Source: an uncultured Nostoc sp. (lineage in GTDB: Bacteria > Cyanobacteriota > Cyanobacteriia > Cyanobacteriales > Nostocaceae). From it: DNA of 64,000 nt. Below the pieces are notes generated by a model. That model did no database searches. It was not told the DNA's origin and saw only the letters and a program-made list of their open reading frames with translations. The stretch is taken from contig NZ_CALMFY010000243.1 of the NCBI RefSeq assembly GCF_937863485.1, positions 1 through 64,000 of the forward strand. The letters run 5' to 3'. The stretch's first letter is position 1; each line of letters starts with the position of its first letter. A program made the position numbers and the translations under genes. Shown piece by piece: positions 1 through 64,000 of this stretch.

Positions 1-55
1 TGTTCAGAGTATCAACAACTGTGATTTTTTACAAATGATTTAGGATTGCTATACC

Positions 56-304
56 ATGATTCATGAGTTACGAGAGAAGCTAGCTGCCCATAATCAAACA
101 CGAACAATGATGGATAAGACGCAGAATGCATTAGAAGAAGCAGAACGTGGGTTGAATACTTATTCTGAGCAGATGCTGCTGAGTGTTGCATCTCGCTATG
201 GCAAAAATAGTGATGAGTACGGGATGGCTGGTGGAACACGCAAGTCAGATTATCGACGGAAAGGACGCGCGGTAGTCAACCAAATGATCAAGCTTGCGGA
301 GTGA
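56..304 (+). CDS. conserved hypothetical protein, 82 aa
   Basis: This small soluble protein has a charged, probably helical or coiled-coil N-terminal half (residues 1-45, rich in E, K, Q) and a C-terminal half with the motif YGKNSDEYGMAGGTRKSD. I recognise this tail as recurrent in cyanobacterial hypothetical proteins, but no function is known to me. The start is the ATG at 56; no clear ribosome binding site precedes it. It is transcribed away from the left border of the window and converges on the DUF2267 gene at 401-952. Composition is like its neighbours. It is probably real, but could be a shortened copy of a longer family member. Confidence 0.5.
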   Translation: MIHELREKLAAHNQTRTMMDKTQNALEEAERGLNTYSEQMLLSVASRYGKNSDEYGMAGGTRKSDYRRKGRAVVNQMIKLAE

Positions 305-400
305 TTGTCTAAATAAACTCACATTAATGGTTGTGAATCAGTAAACCTATAATAAAAAAGCCTGTTTGTGATGATTATTCGCAAACAGACTTGACTTTTT

Positions 401-952
401 TTAACTTTCTAATTCAGCCTGCTCCCAAAGCTCACGGATACGGTCAGGGAGCAAGCCAGCAATTTCCTGAATCCGCTCTTGGGAAAGTTGGTCTTTGGTG
501 GCAGAAAACACCGCTTTAACTGCTTGCTCTACCTCGACTGTTCCTGGGAGTCCTCCTTCATTAGCAACCCGCCTGAGAAATAAATTGGAATCAATTCCAA
601 GGGGAGCCGGGCCTGTCAAAGGTTGACGGATTCGACTTAAAAATTTCACAATGGGATTGGTGTCTTTCCAGAGGTCAGCTATTTCAAACTGGAGTGCTTT
701 TTCATCAGTAGGTATAGCCTCTGTATGTAGTTCTGCCTCGACGCGATCAATTGTGTCCGTGGTCATCACGTCACGCATAACGCGAAACACAACTTCGGTA
801 AAGTCTCTTGCATCATAGGGATCTGCAAATCCGGCTTTGACCTGGACTTTTTCTAGGAACGAGCGATGTTCGTCGGGGATTACAGATCGAGAATCTTCAA
901 TCTCCGTTGGGTCAATTTCTGGAACATTTGTTCTAAATGATTCATCAGGCAT
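401..952 (-). CDS. DUF2267 domain protein
   Basis: This 183-aa soluble protein is built from two related helical segments. The first, around residues 30-95, begins FLEKVQVKAGFADPYDA. The second, around 115-180, begins FLRRVANEGGLP and ends LLPDRIRELWEQA. The pattern of a Gly-Phe-x-Asp turn, an alternating Ala/Val helix and a final LPxxLRxLW motif is that of the DUF2267 family, whose biochemical function is unknown. The first 27 residues are acidic and likely disordered. The ATG start at 952 is divergent from the dienelactone hydrolase gene at 1237, so the 284-bp gap probably holds both promoters. Family call is by motif recognition only. Confidence 0.72.
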   Translation of the reverse strand: MPDESFRTNVPEIDPTEIEDSRSVIPDEHRSFLEKVQVKAGFADPYDARDFTEVVFRVMRDVMTTDTIDRVEAELHTEAIPTDEKALQFEIADLWKDTNPIVKFLSRIRQPLTGPAPLGIDSNLFLRRVANEGGLPGTVEVEQAVKAVFSATKDQLSQERIQEIAGLLPDRIRELWEQAELES

Positions 953-1236
953 TGTTTTTTCTTGTGCTTTTTAATATTGAGTCTTTATGCTTACCTTCAT
1001 TAAGGTCGCACAAATCAAAAACCCTTAGTATCATCCAGAAGTTTGAGATATCATCTATTCAAAAGTTAGAAATTCATCTAATCTGTTCACAGCAGCAAAG
1101 TCATACTTAAGGGTAAGCGATTTCCATTCATTGAGTAGAGCAATACTCCTGGTGTTTTTGCCCATGTAGATATCGCCCATTGGTGTCGAAAAACAGTCAG
1201 AATAGATGAGTTGGTATAAAATCAGCCGAAACAAAG

Positions 1237-2034
1237 ATGGTAGAAACGACAAACATCGAAATTAACACCGCAAAAGTCAAAGTACCTAACAACGACTTAG
1301 AAATCGATGCTTACTTAGCTCAACCAGCACAAAAGGGAACCTTTGGGGCAGTTATAGTTTTTCCAGAAATTTTTGGAATCAACAGTAATATTCGAGATAT
1401 CACCGAATTAATAGCTAAACAAGGTTATGTAGCAATAGCACCCGCGCTGTATCAACGTATTGCTCCCGATTTTGAGGCTGACTTTAGCCCAGAAGATGTT
1501 GGCTATAGCCCAGAAAGCTATCGGCTTGGCTTAGAATACTATCAACAAGTAAAGTATCAAGAGATATTCAGTGATATTCAAGCTGCGATCGCTTACCTGA
1601 AAACTTTACCCAATGTCAAAGATGATGCGATCGGGGCTATTGGTTTTTGTTTTGGCGGTCATGTTGCTTACATAGCTGCAACTTTACCCGATATCAAAGC
1701 AACAGCTTCGTTCTATGGTGGTGGGATTACCACTGCTAGTTATGGTGAAGACACTCCAACCATTAATCGTACCTCGGAAATTAAAGGTACTATTTATGCA
1801 TTTTTTGGTACAAGAGATGCATTAATTTCACAAGAGGAAAACAAGCAAATTGAGGCAGAATTAAAAAAACATAATATAAATCATCGTGTATTCCGATACG
1901 ACGCCGGACACGGATTCTTCGCCGGATTCTTCAAAGACCAATACCCATTTTTAGCCCAGCACCCAAGTTATAATTCTGAAGCTGCTCCTGATGCTTGGAA
2001 GCATGTTCTAGAACTGTTTCAAAATAACTTGTGA
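1237..2034 (+). CDS. dienelactone hydrolase family protein
   Basis: This is a 265-aa alpha/beta hydrolase of the dienelactone hydrolase family, which hydrolyses cyclic or activated esters in the cytoplasm; the true substrate is not known. The catalytic triad is visible: nucleophile Cys138 in GFCFGG, Asp194 in GTRDAL and His225 in DAGHGFF. Glu44 in FPEIFG matches the family's conserved glutamate that positions the Cys. Length is slightly above the usual 230-250. No signal peptide is present. The ATG start is preceded by an AAAG-rich stretch rather than a strong Shine-Dalgarno. The gene stands alone, divergent from the DUF2267 gene, inside the presumed nifD element. Confidence 0.88.
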   Translation: MVETTNIEINTAKVKVPNNDLEIDAYLAQPAQKGTFGAVIVFPEIFGINSNIRDITELIAKQGYVAIAPALYQRIAPDFEADFSPEDVGYSPESYRLGLEYYQQVKYQEIFSDIQAAIAYLKTLPNVKDDAIGAIGFCFGGHVAYIAATLPDIKATASFYGGGITTASYGEDTPTINRTSEIKGTIYAFFGTRDALISQEENKQIEAELKKHNINHRVFRYDAGHGFFAGFFKDQYPFLAQHPSYNSEAAPDAWKHVLELFQNNL

Positions 2035-2282
2035 TCTGATTTCAGGCTAATCAATTTTAGTAAAAAATGTTCGTAGTGAGGACTTTAGTCCGAAGTCTTC
2101 ATTACATAACAAAGTTTTTGTTATGGGTATTTTGCCGGACATCATTTAACAATTCAGAATTGAAAATCTCCATCAAGCTAGAAAATTGATGAGGTTATGT
2201 ATAAACGTAGCCTGTTGTAGACATCGCTAAATTTTATTTTTTAAGTGTAGTTTCAATTTAGTTTTTTAATTTTGAGTCAAGT

Positions 2283-3167
2283 ATGCAGCAATTCAAAGTA
2301 ACATCAGAAAGTTTGAATATACGTTCAGCACCTATTGTTGACGATGGCAATCGAATAGCAGTTCTTCCAAAAGGACATATTGTATCTAAAATCGAAAATT
2401 CGGATAATCACAAGTGGTGGAAGGTTGCAACTATTATCGAAGGAAAAACTTTAGAAGGTTTTGTAGCTCATAAATTTCTTAGTCCAGTCACAATCTTTGC
2501 CATCAAGACTCTTCTTGAGATTGGTGAAATTCCTATTCATCAGGCAGATGGAGAATCTGCATTTTTCTATGAAGCAGGTATGAGCATTAATGCTGATGGT
2601 GCGCCTAATACTTATCATCCAGCAGATACAGGGATTGATTTTTTGGCAAATGCTGGGCATCCGGGTAACTGGTGGGCACTAGCTGTAGATAGAGACGGAA
2701 ATCCGTTTATTCAAGGCAGTACCGATCTATATCCTGGATACTATATTTCTACAACTGCATTATTCGACTCTGGATTTGTCAAACAAGATCCACGCCGATA
2801 TGTTGATTCAACAAAGATCCAGTATATTGTTCTTCCGGAAAACGCTGATTTCAGAAAGCTTACAGGCGTTAAATTAGGAGATTTTGCAGTTGTTTACAAC
2901 ACTAATAATGAAAAACTCATTTTTGCAATTTATGCTGATATTGGGCCTAAGAACCAAATAGGGGAGGGTTCAGTAGCTCTGTCTCAGGCTCTTGGAAACG
3001 ATCCATTCGTGCGCTCAAGAGTTAGGCGAGGAATTCCCAAAGACATCATTTATGTTGTTTTCCCAGGTTCTGGGAATGGACAGCCAAGAAAAACTTCAGA
3101 TATAGAAGCTGAAACTAAACGGCTTTTTGAAATATGGGGTGGCGTAGAACGGATAAAGTCCTTATAA
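2283..3167 (+). CDS. SH3-domain protein with GH75 chitosanase-like domain
   Basis: This 294-aa protein has two parts. Residues 1-68 form a bacterial SH3-like domain (motifs LNIRSAP, KWWKVATI, GFVAHKFL), commonly used to bind cell wall. Residues 80-280 resemble the glycoside hydrolase family 75 (fungal-type chitosanase) fold, with ADGESAFFYEAGMSINADG, a Gly-Asn-Trp-Trp segment and the signature YADIGPKNQIGEGSVALSQ. In that family the acidic residues around the ADIGP and GEGS motifs are functionally important. No signal peptide is apparent, so export is uncertain. The gene is isolated; a 9-bp-arm hairpin at 3309-3331 lies just downstream. The catalytic assignment is inferred from motifs. Confidence 0.72.
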   Translation: MQQFKVTSESLNIRSAPIVDDGNRIAVLPKGHIVSKIENSDNHKWWKVATIIEGKTLEGFVAHKFLSPVTIFAIKTLLEIGEIPIHQADGESAFFYEAGMSINADGAPNTYHPADTGIDFLANAGHPGNWWALAVDRDGNPFIQGSTDLYPGYYISTTALFDSGFVKQDPRRYVDSTKIQYIVLPENADFRKLTGVKLGDFAVVYNTNNEKLIFAIYADIGPKNQIGEGSVALSQALGNDPFVRSRVRRGIPKDIIYVVFPGSGNGQPRKTSDIEAETKRLFEIWGGVERIKSL

Positions 3168-3308
3168 AAGTGTAGCTTATACAAATTTAGGGCGATCGCA
3201 ATACCAAAAATACTGACTCCAACAAATCGTAAATCCAAAATCAAAAATTGAGTGACGTTGATTTGAGTGAACAGCCAATTTACACTAGTTTGCCTACATT
3301 TGATTAAA

Positions 3309-3331
3309 GCTCGGTTCTAGGTGAACCGAGC
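3309..3331 (+). terminator. hairpin downstream of the chitosanase-like gene
   Basis: Perfect 9-bp arms GCTCGGTTC / GAACCGAGC are separated by a 5-base loop. No T-run follows, so it may be a terminator of the factor-independent type only in part, or a simple mRNA-stabilising stem. Confidence 0.4.
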
Positions 3332-3373
3332 ATTGATTGAAATTTTAGTTGATGATCGTCATGGTGCTTAGAG

Positions 3374-3510
3374 GATGTTTTAAAAGTCCCGAAAGTTATA
3401 ATTTTGCAGTTCTGCACTGGGTTAAGTACAACGCCAAATTCAGGTTTTAGCTATGTACTAAGATGCAATGCTTTGCTAACTATGAGAGCAAAAAACCTTT
3501 TTAAAACATC
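3374..3510. repeat. MITE-like element with 12-bp terminal inverted repeats
   Basis: GATGTTTTAAAA at 3374-3385 is the perfect inverse of TTTTAAAACATC at 3499-3510; the similarity extends a few imperfect bases outwards (about 3370-3515). The interior has no open frame. The termini resemble those of small non-autonomous IS derivatives that are common in Nostoc. It lies in the 390-bp gap between the chitosanase-like gene and the 3' end of ocp. Confidence 0.6.
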
Positions 3511-3557
3511 ATCTTAGATAAGCGCAATTGCTTTTGTATTAACAGAGCAAAGAAGTT

Positions 3558-4517
3558 TTACTTGCGAGTTAGGTTAAGCAGTTCTTTGGGAGAAGCAAGT
3601 AAGTCAATAGCCACGAAGTAAATTTGATCTTGAGGATTGAGTAAAAATCGCCAAGCAATGTTCATGCCAACATTACCTCCAAACCAAGGAGTTTCGACGG
3701 TACCAGTAATTTTATGCTGTGTATAACCATCTTCTATAGTTTCCGAGACGCCTTTGGTTGGCTTCATCACTAACCCTTGTCCCTCATCTCGTAGGTAGGA
3801 AGTGATCGCTTCTCGACCAACAATTGGTTTTTGGAAGGGTGGTTGCAGCGCTCCGTTGTTAGCAAATAAAGCAACAGCAGCTTCAAAGTTATCTCCATTC
3901 ATGGCTTCAATGTATTTCAGCACTGTCGGTGCTGTCACTCCCTCAATAGTAAATTGGGGACTTAGGGATGCACGTGGGAACTTAAAGTTTATGACTTGCG
4001 CCTGTTTGTCTTTAGCCAGAGACGGATCGAACCCCATATTTACTACAGTATTGCGTAGTACAGTAATTTGCTGACTTTGATCGATTCTCTGAACTGCTTG
4101 TAACACTGTTTTAACTTGAGTTGACATTTGATAGCCAACTGGCATGGGAGTGACGATACCCTCTTTCATCCACTCTCCTAATTGCCACCAGAATCCCAAT
4201 TTAGCGTTGACACCAAAGTATGAATAGGAACGGCTGATAGGAGTATCAGCATTACCTGCTAAATCTCTCATTAATTGTGTTTGTTCATCATGAGACATCT
4301 GCTTAATTTGGTTGAATATACCTTCCATTAATTGGAGATTTGCTTTTCCGGGAGCAGCCGGAGTAATTGTACGACCTAATTCAGCGTAGGCATACCAGAG
4401 AAATGCCAGTTGATCCTCAATGTTGAGTTCAGCAAACATTGCTGTAGTGGCTGGAACAGCATCTGCCACTTGAGTGTTAGAGAAAATATTGCGTGCGGAT
4501 TCGATAGTATAACTCAT
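3558..4517 (-). CDS. ocp: orange carotenoid protein
   Basis: OCP is the blue-light photoreceptor that binds a ketocarotenoid and quenches energy in the phycobilisome. At 319 aa the protein has full family length. The all-helical N-terminal domain (residues 1 to about 165) has FLWYAYAELG and FWWQLGEWM, which carry carotenoid-contacting aromatic residues. The C-terminal NTF2-like domain (about 190-319) keeps the Tyr in VLKYIEAMN and the Trp in NIAWRFLL that hydrogen-bond the keto group. The ATG start is clear. No fluorescence recovery protein gene is adjacent. It is unusual that such a photoprotection gene appears to sit within the nifD element. Confidence in identity is high. Confidence 0.95.
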   Translation of the reverse strand: MSYTIESARNIFSNTQVADAVPATTAMFAELNIEDQLAFLWYAYAELGRTITPAAPGKANLQLMEGIFNQIKQMSHDEQTQLMRDLAGNADTPISRSYSYFGVNAKLGFWWQLGEWMKEGIVTPMPVGYQMSTQVKTVLQAVQRIDQSQQITVLRNTVVNMGFDPSLAKDKQAQVINFKFPRASLSPQFTIEGVTAPTVLKYIEAMNGDNFEAAVALFANNGALQPPFQKPIVGREAITSYLRDEGQGLVMKPTKGVSETIEDGYTQHKITGTVETPWFGGNVGMNIAWRFLLNPQDQIYFVAIDLLASPKELLNLTRK

Positions 4518-5547
4518 GCTTATTACCTCAAAGATTTACCTATTCAGTGGTTGCTTTCAGCTACATTTTGTAGCTTGGGGATAAATCTAGGGGATTTTTC
4601 CGGGATGATACAACTATCCCTAGATATCCAAGTCCGAATCATTATCATTCCCTACTCTGGTATCATAACTGGCAAAGGTTAATAAAAGACTAAGATTTAG
4701 AAGATTTATCTGATGTATATCATTGAATTAAATGTATATTAACTATTAGTTTTTCAATTTTATAGTCTAATAAAAGTAGTTTTTTTAAAATCTATCTTCC
4801 TTGAGGAATGTATTTATCTATATAGGATCTATCTATATAGATAAATATATCTTCGTTTAAGAGTTTTTTAGCAATGAAAATATAATTTTGTAATTGCTCA
4901 ACTTTGTTTTTTTTTAATTACTGTATGTGTTGCAGCAGATCGATCTCTAGGCGGAGGCTGGGTTAAATAAAGTGAAATCCGTATAATGTAAGCCTGTTGG
5001 TTCATTTATTAGTAAGACGCAACTTCCAAATTTTTTGCGATCGCCAGGGCAAACGCATCTAAATTACTCTTGATCACAACCAAGGTTAAGAATTAACGAA
5101 AAAATCAGCATTTCTCGTTTAGTTTAGTTTCCAAGACTCAAAGTGATGCCTAAATCTTTAGCAATAAGCATAGGTTAATGAGATTAGTTCCCCATCTATT
5201 GAGAATAGATTGCTCTTGTTGATATAATGCAGCCGCCCTGTTGCGATCGCCGTTTGGTTAGGGGATAGCTCTAGCTCAATCTTTTGGCTGCCGAGTTGGG
5301 GTCAAACTATGATCTGACAATAATTGCTCCTTATGAAGTAAAAAATAAATGTTTATACTTGTATAGTATTTATATAGCAGCAAAAACACTATCCCAAAGC
5401 CTAAAAAATAATCTCTTGTAGATTAAAGAAACACTTAAACTGATTTGCCAAATTAAGCTTAATATTCTTTACATTAAAGAGCTTCCGTCTCAATTAGGGT
5501 AAATATATGGACAATTTCCGTAACCTAAACAATAAAAAGAATTACGC
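4518..5547. other. 1-kb intergenic region upstream of ocp
   Basis: No convincing gene is seen. The ocp-proximal part contains an imperfect dyad around ATCTAGGGGA and TATCCCTAGAT (about 4585-4630) and then the AT-rich palindrome listed separately. Bases 5049-5140 form one copy of a dispersed repeat whose second copy is at 32113-32220. The right end should hold the SDR promoter; an AT-rich leader precedes the ATG at 5548. Confidence 0.5.
4811..4847. repeat. 15-bp-arm AT-rich palindrome upstream of ocp
   Basis: TATTTATCTATATAG (4811-4825) and CTATATAGATAAATA (4833-4847) are perfect inverse copies with a 7-base loop. It lies about 300 bp upstream of the ocp start codon. It could be an operator-like dyad, a cruciform, or a chance product of AT-rich sequence. 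Confidence 0.5.
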
Positions 5548-6282
5548 ATGTCAGAAATTGAGAAGAAAGTCGTTTTAATTACGGGTGCAAGCAGCGGCAT
5601 CGGTGAAGCTAGCGCCCGCTTACTCGCTGGTAGAGGCGCACATGTGGTATTAGGTGCGCGTCGCACCGATCGCCTGGAAACTCTTGTGACGGCAATTCGC
5701 AACGAGGGTGGTTCAGCGCACTATAAGCAGTTAGATGTCACGCAACGCAATGACATGGAGGAATTTGTCGGATTCGCTCAAAAGACGTTTGGCCGCATCG
5801 ACGTAATTGTGAACAATGCAGGCGTCATGCCGCTTTCAAAACTGGAAGCCCTCAAGGTTGAGGAATGGAATCGGATGATCGACGTAAACATTCGAGGTGT
5901 CCTGCATGGTATTGCTGCTGGATTACCAATTATGAAAGAACAGGGATTTGGTCAGTTCATCAACATATCATCAATTGGTGGACATGCAGTAAGTCCCACC
6001 GCAGCCGTTTACTGTGCTACGAAGTTTGCAGTGGGTGCTATTTCCGAGGGACTGCGCCAGGAAGTCAGCGACATCCGGGTAACAGTGATTTCCCCTGGAG
6101 TAACGGAATCAGAACTGGCCGATAGTATTTCGGATAGCGAGGCGCGTCGGGGGATGCAGGATTTCCGGCAGATTGCTATTCCACCAGAGGCTATTGCTAG
6201 AGCGATCGCATTTGCGATCGAACAACCTAACGACGTTGATGTTAGCGAAATCATTGTGCGCCCCACCGCCAGCCCTTATTGA
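5548..6282 (+). CDS. short-chain dehydrogenase/reductase
   Basis: This 244-aa protein is a classical SDR, an NAD(P)-dependent oxidoreductase acting on an unknown alcohol or carbonyl. It has the cofactor motif TGASSGIG (12-19), the NNAG motif (89-92), Ser142 and the catalytic pair Tyr155/Lys159 in YCATK. Arg residues just after the second strand (GARRTDR) suggest preference for NADPH. The C-terminal IIVRPTASPY is typical of the YdfG-like or clavaldehyde dehydrogenase-like subgroup. Length is normal. The gene stands alone on the plus strand; codon use is somewhat more GC-rich than that of its neighbours, hinting at a different origin. Substrate cannot be told from sequence. Confidence 0.9.
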   Translation: MSEIEKKVVLITGASSGIGEASARLLAGRGAHVVLGARRTDRLETLVTAIRNEGGSAHYKQLDVTQRNDMEEFVGFAQKTFGRIDVIVNNAGVMPLSKLEALKVEEWNRMIDVNIRGVLHGIAAGLPIMKEQGFGQFINISSIGGHAVSPTAAVYCATKFAVGAISEGLRQEVSDIRVTVISPGVTESELADSISDSEARRGMQDFRQIAIPPEAIARAIAFAIEQPNDVDVSEIIVRPTASPY

Positions 6283-6423
6283 TTTTAAGGATTGGATACC
6301 AGCTTCTTTAAAGAAAAACTTATTTCATTTGCGATCGCTGGAGAATCAGCAAATTATGTTACGCTGTCAAAGCTATTTGCCAGATGATGAATAGACCTAA
6401 ATTCCGAAAATTAAAACCATCTA

Positions 6424-6630
6424 ATGCAGCTTTCTCTTTTTACTGATTCCATACATCCGGCTCTTGCACCAACAAATCTTACAAGCTCACGTCATCCTAT
6501 TCACAGATGGGTAAATTTCATAGCTGGATATTCACCTGAGTTCGTCTCAGCATGTATCCAAGAAGCTGGTTTATCTTCGGGAGATACAATTTTAGATCCT
6601 TTCGGTGGTTTAGGAACTACACCAGTCTAG
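6424..6630 (+). pseudogene. truncated DNA methyltransferase, N-terminal fragment
   Basis: The 68 codons begin MQLSLFTDSIHPALAPTNL, then HPIHRWVNFIAGYSPEFV, and reach DTILDPFGGLGTT, which is the S-adenosylmethionine-binding motif I (DPFxGxGTT) of N4/N6 amino-methyltransferases. The frame stops six bases after this motif and no further methylase sequence is seen downstream. A complete enzyme would need the DPPY/SPPY motif and some 200 or more further residues, so this is a dead 5' fragment. Just downstream lies a short hairpin built on GTGCGTTG / CAACGCAC (about 6641-6666), suggesting that insertion of a small repeat coincided with loss of the 3' part. Confidence 0.72.
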
Positions 6631-7310
6631 TTTTGTAGAGTGCGTTGTCGCAAAGCGCAACGCACCACAATATCACCCAAATATCTGAGAGCGATGTCTA
6701 CGACAAGCCGCTTTGCGTCTACGCAATTATTTGGGCTTGACAAAATTTTGAGTAATTGCACACATCCTAAGTTGTCGCTGTTGGTTTCTTTCCATTCTTG
6801 CTCTCCACACTGGCAATGAACTCAGGTATTCTTTACTTTGAAAAATTTCCGGCGTTGCTGAATTAGGGGATGATTTCGCACAATTGATAACGAATTAATA
6901 ATGGTTTTAACCGCCAATTCATCCCGCATTTATGCAACGCCAAATTTCCGTATAGATCAGCCTAAGAGAATTCTGGCAAATCTGCAATGGTTTTTGCTAC
7001 AAGTGCGATATTTGTCATGAATGCGCGAACTACTGAAATGAGAAAGCAAACTGGGGTTTAAGAAAGTAAAATGCCATTTTGCTAACTAAATTCGACTTTA
7101 TCGATATTTCTGTGCTGTAATGACCAGTTAGGATTATCGTGATGGCAGTGCGATCGCAAAGCATAACGCTTAAATACAGCCTGTATTCTGTCTAAATGTG
7201 TGTATTAGATAGAAAAATTCTGGATAACTATCCCAAATCGGGTAATTATACGGAAAGTTTCCGTCTAATAAATAGTTAGACTTTCAAATAGTTTATAGAT
7301 AAGTGTCTAT
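6631..7310. other. intergenic region with palindromic repeats
   Basis: The region holds the GTGCGTTG / CAACGCAC hairpin next to the methylase fragment, a copy of the common Nostoc palindrome family reading CGATGTCTACGAC, and at about 6845-6950 an inverted repeat with arms GGCGTTGC / GCAACGCC flanking GGGATGA / TCATCCC, which looks like a remnant of a small IS-derived element. No open frame is convincing. The last 100 bp are AT-rich and probably carry the promoter of the nuclease gene at 7311. Confidence 0.45.
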
Positions 7311-8183
7311 ATGAATAGTACGGAATACGAACTTTTCGTTCGAGATATACAGCAGATTTTGCTGAAAGCACAAGCTTTAAAATCCATCAGAGTTGATCAC
7401 AATATAAAGCTTAAAGGGGTAAGTGGCCAAGAACACCAGATTGATGTTTATTGGGAGTATCGTATCGCTGGAGTTACTCACCGCGTCGCATTAGAATGCA
7501 AGCTTCATAAAACAAGGGTTGACATAGGTATTGTTAGAGATTTTTGGGGTGTTCTAGATGACGTATCTGGTTTACGCGGAGTCATTATCTCACCAGTTGG
7601 CTTTACATCAGGTGCAAAAACATATGCTACTAGCAAAGGTATTGGGCTTAAAGTTTTGAGAGAAGCTAAAGATACTGACTACAAAGAACGATTAAGGGCT
7701 ATTCACATCAATTTAACTGCAAGGCTTCCTTTAAATCCTAGGCTGCAAATGAATCTCGATGAAAGCTGGCTTGCATCAAATTTAACTCCTCAACGACAAG
7801 AATTAATCCGGAGAATAGAATCCACATCAGTGATTGAAACTCAAGGAGTAATTATTGAGGATAGAGATAGCGGAGAAACAATTATACTTTCTAAGCTTTT
7901 AGCTTATTTACCAGTTCTCGACTTAGAAAATATTTCAGGTACTCATACTTGGAAAAAGACTTTTATAAACGGTTATTGGGTTGAGCAGTCAAGTCAGTTG
8001 GAGCTTAAGTTATCAAGTGTAAAGGTTGATTATGAAGTCGGAGAAGCAACTGATCAGATTGTTATAGATGGTGGTGACATTGCTAATACTTTAGTTCAAG
8101 ATGCATTAGAGGGAACCCTTCTTTTTGTGAATGAGAAAGGTAGCGTTATGGGAGATATTGAATTAGAGGGAATTCATTATTGA
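7311..8183 (+). CDS. restriction endonuclease-like protein (Mrr-type PD-(D/E)XK fold)
   Basis: The 290-aa protein has an N-terminal nuclease-like domain (about residues 1-125). The sequence HQIDVYWEYR followed by VALECKLHK gives the Asp...Glu-x-Lys arrangement of the PD-(D/E)XK superfamily, and a following RDFWGVLDDVSGLRGVIISPVGFTSGA segment resembles Mrr-like type IV restriction enzymes, in which a Gln or Asp helix follows the ECK motif. Residues 180-290 form a separate beta-rich region of unknown role. No methylase partner is adjacent, which suits a modification-dependent enzyme, but this is inference. The ATG is chosen because it is preceded by a stop-rich AT leader. Confidence 0.7.
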   Translation: MNSTEYELFVRDIQQILLKAQALKSIRVDHNIKLKGVSGQEHQIDVYWEYRIAGVTHRVALECKLHKTRVDIGIVRDFWGVLDDVSGLRGVIISPVGFTSGAKTYATSKGIGLKVLREAKDTDYKERLRAIHINLTARLPLNPRLQMNLDESWLASNLTPQRQELIRRIESTSVIETQGVIIEDRDSGETIILSKLLAYLPVLDLENISGTHTWKKTFINGYWVEQSSQLELKLSSVKVDYEVGEATDQIVIDGGDIANTLVQDALEGTLLFVNEKGSVMGDIELEGIHY

Positions 8184-8238
8184 TAGTCAATTAACTCATC
8201 CCTCCCGTAGCTACAATATACTAGCTCCTAAAATCTAA

Positions 8239-8514
8239 AATGATAAATCAGATCATGAAGTAGAAGTTCAACTTATTCTTGATACAGAGCGAGATCATTA
8301 TCAGGGGATGAATGTTGGCTGGCAAGGGTCTAACCGTATTTATCGCTGCATTATGCATTTTGATATTAGAGATGGTAAAATTTGGCTTCAGCAGAATTTG
8401 ACCGATCAAAATCCAGCCGAGGAGTTAGTTGCTATGAAAGTATCAAAGGAAGACATTGTGCTAGGTTTACAACCTCCATACAAACGACAGTACACAGAGT
8501 ACGGTATCGCTTAA
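8239..8514 (+). pseudogene. xisI: xisI remnant, N-terminally truncated
   Basis: The frame reads EVEVQLILDTERDHYQGMNVGW, IYRCIMHFDIRDGKIWLQQNLTDQNPAEEL, KEDIVLGLQPPYKRQYTEYGIA: the full C-terminal three quarters of XisI, the family named after the fdxN-element excision controlling factor. Roughly the first 30 residues are missing; a stop codon (8236-8238) interrupts where they should be, and the only in-frame ATG (8308) would remove a further quarter. The usual partner xisH is absent. XisI/XisH pairs are spread widely in cyanobacterial genomes and are not specific to the fdxN element. Identification of the family is confident; loss of function is inferred. Confidence 0.82.
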
Positions 8515-8701
8515 ATTTTCCTATTTATTAGGTACATTGTTGCAAAGGCGCAATGCACCATAATCTCAAGCAATTTGATAATATTAACAAAGTGAGCGAT
8601 GCCGAACAGTCGGTCGTAGACATCGCCTACGACCCAAATCTAAGCGATGTCTACGACGGGCTAACGCCTACGCCCTCTTCAACAGAGAAAGCAAAAACAC
8701 T

Positions 8702-9280
8702 ATGGCAAAGCGTAAAAAAAGCAATCTCCAGTGGATTAAAGAAACGCTTGAATTAAAACCTGACCATCGCTGGGAATCTCCATCAGGCTACAAAATATTT
8801 GTCGCAGATCGAGGCGCTGTTCGCTTCAATGTTCCCCAGGATTGGGTTTTTGAGCCACAAGAAAAATCATTCAAGTTCCTCGATAAAAAACCGCCCAACG
8901 ATGATTGCTGTCTGGAAGTATCTTTTAATCGTCTGCCACCCAACGACTGGAGCCAGTTTCCGCTAAAATCCACATTGAAGAAAATCATGGAAGACGACAG
9001 TCGCAACGTCATTGCTAAGGGAGAAATTTTTACCATTAAGCGCCAAACCGCCAGGATTGTTTGGACAGAGATGAAGTTTATTGACACTCAGGAAGAACCA
9101 CGCGAAGCTTTTTCGCGGACTTGCATTGGTTTGGGGTCGAATGTTCAGTGCTTGATTACATTCGATTATTGGGTAGATCAAGCAGAGCCACTAATACCCA
9201 TTTGGGATGAAGTGATACGTAGTCTCACATTAGGGTTATATATCCGTGACCCAATGACTGGTCTAGCTTTCCCAGACTGA
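8702..9280 (+). CDS. conserved hypothetical protein, 192 aa
   Basis: This is a soluble protein with a basic N-terminus (MAKRKKSNLQ) and a mixed alpha/beta body. Motifs include YKIFVADRGAVRFNVPQDWVFEP and the C-terminal SLTLGLYIRDPMTGLAFPD, giving it the look of a compact single-domain protein. I recognise the general type from other cyanobacterial genomes but not a named family. The start is the ATG at 8702. Directly upstream, 8590-8690 is made of palindromic repeat sequence (CGATGTCTACGACGG), so its promoter must be within or before this repeat. No signal peptide or membrane helix is present. Confidence 0.65.
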   Translation: MAKRKKSNLQWIKETLELKPDHRWESPSGYKIFVADRGAVRFNVPQDWVFEPQEKSFKFLDKKPPNDDCCLEVSFNRLPPNDWSQFPLKSTLKKIMEDDSRNVIAKGEIFTIKRQTARIVWTEMKFIDTQEEPREAFSRTCIGLGSNVQCLITFDYWVDQAEPLIPIWDEVIRSLTLGLYIRDPMTGLAFPD

Positions 9281-9485
9281 GCCACAAGAATGAATCGTGA
9301 GCATAGGTCAAATTGAGGTGATGTCTACAATGGGCGTAGTTGTAGCACCTCAGAATTTCCATGTGCTAAATTTGGAGCTGGATAGTAACAAAGTTACAAA
9401 GCTATAGTTTAGGTTCTATATGCCTAACTGGTGCGCCAATCTCTGGTATGAGCGTATACCGCCGAGTGCTTGAAACTATACCATC

Positions 9486-9558
9486 GTTTGATTAGCTCAG
9501 TTGGTAGAGCAATCGACTCATAATCGATGCGTCACAGGTTCGAGTCCTGTATCAAACC
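9486..9558 (+). tRNA. tRNA with CAU anticodon (Met or Ile2)
   Basis: All four arms can be drawn. The 7-bp acceptor GTTTGAT (9486-9492) pairs perfectly with ATCAAAC (9551-9557). The D stem is GCTC/GAGC, and the anticodon stem ATCGA/TCGAT encloses the loop CTCATAA with anticodon CAT (9519-9521). The T stem ACAGG/CCTGT has loop TTCGAGT. CCA follows in the DNA (9559-9561) if the discriminator base is C9558, which is unusual for tRNA-Met or tRNA-Ile. The anticodon stem lacks the three G-C pairs of initiator tRNA. The gene lies two bases from a second CAU tRNA, like a tRNA array rather than a chromosomal core tRNA. Confidence 0.8.
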
Positions 9559-9560
9559 CC

Positions 9561-9632
9561 AGGAAGTTAGCTCACTGGTAGAGCAATCGACTCATAATCG
9601 ATGTGTTGTAGGTTCGATTCCTATACTTTCCA
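9561..9632 (+). tRNA. second tRNA with CAU anticodon
   Basis: The anticodon arm is identical to the preceding tRNA (ATCGA, loop CTCATAA, TCGAT), while the other arms differ: acceptor AGGAAGT / ACTTTCC with a G-T pair and a mismatch at the first pair, D arm GCTC ACTGGTA GAGC, T stem GTAGG/CCTAT with loop TTCGATT. Discriminator A9632 is followed by an encoded CCA. It is tandem with the first tRNA, two bases away. The imperfect acceptor suggests slight decay, but processing and aminoacylation could still be possible. Confidence 0.75.
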
Positions 9633-10285
9633 CCAACCCTGTCCGGGTCAAAAGACACTACCCCGTCACGGTAGCCAATATGGTACGGGAGAAATCCCAA
9701 AACGGTTCGAGTCCGTCATTTTCCAACCTCTGCGGTGCAAGTGTTCTGCTGTCGGTCATTACTCGTAAGGGTGATGTTCGGTAGCCACTGTCAAGGAGCA
9801 AGCGCAACTGCATTTCTCCCTAACTTGAGTATGTCCCTTCGTTTCCTACATCTAGTTTTTCTTCAGAATTCTGGATTAGCAAAGCGAACGGTATATTTGA
9901 GCGCGGTTCTCTTTTTCTAGATTGCCATTGAGCAGTCTGGGAAAAGTAACAGCAATCTTAATCCAGCTTTGGAGAAGTTTTTGCCCGCACCTAAACTGTA
10001 AACACTTGCACTGGCAGAGTAAAAAAATATTTTGTAGTATATAGTAGTATAAGCAGCTAAAACCAATTCTTTAGCCTTTTTCCACAGGTTTGTAAATTCC
10101 AAGAACCTCAAGATAAATTCTGTCTACTTGATTACTTAAGCTCTGAGACAGCGATTTGCATCGTAGGTGGTATTTGAGTTCAAGCAAGGTTATAAATGTC
10201 TTGATCAAATCTTTTTAGCTGGTTGCGATGGCTACGCCCGCCGCAGGCATCGCCTAGCTTACCTAAGGTATCGCCCAAATTATTT
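9633..10285. other. decayed tRNA-array flank and intergenic DNA
   Basis: Directly after the two tRNAs, 9695-9725 has the look of a tRNA 3' half: a T stem ACGG, loop TTCGAGT, CCGT, then ATTTTCCA, but no matching D and anticodon arms could be drawn. The rest to about 9830 has similar stem-rich, GC-richer composition and may be further decayed tRNA sequence. From 10220 to 10255 there is a copy of the common palindromic repeat (GCGATGGCTACGCCCGCCG). I see no convincing gene here. Confidence 0.45.
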
Positions 10286-11821
10286 ATGCAAATTACTATG
10301 TGGGAAACATTTTATATCAAACCTAACGAAATCGGCATTTTATATCACCGCAGTGACTTTAAGAAAATTTTGCAGCCCGGTACACATACTTATTTTGGTT
10401 GGCATTGGCAAGTCAAAATCTACGATCTCAACCAGCCACAAGCTCAGATTGAAAACTTAGAACTGTTGTTGCGAAATCATCAGACTGAACTGCAACAACA
10501 TTTATTGATTATCAGAACCGGATTTAACCAAGTTGCCTTAGTCCGCTGCGGTCAGAATTGGGTAAGCATTGCACCAAATAAATTGATAGCTTTTTGGCGT
10601 GGTTTTATTGAGGTAGAATCTTATCTCTTCAACTTGGAAGAAAGCTGGGAATTACCTGGTTCCTTTGTGCAGCAATTGCGTTCAGTTGGGTTGAATGGAC
10701 TCAAAAAGTTCCAAATCTCAGAGTCTGAGATTGGTTTACTATATCTGCAAAATAATTTTGTGCGACCTCTAGAACCAGGAGAGTATGCTTTCTGGTCGGT
10801 AGATAGAGATGTTACAGTCAGGACTCTCAGCCGGATTGTGCCTAACCCAGACTTTCCCCTCGAAGATGTACTCATTGAAAAACATCCTGACTTTATTGCT
10901 GCCTATTGTGAATCAGTGCAATTACTGGCTTCGCAAGTTGCAATTGTGCGGTATCGGGGGAAAGTGATTTCTATTTTGCCACCCACCAGCCGCAAGCTGT
11001 TTTGGCAGGGTGTTGAAGTAGAAATTATCGACATCAGCGCTGATGCTCAGTTACAGTCTGCCTTAGTGGCTGAGTTGGTTGAGGGTTCAATAGAAGTGAA
11101 ATTGCTCAGTCGTAACTGTTTGCATATTTGCCAAGTTCCCGCCCAGCACGTTGGACTAGTATACATTAATCAAGAGTTTCAAGGGCAGCGATCGCCAGGA
11201 GTACACGCTTGGTGGTTATTTGGCCGCTCTTTTCAAACTGAAACCATCGACCTCCGGCTGCAAAATATGGAAGTATCCGGTCAAGACATCCTCTCTAAAG
11301 ATAAAGTACCTCTGCGGTTGAATTTGACTGCTGGCTTCCGCATCCAAGACCCATTGAGGGCAAAAAACGGGTTGTCAGATATTTCCGGGTTCTTATACAA
11401 AGAATTACAGTTTGCTTTGCGTGGTGCAGTCGGCGAACGCAACTTAGATGGTTTATTGGAAGATAAAGGTGCAATTGATAGAAGTATATCTGAATACATT
11501 CGTCAGAAAGCCGCAGACTATGGGATTGAAGTAGATTCTGTAGGTGTCAAAGATATTATTTTACCTGGTGAGATTAAGACTATCTTGAGCAAGGTAGTCG
11601 AGGCAGAAAAAGCCGCTCAAGCAAACGTAGTCAGACGTAGAGAAGAAACGGCTGCTACCCGCAGTATGCTAAATACTGCCAAAGTGATGGAGGATAACCC
11701 CGTCGCATTGCGTTTGAAGGAACTGGAAATATTAGAGCGGATTGCAGAGAAGATTGATCGGATTCAAGTTAACGGCAGTTTGGATAGTATTTTGACGGAC
11801 TTGATTAGTATTAATCGGTAG
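10286..11821 (+). CDS. slipin / SPFH-domain protein with three tandem N-terminal repeats
   Basis: The protein (511 aa from the ATG at 10286) ends in an SPFH/Band 7 (slipin) domain: VPLRLNLTAGFRIQDP, LQFALRGAVGERNLDGLLEDK, YGIEVDSVGVKDIILPGEI, then an Ala/Glu-rich helix EAEKAAQANVVRRREETAATRS. SPFH proteins oligomerise at membranes. Unusually, the entry motif of the domain occurs three times: IGILYHRSDFKKILQPGTH (near residue 16), IGLLYLQNNFVRPLEPGEY and VGLVYINQEFQGQRSPGVH. No clear transmembrane helix is seen at the N-terminus. An upstream extension to 10223 would be encoded by palindromic repeat DNA, so I prefer 10286. Confidence 0.85.
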   Translation: MQITMWETFYIKPNEIGILYHRSDFKKILQPGTHTYFGWHWQVKIYDLNQPQAQIENLELLLRNHQTELQQHLLIIRTGFNQVALVRCGQNWVSIAPNKLIAFWRGFIEVESYLFNLEESWELPGSFVQQLRSVGLNGLKKFQISESEIGLLYLQNNFVRPLEPGEYAFWSVDRDVTVRTLSRIVPNPDFPLEDVLIEKHPDFIAAYCESVQLLASQVAIVRYRGKVISILPPTSRKLFWQGVEVEIIDISADAQLQSALVAELVEGSIEVKLLSRNCLHICQVPAQHVGLVYINQEFQGQRSPGVHAWWLFGRSFQTETIDLRLQNMEVSGQDILSKDKVPLRLNLTAGFRIQDPLRAKNGLSDISGFLYKELQFALRGAVGERNLDGLLEDKGAIDRSISEYIRQKAADYGIEVDSVGVKDIILPGEIKTILSKVVEAEKAAQANVVRRREETAATRSMLNTAKVMEDNPVALRLKELEILERIAEKIDRIQVNGSLDSILTDLISINR

Positions 11822-12094
11822 TGACATATTATATCATGTCCGGTTGCTTACCGATAATATGTCATTTGAAATGACGCAATCACAGGGTTTTGGGATTGCT
11901 TCTCTACGAGACGCTCCGCGAACGTTTCACTTGCAATGACGGTTATTGAGGTGCGTTGCGCTACGCGACAACGCACCCTACGGATTTTATGTAATTACTT
12001 TTGTGAAGTTAGTATCTCACACATAATCTGTTGAGCCGTTAGCCCTCTTAATTCTCGTGATAGAGTTATCTAAATCATTTGTTCTCTATTTGAG

Positions 12095-13042
12095 ATGACT
12101 AGTATCCCACATCCAATTCAATATCAAGGCAGTAAGAGAAATCTAGCTTCAGACATTCTCAGATTTCTACCCAACAGAGTAAAGAGGCTGGTAGAGCCAT
12201 TTTCAGGAACTGCTGCAATTAGTATCGCTGTCTCTAATAAAGAAATTTCACAAAAATTTTGGATTAATGATCTAAATAAACCTCTGGTTGAGCTATTGGA
12301 GTTGATTGTGGAGGAACCAAATGAAATAGCAAATGCTTATACTGATATATGGAATGAGCAGCATGATAATTCTGTAGAACACTTTTATCAAGCCAGAGAA
12401 AGATTCAATAAAACTAACAATCCAAAGCTTTTTCTATACTTGTTGGCTCGATGTGTAAAAGGTGCTGTACGGTATAACTCTGAAGGGTTCTTTAATCAAA
12501 GCCCTGATAAAAGGAGAAAGGGAACCCAACCTGAGAAGATGAGGAAAAATATAGAAGGAGTTTCTAGGCTTCTTAAGGGAAAGTGTATATTTACATACTT
12601 GGACTACAAAGATGTTCTAGCTGAAGTTAGAAATAGTGATTTTGTCTATATAGACCCCCCATATCAAGGTGTATGCGGTAATAGAGATTCAAGATATTAT
12701 TCTGGGATTAATTTCGATGATTTTGTTGTAGCTATCAAAGAGTTGAATCGAAAGGAAATAATGTTTGCAATAAGTTATGATGGCAAACGAGGAAATAAAA
12801 CCTTTGGGAGGGAATTTCCTGAAGAATTAGGACTTAAAAAAATTGAAATTGAAGTTGGACGCTCATCTCAAGCAACATTATTAGGTAGACAAGAAATTAC
12901 AGTAGAGTCTTTGTATTTATCGTCAAATTTATCGTGCGATCGCAATTTAGATTTGGAGAGCTATATTAGCAAAGCACATAAACAGATTACTCTTCTGGAA
13001 CGGCATGGACAGTTCTCAACAGCACCCTCACTTACCCGATGA
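12095..13042 (+). CDS. D12-class DNA adenine methyltransferase
   Basis: This 315-aa protein is an N6-adenine methyltransferase of the D12 (Dam-like) class. It starts with the SAM-binding sequence IQYQGSKRNLA, has motif I VEPFSGTAAIS at about residue 33 and the catalytic motif IV DFVYIDPPYQG at about 185. Between them lies a helical target-recognition region including YLLARCVKGAVRYNSEGFFNQS. Its last 38 bp overlap the HNH nuclease gene in another frame, as in compact type II restriction-modification operons. The target site cannot be read from the sequence. The ATG start follows a region with a GAGG-poor leader; no better start is in frame. Confidence 0.92.
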   Translation: MTSIPHPIQYQGSKRNLASDILRFLPNRVKRLVEPFSGTAAISIAVSNKEISQKFWINDLNKPLVELLELIVEEPNEIANAYTDIWNEQHDNSVEHFYQARERFNKTNNPKLFLYLLARCVKGAVRYNSEGFFNQSPDKRRKGTQPEKMRKNIEGVSRLLKGKCIFTYLDYKDVLAEVRNSDFVYIDPPYQGVCGNRDSRYYSGINFDDFVVAIKELNRKEIMFAISYDGKRGNKTFGREFPEELGLKKIEIEVGRSSQATLLGRQEITVESLYLSSNLSCDRNLDLESYISKAHKQITLLERHGQFSTAPSLTR

Positions 13043-13748
13043 TTTCATCCAACTTTGTCAGTCAGTAACCGCTAAAAGGCCAAAAGCTGTTATCGATCAT
13101 ATCTTGCAATATGGTTTTGTAACAACAGAAGAGTTGAAACAAAGGTACGGTTACAATCATCCTCCCAGAGCAGCTAGAGATGTTCGGGAACATGGAATTC
13201 CTCTGGAGACATTCCGCGTTACAGGAACTGATGCAAGGAGAATAGCTGCTTATAAATTTGGAGATATCAGTAAGGCTAGATTTTCTAGGCTATCTGGTAG
13301 AACGGGCTTATCCAAACAGTTGAAAGATGAATTGATCAAGAAATATGGCTGTAAGTGCTTCATCTACTTGCAGAAAGTTGATAAGCGCGAATTGCAAATC
13401 GATCACCGCGTTCCTTTTGAAGTTGACGGAGAGCCAGAGCTAGAGTCTGAAAGCTTTATGTTACTTTGTGGTTCAGCTAATCGGGCAAAATCTTGGTCAT
13501 GTGAGCATTGTGAAAATTGGAAAAGGATAAAAGACAAATCTATTTGCTTGTCATGTTACTGGGCGTATCCAGAAAATTACACGCATGTTACGATGCAACA
13601 AGTTAGGAGGATAGACATTATGTGGCAAGGGGATAATATTGAAATTTTTGAAAAATTAAAACAACAGGCCGTAAGATTAAACAAAGAAATACCTGAATTT
13701 ATCAAAGAGATCGTTGAACGAGAAATTAGGCAAAACGGTGACAGATAA
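13005..13748 (+). CDS. HNH endonuclease, probable restriction enzyme of the D12 methylase
   Basis: The 247-aa protein has an N-terminal helix-turn-helix-like part (residues 10-75: AVIDHILQYGFVTTEELKQRYG) and a central HNH nuclease core. The core shows CKCFIYLQ, the metal-binding ELQIDHRVPFEV (His of HNH), then MLLCGSANRAKSWSCEHCENW, giving the Asn and zinc-binding Cys pairs, and a further CLSCYW. The start overlaps the methylase 3' end by 38 bp in a different frame, implying translational coupling. Overlap with a methylase and the nuclease core together support a type II restriction-modification pair. It appears intact. Confidence 0.85.
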   Translation: MDSSQQHPHLPDDFIQLCQSVTAKRPKAVIDHILQYGFVTTEELKQRYGYNHPPRAARDVREHGIPLETFRVTGTDARRIAAYKFGDISKARFSRLSGRTGLSKQLKDELIKKYGCKCFIYLQKVDKRELQIDHRVPFEVDGEPELESESFMLLCGSANRAKSWSCEHCENWKRIKDKSICLSCYWAYPENYTHVTMQQVRRIDIMWQGDNIEIFEKLKQQAVRLNKEIPEFIKEIVEREIRQNGDR

Positions 13749-14006
13749 TACCATTTCATGTAAAGCTACATTGCGCCATGTCGTTTTTTGCTGCCGTCTC
13801 CTTGGGAAGCGCCGCATTAGCAATTTTAAAGGTTCGTCCAGTGAGCGATCGCTTTTCGATGGGTCTTGCTGCATTGTGCAATTAAACTAAAAATTGAAAT
13901 TGACTATAACGAAAGATGGATAAAGATTTTACATTTTTAGTTTACTAATACTAGCAAAGGTGTATATTTAAACTCAATAAAATATATACTTAATAGATAA
14001 GCAATT

Positions 14007-14960
14007 ATGCCAATTCAATGGCATGGAGTAACTGCGATGTCAATTGATGAAATTAAAAACCAGCAAAATAATGGTCTAGCTCAACCCACTACAGATTTAA
14101 TAGAAAACCTAGCAAAGGCAAAAGACAAGAAAAAATCTAAAAAATCAAAAGGGATTTTTGAAGTTAGCACTGAAGCTATTGCCAAAAAAATTCCCAAAAA
14201 CACTTTTGAAACTGAACTAGAGCAACTCCAGATTGAGTTAGTCAAAATGCAATACTGGATTAAGCACGTTGGCTATCGGGTTGTCGTAATATTTGAAGGG
14301 CGCGATGCTGCCGGCAAAGGAGGAGTAATTAAACGCATTTCTGAGCCACTGAATCCTCGTGGCTGTCGTGTAATTGCCTTGGGAACCCCCTCTGATCGTG
14401 AGAAAACTCAGTGGTATTTTCAGCGCTACGTGCAACATCTTCCGACAGCAGGCGAAATTGTCCTGTTCGATCGCAGTTGGTACAACCGAGCCGGAGTTGA
14501 ACGGGTGATGGGTTTTTGTACTGAAGCAGAATATCAAGAATTCATGCAATCTTGCCCTGAATTTGAACGAATGCTGGTACGTTCAGGCATTGTTTTAATC
14601 AAGTATTGGTTCTCCGTCAGCGATGAGGAGCAAGAGCAACGCTTTCTCTCTCGCAGTTACGATCCAGCAAGGCGCTGGAAACTCAGCTCGATGGATTTGG
14701 AATCACGTAATCGCTGGGTAGAATTCTCCAAAGCAAAAGATACCATGTTTGCATATACGAATATTCCAGAAGCCCCCTGGTTTACGATTGAAGCGGATGA
14801 TAAAAAACGGGCGCGGCTCAACTGCATTCATCATTTGTTGAGCAAAGTTCCTTACGAAGATATGACGCCTCCTCCCTTAGAGCTTTCGTCAAGACCTGTG
14901 GCACAGAATTATGTTCGCGCCCCCCGCAATGAGCAGTTCTTTGTCCCTCAAGTGTATTAA
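14007..14960 (+). CDS. ppk2: polyphosphate kinase 2
   Basis: PPK2 enzymes transfer phosphate between polyphosphate and nucleotides. The 317-aa protein has Walker A EGRDAAGKGG (about residue 98), lid and Walker B elements RGCRVIALGTPSDREKTQW and LFDRSWYNRAGVERVMGF, and the following RRWKLSSMDLESRNRW, all typical of one-domain PPK2. The N-terminal 80 residues are Lys-rich (AKDKKKSKKSKG) and probably disordered. Two in-frame ATGs (14007 and 14037) are possible; the later one gives MSIDEIKNQQ and would be closer to common family starts. It stands alone, cytoplasmic, with no promoter motif that I can name. Confidence 0.93.
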   Translation: MPIQWHGVTAMSIDEIKNQQNNGLAQPTTDLIENLAKAKDKKKSKKSKGIFEVSTEAIAKKIPKNTFETELEQLQIELVKMQYWIKHVGYRVVVIFEGRDAAGKGGVIKRISEPLNPRGCRVIALGTPSDREKTQWYFQRYVQHLPTAGEIVLFDRSWYNRAGVERVMGFCTEAEYQEFMQSCPEFERMLVRSGIVLIKYWFSVSDEEQEQRFLSRSYDPARRWKLSSMDLESRNRWVEFSKAKDTMFAYTNIPEAPWFTIEADDKKRARLNCIHHLLSKVPYEDMTPPPLELSSRPVAQNYVRAPRNEQFFVPQVY

Positions 14961-14999
14961 GCAACATCAGACGTTGTGTTGCAGCTTCTCGCTAATGAT

Positions 15000-15125
15000 T
15001 AGACCTCTTGCATAAATACTTAAATTGTCATATTGAGCGGAGCTAAACATTTTGTAAGATTCTTCTCTGCACTGCGTTCCGCTCAAAATGACATTCCTGA
15101 TTTTTTGACTTTTGCAAGAGGTCTA
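15000..15125. repeat. MITE, 126 bp with 13-bp terminal inverted repeats
   Basis: TAGACCTCTTGCA (15000-15012) and TGCAAGAGGTCTA (15113-15125) are perfect inverse copies. An inner imperfect pair, GTCATATTGAGCGGA / TCCGCTCAAAATGAC, shows that the whole unit folds back on itself. It has no coding capacity. It is the main content of the 587-bp gap 14961-15547; the remainder up to 15547 contains an outlying copy of the repeat family described at 16199 and more palindromic repeat DNA. Confidence 0.82.
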
Positions 15126-15547
15126 TTGAATATGCCAAGAAGCCTGAGTCTCCTTGTAGCGTTAAAAAACACAATACATCAATAATATATCTCAAATGGC
15201 ATCGGTGGCGGGTCTTCCTGTTTTTGCACAGTAGCATTACAGAAAGGTGGGTTCGTAGGTAAGTTTCCAATCAAGCTGCATTATCAAATAGCTTCAGAAT
15301 CTGTTATTTGACGATCGCATTCGCCATTCACAGCGCCTATTTCTTGTGCATCGCACACATCATCTCTAAATATGCAGTCACATATTATCGAGTTGGGTAG
15401 ACGCCGAATAGCTGGTCGTAGACATCTCTACGACCAGCTATTCGGGAGCATTTCACACAGAATCCTTAAGATATCTCTACAACAGGGGTAAAATAGAAAC
15501 AATTCCCTTTTATTGAAAACGTCATATACTCAAAGCAGTGCAAAACT

Positions 15548-16156
15548 ATGGCGTACAGCGACTTTACTCTAGAAAAAGCTGCGGCTGTTTTGGGAATCAC
15601 CACCCAAGAAGCCGATCTGTTTCCTAAGCTTGTACCTCTTTCTATTCCTTCGTGGTTAAATGAAACTTTAGGAAAGCGAACCCAATTAGCTCTGATTAGT
15701 GAAAAGGCTCGGAGCGAATTTATTATTGTACCGATTTTACTAACCTGTCGGGATCTCAGCCAAGATAGCTTGGCTATTTTCTCTGGACAAAGACTTGACG
15801 TTGATCCTGTACAGGGCTTGATTGGGGAATGTGATTTTATTTTAGCAATAGCTCCACCTTTACCACCGTTGCGAAGCCCAATTCTTACTGTTGTGGAAGC
15901 GAAGAAAAATGATGTTGAAGCTGGGTTAGGACAGTGCATCGCGCAAATGGTGGCGGCGGATTTATTCAATCGTTCATCTGGACAAGCAGAAATACCCGTG
16001 TATGGATGTGTGACAACAGGAGAAGTATGGCAGTTTCTGCAACTTTCGCAAAAAGTGGCTTTGCTTGATAAGCAAAGATATTACTTGGATAACGTCGGAG
16101 CCATTTTGGGAATTGTACAGACAATTGTTCAGAAATTCAGTAGTGAATTTGTGTAA
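15548..16156 (+). CDS. conserved hypothetical protein, nuclease-like, 202 aa
   Basis: The sequence is of a type often seen in Nostoc genomes. Motifs GECDFILAI and, about 20 residues on, LTVVEAKKNDVEAGLGQCIAQMVAA give Asp...Glu-x-Lys spacing like the PD-(D/E)XK nuclease superfamily, followed by a Gln-containing helix as in several restriction subunits. The C-terminal part (YGCVTTGEVWQFLQL) resembles the region after the nuclease core of type I restriction R-subunit-like proteins. No methylase or helicase partner is adjacent. Function as a nuclease is an inference from motif spacing. The ATG start at 15548 gives the full N-terminus MAYSDFTLEKAAAVLGI. Confidence 0.65.
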   Translation: MAYSDFTLEKAAAVLGITTQEADLFPKLVPLSIPSWLNETLGKRTQLALISEKARSEFIIVPILLTCRDLSQDSLAIFSGQRLDVDPVQGLIGECDFILAIAPPLPPLRSPILTVVEAKKNDVEAGLGQCIAQMVAADLFNRSSGQAEIPVYGCVTTGEVWQFLQLSQKVALLDKQRYYLDNVGAILGIVQTIVQKFSSEFV

Positions 16157-16198
16157 CACTTTGTTCTTGCAAGTGGATGAATCTACTACTGAGTTGGG

Positions 16199-16554
16199 GC
16201 GATCGCTACAACACCCTACTTCTTATGCATCCCGTAGATAATACTTAAAGGCGCTCGCTACAACAGTCTACTTCTTTTACTGTAATGTCTACGACGGGCT
16301 ATTCGGCGTCGCACTATCTCGTAAATTAGTTTTATCAACACGCAATCATCGGGATTTGGGCAAAGTACCTAGATTGTTAATAGAGGATTGGACGGTTTAA
16401 TGCGATCGCCTAGTTTATTGTCGAGTGAGGGCGATCGCTACAACGGTTTACTTCTTGTGCATCTCACAGATAATCTTTAAAGACGATCACAACACAGCCT
16501 ACATCTTTTCCATTTCACACACAATATTTAAATATTATCGAGTTGGGGCGATCA
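16199..16554. repeat. degenerate repeat array, about 52-60 bp units
   Basis: Related units start with GCGATCGCTACAAC, continue with CTACTTCTTGTGCATC and end near GATAATCTTTAAA. Copies are visible at 16199-16250, 16251-16290 (truncated), 16431-16481 and 16482-16554 (divergent), with an outlier at about 15313-15390. Two copies are followed by ATTATCGAGTTGGG. They are not of the usual heptanucleotide type and have no open frame. They fill most of the gap 16157-16829. Confidence 0.6.
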
Positions 16555-16829
16555 CACATAAAAGCAATTAAATCATTTCTATTACCCTCCGTTGCTAAAT
16601 ATATTTGCGAATTCCACGAATCATCTGGAAATTTGCGGTTCTTTCATTATTGACATAAATCCTATACATAATATTTAGCATTGCTGTGCGGTTGGTGCTA
16701 AGTTTCTAACTAAATATACCGTGACTTTAAGTAAGACTAAGTTTACTGACTTTCCGTATAAGTTCCGATGCTATAGAAAAAATGCAAAGTTATACAAGAG
16801 GTGTTGAATAAACAAAATAACTGATAATC

Positions 16830-17072
16830 ATGAGCAAACATCTGAAAAAAATTATTGCTATCTGTGTTATTTTTCTATTTGTTTTCTGTGTGTTTATAAC
16901 GCCGTCATACGCAGCTAACCGTACAGGTAGCCATAGGTCTGGGGGAACAAACAGCCACGGAAAGGGAAGTCATTACGAAGGAGGACATTTCATTGAACAA
17001 GTCTCTGGCAATCTGATCAAAACAAGAGATATTTGTATTAATGTTAAAAAGTCTCATGATTGTATCAATTAG
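16830..17072 (+). CDS. small secreted Gly/Ser/His-rich protein
   Basis: This is an 80-aa protein with a clear signal peptide: basic MSKHLKK, a hydrophobic core IIAICVIFLFVFCVFIT and an AxA-type cleavage site after PSYA (about residue 28). The mature 52 residues begin ANRTGSHRSGGTNSHGKGSHYEGGHF, rich in Gly, Ser and His, and end in a short segment with two cysteines (DICINVKKSHDC) that might form a disulfide. Metal binding by the His-rich part is possible but unproven. A hairpin terminator follows at 17092-17120. I do not recognise a family. Confidence 0.6.
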   Translation: MSKHLKKIIAICVIFLFVFCVFITPSYAANRTGSHRSGGTNSHGKGSHYEGGHFIEQVSGNLIKTRDICINVKKSHDCIN

Positions 17073-17091
17073 TTAAGTTATTTAACTGGTT

Positions 17092-17120
17092 GCGGCGATA
17101 ATTATTTTTTCTGTCGCCGC
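17092..17120 (+). terminator. hairpin terminator of the small secreted protein gene
   Basis: GCGGCGA (17092-17098) pairs with TCGCCGC (17114-17120) around a T-rich loop. An A-run follows on the plus strand, so the T-run lies on the opposite strand; it may work in either direction or only as a 3' stabilising stem. Confidence 0.5.
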
Positions 17121-17429
17121 TAAAAAAGCTTGCATTAAGTAGGTGGGTGGGGAAATTTATAACTATGTCATTGCAAACGTAGCAAAGCAAAGTGAATTAA
17201 TGACAAGGGTTTAGACCATTTTACATTTTGTTACATAGTTAGGTTTATTTGAACCAACCTACTTATATTATGTTGAAGTGTGATCACTCTTAACCCTGCT
17301 TTTATAAATCCTCTGGCATTATCACAGAAATTAATTGATTACGATTCTTCCGATAAATTATGAGCAGCTATCGTAATGACTTTTATTCGGCAGATATTCT
17401 ACCCGCGACTTGAAACCAACATTTAGTTT

Positions 17430-17981
17430 ATGAGCAATAAAAGTTGGTTTCCTGCTTGGCTACCTTATTCAAAGTCGTGGATGATGGCTATTAAGTTAGC
17501 AATACCAGCCTACTTCGGTGCAACCGTAGTTTTGGCGTTTGAATTCTGGCGCTACTCACTTGTAGGCGGCCTTATAGCCGTCACAGGTAACGCAAGTAAC
17601 AATGGTCTAATTTTTTTCTTTGCCGTTGCTGCTATTGCATTGCTGTTAGCTCTCATCTGGTTTTTGATTTTGACAAGAGTATATGCGCTTTTGCTCAAGC
17701 TTCTGTGGTCAAATCCACCGCAATGGCTTATTCTGCCAAAATTTAGATCCTTAGTTATTCGGGATTTTGGAATACTTGTGTTATCGATTTTGCCAATTGT
17801 TGCGATTTTTGCAATCTATATTTTGTTTGTTAGCAGCTTTAAGCAAACTTTTGCTGATTTAAGAACACCAAGATTAACTTATGATCTTTTCCTGCTAAGA
17901 TTCTGGTGGCTTTGGTTTATTTCTGCTGCTTGCCTTTACCAAAGGTGTACAAGGAAAAGTTCTATCTATGATAAATTATAG
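17430..17981 (+). CDS. integral membrane protein, 183 aa, unknown function
   Basis: The protein has about four transmembrane segments: residues 20-40 (MAIKLAIPAYFGATVVLAF), 60-85 (GLIFFFAVAAIALLLALIW), 115-135 (FGILVLSILPIVAIFAIYI) and 155-172 (FLLRFWWLWFISAACLY). Short polar ends suggest that it lies in the cytoplasmic or thylakoid membrane. No family motif is recognised. It is the last gene before the nifD break point and is transcribed towards it; its 3' end is about 240 bp from the repeat core. The ATG start at 17430 is supported by the strongly hydrophobic first helix beginning soon after. Confidence 0.65.
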   Translation: MSNKSWFPAWLPYSKSWMMAIKLAIPAYFGATVVLAFEFWRYSLVGGLIAVTGNASNNGLIFFFAVAAIALLLALIWFLILTRVYALLLKLLWSNPPQWLILPKFRSLVIRDFGILVLSILPIVAIFAIYILFVSSFKQTFADLRTPRLTYDLFLLRFWWLWFISAACLYQRCTRKSSIYDKL

Positions 17982-18195
17982 GGCTATTTTTAATCTAAAA
18001 AATCATCATTTAAAATGGTCTTTGATTTTACAGTTTTTCTTTGAGCAAAATGCAAACAAAATCTTAAAAGCAGACTGAATAAGAGTTATACTATCTGAAG
18101 CATCAAAACAGATTGTTCCTAAATAATCCTGCAACTTGGATTTAGGCTAAAAATAGGCTCTTTTTTATCCCACCGCTAAAAAACCTTGCATTATA

Positions 18196-19584
18196 TCAAT
18201 TGTAGGAGCGATCGCTAGGTTCGGAGTAATCCCAAGAGTGCATTTGACGGAAAGGTAGACCCATCTTTTGGAAGACGTACTTCTCTTTCACACCAGAGGC
18301 TACAAGGTCGGGCTTGAGCGCTTTGATAAATTCCTCGAATTCGTAAGCGGTAACGTCGTCATAAACGATGGTGCCGTTTTCGATGTAGCCAGTGGTACGT
18401 TTGTAGTCGTCATTATGAGCGAACTCATAACCTGTACCAATCATCTTCATACCCAAGTCTTGGAAAGCTGGGACAACGTGGCGAGGACGCAGACCACCAA
18501 CCATGATGGCGACAGTCTTACCTTCCAAGCGGGGGCGATACTTTCCAAGAATCGTATCCATTGTGGGCTGATACTTGGCGATGACCTTCTCAGCATTTGC
18601 TTGGATTGTCTCGTCAAACTTAGAAGCAATTTCCCGTAAAGATTCAGCAATCTTGGTGGGCCCGAAGAAATTGTACTCCAACCAGGGTATTCCGTAAGCT
18701 TCTTCCATGTGACGGCTGATGTAGTTCATCGACCGATAGCAGTGGATGAGGTTCATCTTCACATTGGGGGTCATCAACATTTCGTTGAGGGTGCCATCAC
18801 CTGACCACTGAGCGACTACGCGCAAGCCGATTTCTTCTAACAGGATACGGCTAGCCCAAGCATCTCCACCGATGTTGTAGTCACCGATAACAGCTACGTC
18901 ATAAGGGGTACCTTCAAACTTGAGTGTACCGTCTTTCTTGGCTTGGTCGGATTTGGTGAACACCCAGTCACGAACCATGTCGTTAGCAATGTGGTGTCCC
19001 AAAGATTGGGAAACACCCCGGAAGCCTTCGCAACGCACAGGTACAACTGGCTTGCCAATTTCTTTCGATGTCTTCCGAGCAACAGCTTCGATGTCATCCC
19101 CAATTAGACCGATGGGACATTCAGATTGAATGGAAACACCACGGTTGAGGGGGAAAAGTACATCTAGTTCTTGGATAAGCTTGACAAGTTTCTTGTCACC
19201 ACCAAAGACGATATCTCGTTCTTGGAAGTCGGAGGTGAAGTTCATGGTACCAAAGGAGTCAATACCTGTAGTACCGATGTAGTAATTACGACGACCAGAC
19301 CAAGAATAATAACCGCAACCAACAGGCCCGTGGCTGATGTGGATCATGTCCTTAATAGGGCCCCAAACCACACCTTTAGAACCGGCGTAAGCACAACCAC
19401 GAGCGGTCATGACACCAGGAAGGGATTTAACGTTAGACTTAACGCCGCAGTCGGACTTACCTTCTTCGTATACGTTTAAATGTTTTTCCCGCTTTTTAGC
19501 GGCTTTTTCAGGATAAGCACTGAGAACTTCTTTAATTAGTTCTTTTCTTTCTTGGATGATGTTTTGATTTTCTGGAGGTGTCAT
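18196..19584 (-). CDS. nifD: nitrogenase MoFe protein alpha chain, 5' part interrupted by the nifD element
   Basis: NifD holds the FeMo cofactor and shares the P-cluster with NifK. Visible landmarks are GVMTARGC and [11 protein letters not shown] (P-cluster cysteines), [24 protein letters not shown] (cofactor Cys) and MHSWDYS (cofactor His). After that Ser the family sequence (GPYHGYDGF...) is replaced by EPSDRSYN and a stop, so some 40 residues are missing until the element is excised in heterocysts. I choose the ATG at 19584 because MTPPENQN is the usual Anabaena/Nostoc start; an in-frame codon at 19617 would add 11 residues. nifH is 156 bp upstream. In vegetative cells this frame gives a truncated, inactive product. 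Confidence 0.95.
18222..18232 (-). other. nifD element recombination core
   Basis: The sequence on the minus strand is GGATTACTCCG, identical to the 11-bp direct repeat at which XisA removes the nifD element in Anabaena. In nifD it encodes Trp-Asp-Tyr-Ser (of MHSWDYS), and the following codon changes from the expected Gly to Glu, as predicted for an insertion at this site. Confidence 0.9.
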
Positions 19585-19619
19585 ACTTAACCTTTGTGAC
19601 TCGTAAGGATCAGGCATAG

Positions 19620-19636
19620 GGGGACTTGGAGTCCCC
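19620..19636 (-). promoter_or_regulatory. stem-loop between nifH and nifD
   Basis: GGGGACT / AGTCCCC with a three-base loop sits in the 156-bp nifH-nifD spacer. Stems at this position are known in other diazotrophs to raise the amount of nifH transcript relative to nifDK; that role here is inference. Confidence 0.5.
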
Positions 19637-19740
19637 TCTAAGGTTAGGGGGGAGATGTAGAGGAGAGGGTCAAAGGTAAAAGGTAAGATATGGAACTCTT
19701 CCTTTTTCCTTGTGCTAGAGCATTATTTCTTAGCAGCGAC

Positions 19741-20691
<951 letters not shown>

Positions 20692-20852
20692 TCACACCTG
20701 TTGAGCGACAGTAGTGAGCACGTGTAGAGCATCGTTGGTAGCGTTGGCATAGGTGCCTGCTGGGGGCGATCGCTCCACAGCTAAAATTATTGAAAGCAGG
20801 TACATCTATTTCCTCGTTAAATTTTGTTTGTCTTTTTTATTTTCTTTTGTCC

Positions 20853-20887
20853 TTAGTCATTAATCATTTATCCTGATTAATGACTAA
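20853..20887 (-). promoter_or_regulatory. 14-bp-arm stem-loop in the nifH leader
   Basis: TTAGTCATTAATCA (20853-20866) and TGATTAATGACTAA (20874-20887) are perfect inverse copies around TTTATCC, about 220 bases upstream of the nifH ATG. No T-run follows on the minus strand, so it is less likely a terminator than a stem that protects or marks a processed 5' end of nifH mRNA. The rest of the 20635-20987 leader has one GGCGATCGC site and no named motif. Confidence 0.55.
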
Positions 20888-20928
20888 GAGCTTACGCAAT
20901 TTACAAATACGTCATAATGTGTTTCAGC

Positions 20929-20989
20929 TGGAAAAACTAAATAGGACTTGATGTTGCTATTTGTCAACAATCAATGCATAAGTCCTATT
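20929..20989 (-). terminator. glbN terminator
   Basis: AAGTCCTATT (20980-20989) overlaps the glbN stop codon and its inverse AATAGGACTT lies at 20940-20949; a T-rich run (TTAGTTTTTC) follows on the minus strand. This is a good candidate for an intrinsic terminator separating glbN from nifH. Confidence 0.6.
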
Positions 20990-21344
20990 ACTTGTTCAAA
21001 ATAGCGCCCTTGAAATTTGAGACGCGCTCTAGTGCAGCTTGGGTGTCTTCTGGCGACTCTCCACGTACAGCCATTGATTCACTCAGGAGTTTTGCGATCT
21101 CATCGAAGTGTTGTTGCTGTAAATTCATTCCAGCGTGTGTTTTGTCCATTGGACGACCTGCGTATTGCTTTGGCCCCTCAAAAATTTGAGATAAGAAAGC
21201 AACTAGATGATTACGTTGCTTGACCATATCTGTACCAGCAAAAATGGGATTGAGGAGACTGTCTGTTGCAATGCGTTTGTGGAGTTCATCTACTATTTGT
21301 TCAATAGCTGGTTGTCCGCCAAGTTTGTCGTACAATGTACTCAT
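20988..21344 (-). CDS. glbN: cyanoglobin (truncated haemoglobin)
   Basis: GlbN is a 118-aa group I truncated haemoglobin, known from Nostoc commune where it also sits between nifU and nifH and has been proposed to bind oxygen at the membrane for a terminal oxidase under microaerobic conditions. The distal His46 (VKQRNHLV) and proximal His70 (DKTHAGM) haem ligands are both in place, and the N-terminal STLYDKLGG motif is typical. The start is an ATG with a good ribosome site (GGAACAGGAT). It is co-oriented with the nif genes and probably controlled with them. Presence of glbN here is restricted to some Nostoc strains. Confidence 0.95.
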   Translation of the reverse strand: MSTLYDKLGGQPAIEQIVDELHKRIATDSLLNPIFAGTDMVKQRNHLVAFLSQIFEGPKQYAGRPMDKTHAGMNLQQQHFDEIAKLLSESMAVRGESPEDTQAALERVSNFKGAILNK

Positions 21345-21442
21345 ATCCTGTTCCTTTGAAGCGAGTTAGATGATGAAATTTGCTTTTTAGGCGCTTAATC
21401 TATGAAGCCTATATGCTGTTAGCAGTAATCGTGGTAGGACTG

Positions 21443-21556
21443 ATACCAATTCGTAATTCGTAATACCTTGGGGGAAGCAATCCTTCAGGTGTTTACGTAA
21501 TTCTTAATTAAGAAAGTTAGACTTGAATCTGTCACTTTCTTTTGGCGAATTGGTAT
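21443..21556. repeat. MITE-like inverted repeat in the nifU-glbN spacer
   Basis: ATACCAATTCG (21443-21453) and CGAATTGGTAT (21546-21556) bound a 114-bp unit without coding capacity, containing GTAATTCGTAAT-type sequence common in Nostoc. It occupies much of the 318-bp gap 21345-21662 between glbN and nifU. Confidence 0.65.
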
Positions 21557-21662
21557 GAAGCATTGAGTGGAGACAATGATTCGGTTCAAATCCTACTTTC
21601 TGTTTCTGGCTGAATGCATATTAGGGCATATTTGTAGAGTACGTTAAGTCCTACAGCAATTC

Positions 21663-22562
21663 CTAAACTGCTTCGACTACAAGGCTCTTGCTGACACGCT
21701 CTTGTAATCTGGCTTCGATCGCAATTTTTAGGGTTGCTGTACTACTTGAACAGGAACCGCAAGCACCTTGCAGGACAACTTTAACGCGATCGCCTTCTAC
21801 ATCATAGAGTTCTACATCTCCCCCGTCAGCGATGAGTACGGGTCTTACTTCTTCATCGAGAACTTTTTGAATTAGAGCAATCTTTTGCACGTTAGTGAGC
21901 GATCGCTCTTTAGACGTAACAATTTCTGTGGCAACTTTTACGCCATAATTGTTGAGATCAGGTGCGGCGAATTCCTGTTGCACTGATTTAATAATATCAT
22001 CAATGTTTGCCAAACAGGAACCGCATCCACCACCAGCTTTCACATAATTTGTTACCTCTTCAGCACCAGTGAGATTATTTTCTAGAACGACGCGGCGAAT
22101 TTTGGCCTCGCTGATCCCAAAGCAACTGCAAACTAACGCGCCTTCATCATCATCATCATGGGTAGCTAGAGGTATGCCGCGATAATTATAGATAGCGGCT
22201 TCTAGCGCTTCTTGTCCCATGACAGAGCAGTGCATCTTCGCTTCTGGTAAACCACCAAGGTAATCTGCAATGTCTCTGTTGGATACTTTCAGGGCTTCAT
22301 CTAAGGTTAAACCTTTGATCATTTCGGTTAATGCACTAGAAGATGCGATCGCACTAGTACAACCAAAGGTTTGAAAACGAGCATCTAGAATCTTATCAGA
22401 TTCTACTTCCACTTTCAGGTGTAGTCTCAGAGCATCACCACAAGCAATGCTACCGATTTCTCCCATTGCAAGCTTAACCCCAGCTTCGCCAGATTCTTCA
22501 ATGGCTCCCTGATTCAGGGGATTGTAAAACAGTTCTAATACTTTATCGGTGTAGTCCCACAT
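21663..22562 (-). CDS. nifU: NifU Fe-S cluster scaffold protein
   Basis: NifU assembles Fe-S clusters from sulfur supplied by NifS and passes them to nitrogenase proteins. The 299-aa sequence has the full three-domain layout. The N-terminal IscU-like domain (1-125) has cysteines in GSIACGDAL, TFGCTSAIA and MHCSVMG. The central BFD-like [2Fe-2S] domain (about 140-190) has VCSCFGIS and GGGCGSCL. The C-terminal Nfu domain (about 225-299) carries GACGSCSSSTATLK. It is 111 bp downstream of nifS; the spacer is made of heptanucleotide repeat-like DNA. The ATG start is followed by WDYTDKVLELFYNP, the usual cyanobacterial N-terminus. Confidence 0.98.
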   Translation of the reverse strand: MWDYTDKVLELFYNPLNQGAIEESGEAGVKLAMGEIGSIACGDALRLHLKVEVESDKILDARFQTFGCTSAIASSSALTEMIKGLTLDEALKVSNRDIADYLGGLPEAKMHCSVMGQEALEAAIYNYRGIPLATHDDDDEGALVCSCFGISEAKIRRVVLENNLTGAEEVTNYVKAGGGCGSCLANIDDIIKSVQQEFAAPDLNNYGVKVATEIVTSKERSLTNVQKIALIQKVLDEEVRPVLIADGGDVELYDVEGDRVKVVLQGACGSCSSSTATLKIAIEARLQERVSKSLVVEAV

Positions 22563-22673
22563 AACGAATTTTAGATTTTAGATTTTGGATTTTAGATTGA
22601 GATATGGGGCATTGGGGGGCATCGGGCATTGGTTTTATTCTCAATGCGCTATGCCCTATTCCCTATTCCCTAA
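22563..22673. repeat. heptanucleotide repeat DNA between nifS and nifU
   Basis: The spacer contains imperfect repeats of TTTTAGA / TTTTGGA (22571-22598) and GGCATTG / GGGCATT units (22606-22635), followed by CCCTATT repeats (22650-22672). These are short tandemly repeated repetitive (STRR) sequences of the cyanobacterial heptamer type. Confidence 0.7.
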
Positions 22674-23882
22674 TTAACGATGAGCCAGTGCTTGCTCTTG
22701 TTCTTGCAGCCAACCCGCATTATCATTTTTGAAGGGTGAGAGGGCGCGTAAACGTTCCACAATACTGGGCATTACCTCTATCACTTGATCGATTTCGGCT
22801 TCTGTGGTGTAGCGACAAAGGCTGAAGCGAATGGAACCGTGCAAAGTTGTGTAGGGTAAGCCCATAGCCCGAAGGACGTGGGAAGGTTCTAGTGAGCCGG
22901 AGGTGCAAGCAGAACCGGATGAGGCACAGATACCGTATTTATTCAACGATAGTAAGATAGCTTCACCTTCAATATACTTGAAGCCGATATTGGTGGTGTT
23001 GGGCAATCTCTGCGTAGGGTCACCATTGACTACACAATCAGGAATTGTCGCCAGTAAAGTTTGTTCGAGGCGATCGCGCAGCCTTGTTTCTCTTTTGTTT
23101 GCTTCTTCTAAGTGTAACAGTTCAAGTTCCGCAGCTTTGCCTAAGGCAATAATTCCCGGAACATTCTCTGTTCCCGCCCTACGTCCGCGTTCTTGGTGTC
23201 CCCCAAGAATAAAGGGACGGAACCGAACCCCGCGCCGGATATACAAAGCACCAATTCCTTTCGGCCCGTGCAGCTTATGACCAGACACGGTTAACATATC
23301 CACGGTGCTAGTCTTCATATTCAAGGGGATTTTTCCCACTACTTGCACCGCATCTACATGGAAGATAGCGCCATATTCTTTGACCCGCAACCCAATCTGC
23401 TCAATCGGGAAAATCGTGCCGGTTTCGTTATTAGCATACATAATTGTCACCAGGGCGGTGTTACCCGTCAAGGAAGCTTCTAGTTCATCTAGATCCAGCT
23501 GCCCTTGATGATTTACTGAAAGATAGGTAACACTGTAACCTTGGGTTTCTAATTGTTTGCAGACATTAAGTACTGCCGGATGTTCAACTTGGGTGGTAAC
23601 GATGTGTCGCTTTTCTGGGTGCGCCAATAGCGCAGCTCGAATCGCGGCGTTATCTCCCTCAGTTCCACAACTTGTGTAGACAATTTCTGACTGATCGGCT
23701 CCCAGGATGGCTGCAAGTTGTTCTCTTGCTGTTCTCAGTGCTTTACCGACTTGCCCACCAAAAGTATGCATACTGGAGGGATTGCCGTAATAGTCCGTCA
23801 GGTAAGGTAGCATTACCTCTATAACTTCTGAGTCTACCTTAGTGGTGGCATTATTATCGAGATAGATGCAGTTATTTTGCAT
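22674..23882 (-). CDS. nifS: NifS cysteine desulfurase
   Basis: NifS is a PLP enzyme that releases sulfur from cysteine for NifU. From the ATG at 23882 it has 402 aa and begins with the standard MQNNCIYLDNNATT. An in-frame TTG at 23894 would add only MKTT. The PLP lysine lies in SGHKLHGPKG, the sulfur-carrying cysteine in SSGSACTSGSLEPSHVL, and CGTEGDNAAIRAAL is the cofactor-phosphate region. The C-terminus (ALSPFKNDNAGWLQEQEQALAHR) is longer than in IscS, as usual for cyanobacterial NifS. The gene starts 12 bases after the fdxN stop, so the two are surely co-transcribed. Confidence 0.98.
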   Translation of the reverse strand: MQNNCIYLDNNATTKVDSEVIEVMLPYLTDYYGNPSSMHTFGGQVGKALRTAREQLAAILGADQSEIVYTSCGTEGDNAAIRAALLAHPEKRHIVTTQVEHPAVLNVCKQLETQGYSVTYLSVNHQGQLDLDELEASLTGNTALVTIMYANNETGTIFPIEQIGLRVKEYGAIFHVDAVQVVGKIPLNMKTSTVDMLTVSGHKLHGPKGIGALYIRRGVRFRPFILGGHQERGRRAGTENVPGIIALGKAAELELLHLEEANKRETRLRDRLEQTLLATIPDCVVNGDPTQRLPNTTNIGFKYIEGEAILLSLNKYGICASSGSACTSGSLEPSHVLRAMGLPYTTLHGSIRFSLCRYTTEAEIDQVIEVMPSIVERLRALSPFKNDNAGWLQEQEQALAHR

Positions 23883-23894
23883 TGTTGTTTTCAA

Positions 23895-24269
23895 TTACGA
23901 ATTACGATTTATTAAAGCTTCTGCTCCCATTGTTTGGGGCTGACGCTTTTGCAACTGTTCGGAGTATTTCTGAGAATAGCTGTTAAACCAACGTTCCCAG
24001 TAATCTTGTTTATTTGTTAATTTAGCAACTACGCGGTTGTAATCGGCAAACCAGCCTTCCCAATAATCGCTAGGCTGCTTAATGCAACCGTCGCATGTAG
24101 GACAACCAGCTTTACACTGAGGCACGGTATGAATGCTACCAATACAATTTGTACAAAGTTCAGGGTCAATCCAGTGCTGTCCGTCAACCACTTTAACTGC
24201 ATTTGTGGGACATCCCGATAGACAGAGATTGCAGGAAATACACTGGCTAGTAATAATTTTGTAAGCCAT
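23895..24269 (-). CDS. fdxN: nif-linked 2[4Fe-4S] ferredoxin, uninterrupted
   Basis: FdxN is a bacterial-type ferredoxin with two cluster-binding regions, CISCNLCLSGCP near the N-terminus and CTNCIG...CKAGCPTCDGCIK, and a 55-residue C-terminal extension with two Trp-rich segments (YWEGWF, YWERWF) typical of cyanobacterial FdxN. The 124-aa frame is continuous, so the fdxN excision element of Anabaena 7120 is absent from this strain. It lies between nifB and nifS on the minus strand and is expected to be made in heterocysts. The ATG start is preceded by a good AAGGAG-type site (on the minus strand, GGAGAAT). Confidence 0.96.
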   Translation of the reverse strand: MAYKIITSQCISCNLCLSGCPTNAVKVVDGQHWIDPELCTNCIGSIHTVPQCKAGCPTCDGCIKQPSDYWEGWFADYNRVVAKLTNKQDYWERWFNSYSQKYSEQLQKRQPQTMGAEALINRNS

Positions 24270-24478
24270 TATTATTCTCCTTTTTTGGGCAAGGGGTATT
24301 GGGCAAACAGGGCATTGAGGATTGGGTTTAGGGCAAGGGCATTAGGGATAATTCTTGTCCCATGCCCTGTTTGACCCATGACGCCACTTGCTTCTCCTGT
24401 CGAAGACGCTCTTGCTAGCAAGATCCCCGTAGGGGTACAACCGGGGGAACCCCGGCAACGCAGTGGCTCCCCTATGCC
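24270..24478. repeat. repeat-rich nifB-fdxN spacer
   Basis: The 209-bp spacer contains GGCATTGAGGATTGGG-like heptamer repeats at 24298-24345 and a mirrored CCCTATTCC stretch at its left end. In the middle, about 24378-24470, is a fragment related to the R1/R2 repeats (GACGCCACTTGCTTCTCC and CAACGCAGTGGCTCC) and a small CCGGGG / CCCCGG hairpin. Confidence 0.6.
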
Positions 24479-26023
24479 CTATTCCTTATTCCCTAATTCC
24501 TTAACGTATTGCTCGTAAAACTCCAAAGCAACCTTCTCAATCACGTCGTAAGCTTCAACAGTCTGTATTCCAGCTTTTTGCAATTTTTCTTGAGGACTGT
24601 TACCAATCTTGGAGGCTAAAACTGCTTTGCAATCTGCGATCGCTTTCATAATATGCTCAAAAGAAGCTTCCTCGCCGTATCCACTTTGGCAGTATTGGTC
24701 AATTTTGCGATGACCGACAAAGCGAACTTCGCTACCATCCACTTCGTAAATTTGGAATTCTTTCGCATGACCGAAGTGCTGGTTAACCAATCCGCCGCCT
24801 TTGGTTGCTACTGCAACAAGGACTTTGGGATTGTTGGCAAATTTCTTGCCGACTAGCGCCTTGTCTTTGGCTACTTTCAGTTCTTCTTTAAACTTCTCAA
24901 TACCGTCGTGAACTTCTTGGCGTTTGTCCATGTCGTATTCTGGAGTCATTTCCAAGAATTTCTCTTTGGAAAATTCTTGGCTGCGGTCTTCTCCCAATAA
25001 TCCGACTGCATCGGCACGGCACTGGCGACAGTGACGCATCATTTTCATGTTACCAGAGCAATTGTCTTGAACTTCTTTGAGTTCTTTGGGTGTGGGGCCG
25101 CGTTGACCGGTTAAACCGAAGTGTGTGCCATGTTCTGGTGCAGAAATCAATGGCATGATGTTGTGCAAGAATGCACCTTTTTCACGAATGACTCGATTCA
25201 CTTCGACTAAGTGCTGGTCATTAATTCCGGGAATCATCACGGAGTTAACTTTGCACAAGATGTCAGCATCTTTCAGGGCTTGCAATCCTTCCATCTGTCT
25301 TTCGTGGAGAATTTTCGCGCCTTCAAGACCTCTGTAACGCTTGCGCTTGTAGTGAACCCAAGGATAAATCTTAGCACCGATCTCTGGATCTACCATGTTA
25401 ATGGTGATCGTAACGTGATCTATATTTAATTGTTTAATGCGATCGATGTAGTCAGGCAGCATTAAACCATTGGTTGATAAGCATAGCTTAATATCTGGTG
25501 CTTGCTCTGCAATCAACTCAAATGTGCGGAAAGTCTTATCTGGGTTCGCCAGTGGGTCGCCAGGGCCGGCAATTCCCACAACTGTCATTTGGGGTATCTT
25601 GCCGCCAATGACCAAAGCTTTGTGTGCTGCTTGTTCTGGTGTTAGCAATTCGCTAACTACTCCAGGACGGCTTTCGTTAGCGCAGTCATATTTGCGGTTG
25701 CAATAGTTGCATTGAATGTTGCAGGCTGGAGCAACTGCAACGTGCATCCGCGCGTAGTGGTGATGAGCGTCTTCGCTGTAGCAGGGATGTTTAGCAATGC
25801 GTTCTTCGAGCGTTTCATCCCTTTCCACGGTGGCGCTGCTGGTGCTGTCGCAGCCGCAACCACCTGATTTTGCTTGGGTTGGCGATTCCGTAGCGTTAGA
25901 GTTGAGGAGTCGTGTAGACGGTGATGTCATTGAGTTTCGCAAAAGGTCGGTGGACTTGGCTGCCACTGTGGGAGATGCTGTTGCTACTCTTTCATGCCCA
26001 GGAATTGAAGTCGCGTTTTCCAC
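24479..26023 (-). CDS. nifB: FeMo-cofactor biosynthesis radical SAM protein NifB
   Basis: NifB fuses two [4Fe-4S] clusters and inserts the central carbide to make NifB-co, the precursor of FeMo-co. The 514-aa sequence has a variable N-terminus with a Cys-containing GGCGCDS, then [24 protein letters not shown] with the radical SAM motif CNIQCNYC (Cx3Cx2C) near residue 100, and accessory cysteines in [13 protein letters not shown]-terminal NifX-like domain (about 400-514) has [26 protein letters not shown]. It is the first gene of the minus-strand cluster; the likely control region is at 26288-26516. Confidence 0.98.
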
Positions 26024-26287
26024 ACTGCCTGCAAACCCTTGGGTTCGGGCGACTTGTGTTCAAGTAGGGCAGGCGATAGATATTTGATGTTCGGCTGGTG
26101 TGTGTCAATGTTCGGTTCTTGGGTAGAATTTGTGCTTACAGCCGCGACTTCTATTCACTTCAGGCATGGTGCTATGTCATCCCTCCACTCACTCTTCGCT
26201 TCGTTTTGTGTTGGAGCGTTAAGTGATTGGCGATATAAGAGTTATATCAGCCGTCTCCTAGCCAGACGGTGCGTCTATCTAGGATAG

Positions 26288-26516
26288 AATTTATTGGATT
26301 TATTACGCTTGTACTCAAATAATAAAAACCCTAATTCTTCAAGCATTACAAGAATTAAAAAATTTTTTTTCAGGTAGGGGTTCTAGTATTTTTTGGTTGG
26401 GGTTCTAGTGTTTATGGACAGGGGTTCAGGATTTATTTGTACTCAGCCCAAATCCTATTCCAGCAAGGAATTTAATCTACTTGCAACTGGGTTTGGGTTA
26501 TTTTAATGTGTACTCA
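26288..26516 (-). promoter_or_regulatory. probable nifB promoter with motifs shared with nifP
   Basis: Read on the minus strand the region contains three TGAGTACA-type sites (reverse of 26509-26516, 26437-26445 and 26309-26317), a group of three CCCC boxes (ACTAGAACCCC reverse of 26373-26388 and 26395-26410, plus a GAACCCCTGTCC form at 26416-26427), and finally AATAAATCCAATAAA next to the last TGAGTACAA. The same parts occur upstream of nifP in the same final order. CnfR/PatB is known from published work to activate nifB and nifP promoters, so this is a good candidate for its target, but direct binding is inference. The region lies 265-495 bp upstream of the nifB start. Confidence 0.65.
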
Positions 26517-26933
26517 GATTGCCCTCAAATTTCGTCAAAAGCAATAAATGCCAAGGGTTTGAGGGTGAAAAACTGGAGTAATCTATATCGTTCTACTCCA
26601 GAAATGTACGAAATTTAATTCTGTATCTAACATATCATTTTTTTGAGGGTAAAAATGCACTTCATCTTTTTTTAATTTTTGCTTTGGCAATGATATTCAA
26701 TTGTGGTTATAAATCTTATCTGGCAAGCTATACAGGCTTGGGGAAATAGATGTATTGCTGCACATATTTTTCAAAAGGTTTAAGTTTTCAGTTCTTTTTT
26801 TTATTCCCACAATTAGGAGATGGGTAGGAAACTCTCAGATTTTGTGTTTGAAAGAAACAACAAACTATAATCTAACATGATTGAGCGATCGCAATGAATT
26901 TTCTTGATTGCTCACTACAAACCTTGGCGAAAA

Positions 26934-27130
26934 ACCTAACCCCCTAACCCCCTTCCCCATGCTGTAAGGGCGAAAATTTAAAGTCTCTGACGCCACGTGC
27001 TTCTCCCTTGGCGTTAGCCTCTCCCTTTGGGAGAAGGGGAGACGCTGCGCGAACAAGTCGGCAGAGCCGCCCAACGCAGTGGCTCCTCCTTTTAGGAGAA
27101 AGAAATAGAAGTGGGGTTTTCCAGATACCG
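26934..27130 (+). repeat. long dispersed repeat, copy R1
   Basis: This is a 197-bp block starting AAACCTAACCCCCTAACCC, containing GACGCCACGTGCTTCTCCC, AAGTCGGCAGAGCCGCCC and GGCTCCTCCTTTTAGGAG, and ending GGTTTTCCAGATACC. A nearly identical copy (R2) is at 29631-29827 in the same orientation. It has short open frames in both copies but no sign of coding. Between it and the nifB promoter (26517-26933) I see only AT-rich DNA. Confidence 0.85.
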
Positions 27131-27274
27131 TGATAAATCTGGGACTTTAAATGGCTTTAGCGCAAAGGCAAAGGCGTTGGCGTAGCCTTTAGTAGAGTTG
27201 CCGGTCGTAGGGCATCACTCTTTGTTGCTGATACTACTTAGCTACAATCAAACCAAGCGTGAAAAATCTTAGTT

Positions 27275-27362
27275 ATGATAGCCATCCTCCAACAGCCGTC
27301 AAAAATGGCCGTTGAGGAATATCTGGAATGGGAAACTCAGCAAGACCTTCGCTACGAATATA
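27275..27362 (+). pseudogene. Uma2-family N-terminal fragment
   Basis: The frame reads MIAILQQPSKMAVEEYLEWE and continues TQQDLRYEYI, the conserved N-terminus of cyanobacterial Uma2-family (DUF820) proteins. It then runs directly into unrelated sequence, the alcohol dehydrogenase remnant. Only about 30 of some 190 residues remain, so it is a relic. Confidence 0.7.
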
Positions 27363-27677
27363 TCGCTCTCACAAACCAAAAAAGTCCTCCAACCCAACGG
27401 AATTTATATCACCACAGTACCTTGCCCTGAAGTCTTCAGAGCGTCTTAACAGCGTTCCTTCCTGGTCAAAAAGCTAAATTTTTCTTTAAGAAACCCAGCA
27501 CTCAAGATTTGGTTTATCTTAAAGAATTGATAAAAGCGGGTAAAATTCGTATGGTGATTGATTGCACATATCCCTTAGAATAACTAGCCACTGCTCATAG
27601 TTATAGCGAAAGTGAACGTGCAGTTGGAAAAATTGCGTTGGCGCAGCCCGTCGTAGACATCGCGGTTTTCAGTTGAT
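27363..27677 (+). pseudogene. zinc-less alcohol dehydrogenase/quinone oxidoreductase remnant, copy 1
   Basis: Conceptual fragments in shifting frames read KVLQPNGIYITTVPCPE, then DLVYLKELIKAGKIR, YPLE and AHSYSESERAVGKIAL. These match the C-terminal third of NAD(P)-dependent medium-chain dehydrogenases of the quinone oxidoreductase type (LKELIEAGKIxPVIDRTYPLxE...HxxGKxV). Stops and frameshifts interrupt it, and no N-terminal part exists. A second, similarly decayed copy in the same orientation is at 29302-29614, on the other side of the sugar dehydrogenase gene. It ends in the common repeat GTCGTAGACATCGCGG. Confidence 0.78.
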
Positions 27678-27766
27678 TGGAGGACAGTAAGGTGAGTGGT
27701 TGATTTAGCTGGGGCAGAGGAGCATCCCAAATTTGCAAAGAAAATTTGGTGTTACTTAACCTGTAC

Positions 27767-29119
27767 TCACGGCGTGTAGGAGAGCTTGTAGATAGTACCG
27801 CTCTGGTCATCCGAAATTAACAAATTACCTTGCTGATCGACTGCCATATCCACCGGTCGCCCCCAGACTTCTTGCGTTCCTGGAACTAGCCAATCGGTGA
27901 CTAAATCTATCTCGTCCCCTAGAGTCTTTGTCGTACTATTCCAGGGAAAGTAAGCTATTTTGTAGCCCGTTTTCTTGTCCCGATTCCATGAACCATGCAG
28001 CCCCACCACTACCCCATTTGAGTACAAGCTGGGAAATTTAGTATTTTGTAAGAAGGTTAGTCCCAAGGGAGCCGAATGGGCTGGGATACCCTTGCTAATT
28101 CTGTCCAATGCATTGCAATAAATATGTCCATCACGATTGAACTGATAGTCGCGGTCAAAGGGCATATTGTTAAAGCCATTTGCCGTGTCAGGATTGGGGT
28201 TGCAAAATGGCCAACCGTAGTTACCGCCATCTCGGACTTTCGTCAACTCCTCCGGCGGGTGGTTGTCCACATAAGACTGGATAACCTTACCGTATTTGCC
28301 ACTGCCATCGTTGTAGGGATAGGCGATGTTGTCTCGATTATTTACGGCTACCCAAAGGTCATTTGTGTTAGGTAAGAATGCTAATCCTTCGGCATTGCGT
28401 AAACCTTGGGCAAAAAGCCGCCGATTGGTTCCATTAGCGTTGTACTGGTAAATCGCGCCGCGCTTTGGGTTGCTGACAGTATCTGCCGTGCAGGCATTGC
28501 ACGTAGAGGCGATCGACACATACAGTTTGTGATTGGCATCAAGTGCGATATTTTTCAGTTCGTGACCATAAGTGCCTTTGAGTTCCGATGTGCTGTTATC
28601 TGGTAAACCAGTTATAACGATTTGCCGATTTTTTGCAATTCGGTCTCCAGAGTTGTAGATGAAGCGGTTAATTTGATGAGTCTCAGAGATATAAATGTAT
28701 GTGGTGTTATCAATCTTATGAAACACAATGTCGTGTGGCTGGCGTAGACCCGTTACGAAGTCAGAAATAATTGGGTTATTGCTGCCATTTGACCGGACAA
28801 TTAACACTTTACCGGTACTGGGCTGTGACACTAGAAGATCTCCATTGGGAGCAACTGCTATAAAGCGAGCCTTGTTAATCCGAGCATAAACAGAGATGGA
28901 GAAGTTGGGTGGCACTTTCAAGTAACGGTTAATATTGAAGGGCGCAGAACTCATTGCACTAGGCACTTTCACCTTGGTTTGAACAGATGCAGCTGGCGGG
29001 GCACCGAACGCTGGGGTGGGAAGAACCTCTAAGGATATCAGACTAGTAAGTGAGGCGATCAAACTAACTAACGATCCGGATAGTATGCGTCCGAATATTG
29101 TTGGATTTAGATCAAACAA
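27767..29119 (-). CDS. PQQ-type soluble sugar (sorbosone/glucose) dehydrogenase
   Basis: This 450-aa protein has an N-terminal signal-like region (hydrophobic residues 12-32, LSGSLVSLIASLTSLISLEV, with AFGA near 38-41), so it is probably periplasmic. The rest is a six-bladed propeller of the soluble glucose/sorbosone dehydrogenase family: FSISVYARINKARFIAVAPNGDLLVS, GLRQPHDIVFH (conserved His), GRNGDG-like RNAEGLAFLPNTNDLWVAVNNRDN, GGNYGWPFCNP, SAPLGLTFL and VVGLHGSWNRD. These proteins oxidise sugars with PQQ as cofactor. No PQQ synthesis genes are nearby. The gene is flanked by direct repeats and pseudogene copies on both sides, suggesting that it arrived or stayed as part of a duplicated segment. 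Confidence 0.88.
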   Translation of the reverse strand: MFDLNPTIFGRILSGSLVSLIASLTSLISLEVLPTPAFGAPPAASVQTKVKVPSAMSSAPFNINRYLKVPPNFSISVYARINKARFIAVAPNGDLLVSQPSTGKVLIVRSNGSNNPIISDFVTGLRQPHDIVFHKIDNTTYIYISETHQINRFIYNSGDRIAKNRQIVITGLPDNSTSELKGTYGHELKNIALDANHKLYVSIASTCNACTADTVSNPKRGAIYQYNANGTNRRLFAQGLRNAEGLAFLPNTNDLWVAVNNRDNIAYPYNDGSGKYGKVIQSYVDNHPPEELTKVRDGGNYGWPFCNPNPDTANGFNNMPFDRDYQFNRDGHIYCNALDRISKGIPAHSAPLGLTFLQNTKFPSLYSNGVVVGLHGSWNRDKKTGYKIAYFPWNSTTKTLGDEIDLVTDWLVPGTQEVWGRPVDMAVDQQGNLLISDDQSGTIYKLSYTP

Positions 29120-29301
29120 CTTTGAACTTCCTTCTACTGTGGTAGTGATTTATATTACACCTGACTATTTGCTGGTCAAGAGTTAGAGCTAGCTTAACCC
29201 ATAAGTGGACATTTTTTACAATACTTCGTTAGGCATACTTTTGTAATCGGATTTTTTCCTAATTCATCTAAAAATGGGTGAACTGAGAGTTACAAACAAA
29301 G

Positions 29302-29614
29302 GCAGAGCGATCGCTTTCACAAACCAAAAAGTCCTCAAATCGAACGGTGTTTATATTACCACAGCCTAGCCATTAAACCGTTGTGCAGAGCGTCTTCACA
29401 GCATTACTTCCCGGTCAAAAGCTAAATTTATCCTTGACAAACGCAACTTTAAGGACTCGGTTTTTCTCAAAGAATTGATTAAAGCAGGTAAAATTCGTGC
29501 AGTAATTGCACATATCCCTTACAAGAATTAGCGGCGGCTCATAGTTATAGCGTGAGCGTGCAGTGAGGATTGCGTTGGCGCAGCCTGTCGTAGACATCGC
29601 AGTTTCCAATTGAT
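29302..29614 (+). pseudogene. alcohol dehydrogenase remnant, copy 2
   Basis: The fragments KVLKSNGVYITTA, FLKELIKAGKIR and AHSYS appear in broken frames in the same order as in copy 1 (27363-27677), and the copy ends in the same GTCGTAGACATCGCAG repeat. Point differences and separate small deletions between the copies show that the duplication is not recent, or that the two decayed independently. The rest of the gap 29120-29301 contains the sugar dehydrogenase promoter and nothing else that I can name. Confidence 0.75.
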
Positions 29615-29630
29615 TTGAAAAACCAACGCC

Positions 29631-29827
29631 AAACTAACCCCCTAACCCCCTTCCCGACGCAGGAAGGGGGAAAATTCAAAGTCTCTGACGCCACGTGCTT
29701 CTCCCTTGGCGTTAGCCTCTCCCTTTGGGAGAAGGGGAGACGCTGCGCGAACAAGTCGGCAGAGCCGCCCAACGCAGTGGCTCCTCCTTTTAGGAGAGAG
29801 AAATAGAAGTGAGGTTTTCCAGATACC
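29631..29827 (+). repeat. long dispersed repeat, copy R2
   Basis: It is nearly identical to R1 (26934-27130) from GTCTCTGACGCCACGTGC to the end CCAGATACC, with differences at the left end (GACGCAGGAAGGGGG in place of the R1 spacer). It follows copy 2 of the dehydrogenase pseudogene by only 17 bp. Confidence 0.85.
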
Positions 29828-29918
29828 TGTGATATTTCTGCAATAACCCTGAAATTCGGAAACATTACTCAAGCTAGTGGATATACTCGTAATCAAACTC
29901 TCAACAGAAGCGAGTATT

Positions 29919-30685
29919 ATGCCAGACTTGTTAGCTATTTGGGGTGTAACTCAGGCCGCCGGGTTGATTTTTAAACCTATTTTGGAAGACTTAGCCAAAG
30001 ATGCTGCTAAAGATTGGGCTAAAGATTTATTAAAAGGTATCCCTGGCAAGATTGTCCAGAAACTTAAGAAGGAAGACATAGAAATTGCTGCTGGGAAAGC
30101 GTTAAAGGAATTTTTGCAACTCATGCAGCAGCAGTTAAAGGTTCGTTGCAAACTTGCTGAACCTGAGATTAAAGATTACACCAAAGACATCAAGAAATTT
30201 ATCAGCAATAAGTCGGTTACAGGAACTCTTGGTAAGGCTTTTGATATTAATTGTGAATCTCTATAGTACAAACTACAGTAGTGCAAGAACTAGCACAGGG
30301 ATGGAAAAATCAACTTGATATTTTATCTTTCGTCTTATCTTTTCTCAAAAAATATGTTCAACGTGATAATTTACACTATATCAAACACAACGTAATGAAA
30401 GAACTTATTAAGAGTTGGCTGACTAGTCCTGAAATTTATGATTTCCTTTATGAATGTGCTGTTGATGATTCCTTTAATCCGATATTTTGGGTTTTCCCAA
30501 CTGATAGCACCTCTAATAGGAATCAGGTTCCTTCCCGGCAAATAGCACTTGAGGCAATCATTGAGCAATATCCTCATTCTCAGCATCCCCAGACTTTAAC
30601 ACTGTTGCGCGATCGCACAGAGAATGACCCAGATGAAAAAGTGCGGTAATTTGCTCAGAAGAAGTTAAAGCAGTGGCAAGGGTAA
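29919..30685 (+). pseudogene. internally deleted STAND/HEAT-type protein gene
   Basis: The first frame (29919-30266) begins MPDLLAIWGVTQAAGLIFKP and ILEDLAKDAAKDWAKDLL, an N-terminal domain that I recognise from large cyanobacterial NACHT/HEAT-repeat proteins. A second frame (30281-30649) reads like the C-terminal end of the same proteins: RQIALEAIIEQYPHSQHPQTLTLLRDRTENDPDEKVR. It then has TAA where GAA (Glu) is expected and continues FAQKKLKQWQG to a second stop (30683-30685). The NTPase core, normally many hundreds of residues, is absent. The gene has therefore suffered a large internal deletion and a nonsense mutation. Assignment to the STAND class is from memory of these flanks. Confidence 0.62.
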
Positions 30686-30925
30686 ATGTAAGCTGAGTAT
30701 ATCCCCAAAAAAATTAGAGAACTCAAAAGCTTGTTATTGCAAGCAGGGTTTACTTATAAACCTGCAAAGGGTAGCCACAGTAAATGGATGCATCCGCAAT
30801 TGCCTAAAGCTATCATTATCGCTGGCAAATATGGTAGCGACGCCAAACCTTATTTAGAAAAGCAAGTCAATGAAGCACTAGAAGAACTAAATAAAATTAA
30901 AGAAGACGAGGAGACAGAAGAATGA
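30686..30925 (+). pseudogene. hicA: HicA-family toxin with stop at codon 2
   Basis: HicA is a small mRNA-cleaving toxin with a dsRNA-binding fold. The frame reads ATG TAA, then AEYIPKKIRELKSLLLQAGF and a catalytic-type GSHSKWMHPQLPKAIII with the conserved GSH histidine, then KPYLEKQVNEALEEL. Only codon 2 is a stop. Translation from the TTG at 30731 would still give MLLQAGF onward (64 aa), losing the first helix. It overlaps hicB by four bases (ATGA), as in functional pairs. It is either dead or shortened; the rest of the frame is intact, so the mutation is probably recent or the TTG start is used. Confidence 0.72.
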
Positions 30926-31182
30926 AATATACAATCGTGATTCAATGGTCAGAAGAAGACCAATGTTATGTGGTTTTGCTACCTGAGTTTACGCATATAA
31001 TGCAGCCTTGTACTCACGGAGAGACTTACGAAGAAGCTCTAAAAAATGCTCAAGAAGTTTTAGAAATGCTGATTGAATCATCTTTAGCTGATGGTGAAAC
31101 TCTACCAAAGCCTAAGACGCTAGGAAAATCTTTGGAAGTTGCACAGATAAGCAAAGAGAGTAGTGGTAAATCAAGAGAGTGA
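30922..31182 (+). CDS. hicB: HicB-family antitoxin
   Basis: HicB binds and neutralises HicA. The 86-aa protein has the partial RNase H-like fold of the family: MKYTIVIQWSEEDQCYVVLLPEF, a turn, HGETYEEALKNAQEVLEMLIESSLADGETLPKP. It ends in a short tail (GKSLEVAQISKESSGKSRE) without a recognisable DNA-binding domain. The start ATG overlaps the hicA stop by four bases. A good intrinsic terminator lies downstream at 31477-31520. The antitoxin is intact even though its toxin partner carries a stop at codon 2. Confidence 0.88.
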   Translation: MKYTIVIQWSEEDQCYVVLLPEFTHIMQPCTHGETYEEALKNAQEVLEMLIESSLADGETLPKPKTLGKSLEVAQISKESSGKSRE

Positions 31183-31771
31183 AAATGTAAACAGAGGCTA
31201 TACTAAGAAAATTTACTATTCACAGTTGAAACTGCAAAAGAAAGGCTCGCAAAAACTGAAGGTCTTACAGGAAATAATAAGCGAGAGTTAGATTATTTCC
31301 TCACGCTAGAGCATATTATGCTACTAGCAAAAGCAAAAGCTCGTCAGTACATCAGCGCGGAGTAAGTAATCAAAATGTCTGAACAAGCTCAGGCTCAACT
31401 CAGTACAAGTGCGCTCACCAGCCGCTCAGTAACCATCGTAGACATTGCATCCACCAATGGTAATTCTATAAGAAAATCTATTGACGGTTGCTAGTGGGCA
31501 ACGGTCAATAGACTTTTTTAAGTTTCTTGAAGAAAAGTAGGTGCTTATTAATAAACGTTAGTAGGATAAGTGGGAGTAAGAAACAACTAATGGGTCATGT
31601 AATTAAGTCCATTAGTAGTTAAGACTGGCGCTAAAGTAACTTAACCCAAAAAACAGGATAAATTACTTAAAATGCCACACTTGATTCCTGTAGAGACACG
31701 ATTCGCTGTCGTGTCTTTACATTTAATAATTTCCATCTACTAAACTTCATATGTCTGCATATTCCCCTAAC
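31183..31771. other. gap with a short gene remnant, a terminator and a hairpin
   Basis: Bases about 31229-31365 hold an unstarted open frame, ETAKERLAKTEGLTGNNK and LDYFLTLEHIMLLAKAKARQ, ending in TAA; I do not recognise it. The terminator at 31477-31520 follows. At 31689-31721 a stem of TGTAGAGACACGA with its near-inverse lies downstream of the small peptide gene on the minus strand and could be its terminator. Confidence 0.5.
31477..31520 (+). terminator. intrinsic terminator
   Basis: TCTATTGACGGTTGC (31477-31491) pairs with GCAACGGTCAATAGA (31498-31512) with a single mismatch, followed by CTTTTTTA. It is the best terminator in this region and would close the hicAB transcript. Confidence 0.75.
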
Positions 31772-31975
31772 TTAGTGATGTTTCTTGGGTTTATTGCTGT
31801 GGTCATAGTAGTTTGCATCACCACTACCAATTGCAGTATTTGTATTACCATACTTGGTATTACCAACTTCACCAACAATAATCACCGTCTTATTACCACC
31901 TGATTTTTTACCACCACCAGACAAATTGGCTTCTTCATTGGTGCTTAATGGGGTAAACAATGTACTTTCGATCAT
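31772..31975 (-). CDS. double-glycine-leader small peptide (putative RiPP precursor or secreted peptide)
   Basis: The 67-aa product has an N-terminal leader MIESTLFTPLSTNEEANLSGG (residues 1-21). The pattern LFTxLSxxEEANLSGG with a terminal Gly-Gly is the type cut by peptidase-containing ABC exporters during secretion of bacteriocin-like peptides in cyanobacteria. The 46-residue core is GKKSGGNKTVIIVGEVGN..., Gly/Asn-rich, without Cys, ending in a basic PKKHH. No modification enzyme or exporter lies within several kilobases. The ATG start is preceded by AAAGGAGAATC, an excellent ribosome site (about 31977-31987 on the minus strand). The leader is recognised; the product's role is unknown. Confidence 0.75.
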   Translation of the reverse strand: MIESTLFTPLSTNEEANLSGGGKKSGGNKTVIIVGEVGNTKYGNTNTAIGSGDANYYDHSNKPKKHH

Positions 31976-32488
31976 TTTGATTCTCCTTTGATTGTTAGCA
32001 ATTTAAGTCATGCCAAACACTTTGATACCTTACTTGTTCCACTAGTAGTAGGTAAGTGAGGGTCGTAAATTATACTAGGCTGTTAATTGCCTGGTGTTTC
32101 GGCATAAAAATAATCATATCAGGGAAAACGCATCGAAATTACTCTTGATCATAAAAAAGTTTAAAATCAACAAAAAATCAGCATTTATCGTTTAATTGGC
32201 TTTTCTAGACCCCATCTTACGCACTTCATTCTGTAATACGCGATGAATGATTTCCAACATCGTAATACACGACGAATGATTTCCAACATCTGGCTAATGG
32301 TGGTTAAATAGCATTACAAATCACCAAAAATTCCCAGTATTAATTACTTAATAGGCTATAAAAATTTATTTACTGGTAAGTGCTTACAGTAAAATTATAC
32401 GAAAATGTGCGATCGCATCCACCAATGGGAATTCTATACTTAGCAAAACTTGCTACTTAACCACTAGAACTACCAAGGTAGATATACA
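31976..32488. other. intergenic region with dispersed repeats
   Basis: Bases 32113-32220 form the second copy of the dispersed repeat also found at 5049-5140 (AACGCATC, AAATTACTCTTGATCA, AAAATCAGCATTT). At 32240-32295 a 30-base segment ending GAATGATTTCCAACATC is present twice in tandem. Bases 32414-32438 repeat the CATCCACCAATGG and AATTCTATA seen at 31448-31470. The ribosome site of the next gene is not obvious. Confidence 0.5.
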
Positions 32489-32965
32489 ATGGCCTATCAA
32501 AATATTACAGCCTCCCTTTCACCACAAGATATTCAAGAAGTTAAAGCCGCGCTACAGAAAGTCCAACAAAAGCTCCCCTTCCTGATTACTCTTAGCACGG
32601 AAGAACGGCGGAAGTTGGTAAAAATGGGCGATAAAAGCCTAGCCTTTGTGAATAATAGCGTCACTGCTGCTCAGTCTAACCCCGAAATCCTTCCAGCCAC
32701 TTTTGACGTTGAAGAACTTGTTCGGGATTATCAATTAGCTGCTGTGCTGACTGAACTTTTAATCTCAATCCAGCAACTCACTGAACAGGTAGATGATACC
32801 CTAATGGCAGTCGGTAGTGAAGCTATGACTAGCAGTTTGACTGTTTATGATTACGTCAAGACAGCATCAAAAAAGACTCCAGGCTTAAAAAGTGTCGCTG
32901 AACAGTTGGGCGAACGCTTTAAAGCTATTGGTAAAGGGAAATCTGTAAAAATTTCTGTCTCTTGA
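32489..32965 (+). CDS. conserved hypothetical protein, helical, 158 aa
   Basis: This is a soluble, predominantly alpha-helical protein. Its N-terminus MAYQNITASLSPQDIQEVKAAL, the motif KLPFLITLSTEERRKLVKMGDKSLAFVNN and a central LTELLISIQQLTEQVDDTLMAVGSEAM point to a helical bundle; the C-terminus is basic (KAIGKGKSVKISVS). I recognise the LPFLITLSxxERRKLxKMGDKS signature from hypothetical proteins of diverse bacteria but know no function. It is monocistronic, between repeat-rich gaps. The start ATG at 32489 has an AGGTAGATAT sequence upstream. It appears intact. Confidence 0.72.
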   Translation: MAYQNITASLSPQDIQEVKAALQKVQQKLPFLITLSTEERRKLVKMGDKSLAFVNNSVTAAQSNPEILPATFDVEELVRDYQLAAVLTELLISIQQLTEQVDDTLMAVGSEAMTSSLTVYDYVKTASKKTPGLKSVAEQLGERFKAIGKGKSVKISVS

Positions 32966-33051
32966 TAAATTAACACTCGTAGGCAGTCTGATATCATTTT
33001 CAAAAATCTTTGCAATATAGGGCTTCTCGTTTGTATGCAATCCACTTTCAC

Positions 33052-33137
33052 CTCACTTCTATTCCTGTGTCCTAAAAGGAGAAAGGCTTTGAATCTTACT
33101 CCCCTTCCTTTGTAGCGAAGGGGTTAAGGGTTAGGTT
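33052..33137 (-). repeat. shortened inverted relative of R1/R2
   Basis: Read on the minus strand it begins AAACCTAACCCTTAACCCC, has ATTCAAAG and CTCCTTTTAGGA, and ends AATAGAAGTGAGG: the two ends of R1/R2 without the central GACGCCACGTGC...CGCAGTGG block. It is therefore a third, internally deleted copy in opposite orientation. Confidence 0.65.
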
Positions 33138-33178
33138 TCTATTGCACTCAACACAGAAGCACTATAAATAAATTTGCT

Positions 33179-33206
33179 GTAAGGGCGTACAGATGTACGC
33201 CCTTAC
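33179..33206. repeat. perfect 13-bp-arm hairpin
   Basis: GTAAGGGCGTACA and TGTACGCCCTTAC are separated by two bases, followed by TTTG. It directly precedes the minisatellite and could act as a terminator on the plus strand or simply be a dispersed palindrome. Confidence 0.6.
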
Positions 33207-33213
33207 TTTGTTC

Positions 33214-33435
33214 ATCCACCTCTAAACTCCGTCAACGAGTCTTTGAACTGGATAAATCCACCTCTAAACTCCGTCGTCGAGTATTTGAACTGGATGAATC
33301 CACCTCTGAACTCCGTCGTCGAGTATTTGAACTGGATGAATCCACCTCTGAACTCCGTCAACGAGTCTTTGAACTGGATGAATCCACCTTTTATCTCCGT
33401 CGCCGAGTATTTGAACTGGATGAATCCACTTCTAC
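33214..33435 (+). repeat. 42-bp minisatellite, five units plus a partial sixth
   Basis: The units begin at 33214, 33256, 33298, 33340 and 33382, each starting ATCCACCTCT and containing GAGTATTTGAACTGGATGAA or a close variant; a partial unit follows at 33424. As 42 is a multiple of three, one frame gives a 14-residue repeat (LRRRVFELDESTSE) open over the whole array, but I find no ATG, GTG or TTG in that frame upstream. Variation between units is low and most changes are conservative in this frame. It lies in the 1.1-kb gap before nifP. Confidence 0.88.
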
Positions 33436-33740
33436 AGGTTTCGTGGGTAGAGGCAAATAGCTGTGCTACCCTACAGCGATGAGAACATTTACCTATTCTG
33501 CTATTCTAATATTTTGCGTAGACGCGAAGCGGCTTGCCGAAGGCATCGCTATTCCCACACATCTATATAATAAGAAAATATCTAATATGAGCTATAACTA
33601 TATTTTGAAACGTATATATACATACAGACAGCAAATCCTAAGAGAAAATAAAGAAACTTGTCTTTCGCCTAACTAAATAATAGGATACTAATAGTAGTAG
33701 CATATACAAAAAATTGATTTTTAATCTCATCAAACTCATA

Positions 33741-33976
33741 TTTGAGTGCATCTGAGTACAACTTAATCTATTGCAAAATCTCTTGACTAAATCTTAGCAA
33801 ACTCTTACAGGTAAAGTTTCTTGTAGCGAGTACAGAAATTCTTAAACCCTGCCCCAAAAATACTAGTACCCCTATCATTAAATACTAGCGCCCCTACCCC
33901 AAGACATATTTTAAGTTTATCTTAAGTCGGAGTTTCGGCGTTTGAGTACAACTTTAATCAATCCAATAAATCCAAT
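33741..33976 (+). promoter_or_regulatory. probable nifP promoter with motifs shared with nifB
   Basis: TGAGTACAA occurs at 33753-33761 and 33943-33951. CCCC boxes TACTAGTACCCCT (33861-33873) and TACTAGCGCCCCTACCCC (33883-33900) lie between, and AATCCAATAAATCC follows the second TGAGTACAA. This is the same set and final order as upstream of nifB on the minus strand (26288-26516). The nifP ATG is about 110 bp downstream of the last TGAGTACAA. The parallel suggests one activator for both units, with CnfR/PatB as the known candidate. Confidence 0.65.
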
Positions 33977-34063
33977 CAGCATTGGGTTTCCTGTCCAGTT
34001 GGAAGTCGCCTGATATAAGCATAAAAATAGCACAAGGCTCTTTCAACCAGATAGACAGTACCG

Positions 34064-34825
34064 ATGCAACAGTCTTTAGACAATATCAAGAATCCCCAGA
34101 CTATCAAAACGCAGGATTCTGCACATACATCCCTGCTGAAAAATCTCTTCTCTGGCGTTTTTTTTGAGCCATTATTGAGTGATTTTCGCATTATCTTTGA
34201 GCGCGATCCAGCAGCATGTAATTGGCTAGAGGTGGTGTTTTGCTATCCCGGATTGCACGCACTCTGTTTGCATCGTCTTGCTCACTGGTTACATGGTCGA
34301 GGAGTGGGTTTTATTCCCCGGTTTATTTCTCATTTAGGACGATTTTTGACCGGAATTGAAATTCACCCAGGTGCAGAGATTGGTCAGGGTGTGTTTATCG
34401 ACCACGGAATGGGTGTTGTGATTGGCGAAACTGCGATCGTGGGCGACTATACACTGATTTACCAGGGCGTCACCCTTGGCGGGACTGGTAAACAAAGCGG
34501 TAAGCGTCATCCCACAGTGGGTAAAAATGCAGTGATCGGGGCGGGTGCGAAAGTTTTGGGTAATCTTGAAATTGGCGATCGCGTCCGTATTGGTGCAGGT
34601 TCGATTGTCTTACGGAATATCCCCAGCGATTGCACAGTCGTGGGAGTTCCCGGTCGAATTATTTCCCGAAATGAAAACGCCAGCCTTTCTCCTTTAGAAC
34701 ATGGAAAGCTACCCGATGTGGAAGCAACGGTGATTTATTCTTTGCTCTCACGCATTGAACAACTCGAAAAACAACTGCAAACTTTAGAAATGAGGAAACA
34801 GCAGACAGGAGTTAGTAGTAAGTAA
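34064..34825 (+). CDS. nifP: serine O-acetyltransferase, nif-linked
   Basis: The enzyme makes O-acetylserine, the precursor of cysteine, and the nif-linked form is thought to boost cysteine supply for Fe-S cluster assembly. The 253-aa protein is a CysE-type left-handed beta-helix transferase: [28 protein letters not shown], then the hexapeptide-repeat core [23 protein letters not shown] (catalytic Asp-His), [19 protein letters not shown] and a C-terminal [10 protein letters not shown]. Residues 1-30 are an extra, poorly conserved stretch. It stands at the head of the nifP...nifVZT block and has the shared promoter module upstream. Standard CysE cannot be excluded from sequence alone, but context favours nifP. 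Confidence 0.92.
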
Positions 34826-34866
34826 TTATTCTCCTTCATCCCCGTCATCTTCCCCACTTTGCCAAT

Positions 34867-35136
34867 ATGAGAGAATTAAATGCCTCACAACTTAGTTCTG
34901 AGCCTTTAGGCGATCAAGTTTTGCAAATTCCTTTGAGCGATCGCTGGCGAATCTATCACCGTTTGCAAGAGTTAAAAATTAATAGTTCTTGTCCCCCCGA
35001 TGGTTCTTTACGAGTGCAAGTGAACAATTTGCTAGAAGTAATTCTAATTCGCAGTACAGTTATGCAATTTCTTGCTTCTCGTCAGGAATTATTGAAGTGG
35101 CTAGAGCGTTGCTGGCATTACAGTGATGAAAAATGA
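34867..35136 (+). CDS. Asr1405-like conserved small protein, 89 aa
   Basis: This is a small soluble protein found between nifP and nifV in heterocystous cyanobacteria as far as I recall. Motifs are LQIPLSDRWRIYHRLQELKINSSCPPDGSLRVQ and SRQELLKWLERCW. It appears to have three helices and a Cys-Pro-Pro turn. It begins 41 bp after nifP and is likely co-transcribed with it. It has no catalytic motif that I can recognise; a role connected with nitrogen fixation is suggested only by location. Confidence 0.75.
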   Translation: MRELNASQLSSEPLGDQVLQIPLSDRWRIYHRLQELKINSSCPPDGSLRVQVNNLLEVILIRSTVMQFLASRQELLKWLERCWHYSDEK

Positions 35137-35443
35137 AGTGTTTTTGTTAAACCTAATTCAGACATTATTAATCTTGAATTCATGACGCAGGCACTGCACT
35201 TCATACTTTTTGTTCATAGATGCACAAACTTATTCGATGTTTAGAAGTTGAAGCTACTGTCCGCTAGCAGATTTTGTTGCAGACTGAGAGGGATTAACCG
35301 AGTTTTAGATTTTGTTTAGTCTACTAAATCTGAAATTTCCCTGACATCTAGCGACAATTACAAGGGCAAAATTACCAAACAAGACTGGAAATTTCTGATT
35401 TTTAATTTTTTCCCAAATTAATAAATTGAAAGTTCAATCAATT

Positions 35444-35641
35444 ATGCCTACTCGGAACAGAGATATAAAACTCCTCAATTTTTTGCACAAGGAACTTGAA
35501 CTTTCAAATGCGGATATTGCTGTAGCTTTGCGACACCGTGAGTCAGAAAATGGCCCGTTAGCCATGCTCCTCTGGCAGTATGGTTTAGTTGACTTGGAGC
35601 AGCTAGAAAAGATTTTTGACTGGCTAGCAGAACACAGTTAG
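35444..35641 (+). CDS. DUF2949 family protein, 65 aa
   Basis: The sequence MPTRNRDIKLLNFLHKELEL, DIAVALRHRESENGPLAMLLWQYGLV, DLEQLEKIFDWL is that of the cyanobacterial DUF2949 family. These are small helical proteins of unknown function. I choose the ATG at 35444, which gives the family N-terminus; the frame extends upstream to a TTG at 35426. It lies in the nifP-to-nifV block, in the same orientation, but separated from the preceding gene by about 300 bp. Confidence 0.82.
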   Translation: MPTRNRDIKLLNFLHKELELSNADIAVALRHRESENGPLAMLLWQYGLVDLEQLEKIFDWLAEHS

Positions 35642-36012
35642 CTAATTTGTACCCATTACCTTTGAGTACCATCATCTGCCTAAATTACACCCCAATGCTC
35701 TAGAAAATCTGAGGTTACCAAGATGATTACATCCTTAATTGCTGGATTCTGTGTCTTACTTTGTTCCGGATTTGCTAATAGCTATATTAGTTCATTGCTA
35801 CTCGAACAAACTTCAACTGACATCGGTAAAAACGATTAGTAAAATATACATGGTTTTAGTTCCCTGTCATACAGATGTAATGCTGATAATCGGTCAATAA
35901 TTAAGGATCATGTATCCTACATTATGAATTGTGATATTTTTAGCATTTACCATCGCTGGGGATTGTAGAGAGAAAGGATATTAAGAATACTTCCAAGAGA
36001 GGGATATTTGCA
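35642..36012. other. DUF2949-nifV spacer
   Basis: The 371-bp spacer contains the possible 38-aa membrane peptide described next and an AT-rich leader before nifV, including the ribosome site AGAGAGGGATATTTGCA just upstream of the ATG at 36013. None of the shared nifB/nifP motifs is present. Confidence 0.5.
35723..35839 (+). CDS. possible 38-aa membrane peptide
   Basis: The short frame reads MITSLIAGFCVLLCSGFANS and continues YISSLLLEQTSTDIG to a TAG. It has one hydrophobic helix (residues 4-18) and a polar tail, like small photosynthetic or regulatory membrane proteins. It starts 14 bp after AATCTGAGG, a fair ribosome site. Its reality depends on conservation that I cannot test. Confidence 0.35.
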   Translation: MITSLIAGFCVLLCSGFANSYISSLLLEQTSTDIGKND

Positions 36013-37146
36013 ATGAATCAAATCATAATTAATGACACTACATTGCGTGATGGCGAACAAGCAGCAGGTGTTGCTTTTAACCTAGAAGAAAAAGTAGCGA
36101 TCGCTAAATTTCTCGATGCCATTGGTATTCCCGAATTAGAAGTTGGTATACCAGCAATGGGTGACGAAGAAACACGAGCGATCGCAGCAATTTCTAACTT
36201 AGATTTACAAGCAAAACTCCTGGGCTGGAACCGTGCTGTGATCTCAGATATTAAGGCTTCTATCGCTTGCGGTCTGAACCGGGTGCATATCGCCATTCCC
36301 GTCTCTGGTATCCAAATCGCCGCCAAATTCCACGGTCAATGGCGAGTAAGTTTGCAAAAACTCAAAGACTGTATCAGCTTCGCCGTCGATCAAGGTCTTT
36401 GGGTAGCAGTCGGCGGAGAAGATTCTTCTAGGGCTGATGAAAACTTTCTCTTAGATGTAGCACTTTATGCTCAAGAATGGGGTGCATCTCGGTTCCGCTT
36501 CTGCGATACCGTAGGAGTTCTCGATCCTTTCACGACCTACACAAAGGTCAAACGGCTGGTTTCAGCTTTGATGATTCCCCTAGAAATCCACACCCACAAT
36601 GATTTTGGTCTGGCAACAGCGAATGCCCTTGCGGGTATCAAAGCTGGAGCCTTATCAGTGAATACCACAGTCAACGGATTGGGTGAAAGGGCGGGAAATG
36701 CAGCGCTAGAAGAAGTTGTGATGGCGATTAAACGCATCTATGGCGTTGATTTGGGTATCAACACTCGCAGTTTGCTGGAACTGTCTCAACTAGTTGCAGC
36801 TGCATCAGGTGCAGATGTACCACCCTGGAAAGCGATCGTTGGCGAAAATACCTTTGCTCACGAATCTGGCATTCATGCTCACGGAGTACTACAAAACCCC
36901 ATCACCTACGAACCATTTGCTCCCGAAGAGGTGGGTTGGGAACGGCGTTTAGTATTAGGAAAACATTCTGGACGGCATTTGGTTTCAAACTTGCTAGAGC
37001 AGCATGGAATTTTCTTGAACTCTCAAGAAACCCAGTCTGTTTTAGACGCAGTGCGCCATCAATCGGTACAGAAAAAACGCAGCCTGACTACAGAAGAACT
37101 ATTAAATTTGGTCAGAGAACAGAGGTATTCTCATGCAACGCGATGA
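36013..37146 (+). CDS. nifV: homocitrate synthase
   Basis: NifV condenses acetyl-CoA with 2-oxoglutarate to homocitrate, the organic ligand of FeMo-co. The 377-aa protein is a TIM-barrel member of the isopropylmalate/homocitrate synthase family: LRDGEQAAGVAF (catalytic Arg-Asp at the N-terminus), the metal-binding HTHNDFGLATANALAGIKAG, VNTTVNGLGERAGNAALEE and GENTFAHESGIHAHGVL. nifZ starts inside its last 14 bp, so they form an operon with nifT. The family includes LeuA; the homocitrate-specific call is from the nifZT context and short C-terminus, which lacks the LeuA regulatory domain. Confidence 0.96.
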   Translation: MNQIIINDTTLRDGEQAAGVAFNLEEKVAIAKFLDAIGIPELEVGIPAMGDEETRAIAAISNLDLQAKLLGWNRAVISDIKASIACGLNRVHIAIPVSGIQIAAKFHGQWRVSLQKLKDCISFAVDQGLWVAVGGEDSSRADENFLLDVALYAQEWGASRFRFCDTVGVLDPFTTYTKVKRLVSALMIPLEIHTHNDFGLATANALAGIKAGALSVNTTVNGLGERAGNAALEEVVMAIKRIYGVDLGINTRSLLELSQLVAAASGADVPPWKAIVGENTFAHESGIHAHGVLQNPITYEPFAPEEVGWERRLVLGKHSGRHLVSNLLEQHGIFLNSQETQSVLDAVRHQSVQKKRSLTTEELLNLVREQRYSHATR

Positions 37147-37420
37147 ATTAGAACTAAACTTGCCACCGGCTTTTGAAATTGGTGAAAAAGTCAGAGTTCG
37201 CAAACTGCTCAAGAACGATGGTACTTTTCCTGGTAAAGAAGTCGGGCAAGTTTTAGTGAAAAAAGGAGATATCGGTTACATAGCAAGTATAGGCACATAT
37301 TTGCAGAGTTCATATATCTATGCTGTGCATTTCTTAGAAACAGGGTTTGTCGTCGGCTGTAAGAAAAATGAACTAGAATCTGTTGAGGAATCTCATGAAA
37401 GTAATGCTACGCATGAATGA
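37133..37420 (+). CDS. nifZ: NifZ
   Basis: NifZ assists the formation of the second P-cluster in the MoFe protein. The 95-aa sequence contains the family motifs FEIGEKVRVRKLLKNDGTFPGKEVGQVLVKKGDIGYI and the terminal GFVVGCKKNELE, an SH3-like barrel. The start overlaps nifV by 14 bp, and its end overlaps nifT by 26 bp, indicating tight translational coupling. Length is normal for cyanobacteria. Confidence 0.95.
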   Translation: MQRDELELNLPPAFEIGEKVRVRKLLKNDGTFPGKEVGQVLVKKGDIGYIASIGTYLQSSYIYAVHFLETGFVVGCKKNELESVEESHESNATHE

Positions 37421-37598
37421 CGCCGGTACCTTAGTAGTCTACGTTGCTAAAAAAGACCTTGAGGAAGAAGTAGTCAAACAAACCGATGGAAATGATGGCA
37501 AGATTCTCACCCTAGCAAATGGTTGGGAATTGGAATTTCGTGATTTGCCAGACACAGCAAATTTACCGCAAACTGTAGAAGCTAAACGCCTCTCGTAA
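37395..37598 (+). CDS. nifT: NifT/FixU protein
   Basis: This is a small (67 aa from the ATG at 37395) protein of the NifT/FixU family, found in nif operons with unknown exact function. Motifs: MKVMLRMNDAGTLVVYVAKKDLEE and the typical LTLANGWELEFRDLP. An upstream in-frame codon at 37383 is less likely because GTTGAGGAATCTC, a good ribosome site, lies directly before 37395. It is followed by a repeat block with ACGCGATTAATCGCGT palindrome that may terminate the operon. Confidence 0.95.
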   Translation: MKVMLRMNDAGTLVVYVAKKDLEEEVVKQTDGNDGKILTLANGWELEFRDLPDTANLPQTVEAKRLS

Positions 37599-37604
37599 AA
37601 AAAA

Positions 37605-37705
37605 AGTTAGGAGTGATGAATGATAATTTATGATTATTAACTCCTAACTTTTAACTCCTAACTCCTGCACAGACGCGATTAATCGCGTCTCTACTCCTAA
37701 CTTTT
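37605..37705. repeat. GTTAGGAGT/ACGCGATTAATCGCGT repeat block
   Basis: The block consists of GTTAGGAGT / ACTCCTAAC inverse copies and the 16-bp perfect palindrome ACGCGATTAATCGCGT. The same palindrome with the same flanks occurs in the repeats at 45765-45925 and 50855-51030. Position between nifT and the next gene suggests terminator use. Confidence 0.75.
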
Positions 37706-37713
37706 TATCAATC

Positions 37714-38256
37714 ATGGGTAACAAGTATCTGACATTATCAGAATTGAATCTTGAGGGACAGTTACTAGGTTTTGTTGGTGGTGATCCAGGAAAATATAAA
37801 TACTTGCAATTGGCAGTTCCATCTGGAAATGTGGAAATTAAACTGCCTAAAGAGTTGCGCCGTTCTCTGAGTTTATCCTTAGTTCCTGGCCAGCAAATTC
37901 GCGTTTGTGGTCATAGTAAGGTAGACTCGCGCACAAGTAAAATAAAAATCAAAGCCTATCGGGTGACACCAATTGATGCGTGTCCAAATCAAGATTTACC
38001 GCCTGAAACCAAAGCGAGGATTATGGTATGTCAAAAGTCAGGTTGCATCAAACGTGGTGGTAAAGGGTTTTTATCAGAATTAGAAAAAACTTTGAGCGAT
38101 CACGGTTTGTTAGACAAAGTTACCATTGAACAAACTGGTTGCCAAAAATGCTGTAGCAGCGCCCCCAACTGTGTTTTAGAACTTGGTAAAAAGAAATACA
38201 AGAATATTCAACCTGAAGCGATCGCATCTTTGCTAGAAAGTCACTTAACACAGTAA
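37714..38256 (+). CDS. (2Fe-2S) ferredoxin, thioredoxin-like fold
   Basis: The 180-aa protein has an N-terminal OB-like region (residues 1-85, LEGQLLGFVGGDPGKYKYLQLAV, LVPGQQIRVCGHSK) and a C-terminal thioredoxin-like [2Fe-2S] ferredoxin domain. The cluster cysteines are Cys-x4-Cys in VCQKSGC and GCQKCC, followed by CVLELGKKKYKNI. It follows nifVZT in the same direction, 115 bp downstream with a repeat block between, so it may or may not belong to that transcript. Related proteins are conserved in heterocystous cyanobacteria near nif genes. An electron carrier role is inferred. Confidence 0.85.
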   Translation: MGNKYLTLSELNLEGQLLGFVGGDPGKYKYLQLAVPSGNVEIKLPKELRRSLSLSLVPGQQIRVCGHSKVDSRTSKIKIKAYRVTPIDACPNQDLPPETKARIMVCQKSGCIKRGGKGFLSELEKTLSDHGLLDKVTIEQTGCQKCCSSAPNCVLELGKKKYKNIQPEAIASLLESHLTQ

Positions 38257-38391
38257 TAAACTTCTCTAGCTATTCTTCAAATAATACACAACTTTGTAGG
38301 GGTAAAATTTTACCCCTATTTGTTGTTGGTATCCTCTGTGTAGCACCCTTGTCAATTAAGATAAAAATAACTCTGCATTATCGTAGTTGTT

Positions 38392-38967
38392 ATGAGCCTT
38401 ACCACTGCTAAACGCTTTACTATAGCTGAATATCACCGTCTAGCTGAACTCGGCTTCTTTGAGGAGGATGAGCGAGTTGAGCTAATTAAGGGTGAAATAA
38501 TCCAGATGGCAGCAAAAGGTACACCGCATTCTGTTTGTGAAACACGCCTAGAGCGAGAGCTATATAAACTAGTAGGCGATCGCGCAACCCTGCGAGGACA
38601 ACAACCAATTACTTTGTCTAACAACAGTGAGCCTGAACCAGATAGAGTAATTGCAAAAAATAGAGATGATGACTATCTAGCGAATCATTCCAGCCCATCT
38701 GATATTTTACTCTTGATTGAGATTGCTGATTCATCCTTAAAATATGATCAAGACGAAAAGCTACCTATTTATGCGGAAGCAGGTATTTGTGATTATTGGA
38801 TATTCAATTTAGTAGATTATTATCTAGAATGCTATAGCGAACCTTATCAAGCTTTGCAAGGTAAATTTGGTTATCGTCGCAAGTTGATTTATCTGCCAAA
38901 TGAATCAGTTAATCTGCGCTGTTTCCCTGATTTAGTTGTGGATTTATCTAAGGTGTTTCCAGGTTGA
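38392..38967 (+). CDS. Uma2 family protein (DUF820)
   Basis: The 191-aa protein shows the Uma2 pattern: FTIAEYHRLAELGFFEEDERVELIKGEIIQMAAKGTPHS, EPEPDRVIAK, DILLLIEIADSSLKYDQDEKLPIYAEAGICDYWIFN. Uma2 proteins adopt a PD-(D/E)XK nuclease-like fold, and cyanobacteria carry dozens of copies; their biological role is unclear. Asp in EPDRV and the later EIADSSLKYDQDEKLP carry the expected acidic and Lys residues. The protein is full length and intact. It is followed by the short broken PIN gene on the other strand. Confidence 0.9.
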   Translation: MSLTTAKRFTIAEYHRLAELGFFEEDERVELIKGEIIQMAAKGTPHSVCETRLERELYKLVGDRATLRGQQPITLSNNSEPEPDRVIAKNRDDDYLANHSSPSDILLLIEIADSSLKYDQDEKLPIYAEAGICDYWIFNLVDYYLECYSEPYQALQGKFGYRRKLIYLPNESVNLRCFPDLVVDLSKVFPG

Positions 38968-39014
38968 CGTGTAAGAGCGATCGCTAAATATCTATATGTT
39001 ATAAAAATATTGCA

Positions 39015-39200
39015 TTATATTATAGGCGAATAGCCAGCTTGGTGAACTAGTATGGATGCCATCGTTGTTGGCGTGACATAACCCTCTATTTGCTCAGACT
39101 CAATCAACTCCCAGAGTTTTACAGAATCTTCCACAAATGGTTCTCGGTCTAGGAGAATATTTAAAAGAATATCAATATCTACTAAAACCCGTCTAATCAT
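39015..39200 (-). pseudogene. truncated PIN-domain (VapC-like) toxin
   Basis: The 61-aa frame starts MIRRVLVDIDILLNILLDREPFVEDSVKLWELI, a typical PIN N-terminus with the first catalytic Asp (VDIDILL), and continues GYVTPTTM before losing similarity in ASILVHQAGYSPII and a stop. PIN toxins are about 130 residues and need three further acidic positions, all missing. It therefore cannot be active. A separate unrelated-looking gene ends 18 bp upstream (39219-39620), in the place where an antitoxin would be expected. Confidence 0.75.
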
Positions 39201-39218
39201 TTTGTGTTGCCCTAATCT

Positions 39219-39620
39219 TTAATTTCCAGGTTTAGCAACTTCAACATCAGAAGAATACTGAGCGTTTCCTGATTTCCCACCCTTAAATATTCCGCGCACT
39301 CGTTTCAAACGTGGCAACTCTGTCACGGTTTCTTCTGTCGCTTCTGCTACTTCTGGGAGTAAATGTGCAACACCAAATAGTTTTCCCAAAGGAGATGTTT
39401 TTAGAAAAGCTTGCCTTTGAGCGTGAGTCATCATCTCACTTGACCCTACTCTTATTTCATCACTGCTCATATAGCTTTGCTTCTCACCATTGACTTTCGT
39501 GTAGCTGACAGAATTCTGCTGCTGCTGTTCGTGAAATCTGAAGCCATATAAATCTTCTCCAGGAGTGCTACGTGCGAACCCAAGATACTCCATCTGCACT
39601 TTATCTCTATAGTATGACAC
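39219..39620 (-). CDS. hypothetical protein, 133 aa
   Basis: The protein is polar and Glu/Gln/Ser-rich, with motifs YLGFARSTPGEDLYGFRF and KLFGVAHLLPEVAEATEETVTELPRLKRVRGIFKGGKSG. The start codon is GTG. It ends 18 bp before the truncated PIN gene; while this is the usual antitoxin position, no DNA-binding domain of the known antitoxin types is evident. Function is unknown. In the 331-bp region upstream (39621-39951) I see no further gene. Confidence 0.5.
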   Translation of the reverse strand: MSYYRDKVQMEYLGFARSTPGEDLYGFRFHEQQQQNSVSYTKVNGEKQSYMSSDEIRVGSSEMMTHAQRQAFLKTSPLGKLFGVAHLLPEVAEATEETVTELPRLKRVRGIFKGGKSGNAQYSSDVEVAKPGN

Positions 39621-39951
39621 AGCTGTATCTAGAGCTTGCAGAATAACTAGCGGCTCGTCTGCTTGTGTTTAACGAATCTTATGAGCTTTACCAAGATTGT
39701 TTGGATAATTACCTGAGTAGTTTTTATATTTGATAACTATCTTAGAGAAAAAATGCCCTTACTTTCTAGTAAGAGCATTGAGATTTACTTATTTAATGTT
39801 TAGTAAGGAAATCTATACAGTTTGGGATACTTTTCGCTTAAGCTTTATCCAATGTTCCATTACTCCAGCTATTATTTTTCCTGAGGAAAATGTAGTCTTT
39901 TCTCTTGTCCATAATCACTGAAGATAAATCAAACTGTATTGTGAATAGTCC

Positions 39952-40896
39952 CTACCCAATTGCTACGCTAATTAATTTCTTGCGCCGTTTGCTGCCAGCT
40001 AAGGCCAGACCGACGATTCCTAAACCAGTGAGACTAGCAGGCTCAGGAGTCGATTGGACAATACCAGATTTCTTGAATTCAAATGCAATGGTTTGTGTGC
40101 CGTTGAATTTGTTGGCATTATAGCCAGTGGTTAGCAACTGCTGCGTTACATCACCCTGTGCTAAAAACGAAATTCCATTAAGATATTTTCCAGAGTCAAT
40201 GACATTGAGATTAAATGTATTGTCATTGCCGTTATTAGTAAAGTAACTACTGGTCAAATCACCATAACTGGCAACACCACCACCTGTTTTTACCTGACCT
40301 TCGTAAGAATTCCCTCCTCCTGCCAAACCACCATATGTAGCAACAGTGTAGCCTTCTTTGATATTAGTAACTGTCTTTGCCTGAACACCACTATAAACAC
40401 CTAGTTGTTGTACCCCTGAAGCATTCACTGAGGAGAAATGAATACCAAACAAATCCCCGCTGCTCATTGCATTATCAAAGGTCTTACCGGCCATGTTAAA
40501 AAACAAATCACCATATCCAATCTGACCGCCTGTAGCACCCTGTTCAGCCTCTCCTGTTAACTTCATATTGCCATTGATTGCCACAATGACGCTGGTAGCA
40601 GTTTCTTTGATAGCCATACCAGAGATATCGTAGGGATTTACTGTCCCTGGTGCGGCACCAACCCAGTAGTTCCCGTTCATTCCATCTGTGTTTGAATCAA
40701 ATGCATACTGCCAGCCGCTAGCATCAGTGGAGTTTTGACCCACCAAAAGACCGGTAGTGTCGTTCAAACACTCCAAAGATATGCTAAATGCTGTTCCTTT
40801 TAAGTCGGAGGCATATGCTCCTTGACCAGCCACAAAGAAGATTCCAAAAGTGGTAATGCCAATCTTCAGTAAATTGAGTAAGCTGTGAGTTTTCAT
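39952..40896 (-). CDS. XDD3-type exosortase-dependent surface protein (PEP-CTERM)
   Basis: The 314-aa protein has a signal peptide (KTHSLLNLLKIGITTFGIFFVAGQGAYAS) and a C-terminal PEP-CTERM sorting tag: TPEPASLTGLGIVGLALAG followed by SKRRKKL, a proline-rich motif, a membrane helix and a basic cluster. Such proteins are exported, processed by exosortase and placed on the cell surface or extracellular matrix. The body is a Gly/Asn/Thr-rich beta-domain (AGQGAYASDLKGTAFSISLECLNDT, GDLFFNMAGKTFD, GQIGYG), consistent with the XDD3 class. No exosortase gene is close by. The ATG start fits the signal sequence. Confidence 0.85.
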   Translation of the reverse strand: MKTHSLLNLLKIGITTFGIFFVAGQGAYASDLKGTAFSISLECLNDTTGLLVGQNSTDASGWQYAFDSNTDGMNGNYWVGAAPGTVNPYDISGMAIKETATSVIVAINGNMKLTGEAEQGATGGQIGYGDLFFNMAGKTFDNAMSSGDLFGIHFSSVNASGVQQLGVYSGVQAKTVTNIKEGYTVATYGGLAGGGNSYEGQVKTGGGVASYGDLTSSYFTNNGNDNTFNLNVIDSGKYLNGISFLAQGDVTQQLLTTGYNANKFNGTQTIAFEFKKSGIVQSTPEPASLTGLGIVGLALAGSKRRKKLISVAIG

Positions 40897-41424
40897 TATT
40901 TATAACTTGATTGATTTAGGGAATCACAATTTCCTGGACTTCTCTATTTGTAAGTGGAATTACAAAAACAAAAAAGCGTGATTCTTCTGAAAATATAATT
41001 TGGAAAAGTTAACGGTAATTTTATAAAACTCAAATAACCAATTACATATTTAGTTGAAATTACTTTTACTTTACCTAATTGTCTTCAATGTGAAATAGGA
41101 GTAAAGCCAAGTAGGCCTAGTAGCCTAAGGTTTTTTGCACCCTTTTACTTAGATAGTTTTGAAAAATTTTTGGGTTTGTGTAAGCTTAATAAACCATATC
41201 TCGCCAGCATCTCCGTACAGGGCATCTAAACCTGCGATCGCTAGAAATTTCTTGTCTGCATTGATCTACTTTAGAAAGTAATATCCGCTTCGGATGAACA
41301 CTTGGGCATTTACATTGCACTCTTGCTAGTTAAGGGAGTCAGGAGCCAAGGGGTCGAAATCAATAAGCCTCCTGACGACTGACACCTATATTCTGCTTCC
41401 TAGCTAAAGATGCAACCCTCCTAA
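40897..41424. other. intergenic region upstream of the PEP-CTERM gene
   Basis: No gene is seen. Features are a short dyad TAGGC / GCCTA followed by AAGGTTTTTT (41112-41135), a GCGATCGC-type site at about 41236, and an otherwise AT-rich leader. The right end (41330-41424) follows the stop codon of the acyltransferase gene. Confidence 0.45.
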
Positions 41425-42807
41425 TCAAATCAATCCTTCCAACGCGTGTTGTAAATCATTCGTCACTTCAGCAACAGCTTGCCTAGCACCCAAACGATTT
41501 TCTCTATACGCCGGGTAGTGCTGAGAAACAGATATCGGTTCACCCACAGTAATTTTGACTTTTTGCTTACCCAATTGCGGACGCCAGACAGCTTTATCGC
41601 CTTTGATTTTGGCAATCATCTGCCATAAAATTAAAGTTGTCTCAGCAAACCTTTCTACCGTTGGATTTTCACGAATATAATTACCAGAAACTGCCACAAA
41701 ACTTTCTACTAAACGCATATGCCACATCCGCGCATTCGCTTCTTCCGCAACGCGATCGCCTAAAGCTTTCTCTACAGCGGATACTCCTTTTACATCCTTA
41801 AAATCTTCTCTAAATATATAATTCCAACCTGCTTGTTCTACCCGCCGACAGCGGTCACTCAAAGTACCTTTTGACTGCAAATCAAAATACTGTTCTGATA
41901 TTTGTAGCGCTGCATTTAACAAAGCTTGTAAACGAACTGCTAGCACTTCATTTCTATCTTCAATTTCTCCTACTACCGTTTTGGCATCTGGCAGCTTGAG
42001 ATGATAAAACCGCGTGTAAAATTGTTCCATCAGCGAAAGTAAATGTTCTGCCAAAGTCAACAACCGGGGATAAAGCGACTCCACGGAAGCATGTTCTGAT
42101 GGATTCACAGGTAAACCACTAGCCGCTTCCAATTCACTTAAAAGATTTGCGATCGCATCCCAAGGAGCATCAACGTAACTATATTTAATCCCAACTGGTA
42201 CAATTAAAACCTGTTGATCGCGTCCAGCTTTGTGCAAATCTTCAGCACACCAAAAGCCTAATTGGGCGATACCGGGTTCCAGGGGGCTAATATTCTCTGA
42301 TAAACCATTGGTAGCACCTTCTGGCGCAGCAGCCATCGGGAATTTCCCATTGGCAAACAACTCACGCGCCGAACGTAACCCCGTCCAGTCAGCCTTACCC
42401 CGCTGAATCGGAGTACCACCTAAATGAGACATGATCCAGCCAACGTGGGCACCTGCCCATAGAGGAATGCCGCGATCGTAGATAAAATGAGCGTGAATCG
42501 GAAATTCTAGCGCTGTACCTTGCGATCGTGCTACCTTTGGCACCAGTTGAGACAGCAAGTAGCCCAAACAAAGTGGATCATCTGTTTTAGGATGGCGAAA
42601 TGCCAGCATAAAACGGATCTTATCCTCCTGAAACTGGCGATAGACATCTACCAGAGCCTCTACATTGTCTGCTTCAATTTGGGTAATAGCTGTTTGCCAG
42701 TTTATCCAACTGGGTAGCAACAGATGGACAACTCGTAGTAATAAGGGGTTAAACGCCGGCGGAATAAATTCTAAGGGTGCTTGTGCTTGATAAATTACAT
42801 CTGGCAA
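41425..42807 (-). CDS. PlsC-like acyltransferase
   Basis: This is a 460-aa glycerolipid acyltransferase-like protein. The family motif I HX4D is seen as HPKTDD (about residue 78), motif II as GWIMSHLGGTPIQRGKADW and motif III as MAAAPEGATNG (PEGxTxG). The C-terminal half is helical (YDLQSKGTLSDRCRRVEQAG). Such proteins acylate lysophosphatidate or related lipids at the membrane; the substrate here is unknown. No clear transmembrane helix is present, so it may be peripheral. The protein is longer than bacterial PlsC (about 250 aa), typical of a cyanobacterial subgroup. Confidence 0.85.
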   Translation of the reverse strand: MPDVIYQAQAPLEFIPPAFNPLLLRVVHLLLPSWINWQTAITQIEADNVEALVDVYRQFQEDKIRFMLAFRHPKTDDPLCLGYLLSQLVPKVARSQGTALEFPIHAHFIYDRGIPLWAGAHVGWIMSHLGGTPIQRGKADWTGLRSARELFANGKFPMAAAPEGATNGLSENISPLEPGIAQLGFWCAEDLHKAGRDQQVLIVPVGIKYSYVDAPWDAIANLLSELEAASGLPVNPSEHASVESLYPRLLTLAEHLLSLMEQFYTRFYHLKLPDAKTVVGEIEDRNEVLAVRLQALLNAALQISEQYFDLQSKGTLSDRCRRVEQAGWNYIFREDFKDVKGVSAVEKALGDRVAEEANARMWHMRLVESFVAVSGNYIRENPTVERFAETTLILWQMIAKIKGDKAVWRPQLGKQKVKITVGEPISVSQHYPAYRENRLGARQAVAEVTNDLQHALEGLI

Positions 42808-42957
42808 GGTAGTTGTCTCCTAAAGTTGTGATCAAAAAAGGCGGAAAGCTATAAATAAAAATGAAAAAGAAATAACACTGTATACTTTGTACTTCATCCT
42901 TAATACTTCATACTTTAGTTGACATAGAAATTAGTGAGCAAAGAAAGGCTATAAACG

Positions 42958-44772
42958 ATGCGACTGTCACAAATGTTATTCGTTACACTCCGGGATGATC
43001 CAGCTGATGCTGAGATTCCTAGCCATAAATTATTACTCCGTGCAGGTTACATTCGTCGCATCGGAAGCGGTATCTATGCTTATCTCCCACTGATGTGGCG
43101 GGTACTGCAAAAAGTTTCCCAGATTGTGCGGGAAGAAATGAACGCTACAGGCGCACAAGAATGTCTTTTACCGCAATTACAACCCGCTGATTTATGGAAG
43201 GAATCGGGACGCTGGGACACTTACACCAAAGCTGAGGGGATCATGTTTTCCCTAATTGATCGCCGTGAGCAACAATTAGGATTAGGCCCAACTCATGAGG
43301 AAGTAATCACAGCGATCGCTCGTGATATGATTCGCTCTTATCGCCAGCTACCACTGCACCTCTACCAAATTCAAACCAAGTTCCGCGATGAAATTCGTCC
43401 CCGCTTTGGTTTGATGCGTGGACGGGAATTTATCATGAAGGACGGCTATTCCTTCCATGTCGATGAAGCCAGCCTCAAAGAAACTTACCAGGATATGTAT
43501 AAAGCCTACAGCAATATCCTGCGACGTTCTGGTTTAGCTTTTCGGGCAGTGGACGCCGATTCTGGGGCAATTGGTGGTTCTGGTTCCACAGAATTTATGA
43601 TTTTGGCGGAAGCTGGTGAAGACGAAGTTCTCTACACTGAGGATGGTAAATACGCCGCTAACGTAGAAAAGGCTGTTTCTTTACCAATTGACGCCGAAAT
43701 CTCACGGTTTACAACCTATGAGAAACGCGATACACCTGGAACAGAAACGATTGAAAAGGTTTGTCAACTCCTTAACTGTTCTCCCACTCAATTAGTGAAA
43801 AACGTCCTTTATCAGACAGTTTATGATAATGGGATAACGGTGTTGGTTCTGGTGAACATCCGAGGCGATCAAGAAGTTAATGAGGTCAAGTTGCAAAATG
43901 AATTGACCAAATTAGCTCCTGAATATGGTGCTAAAACTATTATTAGTTTGAATGTACCAAATGTTGAAGCGCAGCAAACATGGACAGCGAAATCTCTACC
44001 TTTAGGTTACATTGCGCCAGACATCGCAGATGAGTATATTACCGCCAATAAACAGATTCATCCCAAGTTTTTGCGCTTGGTGGATCAAACAGTCGTTGAT
44101 TTAAAAAATTTTGTTACAGGCGCGAATGAAGCTGGCTATCACGTAGTTGGTGCTAATTGGGGTGAGCAGTTTAAGTTACCAAGCAGTGTAGTAGATGTGC
44201 GGAAGGCAAGACCAGGCGATCGCGCCATCCATAACCCAGAACAAACTCTCTTCAGCGCCCGTGGAATTGAAGCAGGTCACATCTTCCAATTAGGTACTGA
44301 ATACTCTGAAGCGATGGGAGCAACTTATACCAATGAACAGGGCGAAGAAAAGCCGCTATTTATGGGTTGTTTTGGTGTCGGTGTGTCACGACTAGCACAA
44401 GCTGCCGTAGAGCAATCTTACGATAAAGATGGGATTATTTGGCCAGTAGCGATCGCACCCTATCACGCGATTGTCACAATTCCTAACATTAAGGATGCTC
44501 AACAAGTTGAAATCGCTCAAAAACTTTACACAGAACTGAATCAAGCGGGAATTGAAACTCTACTAGATGACCGCGATGAACGAGCGGGAGTGAAATTTAA
44601 AGATGCTGATTTGATTGGCATCCCTTATCGGATTGTAACCGGGCGAGCGATCGCTAATGGCAAAGTCGAAGTTGTAGAAAGAGCCACCCGTAAATCTCAA
44701 GAAATTGTCATTGATGAAGTTACAACTACACTTCATAACTGGATTACCGCAGCGATAGAGGGTAAAAATTAA
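42958..44772 (+). CDS. proS: prolyl-tRNA synthetase
   Basis: ProS charges tRNA-Pro. The 604-aa protein has the class II core: [18 protein letters not shown], motif 2 [24 protein letters not shown] and motif 3 [17 protein letters not shown]. Residues about 230-400 form the bacterial INS editing domain ([37 protein letters not shown]), and a C-terminal anticodon-binding domain follows ([10 protein letters not shown]). Length is normal for bacterial-type ProRS. It is divergent from the acyltransferase gene. The ATG is supported by an upstream GAAAGG site. Confidence 0.98.
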
Positions 44773-45146
44773 ACGCATAGGTGCTTCACCTTCCCGCAGG
44801 ACAAGGGTGCAAAGGTTTACGCAGAGGAATAAATACTTCACTTTGCGTTCCTCTGTGTTTTCCAGCCTGCGGCAAGCCGCAAAAGCGTCTACAGTGTTCC
44901 TTTGCTTTGTAAATTTAATTTTCAATCATCTCTAGAAAGAATGAGATTTACATAATTTGGAGGTGACGGATTAGAAGTAAAAATTCTAGAATTGAATAAG
45001 GGACTTGCATAATTAAAAATAATTGTATTTTGATGCATCAAGCCTCCTCCAAGTTGTGGGAAACTCTCCACTTATAAGTATCGTCTTTAACCAGGCTGCT
45101 CCTCACATAACTCCCATATCAGCCCTCAGTCAGGAAGGTTTTGAAC
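44773..45146. other. proS-GerMN intergenic region
   Basis: The gap contains degenerate palindromic sequence around GCAGGACAAGGGTGC and GCAAGCCGCAAAAGCG (44797-44890). No gene and no clear terminator are seen. Confidence 0.4.
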
Positions 45147-45761
45147 ATGAAAGACCAACAAGGATCTAATCGTATTTCTTCAGGCGCAATTGCAGCCGTG
45201 TCAGCAGTGGTTGTAGCGGTGGGTGGCAGTGTAGCTTGGTTTACTTCCCACTCCAGTAATACTCCCACACCGTCAAACCCCTCTCAACAGATCGCTCAAC
45301 CAGTACAGCCATCAACTAGGCAGCCAGGTAATGAGCAAACGCCTAACGTTTATTGGCTAAGATCAAAGGACAAAAATATTGCTTTGGTTCCCCAGCCTGT
45401 TAAAGTGGCTTCTATACTACCCAACCAGCCTTTAGAAGCAGCTTTTCAAAGTTTGTTAGCAGGCCCACCAACAGGAGGGACAGATTCAACAACCATCCCT
45501 AAAGCAACCAAACTCTTGGGGCTGAAGTCAGAAAATAACGAGGTTCACGTTAATTTATCTGAAGATTTTACCAGCGGTGGTGGTAGCACCTCAATGATCG
45601 GTCGCGTAGGACAAGTTGTTTATACTGCGACAACTTTAAATCCTAAAGCCAAGGTGTACATTGACGTGAACGGCAAACCGTTGGATGTTTTAGGTGGTGA
45701 GGGTCTAGAGTTAGAACAGCCACTAACTCGTGAAAGCTTTCAGAAAAATTATCCGCTTTAA
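45147..45761 (+). CDS. GerMN-domain exported protein
   Basis: The protein (204 aa from the ATG at 45147) has a single N-terminal hydrophobic helix (residues 12-32, ISSGAIAAVSAVVVAVGGSV), a proline- and glutamine-rich linker (35-65) and a GerMN domain (about 70-190) with YWLRSKDKNIALVPQPV, LLAGPPTGG, LGLKSENNEVHVNLSEDF and AKVYIDVNGKPLDV. GerMN is a small ligand-binding domain found in spore germination and envelope proteins; here it probably acts at the periplasmic side of the plasma membrane, ligand unknown. A repeat block directly follows the stop codon. Confidence 0.85.
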   Translation: MKDQQGSNRISSGAIAAVSAVVVAVGGSVAWFTSHSSNTPTPSNPSQQIAQPVQPSTRQPGNEQTPNVYWLRSKDKNIALVPQPVKVASILPNQPLEAAFQSLLAGPPTGGTDSTTIPKATKLLGLKSENNEVHVNLSEDFTSGGGSTSMIGRVGQVVYTATTLNPKAKVYIDVNGKPLDVLGGEGLELEQPLTRESFQKNYPL

Positions 45762-45764
45762 AAA

Positions 45765-45925
45765 AGTTAGGAGTAGAGACGCGATTAATCGCGTCTGTGC
45801 AGGAGTGAGGAGTTTTAACTCATAACTCTGCCAATTTTAGATTTTGAATTTTGGATTTTGGATTAAAAAAAATTTAAAATCTAAAATCTAAAATCCAAAA
45901 TTGAATGACTCATAACTCATAACTC
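45765..45925. repeat. 160-bp repeat block, copy A (inverted relative to copy B)
   Basis: Contains GTTAGGAGTAGAGACGCG, the palindrome ACGCGATTAATCGCGT, AGGAGTGAGGAGTTTTAAC, and a run of heptamers (TTTTAGA, TTTTGGA) on one side and their inverse (AAAATCT, AAAATCC) on the other, so that it folds into a long hairpin by itself. Copy B is its reverse complement at 50855-51030, about 4.9 kb away. Confidence 0.82.
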
Positions 45926-45934
45926 TTATTAAGC

Positions 45935-46282
45935 TTACCGATTACCATTTAACACACGAAAATTACGGGCTTGCTGTTCTAACCTGGTGGCGAGGCGATC
46001 GCAAACCCGATTACACAAATCAAAAATCATTTGATCTTCCACCCGGTAATAGGCGCAAGTTCCTTCACTGCGGCGGCTAAGGATACCCGCTTGCCACATT
46101 ACCTTCAGGTGTTTTGACACATTTGCCTGAGAAGTCTGGGTTGCCTCTACCAACTCTTGCACGCATTTTTCTTCATCCCGTAATAAGTGGAGCAGCCGCA
46201 GGCGCATCGGCTCACTTAACAGGCTGAAGTATTCAGCTACTTGTTGCACCACTTCTGGCGGTAAAGGCAACGTTTGTTTCAT
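45935..46282 (-). CDS. ArsR-family transcriptional regulator
   Basis: The 115-aa protein is a winged-helix ArsR/SmtB-type repressor: FSLLSEPMRLRLLHLLRDEEKCVQELVEATQTSQANVSKHLKVMWQAGIL is the helix-turn-helix core, followed by a beta wing SRRSEGTCAYYRVED. Cysteines are few (KCVQEL, GTCAYY, DLCNRVCDRL), and the classical arsenite ELCVCDL motif is reduced to KCVQEL, so the ligand may be a different metal, redox state or other signal. It is convergent with the GerMN gene and separated from accB by 76 bp. Targets are unknown. Confidence 0.9.
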   Translation of the reverse strand: MKQTLPLPPEVVQQVAEYFSLLSEPMRLRLLHLLRDEEKCVQELVEATQTSQANVSKHLKVMWQAGILSRRSEGTCAYYRVEDQMIFDLCNRVCDRLATRLEQQARNFRVLNGNR

Positions 46283-46358
46283 CAGGATTAACCCGCAAGG
46301 ACTGAAAGTTTTAACGATGACTCATTTGAGATGACTCATTTCATATATAGATTAATAC

Positions 46359-46916
46359 TTAATCAGGGTTAATTCGCATCAAAGGTTGACCATATTCTAC
46401 AGCGTCACCATTTTGGAGGAGAATTTCCATCACCTGTCCGGAGACTTCGGCTTCGATTTCATTCATCAGCTTCATGGCCTCAATGATACAGACTGTTTGA
46501 CCCTTGCGGATGCGATCGCCCACTTCCACAAATGCCGCTTCCCCCGGTGCAGAAGCGCGATAAAACGTTCCCACCATTGGGGAAGGCACTTCTACTAATC
46601 TCTGATCAATGATTGAGGGAGGATTTACTGACAGCTGTAATTGTGTCCCAGCTCCAGTATTCTCAAATACGCGACCTGTGGCCACCTCTGTTACCGGACT
46701 CGTGGTGACCTGATTTGCCCCAGATGAACCCGATGGCAATCCCGAACCTACCACACCGCCTAAGGTCGCTTGACCTGCCGACAACACCTGATTGCTGACA
46801 CTCACAGCCTTACGGACTGTTAGTTCAAAGTCATCGCTTTTGAGCGTAACTTCTACAATATCTGTTTGTGCGATAGTTGCCAGTAGTTGGCGGATTTCAT
46901 TAAAGTCCAATGGCAC
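46359..46916 (-). CDS. accB: biotin carboxyl carrier protein of acetyl-CoA carboxylase
   Basis: AccB carries the biotin arm in fatty acid synthesis. Its 185 aa comprise an N-terminal assembly region (DFNEIRQLLATIAQTDIVEVTLKSDDFELTVRKA), a Pro/Ser/Gly-rich linker (45-100) and a biotinyl domain (110-185) with the lysine in IEAMKLMNEIEAEVSGQVMEIL. The start codon is GTG at 46916 (GTG CCA TTG GAC). It follows efp by 109 bp on the same strand; accB-efp linkage is common in cyanobacteria. Confidence 0.97.
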   Translation of the reverse strand: MPLDFNEIRQLLATIAQTDIVEVTLKSDDFELTVRKAVSVSNQVLSAGQATLGGVVGSGLPSGSSGANQVTTSPVTEVATGRVFENTGAGTQLQLSVNPPSIIDQRLVEVPSPMVGTFYRASAPGEAAFVEVGDRIRKGQTVCIIEAMKLMNEIEAEVSGQVMEILLQNGDAVEYGQPLMRINPD

Positions 46917-47025
46917 AGTTTTTATTACCTCGACCTATCCGTAAATGAGTATCTTAAGTGTGGCAGGGATTTAATCCCTATGTAGGGATTTAAATCAGGA
47001 GCAAGCATCTCGGTGGAGATGAAAG

Positions 47026-47583
47026 TTATTCCCTGCCTAAGTATTTATCCTCACGCGTATCAATCTTGATGCGTTCTCCTTGGGTGATAAACAAGGGAAC
47101 CATCACAGTTGCCCCAGTTTCCACAATTGCTGGTTTTGTACCACCTGTAGCCGTGTCACCTTTAACGCCTGGGTCTGTTTGGACTATTTCTAGAACCACA
47201 GAATTGGGCAGTTCTACTTCAAGCACTTGCTCGCCCCAACGGATGACGCTGACTTCCATACCTTCTTTGAGGTATTTTATGCGATCGCCAATCTGCGTTA
47301 CGCTCAATCTGCCTTCTTCGTATGTTTCCATATCCATAAAGACAAACTCATCGCCTTCTTTATAGGTATGCTGCATTGTGCTTTTTTCCAGAGTAGCTTG
47401 CGGCAATGTTTCGCCTGCTCGGAACGTTTTTTCCATCACGTTCCCACTCTGAACATTTCTCAGTTTGGTACGTACAAAGGCAGAACCTTTGCCTGGCTTA
47501 ACGTGGAGGAATTCGAGCACTCGCCATACAGACCCGTCTAATACAATTGAAACACCAGGTCGAAAATCGTTACTGGAGATCAT
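47026..47583 (-). CDS. efp: elongation factor P
   Basis: EF-P helps ribosomes through polyproline stretches. The 185-aa protein has the three-domain layout: N-terminal KOW-like domain with the tip lysine in [15 protein letters not shown], followed by two OB domains ([70 protein letters not shown]). I choose the ATG at 47583 because [10 protein letters not shown] is the family start; the frame extends upstream to 47631 only through non-conserved codons. Located upstream of accB. Confidence 0.97.
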
Positions 47584-47656
47584 GAAACTTTCAAATTTTG
47601 GAAGACAATCGGCATTTATTGTACCCTTCAAGCGGGGTAATTAGTTATTATTTAGT

Positions 47657-47698
47657 CATTGGGCATTGGGCATTGGGCATTGGGCATTGAGCATTGGG
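47657..47698 (+). repeat. CATTGGG heptanucleotide tandem repeat (STRR), six units
   Basis: Six consecutive units of CATTGGG (one is CATTGAG) lie upstream of efp. Such heptamer STRRs are typical of heterocystous cyanobacteria and vary in copy number between strains. Confidence 0.92.
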
Positions 47699-47913
47699 CG
47701 TGGGTTATTCTTTTTGTCCCCCTTGTCCCGCTACTCCCTACTCCCCACTCTTTCTTAGCTTCCCATCTGCTAATCTGGCTCTTTGCATTTAATTTTGACT
47801 CAGCACCCAGCACGGGCTAAATGCCCTACTATCGTTAACAGCACTCCTACTGTGGGAAGATGATTGATGGGTTACGTCCAGTCAACAATTTAATGCTGCA
47901 TTTGAGTTATCCC

Positions 47914-49020
47914 ATGTCTAACCTATTAAAATCCTGGCTGAAGAACAGCCTAATGGCAATATTGCTGGTAACAATATTTTTAGGCATAACTACAGCTGGG
48001 TGGACTCCCTCCAGTAGCGCCGCGCTGCCAGCCGGCAACGCAATTACCGATGGCAAGGCTCTGTTGCGGTATGCACTCCCGATAGATAACAAACCTGTAC
48101 GAGAACTACAAGCGAGTTTAGAGGACATCTCTGCCCAACTGCGGGCGAATCGGCGGTGGGGTGCTATTTCCAAAGACATCAGCCAAGCATCCCGTATTCT
48201 CGATAAACCCTCTCAAATATTAACAAGTGTTCCCGAAGAACGCCAACCCCAAGCCGAAGCTTGGATTACCGAGTTAAAATCTGGGGTAGGTAAATTACAA
48301 GAATTGGCAAACAGCAAAGATAAAGAACAAGTTCTGCAAGACAGAGGCAAACTTCTGAATCTCATAACTGGGTTAGAAGAGTCAATGGTGAAAGAATTCC
48401 CCTTTGAAGTACCTGCCCAGTACAGTAACCTACCACAACTTAAAGGTCGTGCCACTGTAGAATTCAAAACCAATAAAGGCGATTTGACCCTCGTAGTGGA
48501 CGGTTATAGCGCCCCTGTCACTGCTGGTAATTTTGTAGATTTGGTGCAGAGGGGTTTTTATAATGGTTTAGAGTTTACCCGTTCTGAAGAATCTTACTTT
48601 CTGCAAACTGGAGATCCAGCCGGCAAAGACGTGGGTTTCATTGATCCAAAGACGGGCAAATATCGCGCCATTCCCTTAGAAGTTTTAGTTCAGGGTGATA
48701 AAGCACCTACCTATGGCATTACACTAGAAGAAGCTGGTCGTTATATCGATATGCCAGTTCTGCCTTTCTCTGCTTTTGGTGCAGTGGTGATGGCTCGTCC
48801 CGAAAGTGAAGTAAATGGTGGTTCATCACAATTTTTCTTCTTTTTGTTTGAACCAGAACTCACCCCCGCCGGACGCAACCTATTGGATGGTCGTTATGCC
48901 GTTTTTGGCTATCTCACCGAAGGCAAAGAAATTTTGGATAAACTGAAAGCGGGTGACAAAATTGAATCGGCAACTGTGGTTCAGGGAATAGAAAATCTGG
49001 TTGAGCCGCAAGCAGCATAA
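47914..49020 (+). CDS. lumenal cyclophilin-type peptidyl-prolyl isomerase (CYP38/TLP40-like)
   Basis: From the ATG at 47914 the protein has 368 aa with a signal peptide (MSNLLKSWLKNSLMAILLVTIFLGITTAG). It has an N-terminal helical bundle (about 45-185; LPAGNAITDGKALLRYALP, the LRANRRWGAISKDISQA motif) and a C-terminal cyclophilin domain (about 190-365: VEFKTNKGDLTLVVDGYSAPVTAGNFVDLVQRGFYNGLEF, SSQFFFFLFEPELTPAGRNLLDGRYAVFGYLTEGKEIL). This layout matches the thylakoid lumen protein CYP38/TLP40 of plants, which assists photosystem II assembly. The frame extends upstream to 47860, but the later ATG starts the signal peptide. Active-site Arg is not obvious, suggesting a chaperone role. Confidence 0.9.
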   Translation: MSNLLKSWLKNSLMAILLVTIFLGITTAGWTPSSSAALPAGNAITDGKALLRYALPIDNKPVRELQASLEDISAQLRANRRWGAISKDISQASRILDKPSQILTSVPEERQPQAEAWITELKSGVGKLQELANSKDKEQVLQDRGKLLNLITGLEESMVKEFPFEVPAQYSNLPQLKGRATVEFKTNKGDLTLVVDGYSAPVTAGNFVDLVQRGFYNGLEFTRSEESYFLQTGDPAGKDVGFIDPKTGKYRAIPLEVLVQGDKAPTYGITLEEAGRYIDMPVLPFSAFGAVVMARPESEVNGGSSQFFFFLFEPELTPAGRNLLDGRYAVFGYLTEGKEILDKLKAGDKIESATVVQGIENLVEPQAA

Positions 49021-49116
49021 GAGGAGAGCAGGGGAAGCAGGAGATCAGGCAGATGAGGGAGAATAATTACTAACTCCTGTACAGACAAAGATTTTTCGCG
49101 TCTCTACTTCTAACTC

Positions 49117-49719
49117 CTAACTCCCCTGACTCAGATTCCCAGCGGTAAACACCTGATCAACTGCGTTCACGAAGTGTGCCGCAGGTATCGCTAATTCTGG
49201 AAAAGCCCGTGATCCAATTTGCTCACTAGCAATAAAAATTGTTTCTTCATAAAATCCATCTTCCAGTAGTAACACTGAAATTTTTGCCTCTATTGGGTCT
49301 ACAATCCAATATTCAGGAACCTCTAAGGCTGCATATTCGGAGCGTTTATGACGATAATCCCGTTTCACCGATTCTGGACTGACCACCTCGACAATTAGTA
49401 ACGGAGGTGACTCAAATACTGCTGAGGCATTCAACAATTCTCTAGCTTGCTCCAGTGTTACTACACACAAATCAGTTAATCTAGATTTATTTCTACCCGT
49501 TCTCACCCCGCTTTCCCGAAAACACAGCCAAGTAGAGTTACAACGTTTGATTTCTGCTTTCAGGGCAGTATCCAAAAAATCGACAATCAGGAAATGTTCA
49601 ATAGTCGGTGGGTTCATTAACTCCAGCTTGCCATCCACCAGTTCATAATGAAAATCGTTGCCATGATCATAGGTTAAGTATTCCTCAAACGTGATACTGG
49701 TTACTGGTGTTGTTACCAT
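49117..49719 (-). CDS. Uma2 family protein (DUF820)
   Basis: The 200-aa protein has the Uma2 features ITFEEYLTYDHGNDFHYELVDGKLELMNPPTIEH, then SRLTDLCVV, PPLLIVEVVSPESVKRDYRHKRSEYAALEVPEYWIVDP. The acidic and lysine positions of the nuclease-like fold (EVVSPESVKRDYRHK) are present. It is full length and intact. It lies convergent with the cyclophilin gene and divergent from thiL, within the segment bounded by the inverted 160-bp repeats. Function unknown. Confidence 0.9.
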   Translation of the reverse strand: MVTTPVTSITFEEYLTYDHGNDFHYELVDGKLELMNPPTIEHFLIVDFLDTALKAEIKRCNSTWLCFRESGVRTGRNKSRLTDLCVVTLEQARELLNASAVFESPPLLIVEVVSPESVKRDYRHKRSEYAALEVPEYWIVDPIEAKISVLLLEDGFYEETIFIASEQIGSRAFPELAIPAAHFVNAVDQVFTAGNLSQGS

Positions 49720-49808
49720 CCCAACTGACTCCTAGACGATACTTTTATATTAAACAGTAAAGCAAATCATCAGTTTTCTTAGTAATTTTGCAACACGGAA
49801 AACCGATT

Positions 49809-50852
49809 GTGAACAGTGAATTATCTTCCCTACAAGTACAAGATATTGGAGAACAAGGTCTTTTAGAAAGATTGCAGCGCTTCTGTCCTCCAGAAATTAT
49901 TGGAGATGATGCAGCAGTGCTTGTGACTGCACCAGAGCAATCTTTGGTGGTGACTACAGATGTGCTGGTTGATGGCGTACATTTCAGTAATGTCACCACT
50001 TCCCCAGAAGATGCTGGTTGGCGAGCTGCTGCTGCCAATTTATCAGATTTAGCAGCAATGGGTGCTTCGCCATTAGGAATCACCGTCGGTTTGGGACTCC
50101 CCGGTGAAGTTAGGGTGAGTTGGGTTGAGCGACTATACCAGGGAATGACAGAATGCCTGCAAAAATACAATACCTCAATTGTCGGGGGTGATATTGTGCG
50201 ATCGCCTGTAATTACTCTGGCAATTACCGCTTTTGGTCAAGTTAACTCAAGTCAAATTATCCGCCGTTCTGCTGCTGTTGTCGGGGATGCGATCGTCGTT
50301 ACAGGTGTTCATGGAGCCTCCCACGCTGGCTTAGAATTACTCTTACATCCCGAATTGGGAGAAAACCTCAACAACGAAGAAAAGACGGCTCTAATCCTCG
50401 CACACCAACGCCCACAGCCACGGTTAGATGTCTTACCAATCCTCCAGAAAATTTTAAATTTCCAATCCAAAATCCAAAATCTAAAATCCAAAATTCCTGT
50501 CGCTGGTATGGATAGCAGCGATGGTTTGGCGGATGCGATTATCCAAATTTGCCGTGCCAGTGGCGTTGGCGCTGTGCTAGAACGCAGACAAATTTCCTTC
50601 CCAGCAGCTTTTGACCATTGGCTGACACCAGAGCAAGCGCTAAAATATACTTTATACGGTGGCGAAGACTTTGAATTAGTGCTGTGTTTGCCACAAGAGC
50701 CAGCATTAGCCTTGGTGCAACATCTTGGTGAGAGGGCTGCGATCGTGGGCAAGATTACACCCGGATCAACAGTACTATTTCACGACGAACAAAAAAAATT
50801 CCCTGACCAAGTTCTGAGTCTTAGCCAGGGATTTCAACACTTCAAAAGTTAG
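49809..50852 (+). CDS. thiL: thiamine-monophosphate kinase with an in-frame heptamer-repeat insertion
   Basis: ThiL phosphorylates thiamine phosphate to the cofactor thiamine diphosphate. From the GTG at 49809 it has 347 aa: FCPPEIIGDDAAVLV (metal-binding Asp pair), LVDGVHFSNVTTSPEDAGWRAAAANLSDLAAMGASPLG, GGDIVRSP, MDSSDGLADAI and YGGEDFELVLCLP. A stretch at about residues 215-228 (NFQSKIQNLKSKIP) is encoded by the heptamer-type repeat AAAATCC/AAAATCT (50455-50499), giving extra residues that other ThiL proteins should lack. The reading frame is kept. An upstream TTG at 49788 is less likely as start. Confidence 0.92.
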   Translation: MNSELSSLQVQDIGEQGLLERLQRFCPPEIIGDDAAVLVTAPEQSLVVTTDVLVDGVHFSNVTTSPEDAGWRAAAANLSDLAAMGASPLGITVGLGLPGEVRVSWVERLYQGMTECLQKYNTSIVGGDIVRSPVITLAITAFGQVNSSQIIRRSAAVVGDAIVVTGVHGASHAGLELLLHPELGENLNNEEKTALILAHQRPQPRLDVLPILQKILNFQSKIQNLKSKIPVAGMDSSDGLADAIIQICRASGVGAVLERRQISFPAAFDHWLTPEQALKYTLYGGEDFELVLCLPQEPALALVQHLGERAAIVGKITPGSTVLFHDEQKKFPDQVLSLSQGFQHFKS

Positions 50853-50854
50853 AA

Positions 50855-51030
50855 GTTATGAGTTATGAGTCATTCAATTTTGGATTTTAGATTTTAAATT
50901 TTTTTTAATCCAAAATCCAAAATTCAAAATCTAAAATTGGCAGAGTTATGAGTTTTAATTCCTCACTCTTCATTCCTAACTCCTCACTCCTGCACAGACG
51001 CGATTAATCGCGTCTCTACTCCTAACTCTT
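50855..51030. repeat. 160-bp repeat block, copy B
   Basis: It is nearly the reverse complement of copy A (45765-45925), including the heptamer hairpin (TTTTAGATTTTAAATTTT ... AAAATCC), GCAGAGTTATGAGTTTTAA and the palindrome ACGCGATTAATCGCGT; copy B has one additional 20-base duplication of CTCACTC/TAACTCC type. It lies between thiL and gap2, which converge here, and may double as their terminator. Confidence 0.82.
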
Positions 51031-51033
51031 TAA

Positions 51034-52047
51034 TTAAACCCACTTCTGGGCTACCAATTCTGCCAAATCCAAGACTCGTTGGCTGTAACCCCACTCGTTG
51101 TCATACCACGCCATAACTTTCACTAAGTCATTGCCCATAACCAAAGTCAAGCTGGCATCAACAATCGAAGAAGCATCACTACCTTGATAATCGGAAGATA
51201 CCAGTTCGAGATCGCTATAGTCCAAAATGCCTTTAAGTGAACCTTCGGCAGCATCTTTGAAAGCTTGGTTAACTTCTTCAGTAATAGTACGCTTCTCAAC
51301 CTGAACTACGAAATCTACCATTGAGACGTTCGGGGTAGGTACACGCAAGGCAACACCATTTAGCTTGCCTTTGAGGTCTGGGATAACCAGCGCCACTGCT
51401 TTTGCTGCACCAGTGGAGGTGGGTACAATATTGATCGCTGCTGCCCTCGCCCGTCGCAAATCCCGGTGAGAAGCGTCTAGCAAGCGCTGGTCACCTGTAT
51501 AGCTATGGGTGGTGGTCATCGTACCTTTGATGATGCCGAACTTATCGTTCAACACTTTGGCGATCGGCGCCAAGCAGTTGGTAGTACAGCTAGCATTACT
51601 GATAATGTTGTGTATGTTGTGATCATAGCCGTGATGATTCACACCAATCACAAAAGTGCCATCCTCGTTCTTACCAGGAGCGGTAATCAGAACTTTCTTA
51701 GCTCCAGCATTCACATGCTTCAGCGCTCCTTCTTTGCTAGTAAACACCCCCGTTGCTTCGATAACTAGGTCAATTCCCCAATCTCTCCAGGGCAACTTTT
51801 CTGGGTTGCGATCGGATACGCACTTAATGGTCTTACCGTTAACGATGATAGAGTTATCATCGGCACTAATCTCAGCACCTTTGATCTTCCCTAGCATCGA
51901 GTCATACTTCAGCAGATGAGCATTGGTTCTAGGGTCTGACGTGTCATTAATAGCCACAAGGTCGATTTTACTATTCTCTCTACCCACCCAGCAGCGCGCA
52001 AAGTTACGTCCAATCCGCCCGAAACCGTTGATTGCAACTCTAATCAC
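51034..52047 (-). CDS. gap2: glyceraldehyde-3-phosphate dehydrogenase, Gap2 type
   Basis: GAPDH acts in the Calvin cycle and gluconeogenesis in the Gap2 form, using NADPH or NADH. The 337-aa sequence from the GTG at 52047 begins [18 protein letters not shown] and has the catalytic [12 protein letters not shown], the sulfate/phosphate-binding [26 protein letters not shown] and the C-terminal [20 protein letters not shown]. The frame can be extended to 52098, but the extra 17 residues ([17 protein letters not shown]) are not part of the family. Neighbouring nadD is in the same direction and murC is divergent. Confidence 0.96.
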
Positions 52048-52163
52048 AGTGTCTTGCCCTCTGTATTTATGCTTATATGTTGATATCGTTGACCCCAATC
52101 ATATCGCAAACGGGGGGAGCAATAATAACCATAAACTGTTAGATCAATAAAAAAACACATAAT

Positions 52164-52790
52164 TTATTCAGATTTGTTCGAGTAGAGATTGTTGTTAGTG
52201 ATATATGATCTGACCAATTCCGGGACTAAATAACGAATTGACTGGCGTTCGCGGCAAAATTTGCGAATTAGACTTGACGAAACTCCTACTAAAGGTATAT
52301 TTAAGAGTTGCCAGTGAATGGTGAAAGACTGCTCCCTGAGTTGTTGCTCCACTTGCTTGCAGATTAATTTGCTTTGAGTTATAGTCTCACCACCTAGCAG
52401 TCGGGGTGCGATTAACCAATCACACATTTGTGCTAGTTCGTGTCCACGGTACCAACGGGGTAAGGTTTGGAAAGTATCCAAGCCTACAATCCAGTACCAG
52501 TGAGTATTTAGGTAAGAAGCAGATAAGTCGATCAGGGTGTTAATGGCATAGGAAGTCCCAGAGCGATTTGCCTCCACTAGTGAGACAGTAAACGCTAGGT
52601 TGTCTTTTATGGCTAATTGCAGCATTTCCACACGATGCTCAAACAAAGCTGCTTCTTTATGAGGAGGATTTAGGGATGGCACCCAAATTACCTTTTCAAG
52701 GGATACTTCTTGCATTGCTGTCTCAGCTACGAGCAGGTGTCCCCAATGAATTGGATCAAATGTGCCACCAAAAATTGCTAGTTGCTGCAT
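52164..52790 (-). CDS. nadD: nicotinate-nucleotide adenylyltransferase
   Basis: NadD makes deamido-NAD from nicotinate mononucleotide. From the ATG at 52790 the protein has 208 aa and begins MQQLAIFGGTFDPIHWGHLLVA with the nucleotidyltransferase (T/H)xGH motif; ISSSLIRK-like GVSSSLIRKFCRERQSIRYLVPELV near the C-terminus is the second nucleotide-binding motif. The Trp-x-Gly-x-Asp segment YWIVGLDTFQTLPRW is typical of NadD. The frame extends upstream to 52838 without similarity. It is followed by gap2, 116 bp downstream. Confidence 0.9.
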   Translation of the reverse strand: MQQLAIFGGTFDPIHWGHLLVAETAMQEVSLEKVIWVPSLNPPHKEAALFEHRVEMLQLAIKDNLAFTVSLVEANRSGTSYAINTLIDLSASYLNTHWYWIVGLDTFQTLPRWYRGHELAQMCDWLIAPRLLGGETITQSKLICKQVEQQLREQSFTIHWQLLNIPLVGVSSSLIRKFCRERQSIRYLVPELVRSYITNNNLYSNKSE

Positions 52791-53193
52791 CCAGTTATGC
52801 TTGGGTTTTATGCAATTGAAAAATAGTTTCATTACCAATGTACTATTGTAGTCAATTCACGCCTAGACTTGATGCAATTTAAAATCAGTTTCACTAAACA
52901 ATGTATTATGTAGCCAATTCCAGTAAGGTAGCCAAAAATATGTATTTGACATTACAAGAATTTCTTTCCCGATGTAGCCAAAATTTTGAGAATAATCTTA
53001 AGAACAGTTCAAAAATAGCAAAAACCTCCAACCAAGGTAAAATCATTCTGAACCAGCAAAACCAGAGCATAAACATCATCTGGGCATTAAACATAAACAT
53101 GAGATAGGAGCAGTTACGGTAAAAATCAAATTCCTGTTATGATACGCGTGTCATTTGTGATTATGGTGTGGTGTGGTGTAAGAGGAGCAATAA

Positions 53194-54657
53194 ATGACTA
53201 ATTCTGTAGATTTTAGTGGTAGACCATTTCATTTCATTGGCATCGGTGGCATAGGTATGTCTGCTCTGGCATACGTTCTCACCAAGCGTCAATTTCCAGT
53301 ATCAGGTTCGGATCTTCGTCCCAACCACATTACGCACAAATTGGAATCTATTGGTGCTCATATTTTTGGTAGACAAGAGGCAAGCAATCTTGAATTCTTT
53401 CGCCCTCAGGTATTGGCTAATGCAGTAGTATTAAATTCACAAGAACAATTACCTACTGCTACTAAGTCAAAACTACCTCAAGTCATTTGTTCAACAGCAA
53501 TTAACACGAATAATTTAGAATACAAAGCAGCGCTGGAATTAGGTTGTCCAATTTTACATCGTTCAGATGTACTAGCCGCTTTAATTTCCGATTACTACAG
53601 TATTGCAGTAGCAGGAACACACGGCAAAACTACAACCAGTAGCATGATTGGCTATATGCTTCTGGAAGCAGGTCTAGATCCCACGATTTTAGTGGGTGGC
53701 GAAGTCAATGCTTGGGAAGGTAATGCTCGATTGGGACAAAGCCAATATTTGGTGGCCGAAGCAGATGAATCTGATGGTTCTTTGGTAAAACACGCTCCAG
53801 AAATTGGCATCATCACCAATATTGAACTCGATCATCCTGACCATTACGATACATTAGAAGAAGTCATTGACATCTTCCAGACATTTGCTGAGGGTTGTAA
53901 AACGTTAATAGGTAGCATTGACTGTGCTACAGTGCGCGATCGCTTGCAACCCACAATCAGCTACAGCTTATACTCAGATACCGATGCTGACTACACCGTA
54001 ACTAATATTGATTATCGTGCTGATGGCACCACGGCTTTAGTTTGGGAAAGAGGCAAAGCTTTGGGCGTATTGAATTTGCGGCTGCTCAGTCGGCACAATC
54101 TCAGCAATGCTCTAGCAGCGGTGGCTGTTGGTCGCGCGTTGGGCTTAGAATTTGGAGCAATTGCCAAAGGCATTGCCACCTTTGAAGGAGCAAGACGACG
54201 CTTTGAGTTCCGAGGTGAAGTTGGTGGTATTACCTTCATTGATGACTATGCTCATCACCCCAGCGAGATTCGTGCTACTCTGGCCGCAGCACGCTTACAG
54301 GCAAGACCAGGGCAAAGAGTGGTTGCCATCTTCCAACCCCATCGCTATACCCGGACACTGACCTTTTTAAAAGAATTTGCCGAGTCCTTTACCCATGCTG
54401 ATTTGGTTGTGCTGACTGATATTTACAGTGCAGGCGAACCCAATTTAGGGCAAATTAGTGGTGAATATCTAGCGGCGGAAATTGCTAAACAGCATTCGCA
54501 GACAGTTTATCAACCAACTTTACCCGCAGTGTGTGAGTACTTGCTGCAAACACTACGCCCAGGAGATTTGGCGCTGTTTTTGGGGGCTGGGAACTTGAAT
54601 CAGGTGATTCCTGAAGTAATTACAACACTTTGTGAGCCTGCTAAAGCCACATCCTAA
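53194..54657 (+). CDS. murC: UDP-N-acetylmuramate-L-alanine ligase
   Basis: MurC adds L-Ala to UDP-MurNAc in peptidoglycan synthesis in the cytoplasm. The 487-aa protein starts FHFIGIGGIGMSALAYVLTKR (nucleotide-binding), has the ATP-binding AVAGTHGKTTTSSMIGYMLLEA, LVAEADESDGSLVKHAPEIGIITNIELDHPDHY, and a C-terminal DDYAHHPSEIRATLAAAR. Length and motif order are normal. It begins an operon with murB 124 bp downstream. Upstream is a GTGTGGTGTGGTGTAAGAGGAG stretch that ends in a good ribosome site (the last eight bases). Confidence 0.98.
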   Translation: MTNSVDFSGRPFHFIGIGGIGMSALAYVLTKRQFPVSGSDLRPNHITHKLESIGAHIFGRQEASNLEFFRPQVLANAVVLNSQEQLPTATKSKLPQVICSTAINTNNLEYKAALELGCPILHRSDVLAALISDYYSIAVAGTHGKTTTSSMIGYMLLEAGLDPTILVGGEVNAWEGNARLGQSQYLVAEADESDGSLVKHAPEIGIITNIELDHPDHYDTLEEVIDIFQTFAEGCKTLIGSIDCATVRDRLQPTISYSLYSDTDADYTVTNIDYRADGTTALVWERGKALGVLNLRLLSRHNLSNALAAVAVGRALGLEFGAIAKGIATFEGARRRFEFRGEVGGITFIDDYAHHPSEIRATLAAARLQARPGQRVVAIFQPHRYTRTLTFLKEFAESFTHADLVVLTDIYSAGEPNLGQISGEYLAAEIAKQHSQTVYQPTLPAVCEYLLQTLRPGDLALFLGAGNLNQVIPEVITTLCEPAKATS

Positions 54658-54781
54658 GTGGAGACTTTGCGAAGTTTTATTTCTGAGCAAAGCGCCCCTC
54701 TAGCAACGGTTTCATAGGTTAACTCTATTACCGTATCTTTGCGGTAAATAAATGTAAAAATTTTACCAAAACAAAGTAAAG

Positions 54782-55780
54782 ATGACCATTTCCCAGGCAG
54801 CTGGAAACGTCTGCACAGTTTCTGCTTTGAATACAAAGAAACACCAAACAATTAATTCGGTGGAGAGTGAAGTAATTTACTTACCCAGTACTGATTGTGT
54901 GATTAAGTCCCAGGCTTCCTTGTCAGCGTTTACTTCCTATAGGGTTGGGGGAGCTGCTGATCTGTACGTTGCCCCCCGAAACTTAGAAGCACTGCAAGCA
55001 AGTCTTAAATACGCAAAAGAACGTGATTTAAAGGTGACAACACTGGGAGCAGGTTCTAACTTGCTAGTGAGCGATCGCGGTATATCAGGTTTAGTCATTG
55101 CTACTCGTCATCTCCGCTTCAGCAACTTTGACCCCCAGACAGGTCAATTAACCGTTGCTGCCGGAGAATCAATTCCCAGCTTGGCATGGGCGGCAGCAGA
55201 ATTAGGGTGGGAAGGATTGGAGTGGGCTGTTGGTATCCCTGGAACAGCAGGAGGTGCCGTGGTGATGAATGCAGGGGCACATAATAGCTGTATCGCAGAT
55301 ATGTTAGTTAGTGCCCAGGTACTTTCACCCGATGGGACGCTGGAAACTATTACCCGGGAACAGTTAAGTTATAGTTACCGGACTTCATTATTGCAAGGTG
55401 GCGATCGCATAGTCACCCAAGCCACCTTACAACTCGCGCCAGGTGCGGAGCCAGCAAAAGTTGTGGCAATCACCAAACAACACAAAAAGCATCGGTTGAG
55501 CACCCAACCATACAACTTCCCCAGTTGTGGCAGTGTATTTCGCAATCCCAAACCTTACACAGCAGGCTGGTTAATTGAACAAACTGGTCTCAAAGGCTAC
55601 CAAATTGGTGGAGCACAAGTAGCACTACTCCATGCTAATTTTATCGTTAACCGTGGTGGGGCAAAAGCTAGTGACATCTTCTGTCTCATTAGTCACATCC
55701 AACATCAGGTACAAGAACGTTGGTCTATTCGGTTAGAGCCAGAAGTCAAAATGCTCGGAGAGTTTCAAGCTGCTTGTTGA
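54782..55780 (+). CDS. murB: UDP-N-acetylenolpyruvoylglucosamine reductase
   Basis: MurB reduces the enolpyruvyl group to form UDP-MurNAc, using FAD and NADPH. The 332-aa protein has the FAD-binding [39 protein letters not shown] and a C-terminal [52 protein letters not shown] with catalytic Ser and Glu positions. It is a type with a conserved Tyr loop (SYSYRTS). It follows murC in the same direction, matching the usual murCB order of cyanobacteria. N-terminal residues 1-40 are not conserved. Confidence 0.97.
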
Positions 55781-56096
55781 AACTTTTAATCTTGGAAATG
55801 GAGCGTTGGAGATTTGGAACTGGAAAGATGAGGGAGATAGGATGTAACCAATGCCCAATACAACTCTTGGAGAGGCTGGCGCTTAGGGCGTAGCTATGCC
55901 GCAGGCTTTACGGCTCCTTTCGGCTTCGGTTCCATCAAGACCAGGCGTGATGCTCAAGGCAAGCCGCTCAGGACAAGCTCAGTACAAGTGCCCAATGCCA
56001 GGATGCATTAATTATTGGTAAAAAAAGAGGCAAATTACTTACCGCATCTATAATTGAATTTGATTTGTTATTCAACGTATAAGCGTACAACTAATT
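55781..56096. other. murB-ebfC spacer with palindromic repeats
   Basis: Bases 55868-55975 are composed of the dispersed palindrome family (GGCGTAGCTATGCCGCAGG, TTTCGGCTTCGG, GGCAAGCCGC). No gene is seen. The right end carries the AT-rich leader of the ebfC gene. Confidence 0.45.
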
Positions 56097-56444
56097 ATGA
56101 CAGGAAAAGGACAGGGATTCGGCTTTGGCTTAGGAAAAATGAAGGAACTGGCCGAAGCTTTTAAGAAAGCCCAGCAAGTTCAAGAAGGCGCAAAGCGACT
56201 TCAAGAAGAATTGGAGCAAATGGAGATTCAAGGAGAATCTGGCGGTGGTCTGGTGAAAGTGATTGTCAGTGGTAACCAAGAACCCAAGCGGGTGGAAATT
56301 TCTCCAGATGCTTTAGCTGAAGGTGCAGAAGTACTTTCTGATCTAGTGACAGTAGCAATGAAAGAAGCCTACACCAAGTCCACTGCAACAATGCGGGAAC
56401 GTATGGAAGAATTGACCAGTGGATTGGAACTTCCTGGATTTTAG
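56097..56444 (+). CDS. ebfC: YbaB/EbfC family nucleoid-associated protein
   Basis: A small (115 aa) DNA-binding protein that acts as a dimer. It has an N-terminal Gly-rich stretch ([15 protein letters not shown]), a long helix [38 protein letters not shown] and a C-terminal [41 protein letters not shown]. These are typical of the family, which binds DNA broadly. It is followed 62 bp later by the phosphatase gene. The ATG start is clear. Function in nucleoid organisation is inferred from the family. Confidence 0.94.
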
Positions 56445-56506
56445 TCAAGAGTCATTGGTCATTGGTTTAATGACTTTTGACTTTTGACAAAGGGCAAAAA
56501 ATATCT

Positions 56507-57010
56507 ATGGCTTACAAGTTGCTATTTGTCTGCTTAGGTAACATCTGCCGATCACCATCGGCAGAAAACATTATGAATCATCTAATTGAGCAGGCTGGCT
56601 TGAGCGATGGCTGTGCCGACCCCAAAGGTATCCACATCCTTTGTGACTCTGCTGGTACATCTAGTTATCACATTGGTAGCCCACCTGACAGACGCATGAG
56701 TGCTGCGGCTGCCACAAAGCTAGGAATTAAACTGCGTGGTCGAGCCCGCCAGTTTCAAGAGTCAGACTTTCAAGACTTTGATTTGATTTTGGCGATGGAT
56801 CAAGAAAATTATGAGAACATCCTCACTCTTGATCAAACTAAGCAATATCACTATAAAGTGCGTCTGATGTGCGAGTTTTGCTCTCGACACACTCTAAAGG
56901 AAGTTCCAGATCCCTATTACGGTGGTCAACAGGGATTTAATCAAGTTATTGATTTACTGATCGATGCTTGTGAAGGTCTGCTTACAAAAGTTATGAGTTA
57001 TGAGTTATGA
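56507..57010 (+). CDS. low-molecular-weight protein tyrosine phosphatase
   Basis: From the ATG at 56507 this is a 167-aa LMW-PTP. The P-loop CLGNICRSPSAE (C-x5-R-S) is at residues 8-19 and the general-acid Asp lies in VPDPYYGG. The family acts on phosphotyrosine proteins and, in bacteria, on tyrosine kinases that control exopolysaccharide export; the substrate here is unknown. Upstream codons to 56477 (MTFDKGQKIS) come from spacer DNA, so the later start is preferred. It is intact, with ordinary base composition. Confidence 0.92.
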   Translation: MAYKLLFVCLGNICRSPSAENIMNHLIEQAGLSDGCADPKGIHILCDSAGTSSYHIGSPPDRRMSAAAATKLGIKLRGRARQFQESDFQDFDLILAMDQENYENILTLDQTKQYHYKVRLMCEFCSRHTLKEVPDPYYGGQQGFNQVIDLLIDACEGLLTKVMSYEL

Positions 57011-57072
57011 GTTAGGAATTAGGAGTTAGGAGTTTTAATTCCTCACTCCTCACTTCTAACTCCTCACTTTTT

Positions 57073-57762
57073 TTATTCCACCAGACCATGCTTAATCGCA
57101 AAACGTACTAATTCCGCTCGGTTGCTAGTTGAAGTTTTTCTCAATAAACTGCTAACGTACTTTTCCACTGTTCGAGGACTCAGATATAGCTGATGACCCA
57201 TATCAGCATTAGAAAGACCATGAGTCAATAACTCTAAGACTTGCTGTTCTCTATGAGTTAGGGATGAGTGCAAGTGGGATTTCTGAATTTGAGTGGACAA
57301 AGAATTATGGGCGTCCACCGCTTTTGTCGAGGTGGAAAAGCCCAAACTATCTTTATGAGAAAAGCGGTACTCCGATTGAATGATTTGCGATCGCTCTAAA
57401 AGATTACGGATTGCTGCTGCTAACTCTTCCAGTTCAAAAGGTTTGGGTAAGTATAAATCGCACCCTGACTGGTAGCCCATAATTCTTTCCTGGGTCTTAG
57501 TTCGGGCTGTTAATAAAATTACAGGCAATAACCGAAATACTGGTTGTTGACGCACCCGGCGCACTAGTTCGTAGCCATTCATCTGTGGCATGGCGATATC
57601 CGTGACAATCAAATCCGGATGATACTCATCCACCATAGCCAAAGCCTCTTGACCGTCATTAGCCATGATTACCGAGTAGCCAGACAGTTCAAGATAGTCG
57701 CTAACATACAGACGAGTGCCCAAATCATCATCCACTACAAGGATCGTCAAGGGCATGGACAA
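57073..57762 (-). CDS. response regulator, NarL/LuxR type
   Basis: The 229-aa protein has an N-terminal receiver domain (residues 1-120) with the acidic pair VVDDD, the phospho-acceptor Asp in PDLIVTDIAMPQ, Thr in LLTARTK and Lys in LPKPF. After a linker (about 125-160) a LuxR-type helix-turn-helix follows (LTHREQQVLELLTHGLSNADMGHQLYLSPRTVEKYVSSLLRKTS). It is probably a phosphorylation-controlled transcription factor. No histidine kinase lies next to it; the nearest kinase-like gene (61079) lacks its phospho-acceptor histidine and is not obviously its partner. Confidence 0.94.
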   Translation of the reverse strand: MSMPLTILVVDDDLGTRLYVSDYLELSGYSVIMANDGQEALAMVDEYHPDLIVTDIAMPQMNGYELVRRVRQQPVFRLLPVILLTARTKTQERIMGYQSGCDLYLPKPFELEELAAAIRNLLERSQIIQSEYRFSHKDSLGFSTSTKAVDAHNSLSTQIQKSHLHSSLTHREQQVLELLTHGLSNADMGHQLYLSPRTVEKYVSSLLRKTSTSNRAELVRFAIKHGLVE

Positions 57763-58358
57763 TACATCCCTAGCATTTTTTTACTCAGAAATTTGCCTCT
57801 ACACACTCCATCAGTGAACACAGGCAAGAATAGTGTTCTTATGTTTCATACTATGACAGGATTACCAGCTAATGAATGCCTTCAAGGTTGATTTATAAAG
57901 GAAATCTTAAATCTTTAGGATAGGGTTAACAACTGTAACTCACCTTTGACTTCCTGTGCTGGGGAGGTACAGAAAGTTTTGTAATTTGTAACAATTCATC
58001 AATAAGGCAGAGCAAATGCTCACCATACTATAAATTAATATTGACATAATAAATAATTTCCTAAAAGCTAAGTAAGTGGGCGTAACATAATTTTATTTCT
58101 TCTTGCTCACTTACTTAAGTAAGTATAAATATCTTTTGTTTTTTGTCCTTTGTCCTTTTTCATTAGTATTTAGCCAATCACTAATGATTATTGCTGTCAG
58201 GTAACTCAAAGTTGCCGGAAAATTTTTAATTGTGAACTTAGAAAAGCTAAATTAGTGATATACAGTTCACCATTTATAGCGGTTCTAAGATACACCCTAT
58301 AATTCACAAGCCAATCCAAATAATTTTTTAGGTACATTTAAAGCACACAAAATTATCA
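57763..58358. other. intergenic region between the response regulator and smpB
   Basis: No gene is seen. A dyad TAAGTAAGTG (58069-58078) / CACTTACTTA (58108-58117) lies about 245 bp before smpB. The 230 bases upstream of smpB are AT-rich and likely contain its promoter. Confidence 0.45.
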
Positions 58359-58826
58359 ATGAGCGACAAGAACGAAGGTTACAAAGTTATTTGCGACAAC
58401 CGTCAAGCCCGTTATTTGTATGAAATTCTAGAAACTTACGAAGCTGGAATTGAGTTGACAGGAACAGAGGTAAAGTCGATTCGTGCGGGTAAAGTCAATC
58501 TCCAAGATGGCTATGCTTTGCTTCGTAATGGCGAAGCATGGTTGATTAATGTGCATATCTCACCTTACAACGCTAGTGGACAATATTTTAATCATGAACC
58601 ACGGCGTACACGCAAGCTACTATTGCATCGCCAAGAACTCCGTAAGCTAATTGGCAAAGTCGAACAGCAGGGTTTAACTTTAATCCCTTTGAAAATGTAT
58701 CTTAAACGAGGCTGGCTAAAAGTGAGTATAGCCCTTGGCAAAGGTAAAAAGCTCCACGATAAACGAGAAGACCTGAAACGACGCCAAGACCAGCGTGACA
58801 TTCAACGGGCTATGAAAAGCTATTGA
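58359..58826 (+). CDS. smpB: SsrA-binding protein
   Basis: SmpB brings tmRNA to stalled ribosomes. The 155-aa protein matches the family along its length: GYKVICDNRQARYLYEILETYEAGIELTGTEVKSIRAGKVNLQDGYA, EAWLINVHISPYNASGQYFNHEPRRTRKLLLHRQEL and the basic C-terminal tail KRGWLKVSIALGKGKKLHDKREDLKRRQDQRDIQRAMKS. It stands alone here; no tmRNA gene was found in the window. The start ATG is directly supported by family length. Confidence 0.98.
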   Translation: MSDKNEGYKVICDNRQARYLYEILETYEAGIELTGTEVKSIRAGKVNLQDGYALLRNGEAWLINVHISPYNASGQYFNHEPRRTRKLLLHRQELRKLIGKVEQQGLTLIPLKMYLKRGWLKVSIALGKGKKLHDKREDLKRRQDQRDIQRAMKSY

Positions 58827-59006
58827 GGATCGGTTTGCTAAACTACTACAGTAAGAGTGAGAAACTGATTGCTGTGAAAATTATGTTGTATGTCTACAGC
58901 GTGAGTTCTGAAAATGCCTAGTTTATAGCCGCAGATTGATTTTGTTAAGGTTGAGACTCGATACAGTGGTGAGTAACTTCGGATGGCATCAGGAATTTTC
59001 AGATTT

Positions 59007-59285
59007 ATGAAAAGTAATTTCATTACATTTGTTGGGGCTGGCGTTCTCAGCTTGAGTATGGGAGTTCTACCCTTAACTCTATCTGCACAAGCTCAGACAA
59101 CTAATGACTCCGGGGCCACTACTGCTCCAACAACGACCACCAATGAGCGCAACGATTTTAATTGGGGTTGGCTAGGATTGATTGGTTTATTTGGTCTAGC
59201 TGGGTTGGCTGGCAAAAAGCGCGATCCTCAACCGACTGCTTATCGCGACCCTAATGCCCCAAGTGCCACTACCTACAGAGATTAA
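59007..59285 (+). CDS. WGxxGxxG-type small secreted protein
   Basis: From the ATG at 59007 this 92-aa protein has a signal peptide (MKSNFITFVGAGVLSLSMGVLPLTLSAQAQ), a short Thr/Asn-rich segment, and the hallmark WGWLGLIGLFGLAGLAGKKR: the WGxxGxxG tag followed by Gly/Leu-rich hydrophobic residues and a basic end, a sorting-type signal in cyanobacteria. A further polar tail (DPQPTAYRDPNAPSATTYRD) follows the tag. The function is unknown. An upstream ATG at 58983 is possible but would disturb the signal peptide. Confidence 0.85.
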   Translation: MKSNFITFVGAGVLSLSMGVLPLTLSAQAQTTNDSGATTAPTTTTNERNDFNWGWLGLIGLFGLAGLAGKKRDPQPTAYRDPNAPSATTYRD

Positions 59286-59309
59286 ACAATTAGACAATTT
59301 GAAATTTAA

Positions 59310-59348
59310 AAGTTGTCAGTTGTTCAGTAAGACAACAACTGACAACTT
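59310..59348. terminator. bidirectional hairpin terminator
   Basis: AAGTTGTCAGTTGTT (59310-59324) and AACAACTGACAACTT (59334-59348) are perfect inverse copies with a 9-base loop, placed between the convergent WGxxGxxG and IctB-like genes. Confidence 0.8.
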
Positions 59349-59355
59349 ATTGATG

Positions 59356-60774
59356 TTAGTTTATTGCTGGTTCTGAGTTAGTTGAACTTGTATGATTTTG
59401 AGCTAAAGGTGTCCAATAGCTGGCAATTAAGGCAACGATGAGCCACCAGAGAGTATTGACTTCAGGACGATACCAGACAGTATCTACAGTGCCGTGAGCT
59501 AGCATACCCAACAAAATAGCGATCGCCCCAATTAACCAAAATCCCTCTCCACTTCTCAATCGTCGCAATCGTCGCACTTGTAGAAATGCCGTATTAAATG
59601 TGACAATTATTAACCAGAGAAAGCAAGCTAAACCAACAAAGCCAGTTTCTACAGTCACTTCAAATAAAATCGAATAGGCACTTAAAGCAGTATAACGAGG
59701 GCGTTGGTAGAGGGGATAAACTTGATTAAAAGAGTTGTGACCAGGGCCAATGCCGAAAATCGGGCGATCGCGAATCATCTCGAAGACAGCATCCCACACA
59801 TTTCGGCGAAAATTATTACTGCTATCTCGACGGTCGGCAAAAATACTGAATACTCGCAGGCGGACTGGCTCTACAAATATCACTGCTAGTATTAATACCC
59901 CGATCAAACCTCCCAAGACAATCGGTAGTGACCAAGTACGCCAAAAAAGAGGCATTTGGTCGCTTTTCCAATAAACTAGCAATGCCATCACAGCCAAAAC
60001 TGCCACCACTAGTCCAATCCAACCGCCACGACTAAAAGTCAGGATCAGGCAGGCAGTATTGACAATCAACATTGTTAATGCTAGGGCTTTTTTGAGCCAG
60101 CTTTGCCATGCAAAAATTGCCACCAAGCTAAAAATTACTGCTGGTAGGAGGTATCCAGCCAATAAGTTGGGATTCTCTAAATAACTGTAGACTCTTGTAG
60201 TCTTAGACAGAGGAGATTCCGGATCAACCCAAGTTGCCAGTGCTGTGGCTCCAAAAAACCATTGCCGCAATCCATATACACTGACAATTAACGATACGTG
60301 TAGGTAAAGGATGATAATCCAAGACCGGAGGCGAGGTGACCTCAGTACCCTGGCACAAAGGGCAAATAGTAGCAAATACAAGGTCAACGTTGCCAAGTCG
60401 TTAAGTGCCGCCTTTTTCACTGGTGATAATGCTGTTGCGACTGCCGCAACTCCCCAGTAGAACAATACCAGCAGGTGAATGGGAGTGACTGACGAGACAT
60501 TTGCTGGTGTTGCTTCATCAGATAAAGTCAACAACAGCCAAAATACCACACAAGCCACCAGCAACAAGCCTACCAATGTACTCGAAGCAAAAGGTGCAAG
60601 CGCATATACTAAACTGAGTAAAGCCGCTGCGATCGCATCTCCCCACTGAATCAAGATGCTGGTTTGCCGCCAAGAACTTAACAGTCCCACCAGAGAACGG
60701 TGTACGTAACTGGTAGCAAGATATTCTTTGAGCGGTAAAGATGATAAAGTAAATCGTTGCCAGACTAAATTCAT
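59356..60774 (-). CDS. IctB-family membrane protein (O-antigen ligase-like)
   Basis: The protein (472 aa from the ATG at 60774) has about 10-11 transmembrane helices and the O-antigen ligase (Wzy_C) domain with the large loop DRRDSSNNFRRNVWDAVFEMIRDRPIFGIGPGHNSFNQVYP. It matches the cyanobacterial IctB type, originally proposed to take part in bicarbonate uptake; that role has been doubted and a ligase-like activity is possible. The frame extends a few codons upstream to 60792. It converges with the WGxxGxxG gene. Confidence 0.88.
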   Translation of the reverse strand: MNLVWQRFTLSSLPLKEYLATSYVHRSLVGLLSSWRQTSILIQWGDAIAAALLSLVYALAPFASSTLVGLLLVACVVFWLLLTLSDEATPANVSSVTPIHLLVLFYWGVAAVATALSPVKKAALNDLATLTLYLLLFALCARVLRSPRLRSWIIILYLHVSLIVSVYGLRQWFFGATALATWVDPESPLSKTTRVYSYLENPNLLAGYLLPAVIFSLVAIFAWQSWLKKALALTMLIVNTACLILTFSRGGWIGLVVAVLAVMALLVYWKSDQMPLFWRTWSLPIVLGGLIGVLILAVIFVEPVRLRVFSIFADRRDSSNNFRRNVWDAVFEMIRDRPIFGIGPGHNSFNQVYPLYQRPRYTALSAYSILFEVTVETGFVGLACFLWLIIVTFNTAFLQVRRLRRLRSGEGFWLIGAIAILLGMLAHGTVDTVWYRPEVNTLWWLIVALIASYWTPLAQNHTSSTNSEPAIN

Positions 60775-61078
60775 AAAAAACATTGCGATCAATTAGCCTG
60801 CCGACGCAGAACTTGGAATTGATCATAATGCGTATGGCTATAAAAAGGTAATAATGTAGATTGCAATTTAGTGATGATGCTCTTACTCATGGCCATCAGC
60901 TACCACCTATAATCTAAAGCTCCCTACTTTTCTCTAGTGCGAAAGTGAATAAATGTCAGTAATTGTTAGTTTTTTGACTGCTGGTGATTAACCCTTCACG
61001 TACTTAGTACACAACTAAAGTATGAATTTGTCTTTTCTTATCCCTTATCACCTGTAAGATGTTCCCTACTGGCTGTAA

Positions 61079-62632
61079 TCAGACATCGCTAATTGCTTGT
61101 GAGGAAGTCGCCAGTTGCAGTGGCAAACAAAGCACATAACGGTATCCTGATTCTGGTGAACCTTGAATTAAAATATGTCCACTATGCAATTCTGCCAGTT
61201 GACAACTTAGCAATAGACCCAAGCTTTCACGAGAAAGACTTCCATGTGATTTAGCTAAATTTATACCTGAACTAGCAGCAAATAAATTTGCGTGGGAATC
61301 ACTCAAGTTTTTTGAATTGCCCACTGCTACTGATGAAATATCTGGTTGCTCCTGGCTTTCTGCACGAGTATTGTAAGTTGCTACTTCACCTGTCAACTCC
61401 AGCAACGACAAAGAATTGAGACGGAAGTAGGGATCAACCTCAGTGATCCCGTCCCCTAGCCAGGGATGGGAAACCCAAATAGTAATGTTGAGCGTATCTT
61501 CCTTGTAAGAGACATGAATGCGAACAATACTACCTGTAGCCGAAAGTTGAATCACACTGAAAACCAGGTGATAGAGGATTTGCCGCACCTTGTCTTTATC
61601 TAAAGGCAAAATGCGATTGCGTCCCGGTTCTATAGAGAGGCGAATATCTTGCTCACGGCGATTAGCCGCTTCTTCTAAGGTATTGATAGCTTGTTGACAC
61701 AGCATTTCGATATCCACAGGAGCTAGATTCAGCACAGTTGAATTTTCATCCATAGCTCCTAGTTCGGTAATTTCGTTTACTAAGGAAAGTAAGTAGCGAC
61801 CACTGTGTTGGATAATTTCCAAATATTCTCTCTGTTTAGGCATCAAAGGCCCATAAATCTCACGTCCTAAAACACTAGCCATACCAAGTACAGATGTTAA
61901 GGGTGTGCGTAACTCCTGAGTTAGTTGAGCCAAAAGTTCCAGTTTCAGTTGCTTGGTAGAAATAGAGTCGCTATCTTTAGTGCGTGGGGTGATTTTAATC
62001 TCAGCGTTACGTTCGTCATTGAGTGAAAATATCGGAGCGCTCTTGGGAATGCTTGATTCGAGTTTCCCTTGCAGGAGTCGGTTACGTTCAAATTCACTCA
62101 TGCTCCAACGAGCTATGATTTGTAAAAACTCAATGTCTCGGTTTGTAAAATTGCGCGGCACTAAATCCATCACCGCTAATGCACCTAAACAATGTCCCTC
62201 AGCATCAATCAGTGGCGCTCCTAAGTAAGCACGAATACCATAATCCTGCACCAACTTACTGCTAGCAAGTGCTGGATCTGTAAGATTATGTGTATCATTA
62301 ATGACAAATATTTGTAAACTCTCTACTACCTGAGTGCAAAAGGATTCCCGACGTGACAGTTGGCGGCTTTGTGCCAAATGGTTCATTAGTCCCAGCCTAG
62401 ATAAGCCCACCGCCGACTTGAACCAGTGGCGTTCTTGATCTATAAATCCCAATATGGAAATTGGTGCTTCCAAAAAGTGGGCAGCAGTCTGTGTGGCTTC
62501 TTCAAAAACCGGAATCGTTTCTGGTTGTCGCAAACCTAAATCTGACAAAGCTTTGAGGCGTTGTTGTTCTCTTGATTCATGAGAATCCCAACCATCCTTT
62601 AGGGCAAATAATTTGTTTTCAGGCTCTATCAT
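61079..62632 (-). CDS. GAF-domain histidine kinase-like protein, catalytically degenerate
   Basis: The product (517 aa) has a GAF domain (about residues 25-185: EQQRLKALSDLGL, FLEAPISILGFIDQERHWFKSAVGL, YLGAPLIDAEGHCLGALAVMD) and then a HisKA-like segment LELLAQLTQELRTPLTSVLG. The phospho-acceptor position of the H-box (SHELRTPL) is Gln. In the ATPase-like domain the N-box reads RQILYHLVFSVIQLS without its Asn, and the DxGxG of the G1 box is replaced (SHPWLGDGITEVDP). A G2-like ESLGLLLSCQLAELHSGHILI remains. It therefore looks like a pseudokinase signalling protein. Start at the ATG 62632 is preferred over GTG 62638. Confidence 0.88.
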   Translation of the reverse strand: MIEPENKLFALKDGWDSHESREQQRLKALSDLGLRQPETIPVFEEATQTAAHFLEAPISILGFIDQERHWFKSAVGLSRLGLMNHLAQSRQLSRRESFCTQVVESLQIFVINDTHNLTDPALASSKLVQDYGIRAYLGAPLIDAEGHCLGALAVMDLVPRNFTNRDIEFLQIIARWSMSEFERNRLLQGKLESSIPKSAPIFSLNDERNAEIKITPRTKDSDSISTKQLKLELLAQLTQELRTPLTSVLGMASVLGREIYGPLMPKQREYLEIIQHSGRYLLSLVNEITELGAMDENSTVLNLAPVDIEMLCQQAINTLEEAANRREQDIRLSIEPGRNRILPLDKDKVRQILYHLVFSVIQLSATGSIVRIHVSYKEDTLNITIWVSHPWLGDGITEVDPYFRLNSLSLLELTGEVATYNTRAESQEQPDISSVAVGNSKNLSDSHANLFAASSGINLAKSHGSLSRESLGLLLSCQLAELHSGHILIQGSPESGYRYVLCLPLQLATSSQAISDV

Positions 62633-63178
62633 TGCCACTGTTACCTTAATAATTTCTCGATACTGTAATTGATATAAGCCCTATTTCTGGGTTATCAATT
62701 GCTATTTTTAAGCATTCCCTAATTTTGCCTCTGACAAACAAATTTGAGGCAAAATTTTTTATCCCTTCTATTAAGTCGGCTACGTAGTATCTACAACTTC
62801 CTAGCTACTGATGCTGAATGTCCTTTATTTAGCACTAGTGTAGTCTTTAGTGCTTGAGATTTTGCAATCAGACTGCGTTAGATTTGGATTCAGCTAGGGT
62901 AAGCTAATGCTAAGGATATAATAGGGGCTGTCATTCTTTATGTCCAGAAGGAAAAATTCTGCCTGGCATGTTGGAAGTAAATTTACTGATAAAAAATATA
63001 TTTATGTAATTTTATTGCCATTTTTACTGATAACAGCTAGCACCGATGGTTGACAATCCTAGATAGTTAATATAAGTCTTTATCCAATAGATTAAACCTA
63101 TTACAATTTCATCCTGAAAACTGTGCAGGGTTTTCTATTTTTTCCATGTGAGGAATATTTTTTTAAGGACAACTGGTA
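62633..63178. other. divergent intergenic region
   Basis: AT-rich DNA between the divergent kinase-like and aminotransferase genes. A motif TTTTTTTAAGGACAACTGG (63160-63176) supplies the AAGGA ribosome site of the aminotransferase. Nothing else can be named. Confidence 0.45.
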
Positions 63179-64000
63179 ATGAATAAAATGACTATTAGAG
63201 TTCCTTTTGTAAACCTGAAGTTACAACACGAACCAATTCAAACGCAATTGCAATATGCAATCCAATCTGTATTGGAACAGGGAGATTTTATTTTAGGGCA
63301 AGCCCTCTCAGATTTTGAAGCAGCATTTGCGGCAGTGTCTGGGGCAGAATATGGAGTTGGTGTTGCATCAGGAACAGATGCGATCGCTCTCGGATTGCAA
63401 GCGTGTAATATTGGTGCTGGCGATGAAGTGATTTTACCAGCAAACACTTTTATAGCAACCTTAATTGGGGTACAACGGGCTGGTGCGAAGCCAATTCTGG
63501 TAGATTGCGATCGCCAAACAGCGTTAATTGATTTAGAGGCCGCAGCAAAGGCAATAACGCCTCAGACTAAAGCAATTATCCCTGTGCATCTCTATGGTCA
63601 AATGGTATCACCACGTGATCTAATAAACTTTGCGGATACCTACAAACTACTAATTTTTGAAGATGCGGCACAAGCACACCTCGCCCAAAGAGACGGATAT
63701 CACGCTGGTTCAGTAGGAATAGCAGCAGCTTTTAGTTTCTATCCCAGCAAAAATTTAGGAGCATTTGGGGATGGGGGAATGCTGCTGACACGAGATTCAG
63801 ATGTAGCCGAAAAGATGAGGCGCTTGCGAAATTATGGGGCATCGCAAAAGTATTTTCATACTGAAGCAGGTACAAATAGCCGTCTGGATACTTTACAAGC
63901 AGCGGTATTGCACGAGAAACTACCATATTTGCCACAGTGGAATCGCGATCGCCTGACTGTTGCCCAGCAGTATGATCAGGAACTAGCACCCTTAGCAACT
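63179..64000 (+). CDS. DegT/DnrJ/EryC1/StrS-type aminotransferase, cut by the window end
   Basis: The open frame runs to the last base (274 codons) without a stop. It is a PLP-dependent sugar aminotransferase: VPFVNLKLQHEPI, VLEQGDFILGQALSDFE, GVGVASGTDAIALGLQACNIGAGDEVILPANTFIAT, IPVHLYGQMV, FEDAAQAHLA and the PLP-lysine motif SFYPSKNLGAFGDGGML. Family members are about 370-380 aa, so some 100 residues lie beyond the window. They make amino-sugars for surface polysaccharides or antibiotics. Two starts in frame, ATG 63179 and ATG 63188, are possible; the first follows AAGGA at a suitable distance. Confidence 0.93.
   Translation, partial: MNKMTIRVPFVNLKLQHEPIQTQLQYAIQSVLEQGDFILGQALSDFEAAFAAVSGAEYGVGVASGTDAIALGLQACNIGAGDEVILPANTFIATLIGVQRAGAKPILVDCDRQTALIDLEAAAKAITPQTKAIIPVHLYGQMVSPRDLINFADTYKLLIFEDAAQAHLAQRDGYHAGSVGIAAAFSFYPSKNLGAFGDGGMLLTRDSDVAEKMRRLRNYGASQKYFHTEAGTNSRLDTLQAAVLHEKLPYLPQWNRDRLTVAQQYDQELAPLAT

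Follow-up and report, generated by a model that had tools for sequence, protein, structure and literature searches.

The nifB (minus strand) and nifP (plus strand) genes of this Nostoc genome are carriers of one common promoter module within the window, the 64,000-nucleotide stretch of DNA that we analyzed. Read from its upstream end toward the gene, the module comprises GAGTACA copies, three 22-bp repeats of the AAATACTAGnnCCCC type, a linker, a proximal box (TGAGTACAA-N8-AATCCAATAAA), and an extended -10 element (TGATATAA) (Table 1). In our judgment it is highly probable that each module is the promoter of a nif operon, that the regulator CnfR recognizes it as a composite site, and that its two halves cooperate across a helically phased linker.

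Table 1. Parts of the nifB and nifP modules and neighboring genes, in window coordinates
Feature	Position	Strand	Basis or detail
nifB coding frame	24479..26023	-	TIGR01290 nifB 683.7 bits, cut-off 343.65; GTG start from a mechanical ORF
CGCCAA, nifB-type feature in the expected start region	26227..26232	-	CGCCNA statistics
Extended -10 TGATATAA, nifB promoter	26242..26249	-	68 bp from proximal TGAGTACAA
nifB proximal box TGAGTACAA-N8-AATCCAATAAA	26290..26317	-	AATCCAATAAA 26290-26300, TGAGTACAA 26309-26317
nifB linker, long class, 74 bp (last-repeat start to proximal box)	26318..26369	-	
nifB three 22-bp repeats (AAATCCTGAACCCC, AAACACTAGAACCCC, AAATACTAGAACCCC)	26370..26435	-	ACTAGnnCCCC 26399-26409, 26377-26387; TRF
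nifB distal TGAGTACAA (site 2)	26437..26445	-	
nifB far distal TGAGTACA (site 1)	26509..26516	-	
nifP far distal TGAGTACAA (site 1)	33753..33761	+	
nifP distal GAGTACA, (C)GAGTACA (site 2)	33828..33834	+	
nifP three 22-bp repeats, first degenerate	33836..33901	+	ACTAGnnCCCC at 33862 and 33884
nifP linker, short class, 63 bp (last-repeat start to proximal box)	33902..33942	+	
nifP proximal box TGAGTACAA-N8-AATCCAATAAA	33943..33970	+	TGAGTACAA 33943, AATCCAATAAA 33960
Extended -10 TGATATAA (TATAAGCA class), nifP promoter	34011..34018	+	68 bp from proximal box
nifP, CysE-type serine O-acetyltransferase	34064..34825	+	TIGR01172 243.1 bits, cut-off 210.65
nifV	36013-37146		TIGR02660

The original prediction had proposed a multi-part module common to both genes, and all of its motifs lie where it had placed them, in the order claimed. 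Its spelling of the motifs was less exact: positions and order stand, but the first nifB box reads CACTAG rather than TACTAG, and at nifP the middle copy reads CGAGTACAG. Absent from it and found here are the extended -10, the 22-bp period, and the weaker first repeat. When the two modules are aligned, the "TACTAG" boxes prove to belong to an array of three repeats with a 22-bp period, of which they are the second and third, the first being weaker, and degenerate in the nifP array; TRF independently assigns the nifB array a period of 22 with 2.8 copies (26376-26436). Measured at nifB and nifP respectively, the repeat period is 22 and 22 bp, the distance from TGAGTACAA to AATCCAATAAA 17 and 17, from proximal TGAGTACAA to the extended -10 TGATATAA 68 and 68, from site 2 to the last repeat 53 and 52, and from site 1 to site 2 71 and 74. 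The large difference is in the linker, at 74 and 63 bp. Relative to start sites predicted from the -10, the proximal box would lie at about -80 and the whole module about 80-280 bp upstream. The CysE-type gene stands before nifV and is therefore named nifP. The nifB leader also contains a 20-codon open frame (26105-26167, minus strand), a tandem array with a 42-bp unit (5.3 copies, 90% match, 33214-33434) lies upstream of the nifP module, and two adjacent tRNA genes (9486-9632) are the window's sole Rfam matches at gathering score.

The original prediction had allowed that such motifs might be as dense in random intergenic DNA; they are in fact commoner than chance in the window (100 shuffles). 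TGAGTACAA occurs 6 times against 0.57 expected, two of the copies lying outside the modules (28019 and 31008), and ACTAGnnCCCC 4 times against 0.28, counts reached in none of the 100 shuffles; AATCCAATAAA occurs twice against 0.12 expected, a count reached in one shuffle of 100. Across the 7.52-Mb genome the core TGAGTACAAN{0,12}ATCCAATAAA occurs twice, only at nifB and nifP, and the reversed core pattern, run as a control, has no match. Could the likeness of the two regions reflect, instead of a functional module, a single intergenic region recently duplicated or copied by gene conversion? In many genomes of the non-heterocystous type the nifB and nifP modules are divergent neighbors, mostly 650-850 bp apart, as such an origin would suggest. 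We nevertheless hold it to be very improbable, given that clear similarity between the two regions of the window extends only over the last repeat (19 bp) and the proximal box (31 bp), the best pairwise matches (E 3e-4; the remaining ones are weaker, E 0.018 and above), and that the motifs and their spacing persist in divergent genomes.

This persistence, which the original prediction had expected of relatives, is extensive. Among the best 80 of 585 loci from a NifB search (58 cyanobacterial and 22 proteobacterial), order and spacing are kept upstream of nifB in 54 of the 58 cyanobacterial loci, 50 recovered by a search anchored on TGAGT and TGnTATAA and 4 more by a search anchored on the proximal half, with one of the 54 represented by its proximal half only and one weak. 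The first of these searches yielded no module at L043, L048, L053, L054, L057, L058, L059, and L060; the second picked up L048, L053, L054 (proximal half only, at a contig end), and L059 (weakly). Of the other four, L057 and L060 begin at nifB and thus have no upstream sequence, L043 is unsettled, and L058 has no module within 1200 bp. None of the 22 proteobacterial nifB loci has a module. A divergent nifP-type module is present in 25 of the 58 cyanobacterial loci, 22 of them also with a nifP match. The nifB and nifP promoters each retain their own start region: CGCCNA within 40 bp from the -10 is found in 40/50 nifB modules versus 0/25 divergent nifP-type modules, and TATAAGCA in 24/25 of the latter versus 0/50 of the former. 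TGnTATAA lies at 66-69 bp in 238 modules, in a search that allowed 60-72. A looser pattern, GAGTAYAN{3,15}TCCAATA, matches in 84 of 292 genomes, many matches being irregularly spaced, and its reversed control matches too; our counts therefore rest on R1, a sequence-only model of the proximal half, and on the anchored modules. Near-identical strings of the GAGTATAnTGnGGnTAATCCAATA type, possibly coding, occur in four genomes (G109:C1, G119:C1, G187:C1, and G157:C35).

Why should the linker, measured between the first base of the last repeat and the proximal box, differ so much between two otherwise similar promoters? We measured it in 95 module-bearing stretches from further genomes, together with other fetched loci, and it falls into two length classes. 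The proximal-half-anchored search gave 226 distinct modules, 225 with upstream sequence, with raw linkers of 61-65 bp in 145, 71-76 bp in 67, and 66-70 bp in none; a further 13 are one or two repeats off and, shifted by 22 or 44 bp, join the same classes. Restricted to a distal score >10, this set (n=176) has short linkers in 106 modules and long ones in 66, the other 4 being one repeat off. A second search was anchored on TGAGT with TGnTATAA 60-72 bp on, without the sequence of the proximal box, at a distal score >=12, and left out L001, L002, L083-L090, and L223-L246 (duplicates of loci already included, or loci fetched for other purposes). It gave 238 distinct modules, with 157 raw linkers at 61-65 bp, 74 at 71-76, none at 66-70, and 7 one repeat off; its distal matrix was trained on modules of the first search, so that the box sequence is not independent, whereas position enters neither matrix. 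After the 22-bp register shift, the short class numbers 163 modules (mean 62.62, sd 0.88) and the long class 75 (mean 73.11, sd 0.93), with one linker at 66 bp and none at 67-70. The class means are 10.49 bp apart, which is one turn of B-DNA.

The two lengths might merely be inherited, from a short and a long ancestral promoter whose exact length is held by stabilizing selection, with no helical phasing involved. Class does largely track gene and clade, most Nostocales nifB modules being long and most nifP modules short. Yet both classes occur at nifB, at nifP, and at the further operon described below. On a quick NifB tree with open forks (47 nifB and 24 nifP labels, including weak modules such as L059, and without L034, L035, L038, L039, L047, L050, and L051, found later), nifB shows at least 5 switches of class and nifP at least 2, and the further operon shows 1 change (L214, linker 73 versus 63 in four congeners). 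In alignments, two recent switches are clean length differences: one nifP module is 11 bp longer than those of its family relatives and the L214 module 10 bp longer than those of its congeners. A similar step is seen between the two upper GAGTRCA sites, which are 70-75 bp apart in 138 cases, 80-84 bp in 9, and 58 bp and 93 bp in one case each. We therefore consider inheritance of two fixed lengths improbable. Rayleigh tests on cluster medians fit periods of 10.5 to 11.5 about equally and do not single out 10.5 bp, so the argument for phasing rests on the 10.49-bp step and the class switches. The pattern suggests that factors on both halves of the module must face the same side of the helix. 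Phasing of the linker in a CnfR element was not found in the open-access passages searched, and the two linker lengths one helical turn apart may be a new part of the picture.

The original prediction named CnfR/PatB as the known controller of nifB and nifP in other cyanobacteria, and such control here finds support in the genome itself, in co-occurrence, and in published CnfR targets. The genome encodes one CnfR/PatB of 555 aa (G000:C198:30271-31935), which carries two 4Fe-4S motifs and, at its C-terminus, an XRE-type HTH; both Pfam domains, Fer4 and HTH_3, score above their cut-offs. The gene was located via Pfam Fer4_7, and a cysteine regex for cnfR had no match in the flanks of the nifB loci. 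We ran R1 and the CnfR protein each over 388 genomes of the class, incomplete genomes included. At R1 E<=1e-4, where 123 of the 388 have the module, and CnfR E<=1e-120, 115 genomes carry module and CnfR together, 8 carry the module alone, 6 CnfR alone, and 259 neither, an agreement of 374/388 at cut-offs chosen after the E-values had been seen. With CnfR relaxed to <=1e-30 the counts are 120, 3, 43, and 222 in the same order, and with R1 relaxed to <=0.01 (CnfR <=1e-120) they are 117, 24, 4, and 243. Co-occurrence supports a direct link between module and CnfR without proving contact, because both are inherited with nif.

A factor other than CnfR could bind the repeats or GAGTACA, with CnfR acting indirectly or at one sub-motif only. 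None of our computed results ties a sub-motif to a protein, and 8 genomes have the module without CnfR at the cut-off used, two of which (G129 and G551) have partial CnfR matches. Against this stands the activity of CnfR in a foreign host: open-access passages on Leptolyngbya boryana report that CnfR activates its divergent PnifB and PnifP also in non-diazotrophic Synechocystis 6803 (PMC5943405), and any partner must therefore be general. On balance we think another factor unlikely, though less so than inheritance of two fixed lengths. An element of this kind has moreover been named as a CnfR target at nifB/nifP in accessible parts of two studies (PMC5943405, PMC8510180), and we infer that CnfR binds at the nifB/nifP locus of this organism as well.

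The mechanism that we propose runs as follows. An extended -10 with a proximal box (TGAGTACAA...AATCCAATAAA) 68 bp upstream would work with a dedicated activator. Further up would act the three-repeat, 22-bp array with GAGTACA at its head and, about 72 bp beyond that, a second GAGTACA. It is very likely that the Fe-S regulator CnfR (PatB) binds this composite site, touching one or another of its sub-motifs, and brings RNA polymerase to the promoter. Factors that occupy the distal array and the proximal box, set on the same face of the helix, might then contact each other or the polymerase across the linker; a linker of about 63 or about 73 bp would follow from this proposed need for both halves to face the same side.

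The module is not confined to nifB and nifP. A third R1 site in the same genome (G000:C198:44632-44712, E 4.5e-10) is a full module: it has three repeats, an extended -10, and a linker of 63 bp. Between it and cnfR, 13 kb away, are genes that, as read from the sequence, are probably cox. Behind the module stand six genes, encoding proteins of 140, 93, 103, and 111 aa without a Pfam match, a luciferase-like oxidoreductase (PF00296), and a 124-aa protein, again without a Pfam match. In the window's family the operon genes follow the third site in 20/20 genomes checked, of 24 available (the sites in G064, G078, G127, and G155 lie outside the 20), although single genes were not found in some; in G174 the module is seen by R1 only (E 2.0e-6). 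The 111-aa protein occurs in 17/194 class genomes, 17/17 with an R1 match, and in three genomes outside the window's order (G060, G383, and G347) its gene lies 1-3 kb from cnfR. The window's own genome holds two more copies of the 111-aa gene, one on contig C200 (L246:2118-2447), 2 kb before a second nifV, and a partial one with a stop on C61 (L245:3785-3970), where nifV and the luciferase-like gene also have short matches close by. R1 had no match on contigs C200 and C61, and a plasmid search for the 103-aa protein had none either. An assignment of the 111-aa protein as NifU-like was rejected, as no family supports it, and weak MotX matches in the PDB (best E 0.0056) were not taken as meaningful.

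By gene order and description, the further operon is apparently alr2522-alr2527 of Nostoc PCC 7120, which likewise combines unknown proteins with a luciferase-alpha-like one. We also considered an extended hyp operon, asr0689-alr0693, and rejected it: the proteins described for it are of membrane, TPR, NifU-like, and NHL types, whereas the operon here has a luciferase-like protein and five without a Pfam match. In the accessible parts of earlier studies, alr2522-alr2527 is down 4.1-fold in a cse mutant, together with patB and nifB (PMC7065334 Table 1), asr2523 belongs to a nitrogen-fixation co-occurrence module (PMC5862535), and asr2523 and alr2524 appear in a list of genes that N2-fixing species have (PMC2821919 Table 5), the last study suggesting for alr2522 a polysaccharide role instead. 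No promoter or CnfR link is described for alr2522-alr2527 in these open-access passages, nor was CnfR control of the further operon found in the other open-access passages searched, and the module before it may also be new. In four other genomes (L211, L220, L222, and L206) a further R1 site, weak in L222 and L206 (E 0.002 and 7e-4), precedes a ParB-like gene near cnfR; the one such protein tested matches PF02195 and PF17762.

Taken further, we think it rather likely that the CnfR promoter works as an enhancer-like composite with helical phasing, in which complexes on the 22-bp repeat array and on the proximal box touch across a linker able to change only by whole turns, and that it also drives the alr2522-alr2527-type operon in heterocyst formers and the ParB-like gene next to cnfR in some other genomes, which would make those proteins candidate nitrogen-fixation factors. 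The element as such is known; the findings bear on how CnfR activates, from a far-upstream composite site, a promoter that lacks a -35. A linker that shifts only by about one helical turn makes phasing directly testable and would provide a design rule for nif clusters in new hosts, and the further module marks a conserved operon, whose proteins have no known function, as a candidate member of the nitrogenase program.

The nifB/nifP element is of a kind already represented by the CnfR-dependent elements of L. boryana and the nifB1/nifB2 sites of Anabaena variabilis. Tsujimoto, Kamiya, and Fujita reportedly described in 2016 a multi-motif element at L. boryana nifB/nifP that is recognized by CnfR, about 76 bp upstream of the start sites. 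That cis-element, like the one here, combines several motifs upstream of both nifB and nifP, and its reported position is near that of the proximal box; in L. boryana, however, the two genes diverge from one intergenic region, whereas here they are 7.6 kb apart. Motifs I to IX of the L. boryana element are mentioned in open-access passages (PMC5943405). The conserved sites CS1-CS3 and the TGAGTATA motif (named in the Figure 11 legend of PMC4284476) at A. variabilis nifB1/nifB2 resemble the present module in that a heterocyst nifB is preceded by conserved motifs and has an extended -10 but lacks a -35 (PMC8510180 for the promoter elements). The open-access passages of these studies (PMC8510180, PMC4284476) describe no nifP module, 22-bp array, or linker classes. 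They do report that nifB1 transcription falls by ~50% when either of two conserved sites is lost and by 75% when both are (PMC8510180). The three conserved sites of A. variabilis lie, by the same accessible account, 300-600 bp upstream of the start sites (PMC8510180), whereas the module here, with the start predicted from its -10, would span a region roughly 80-280 bp upstream.
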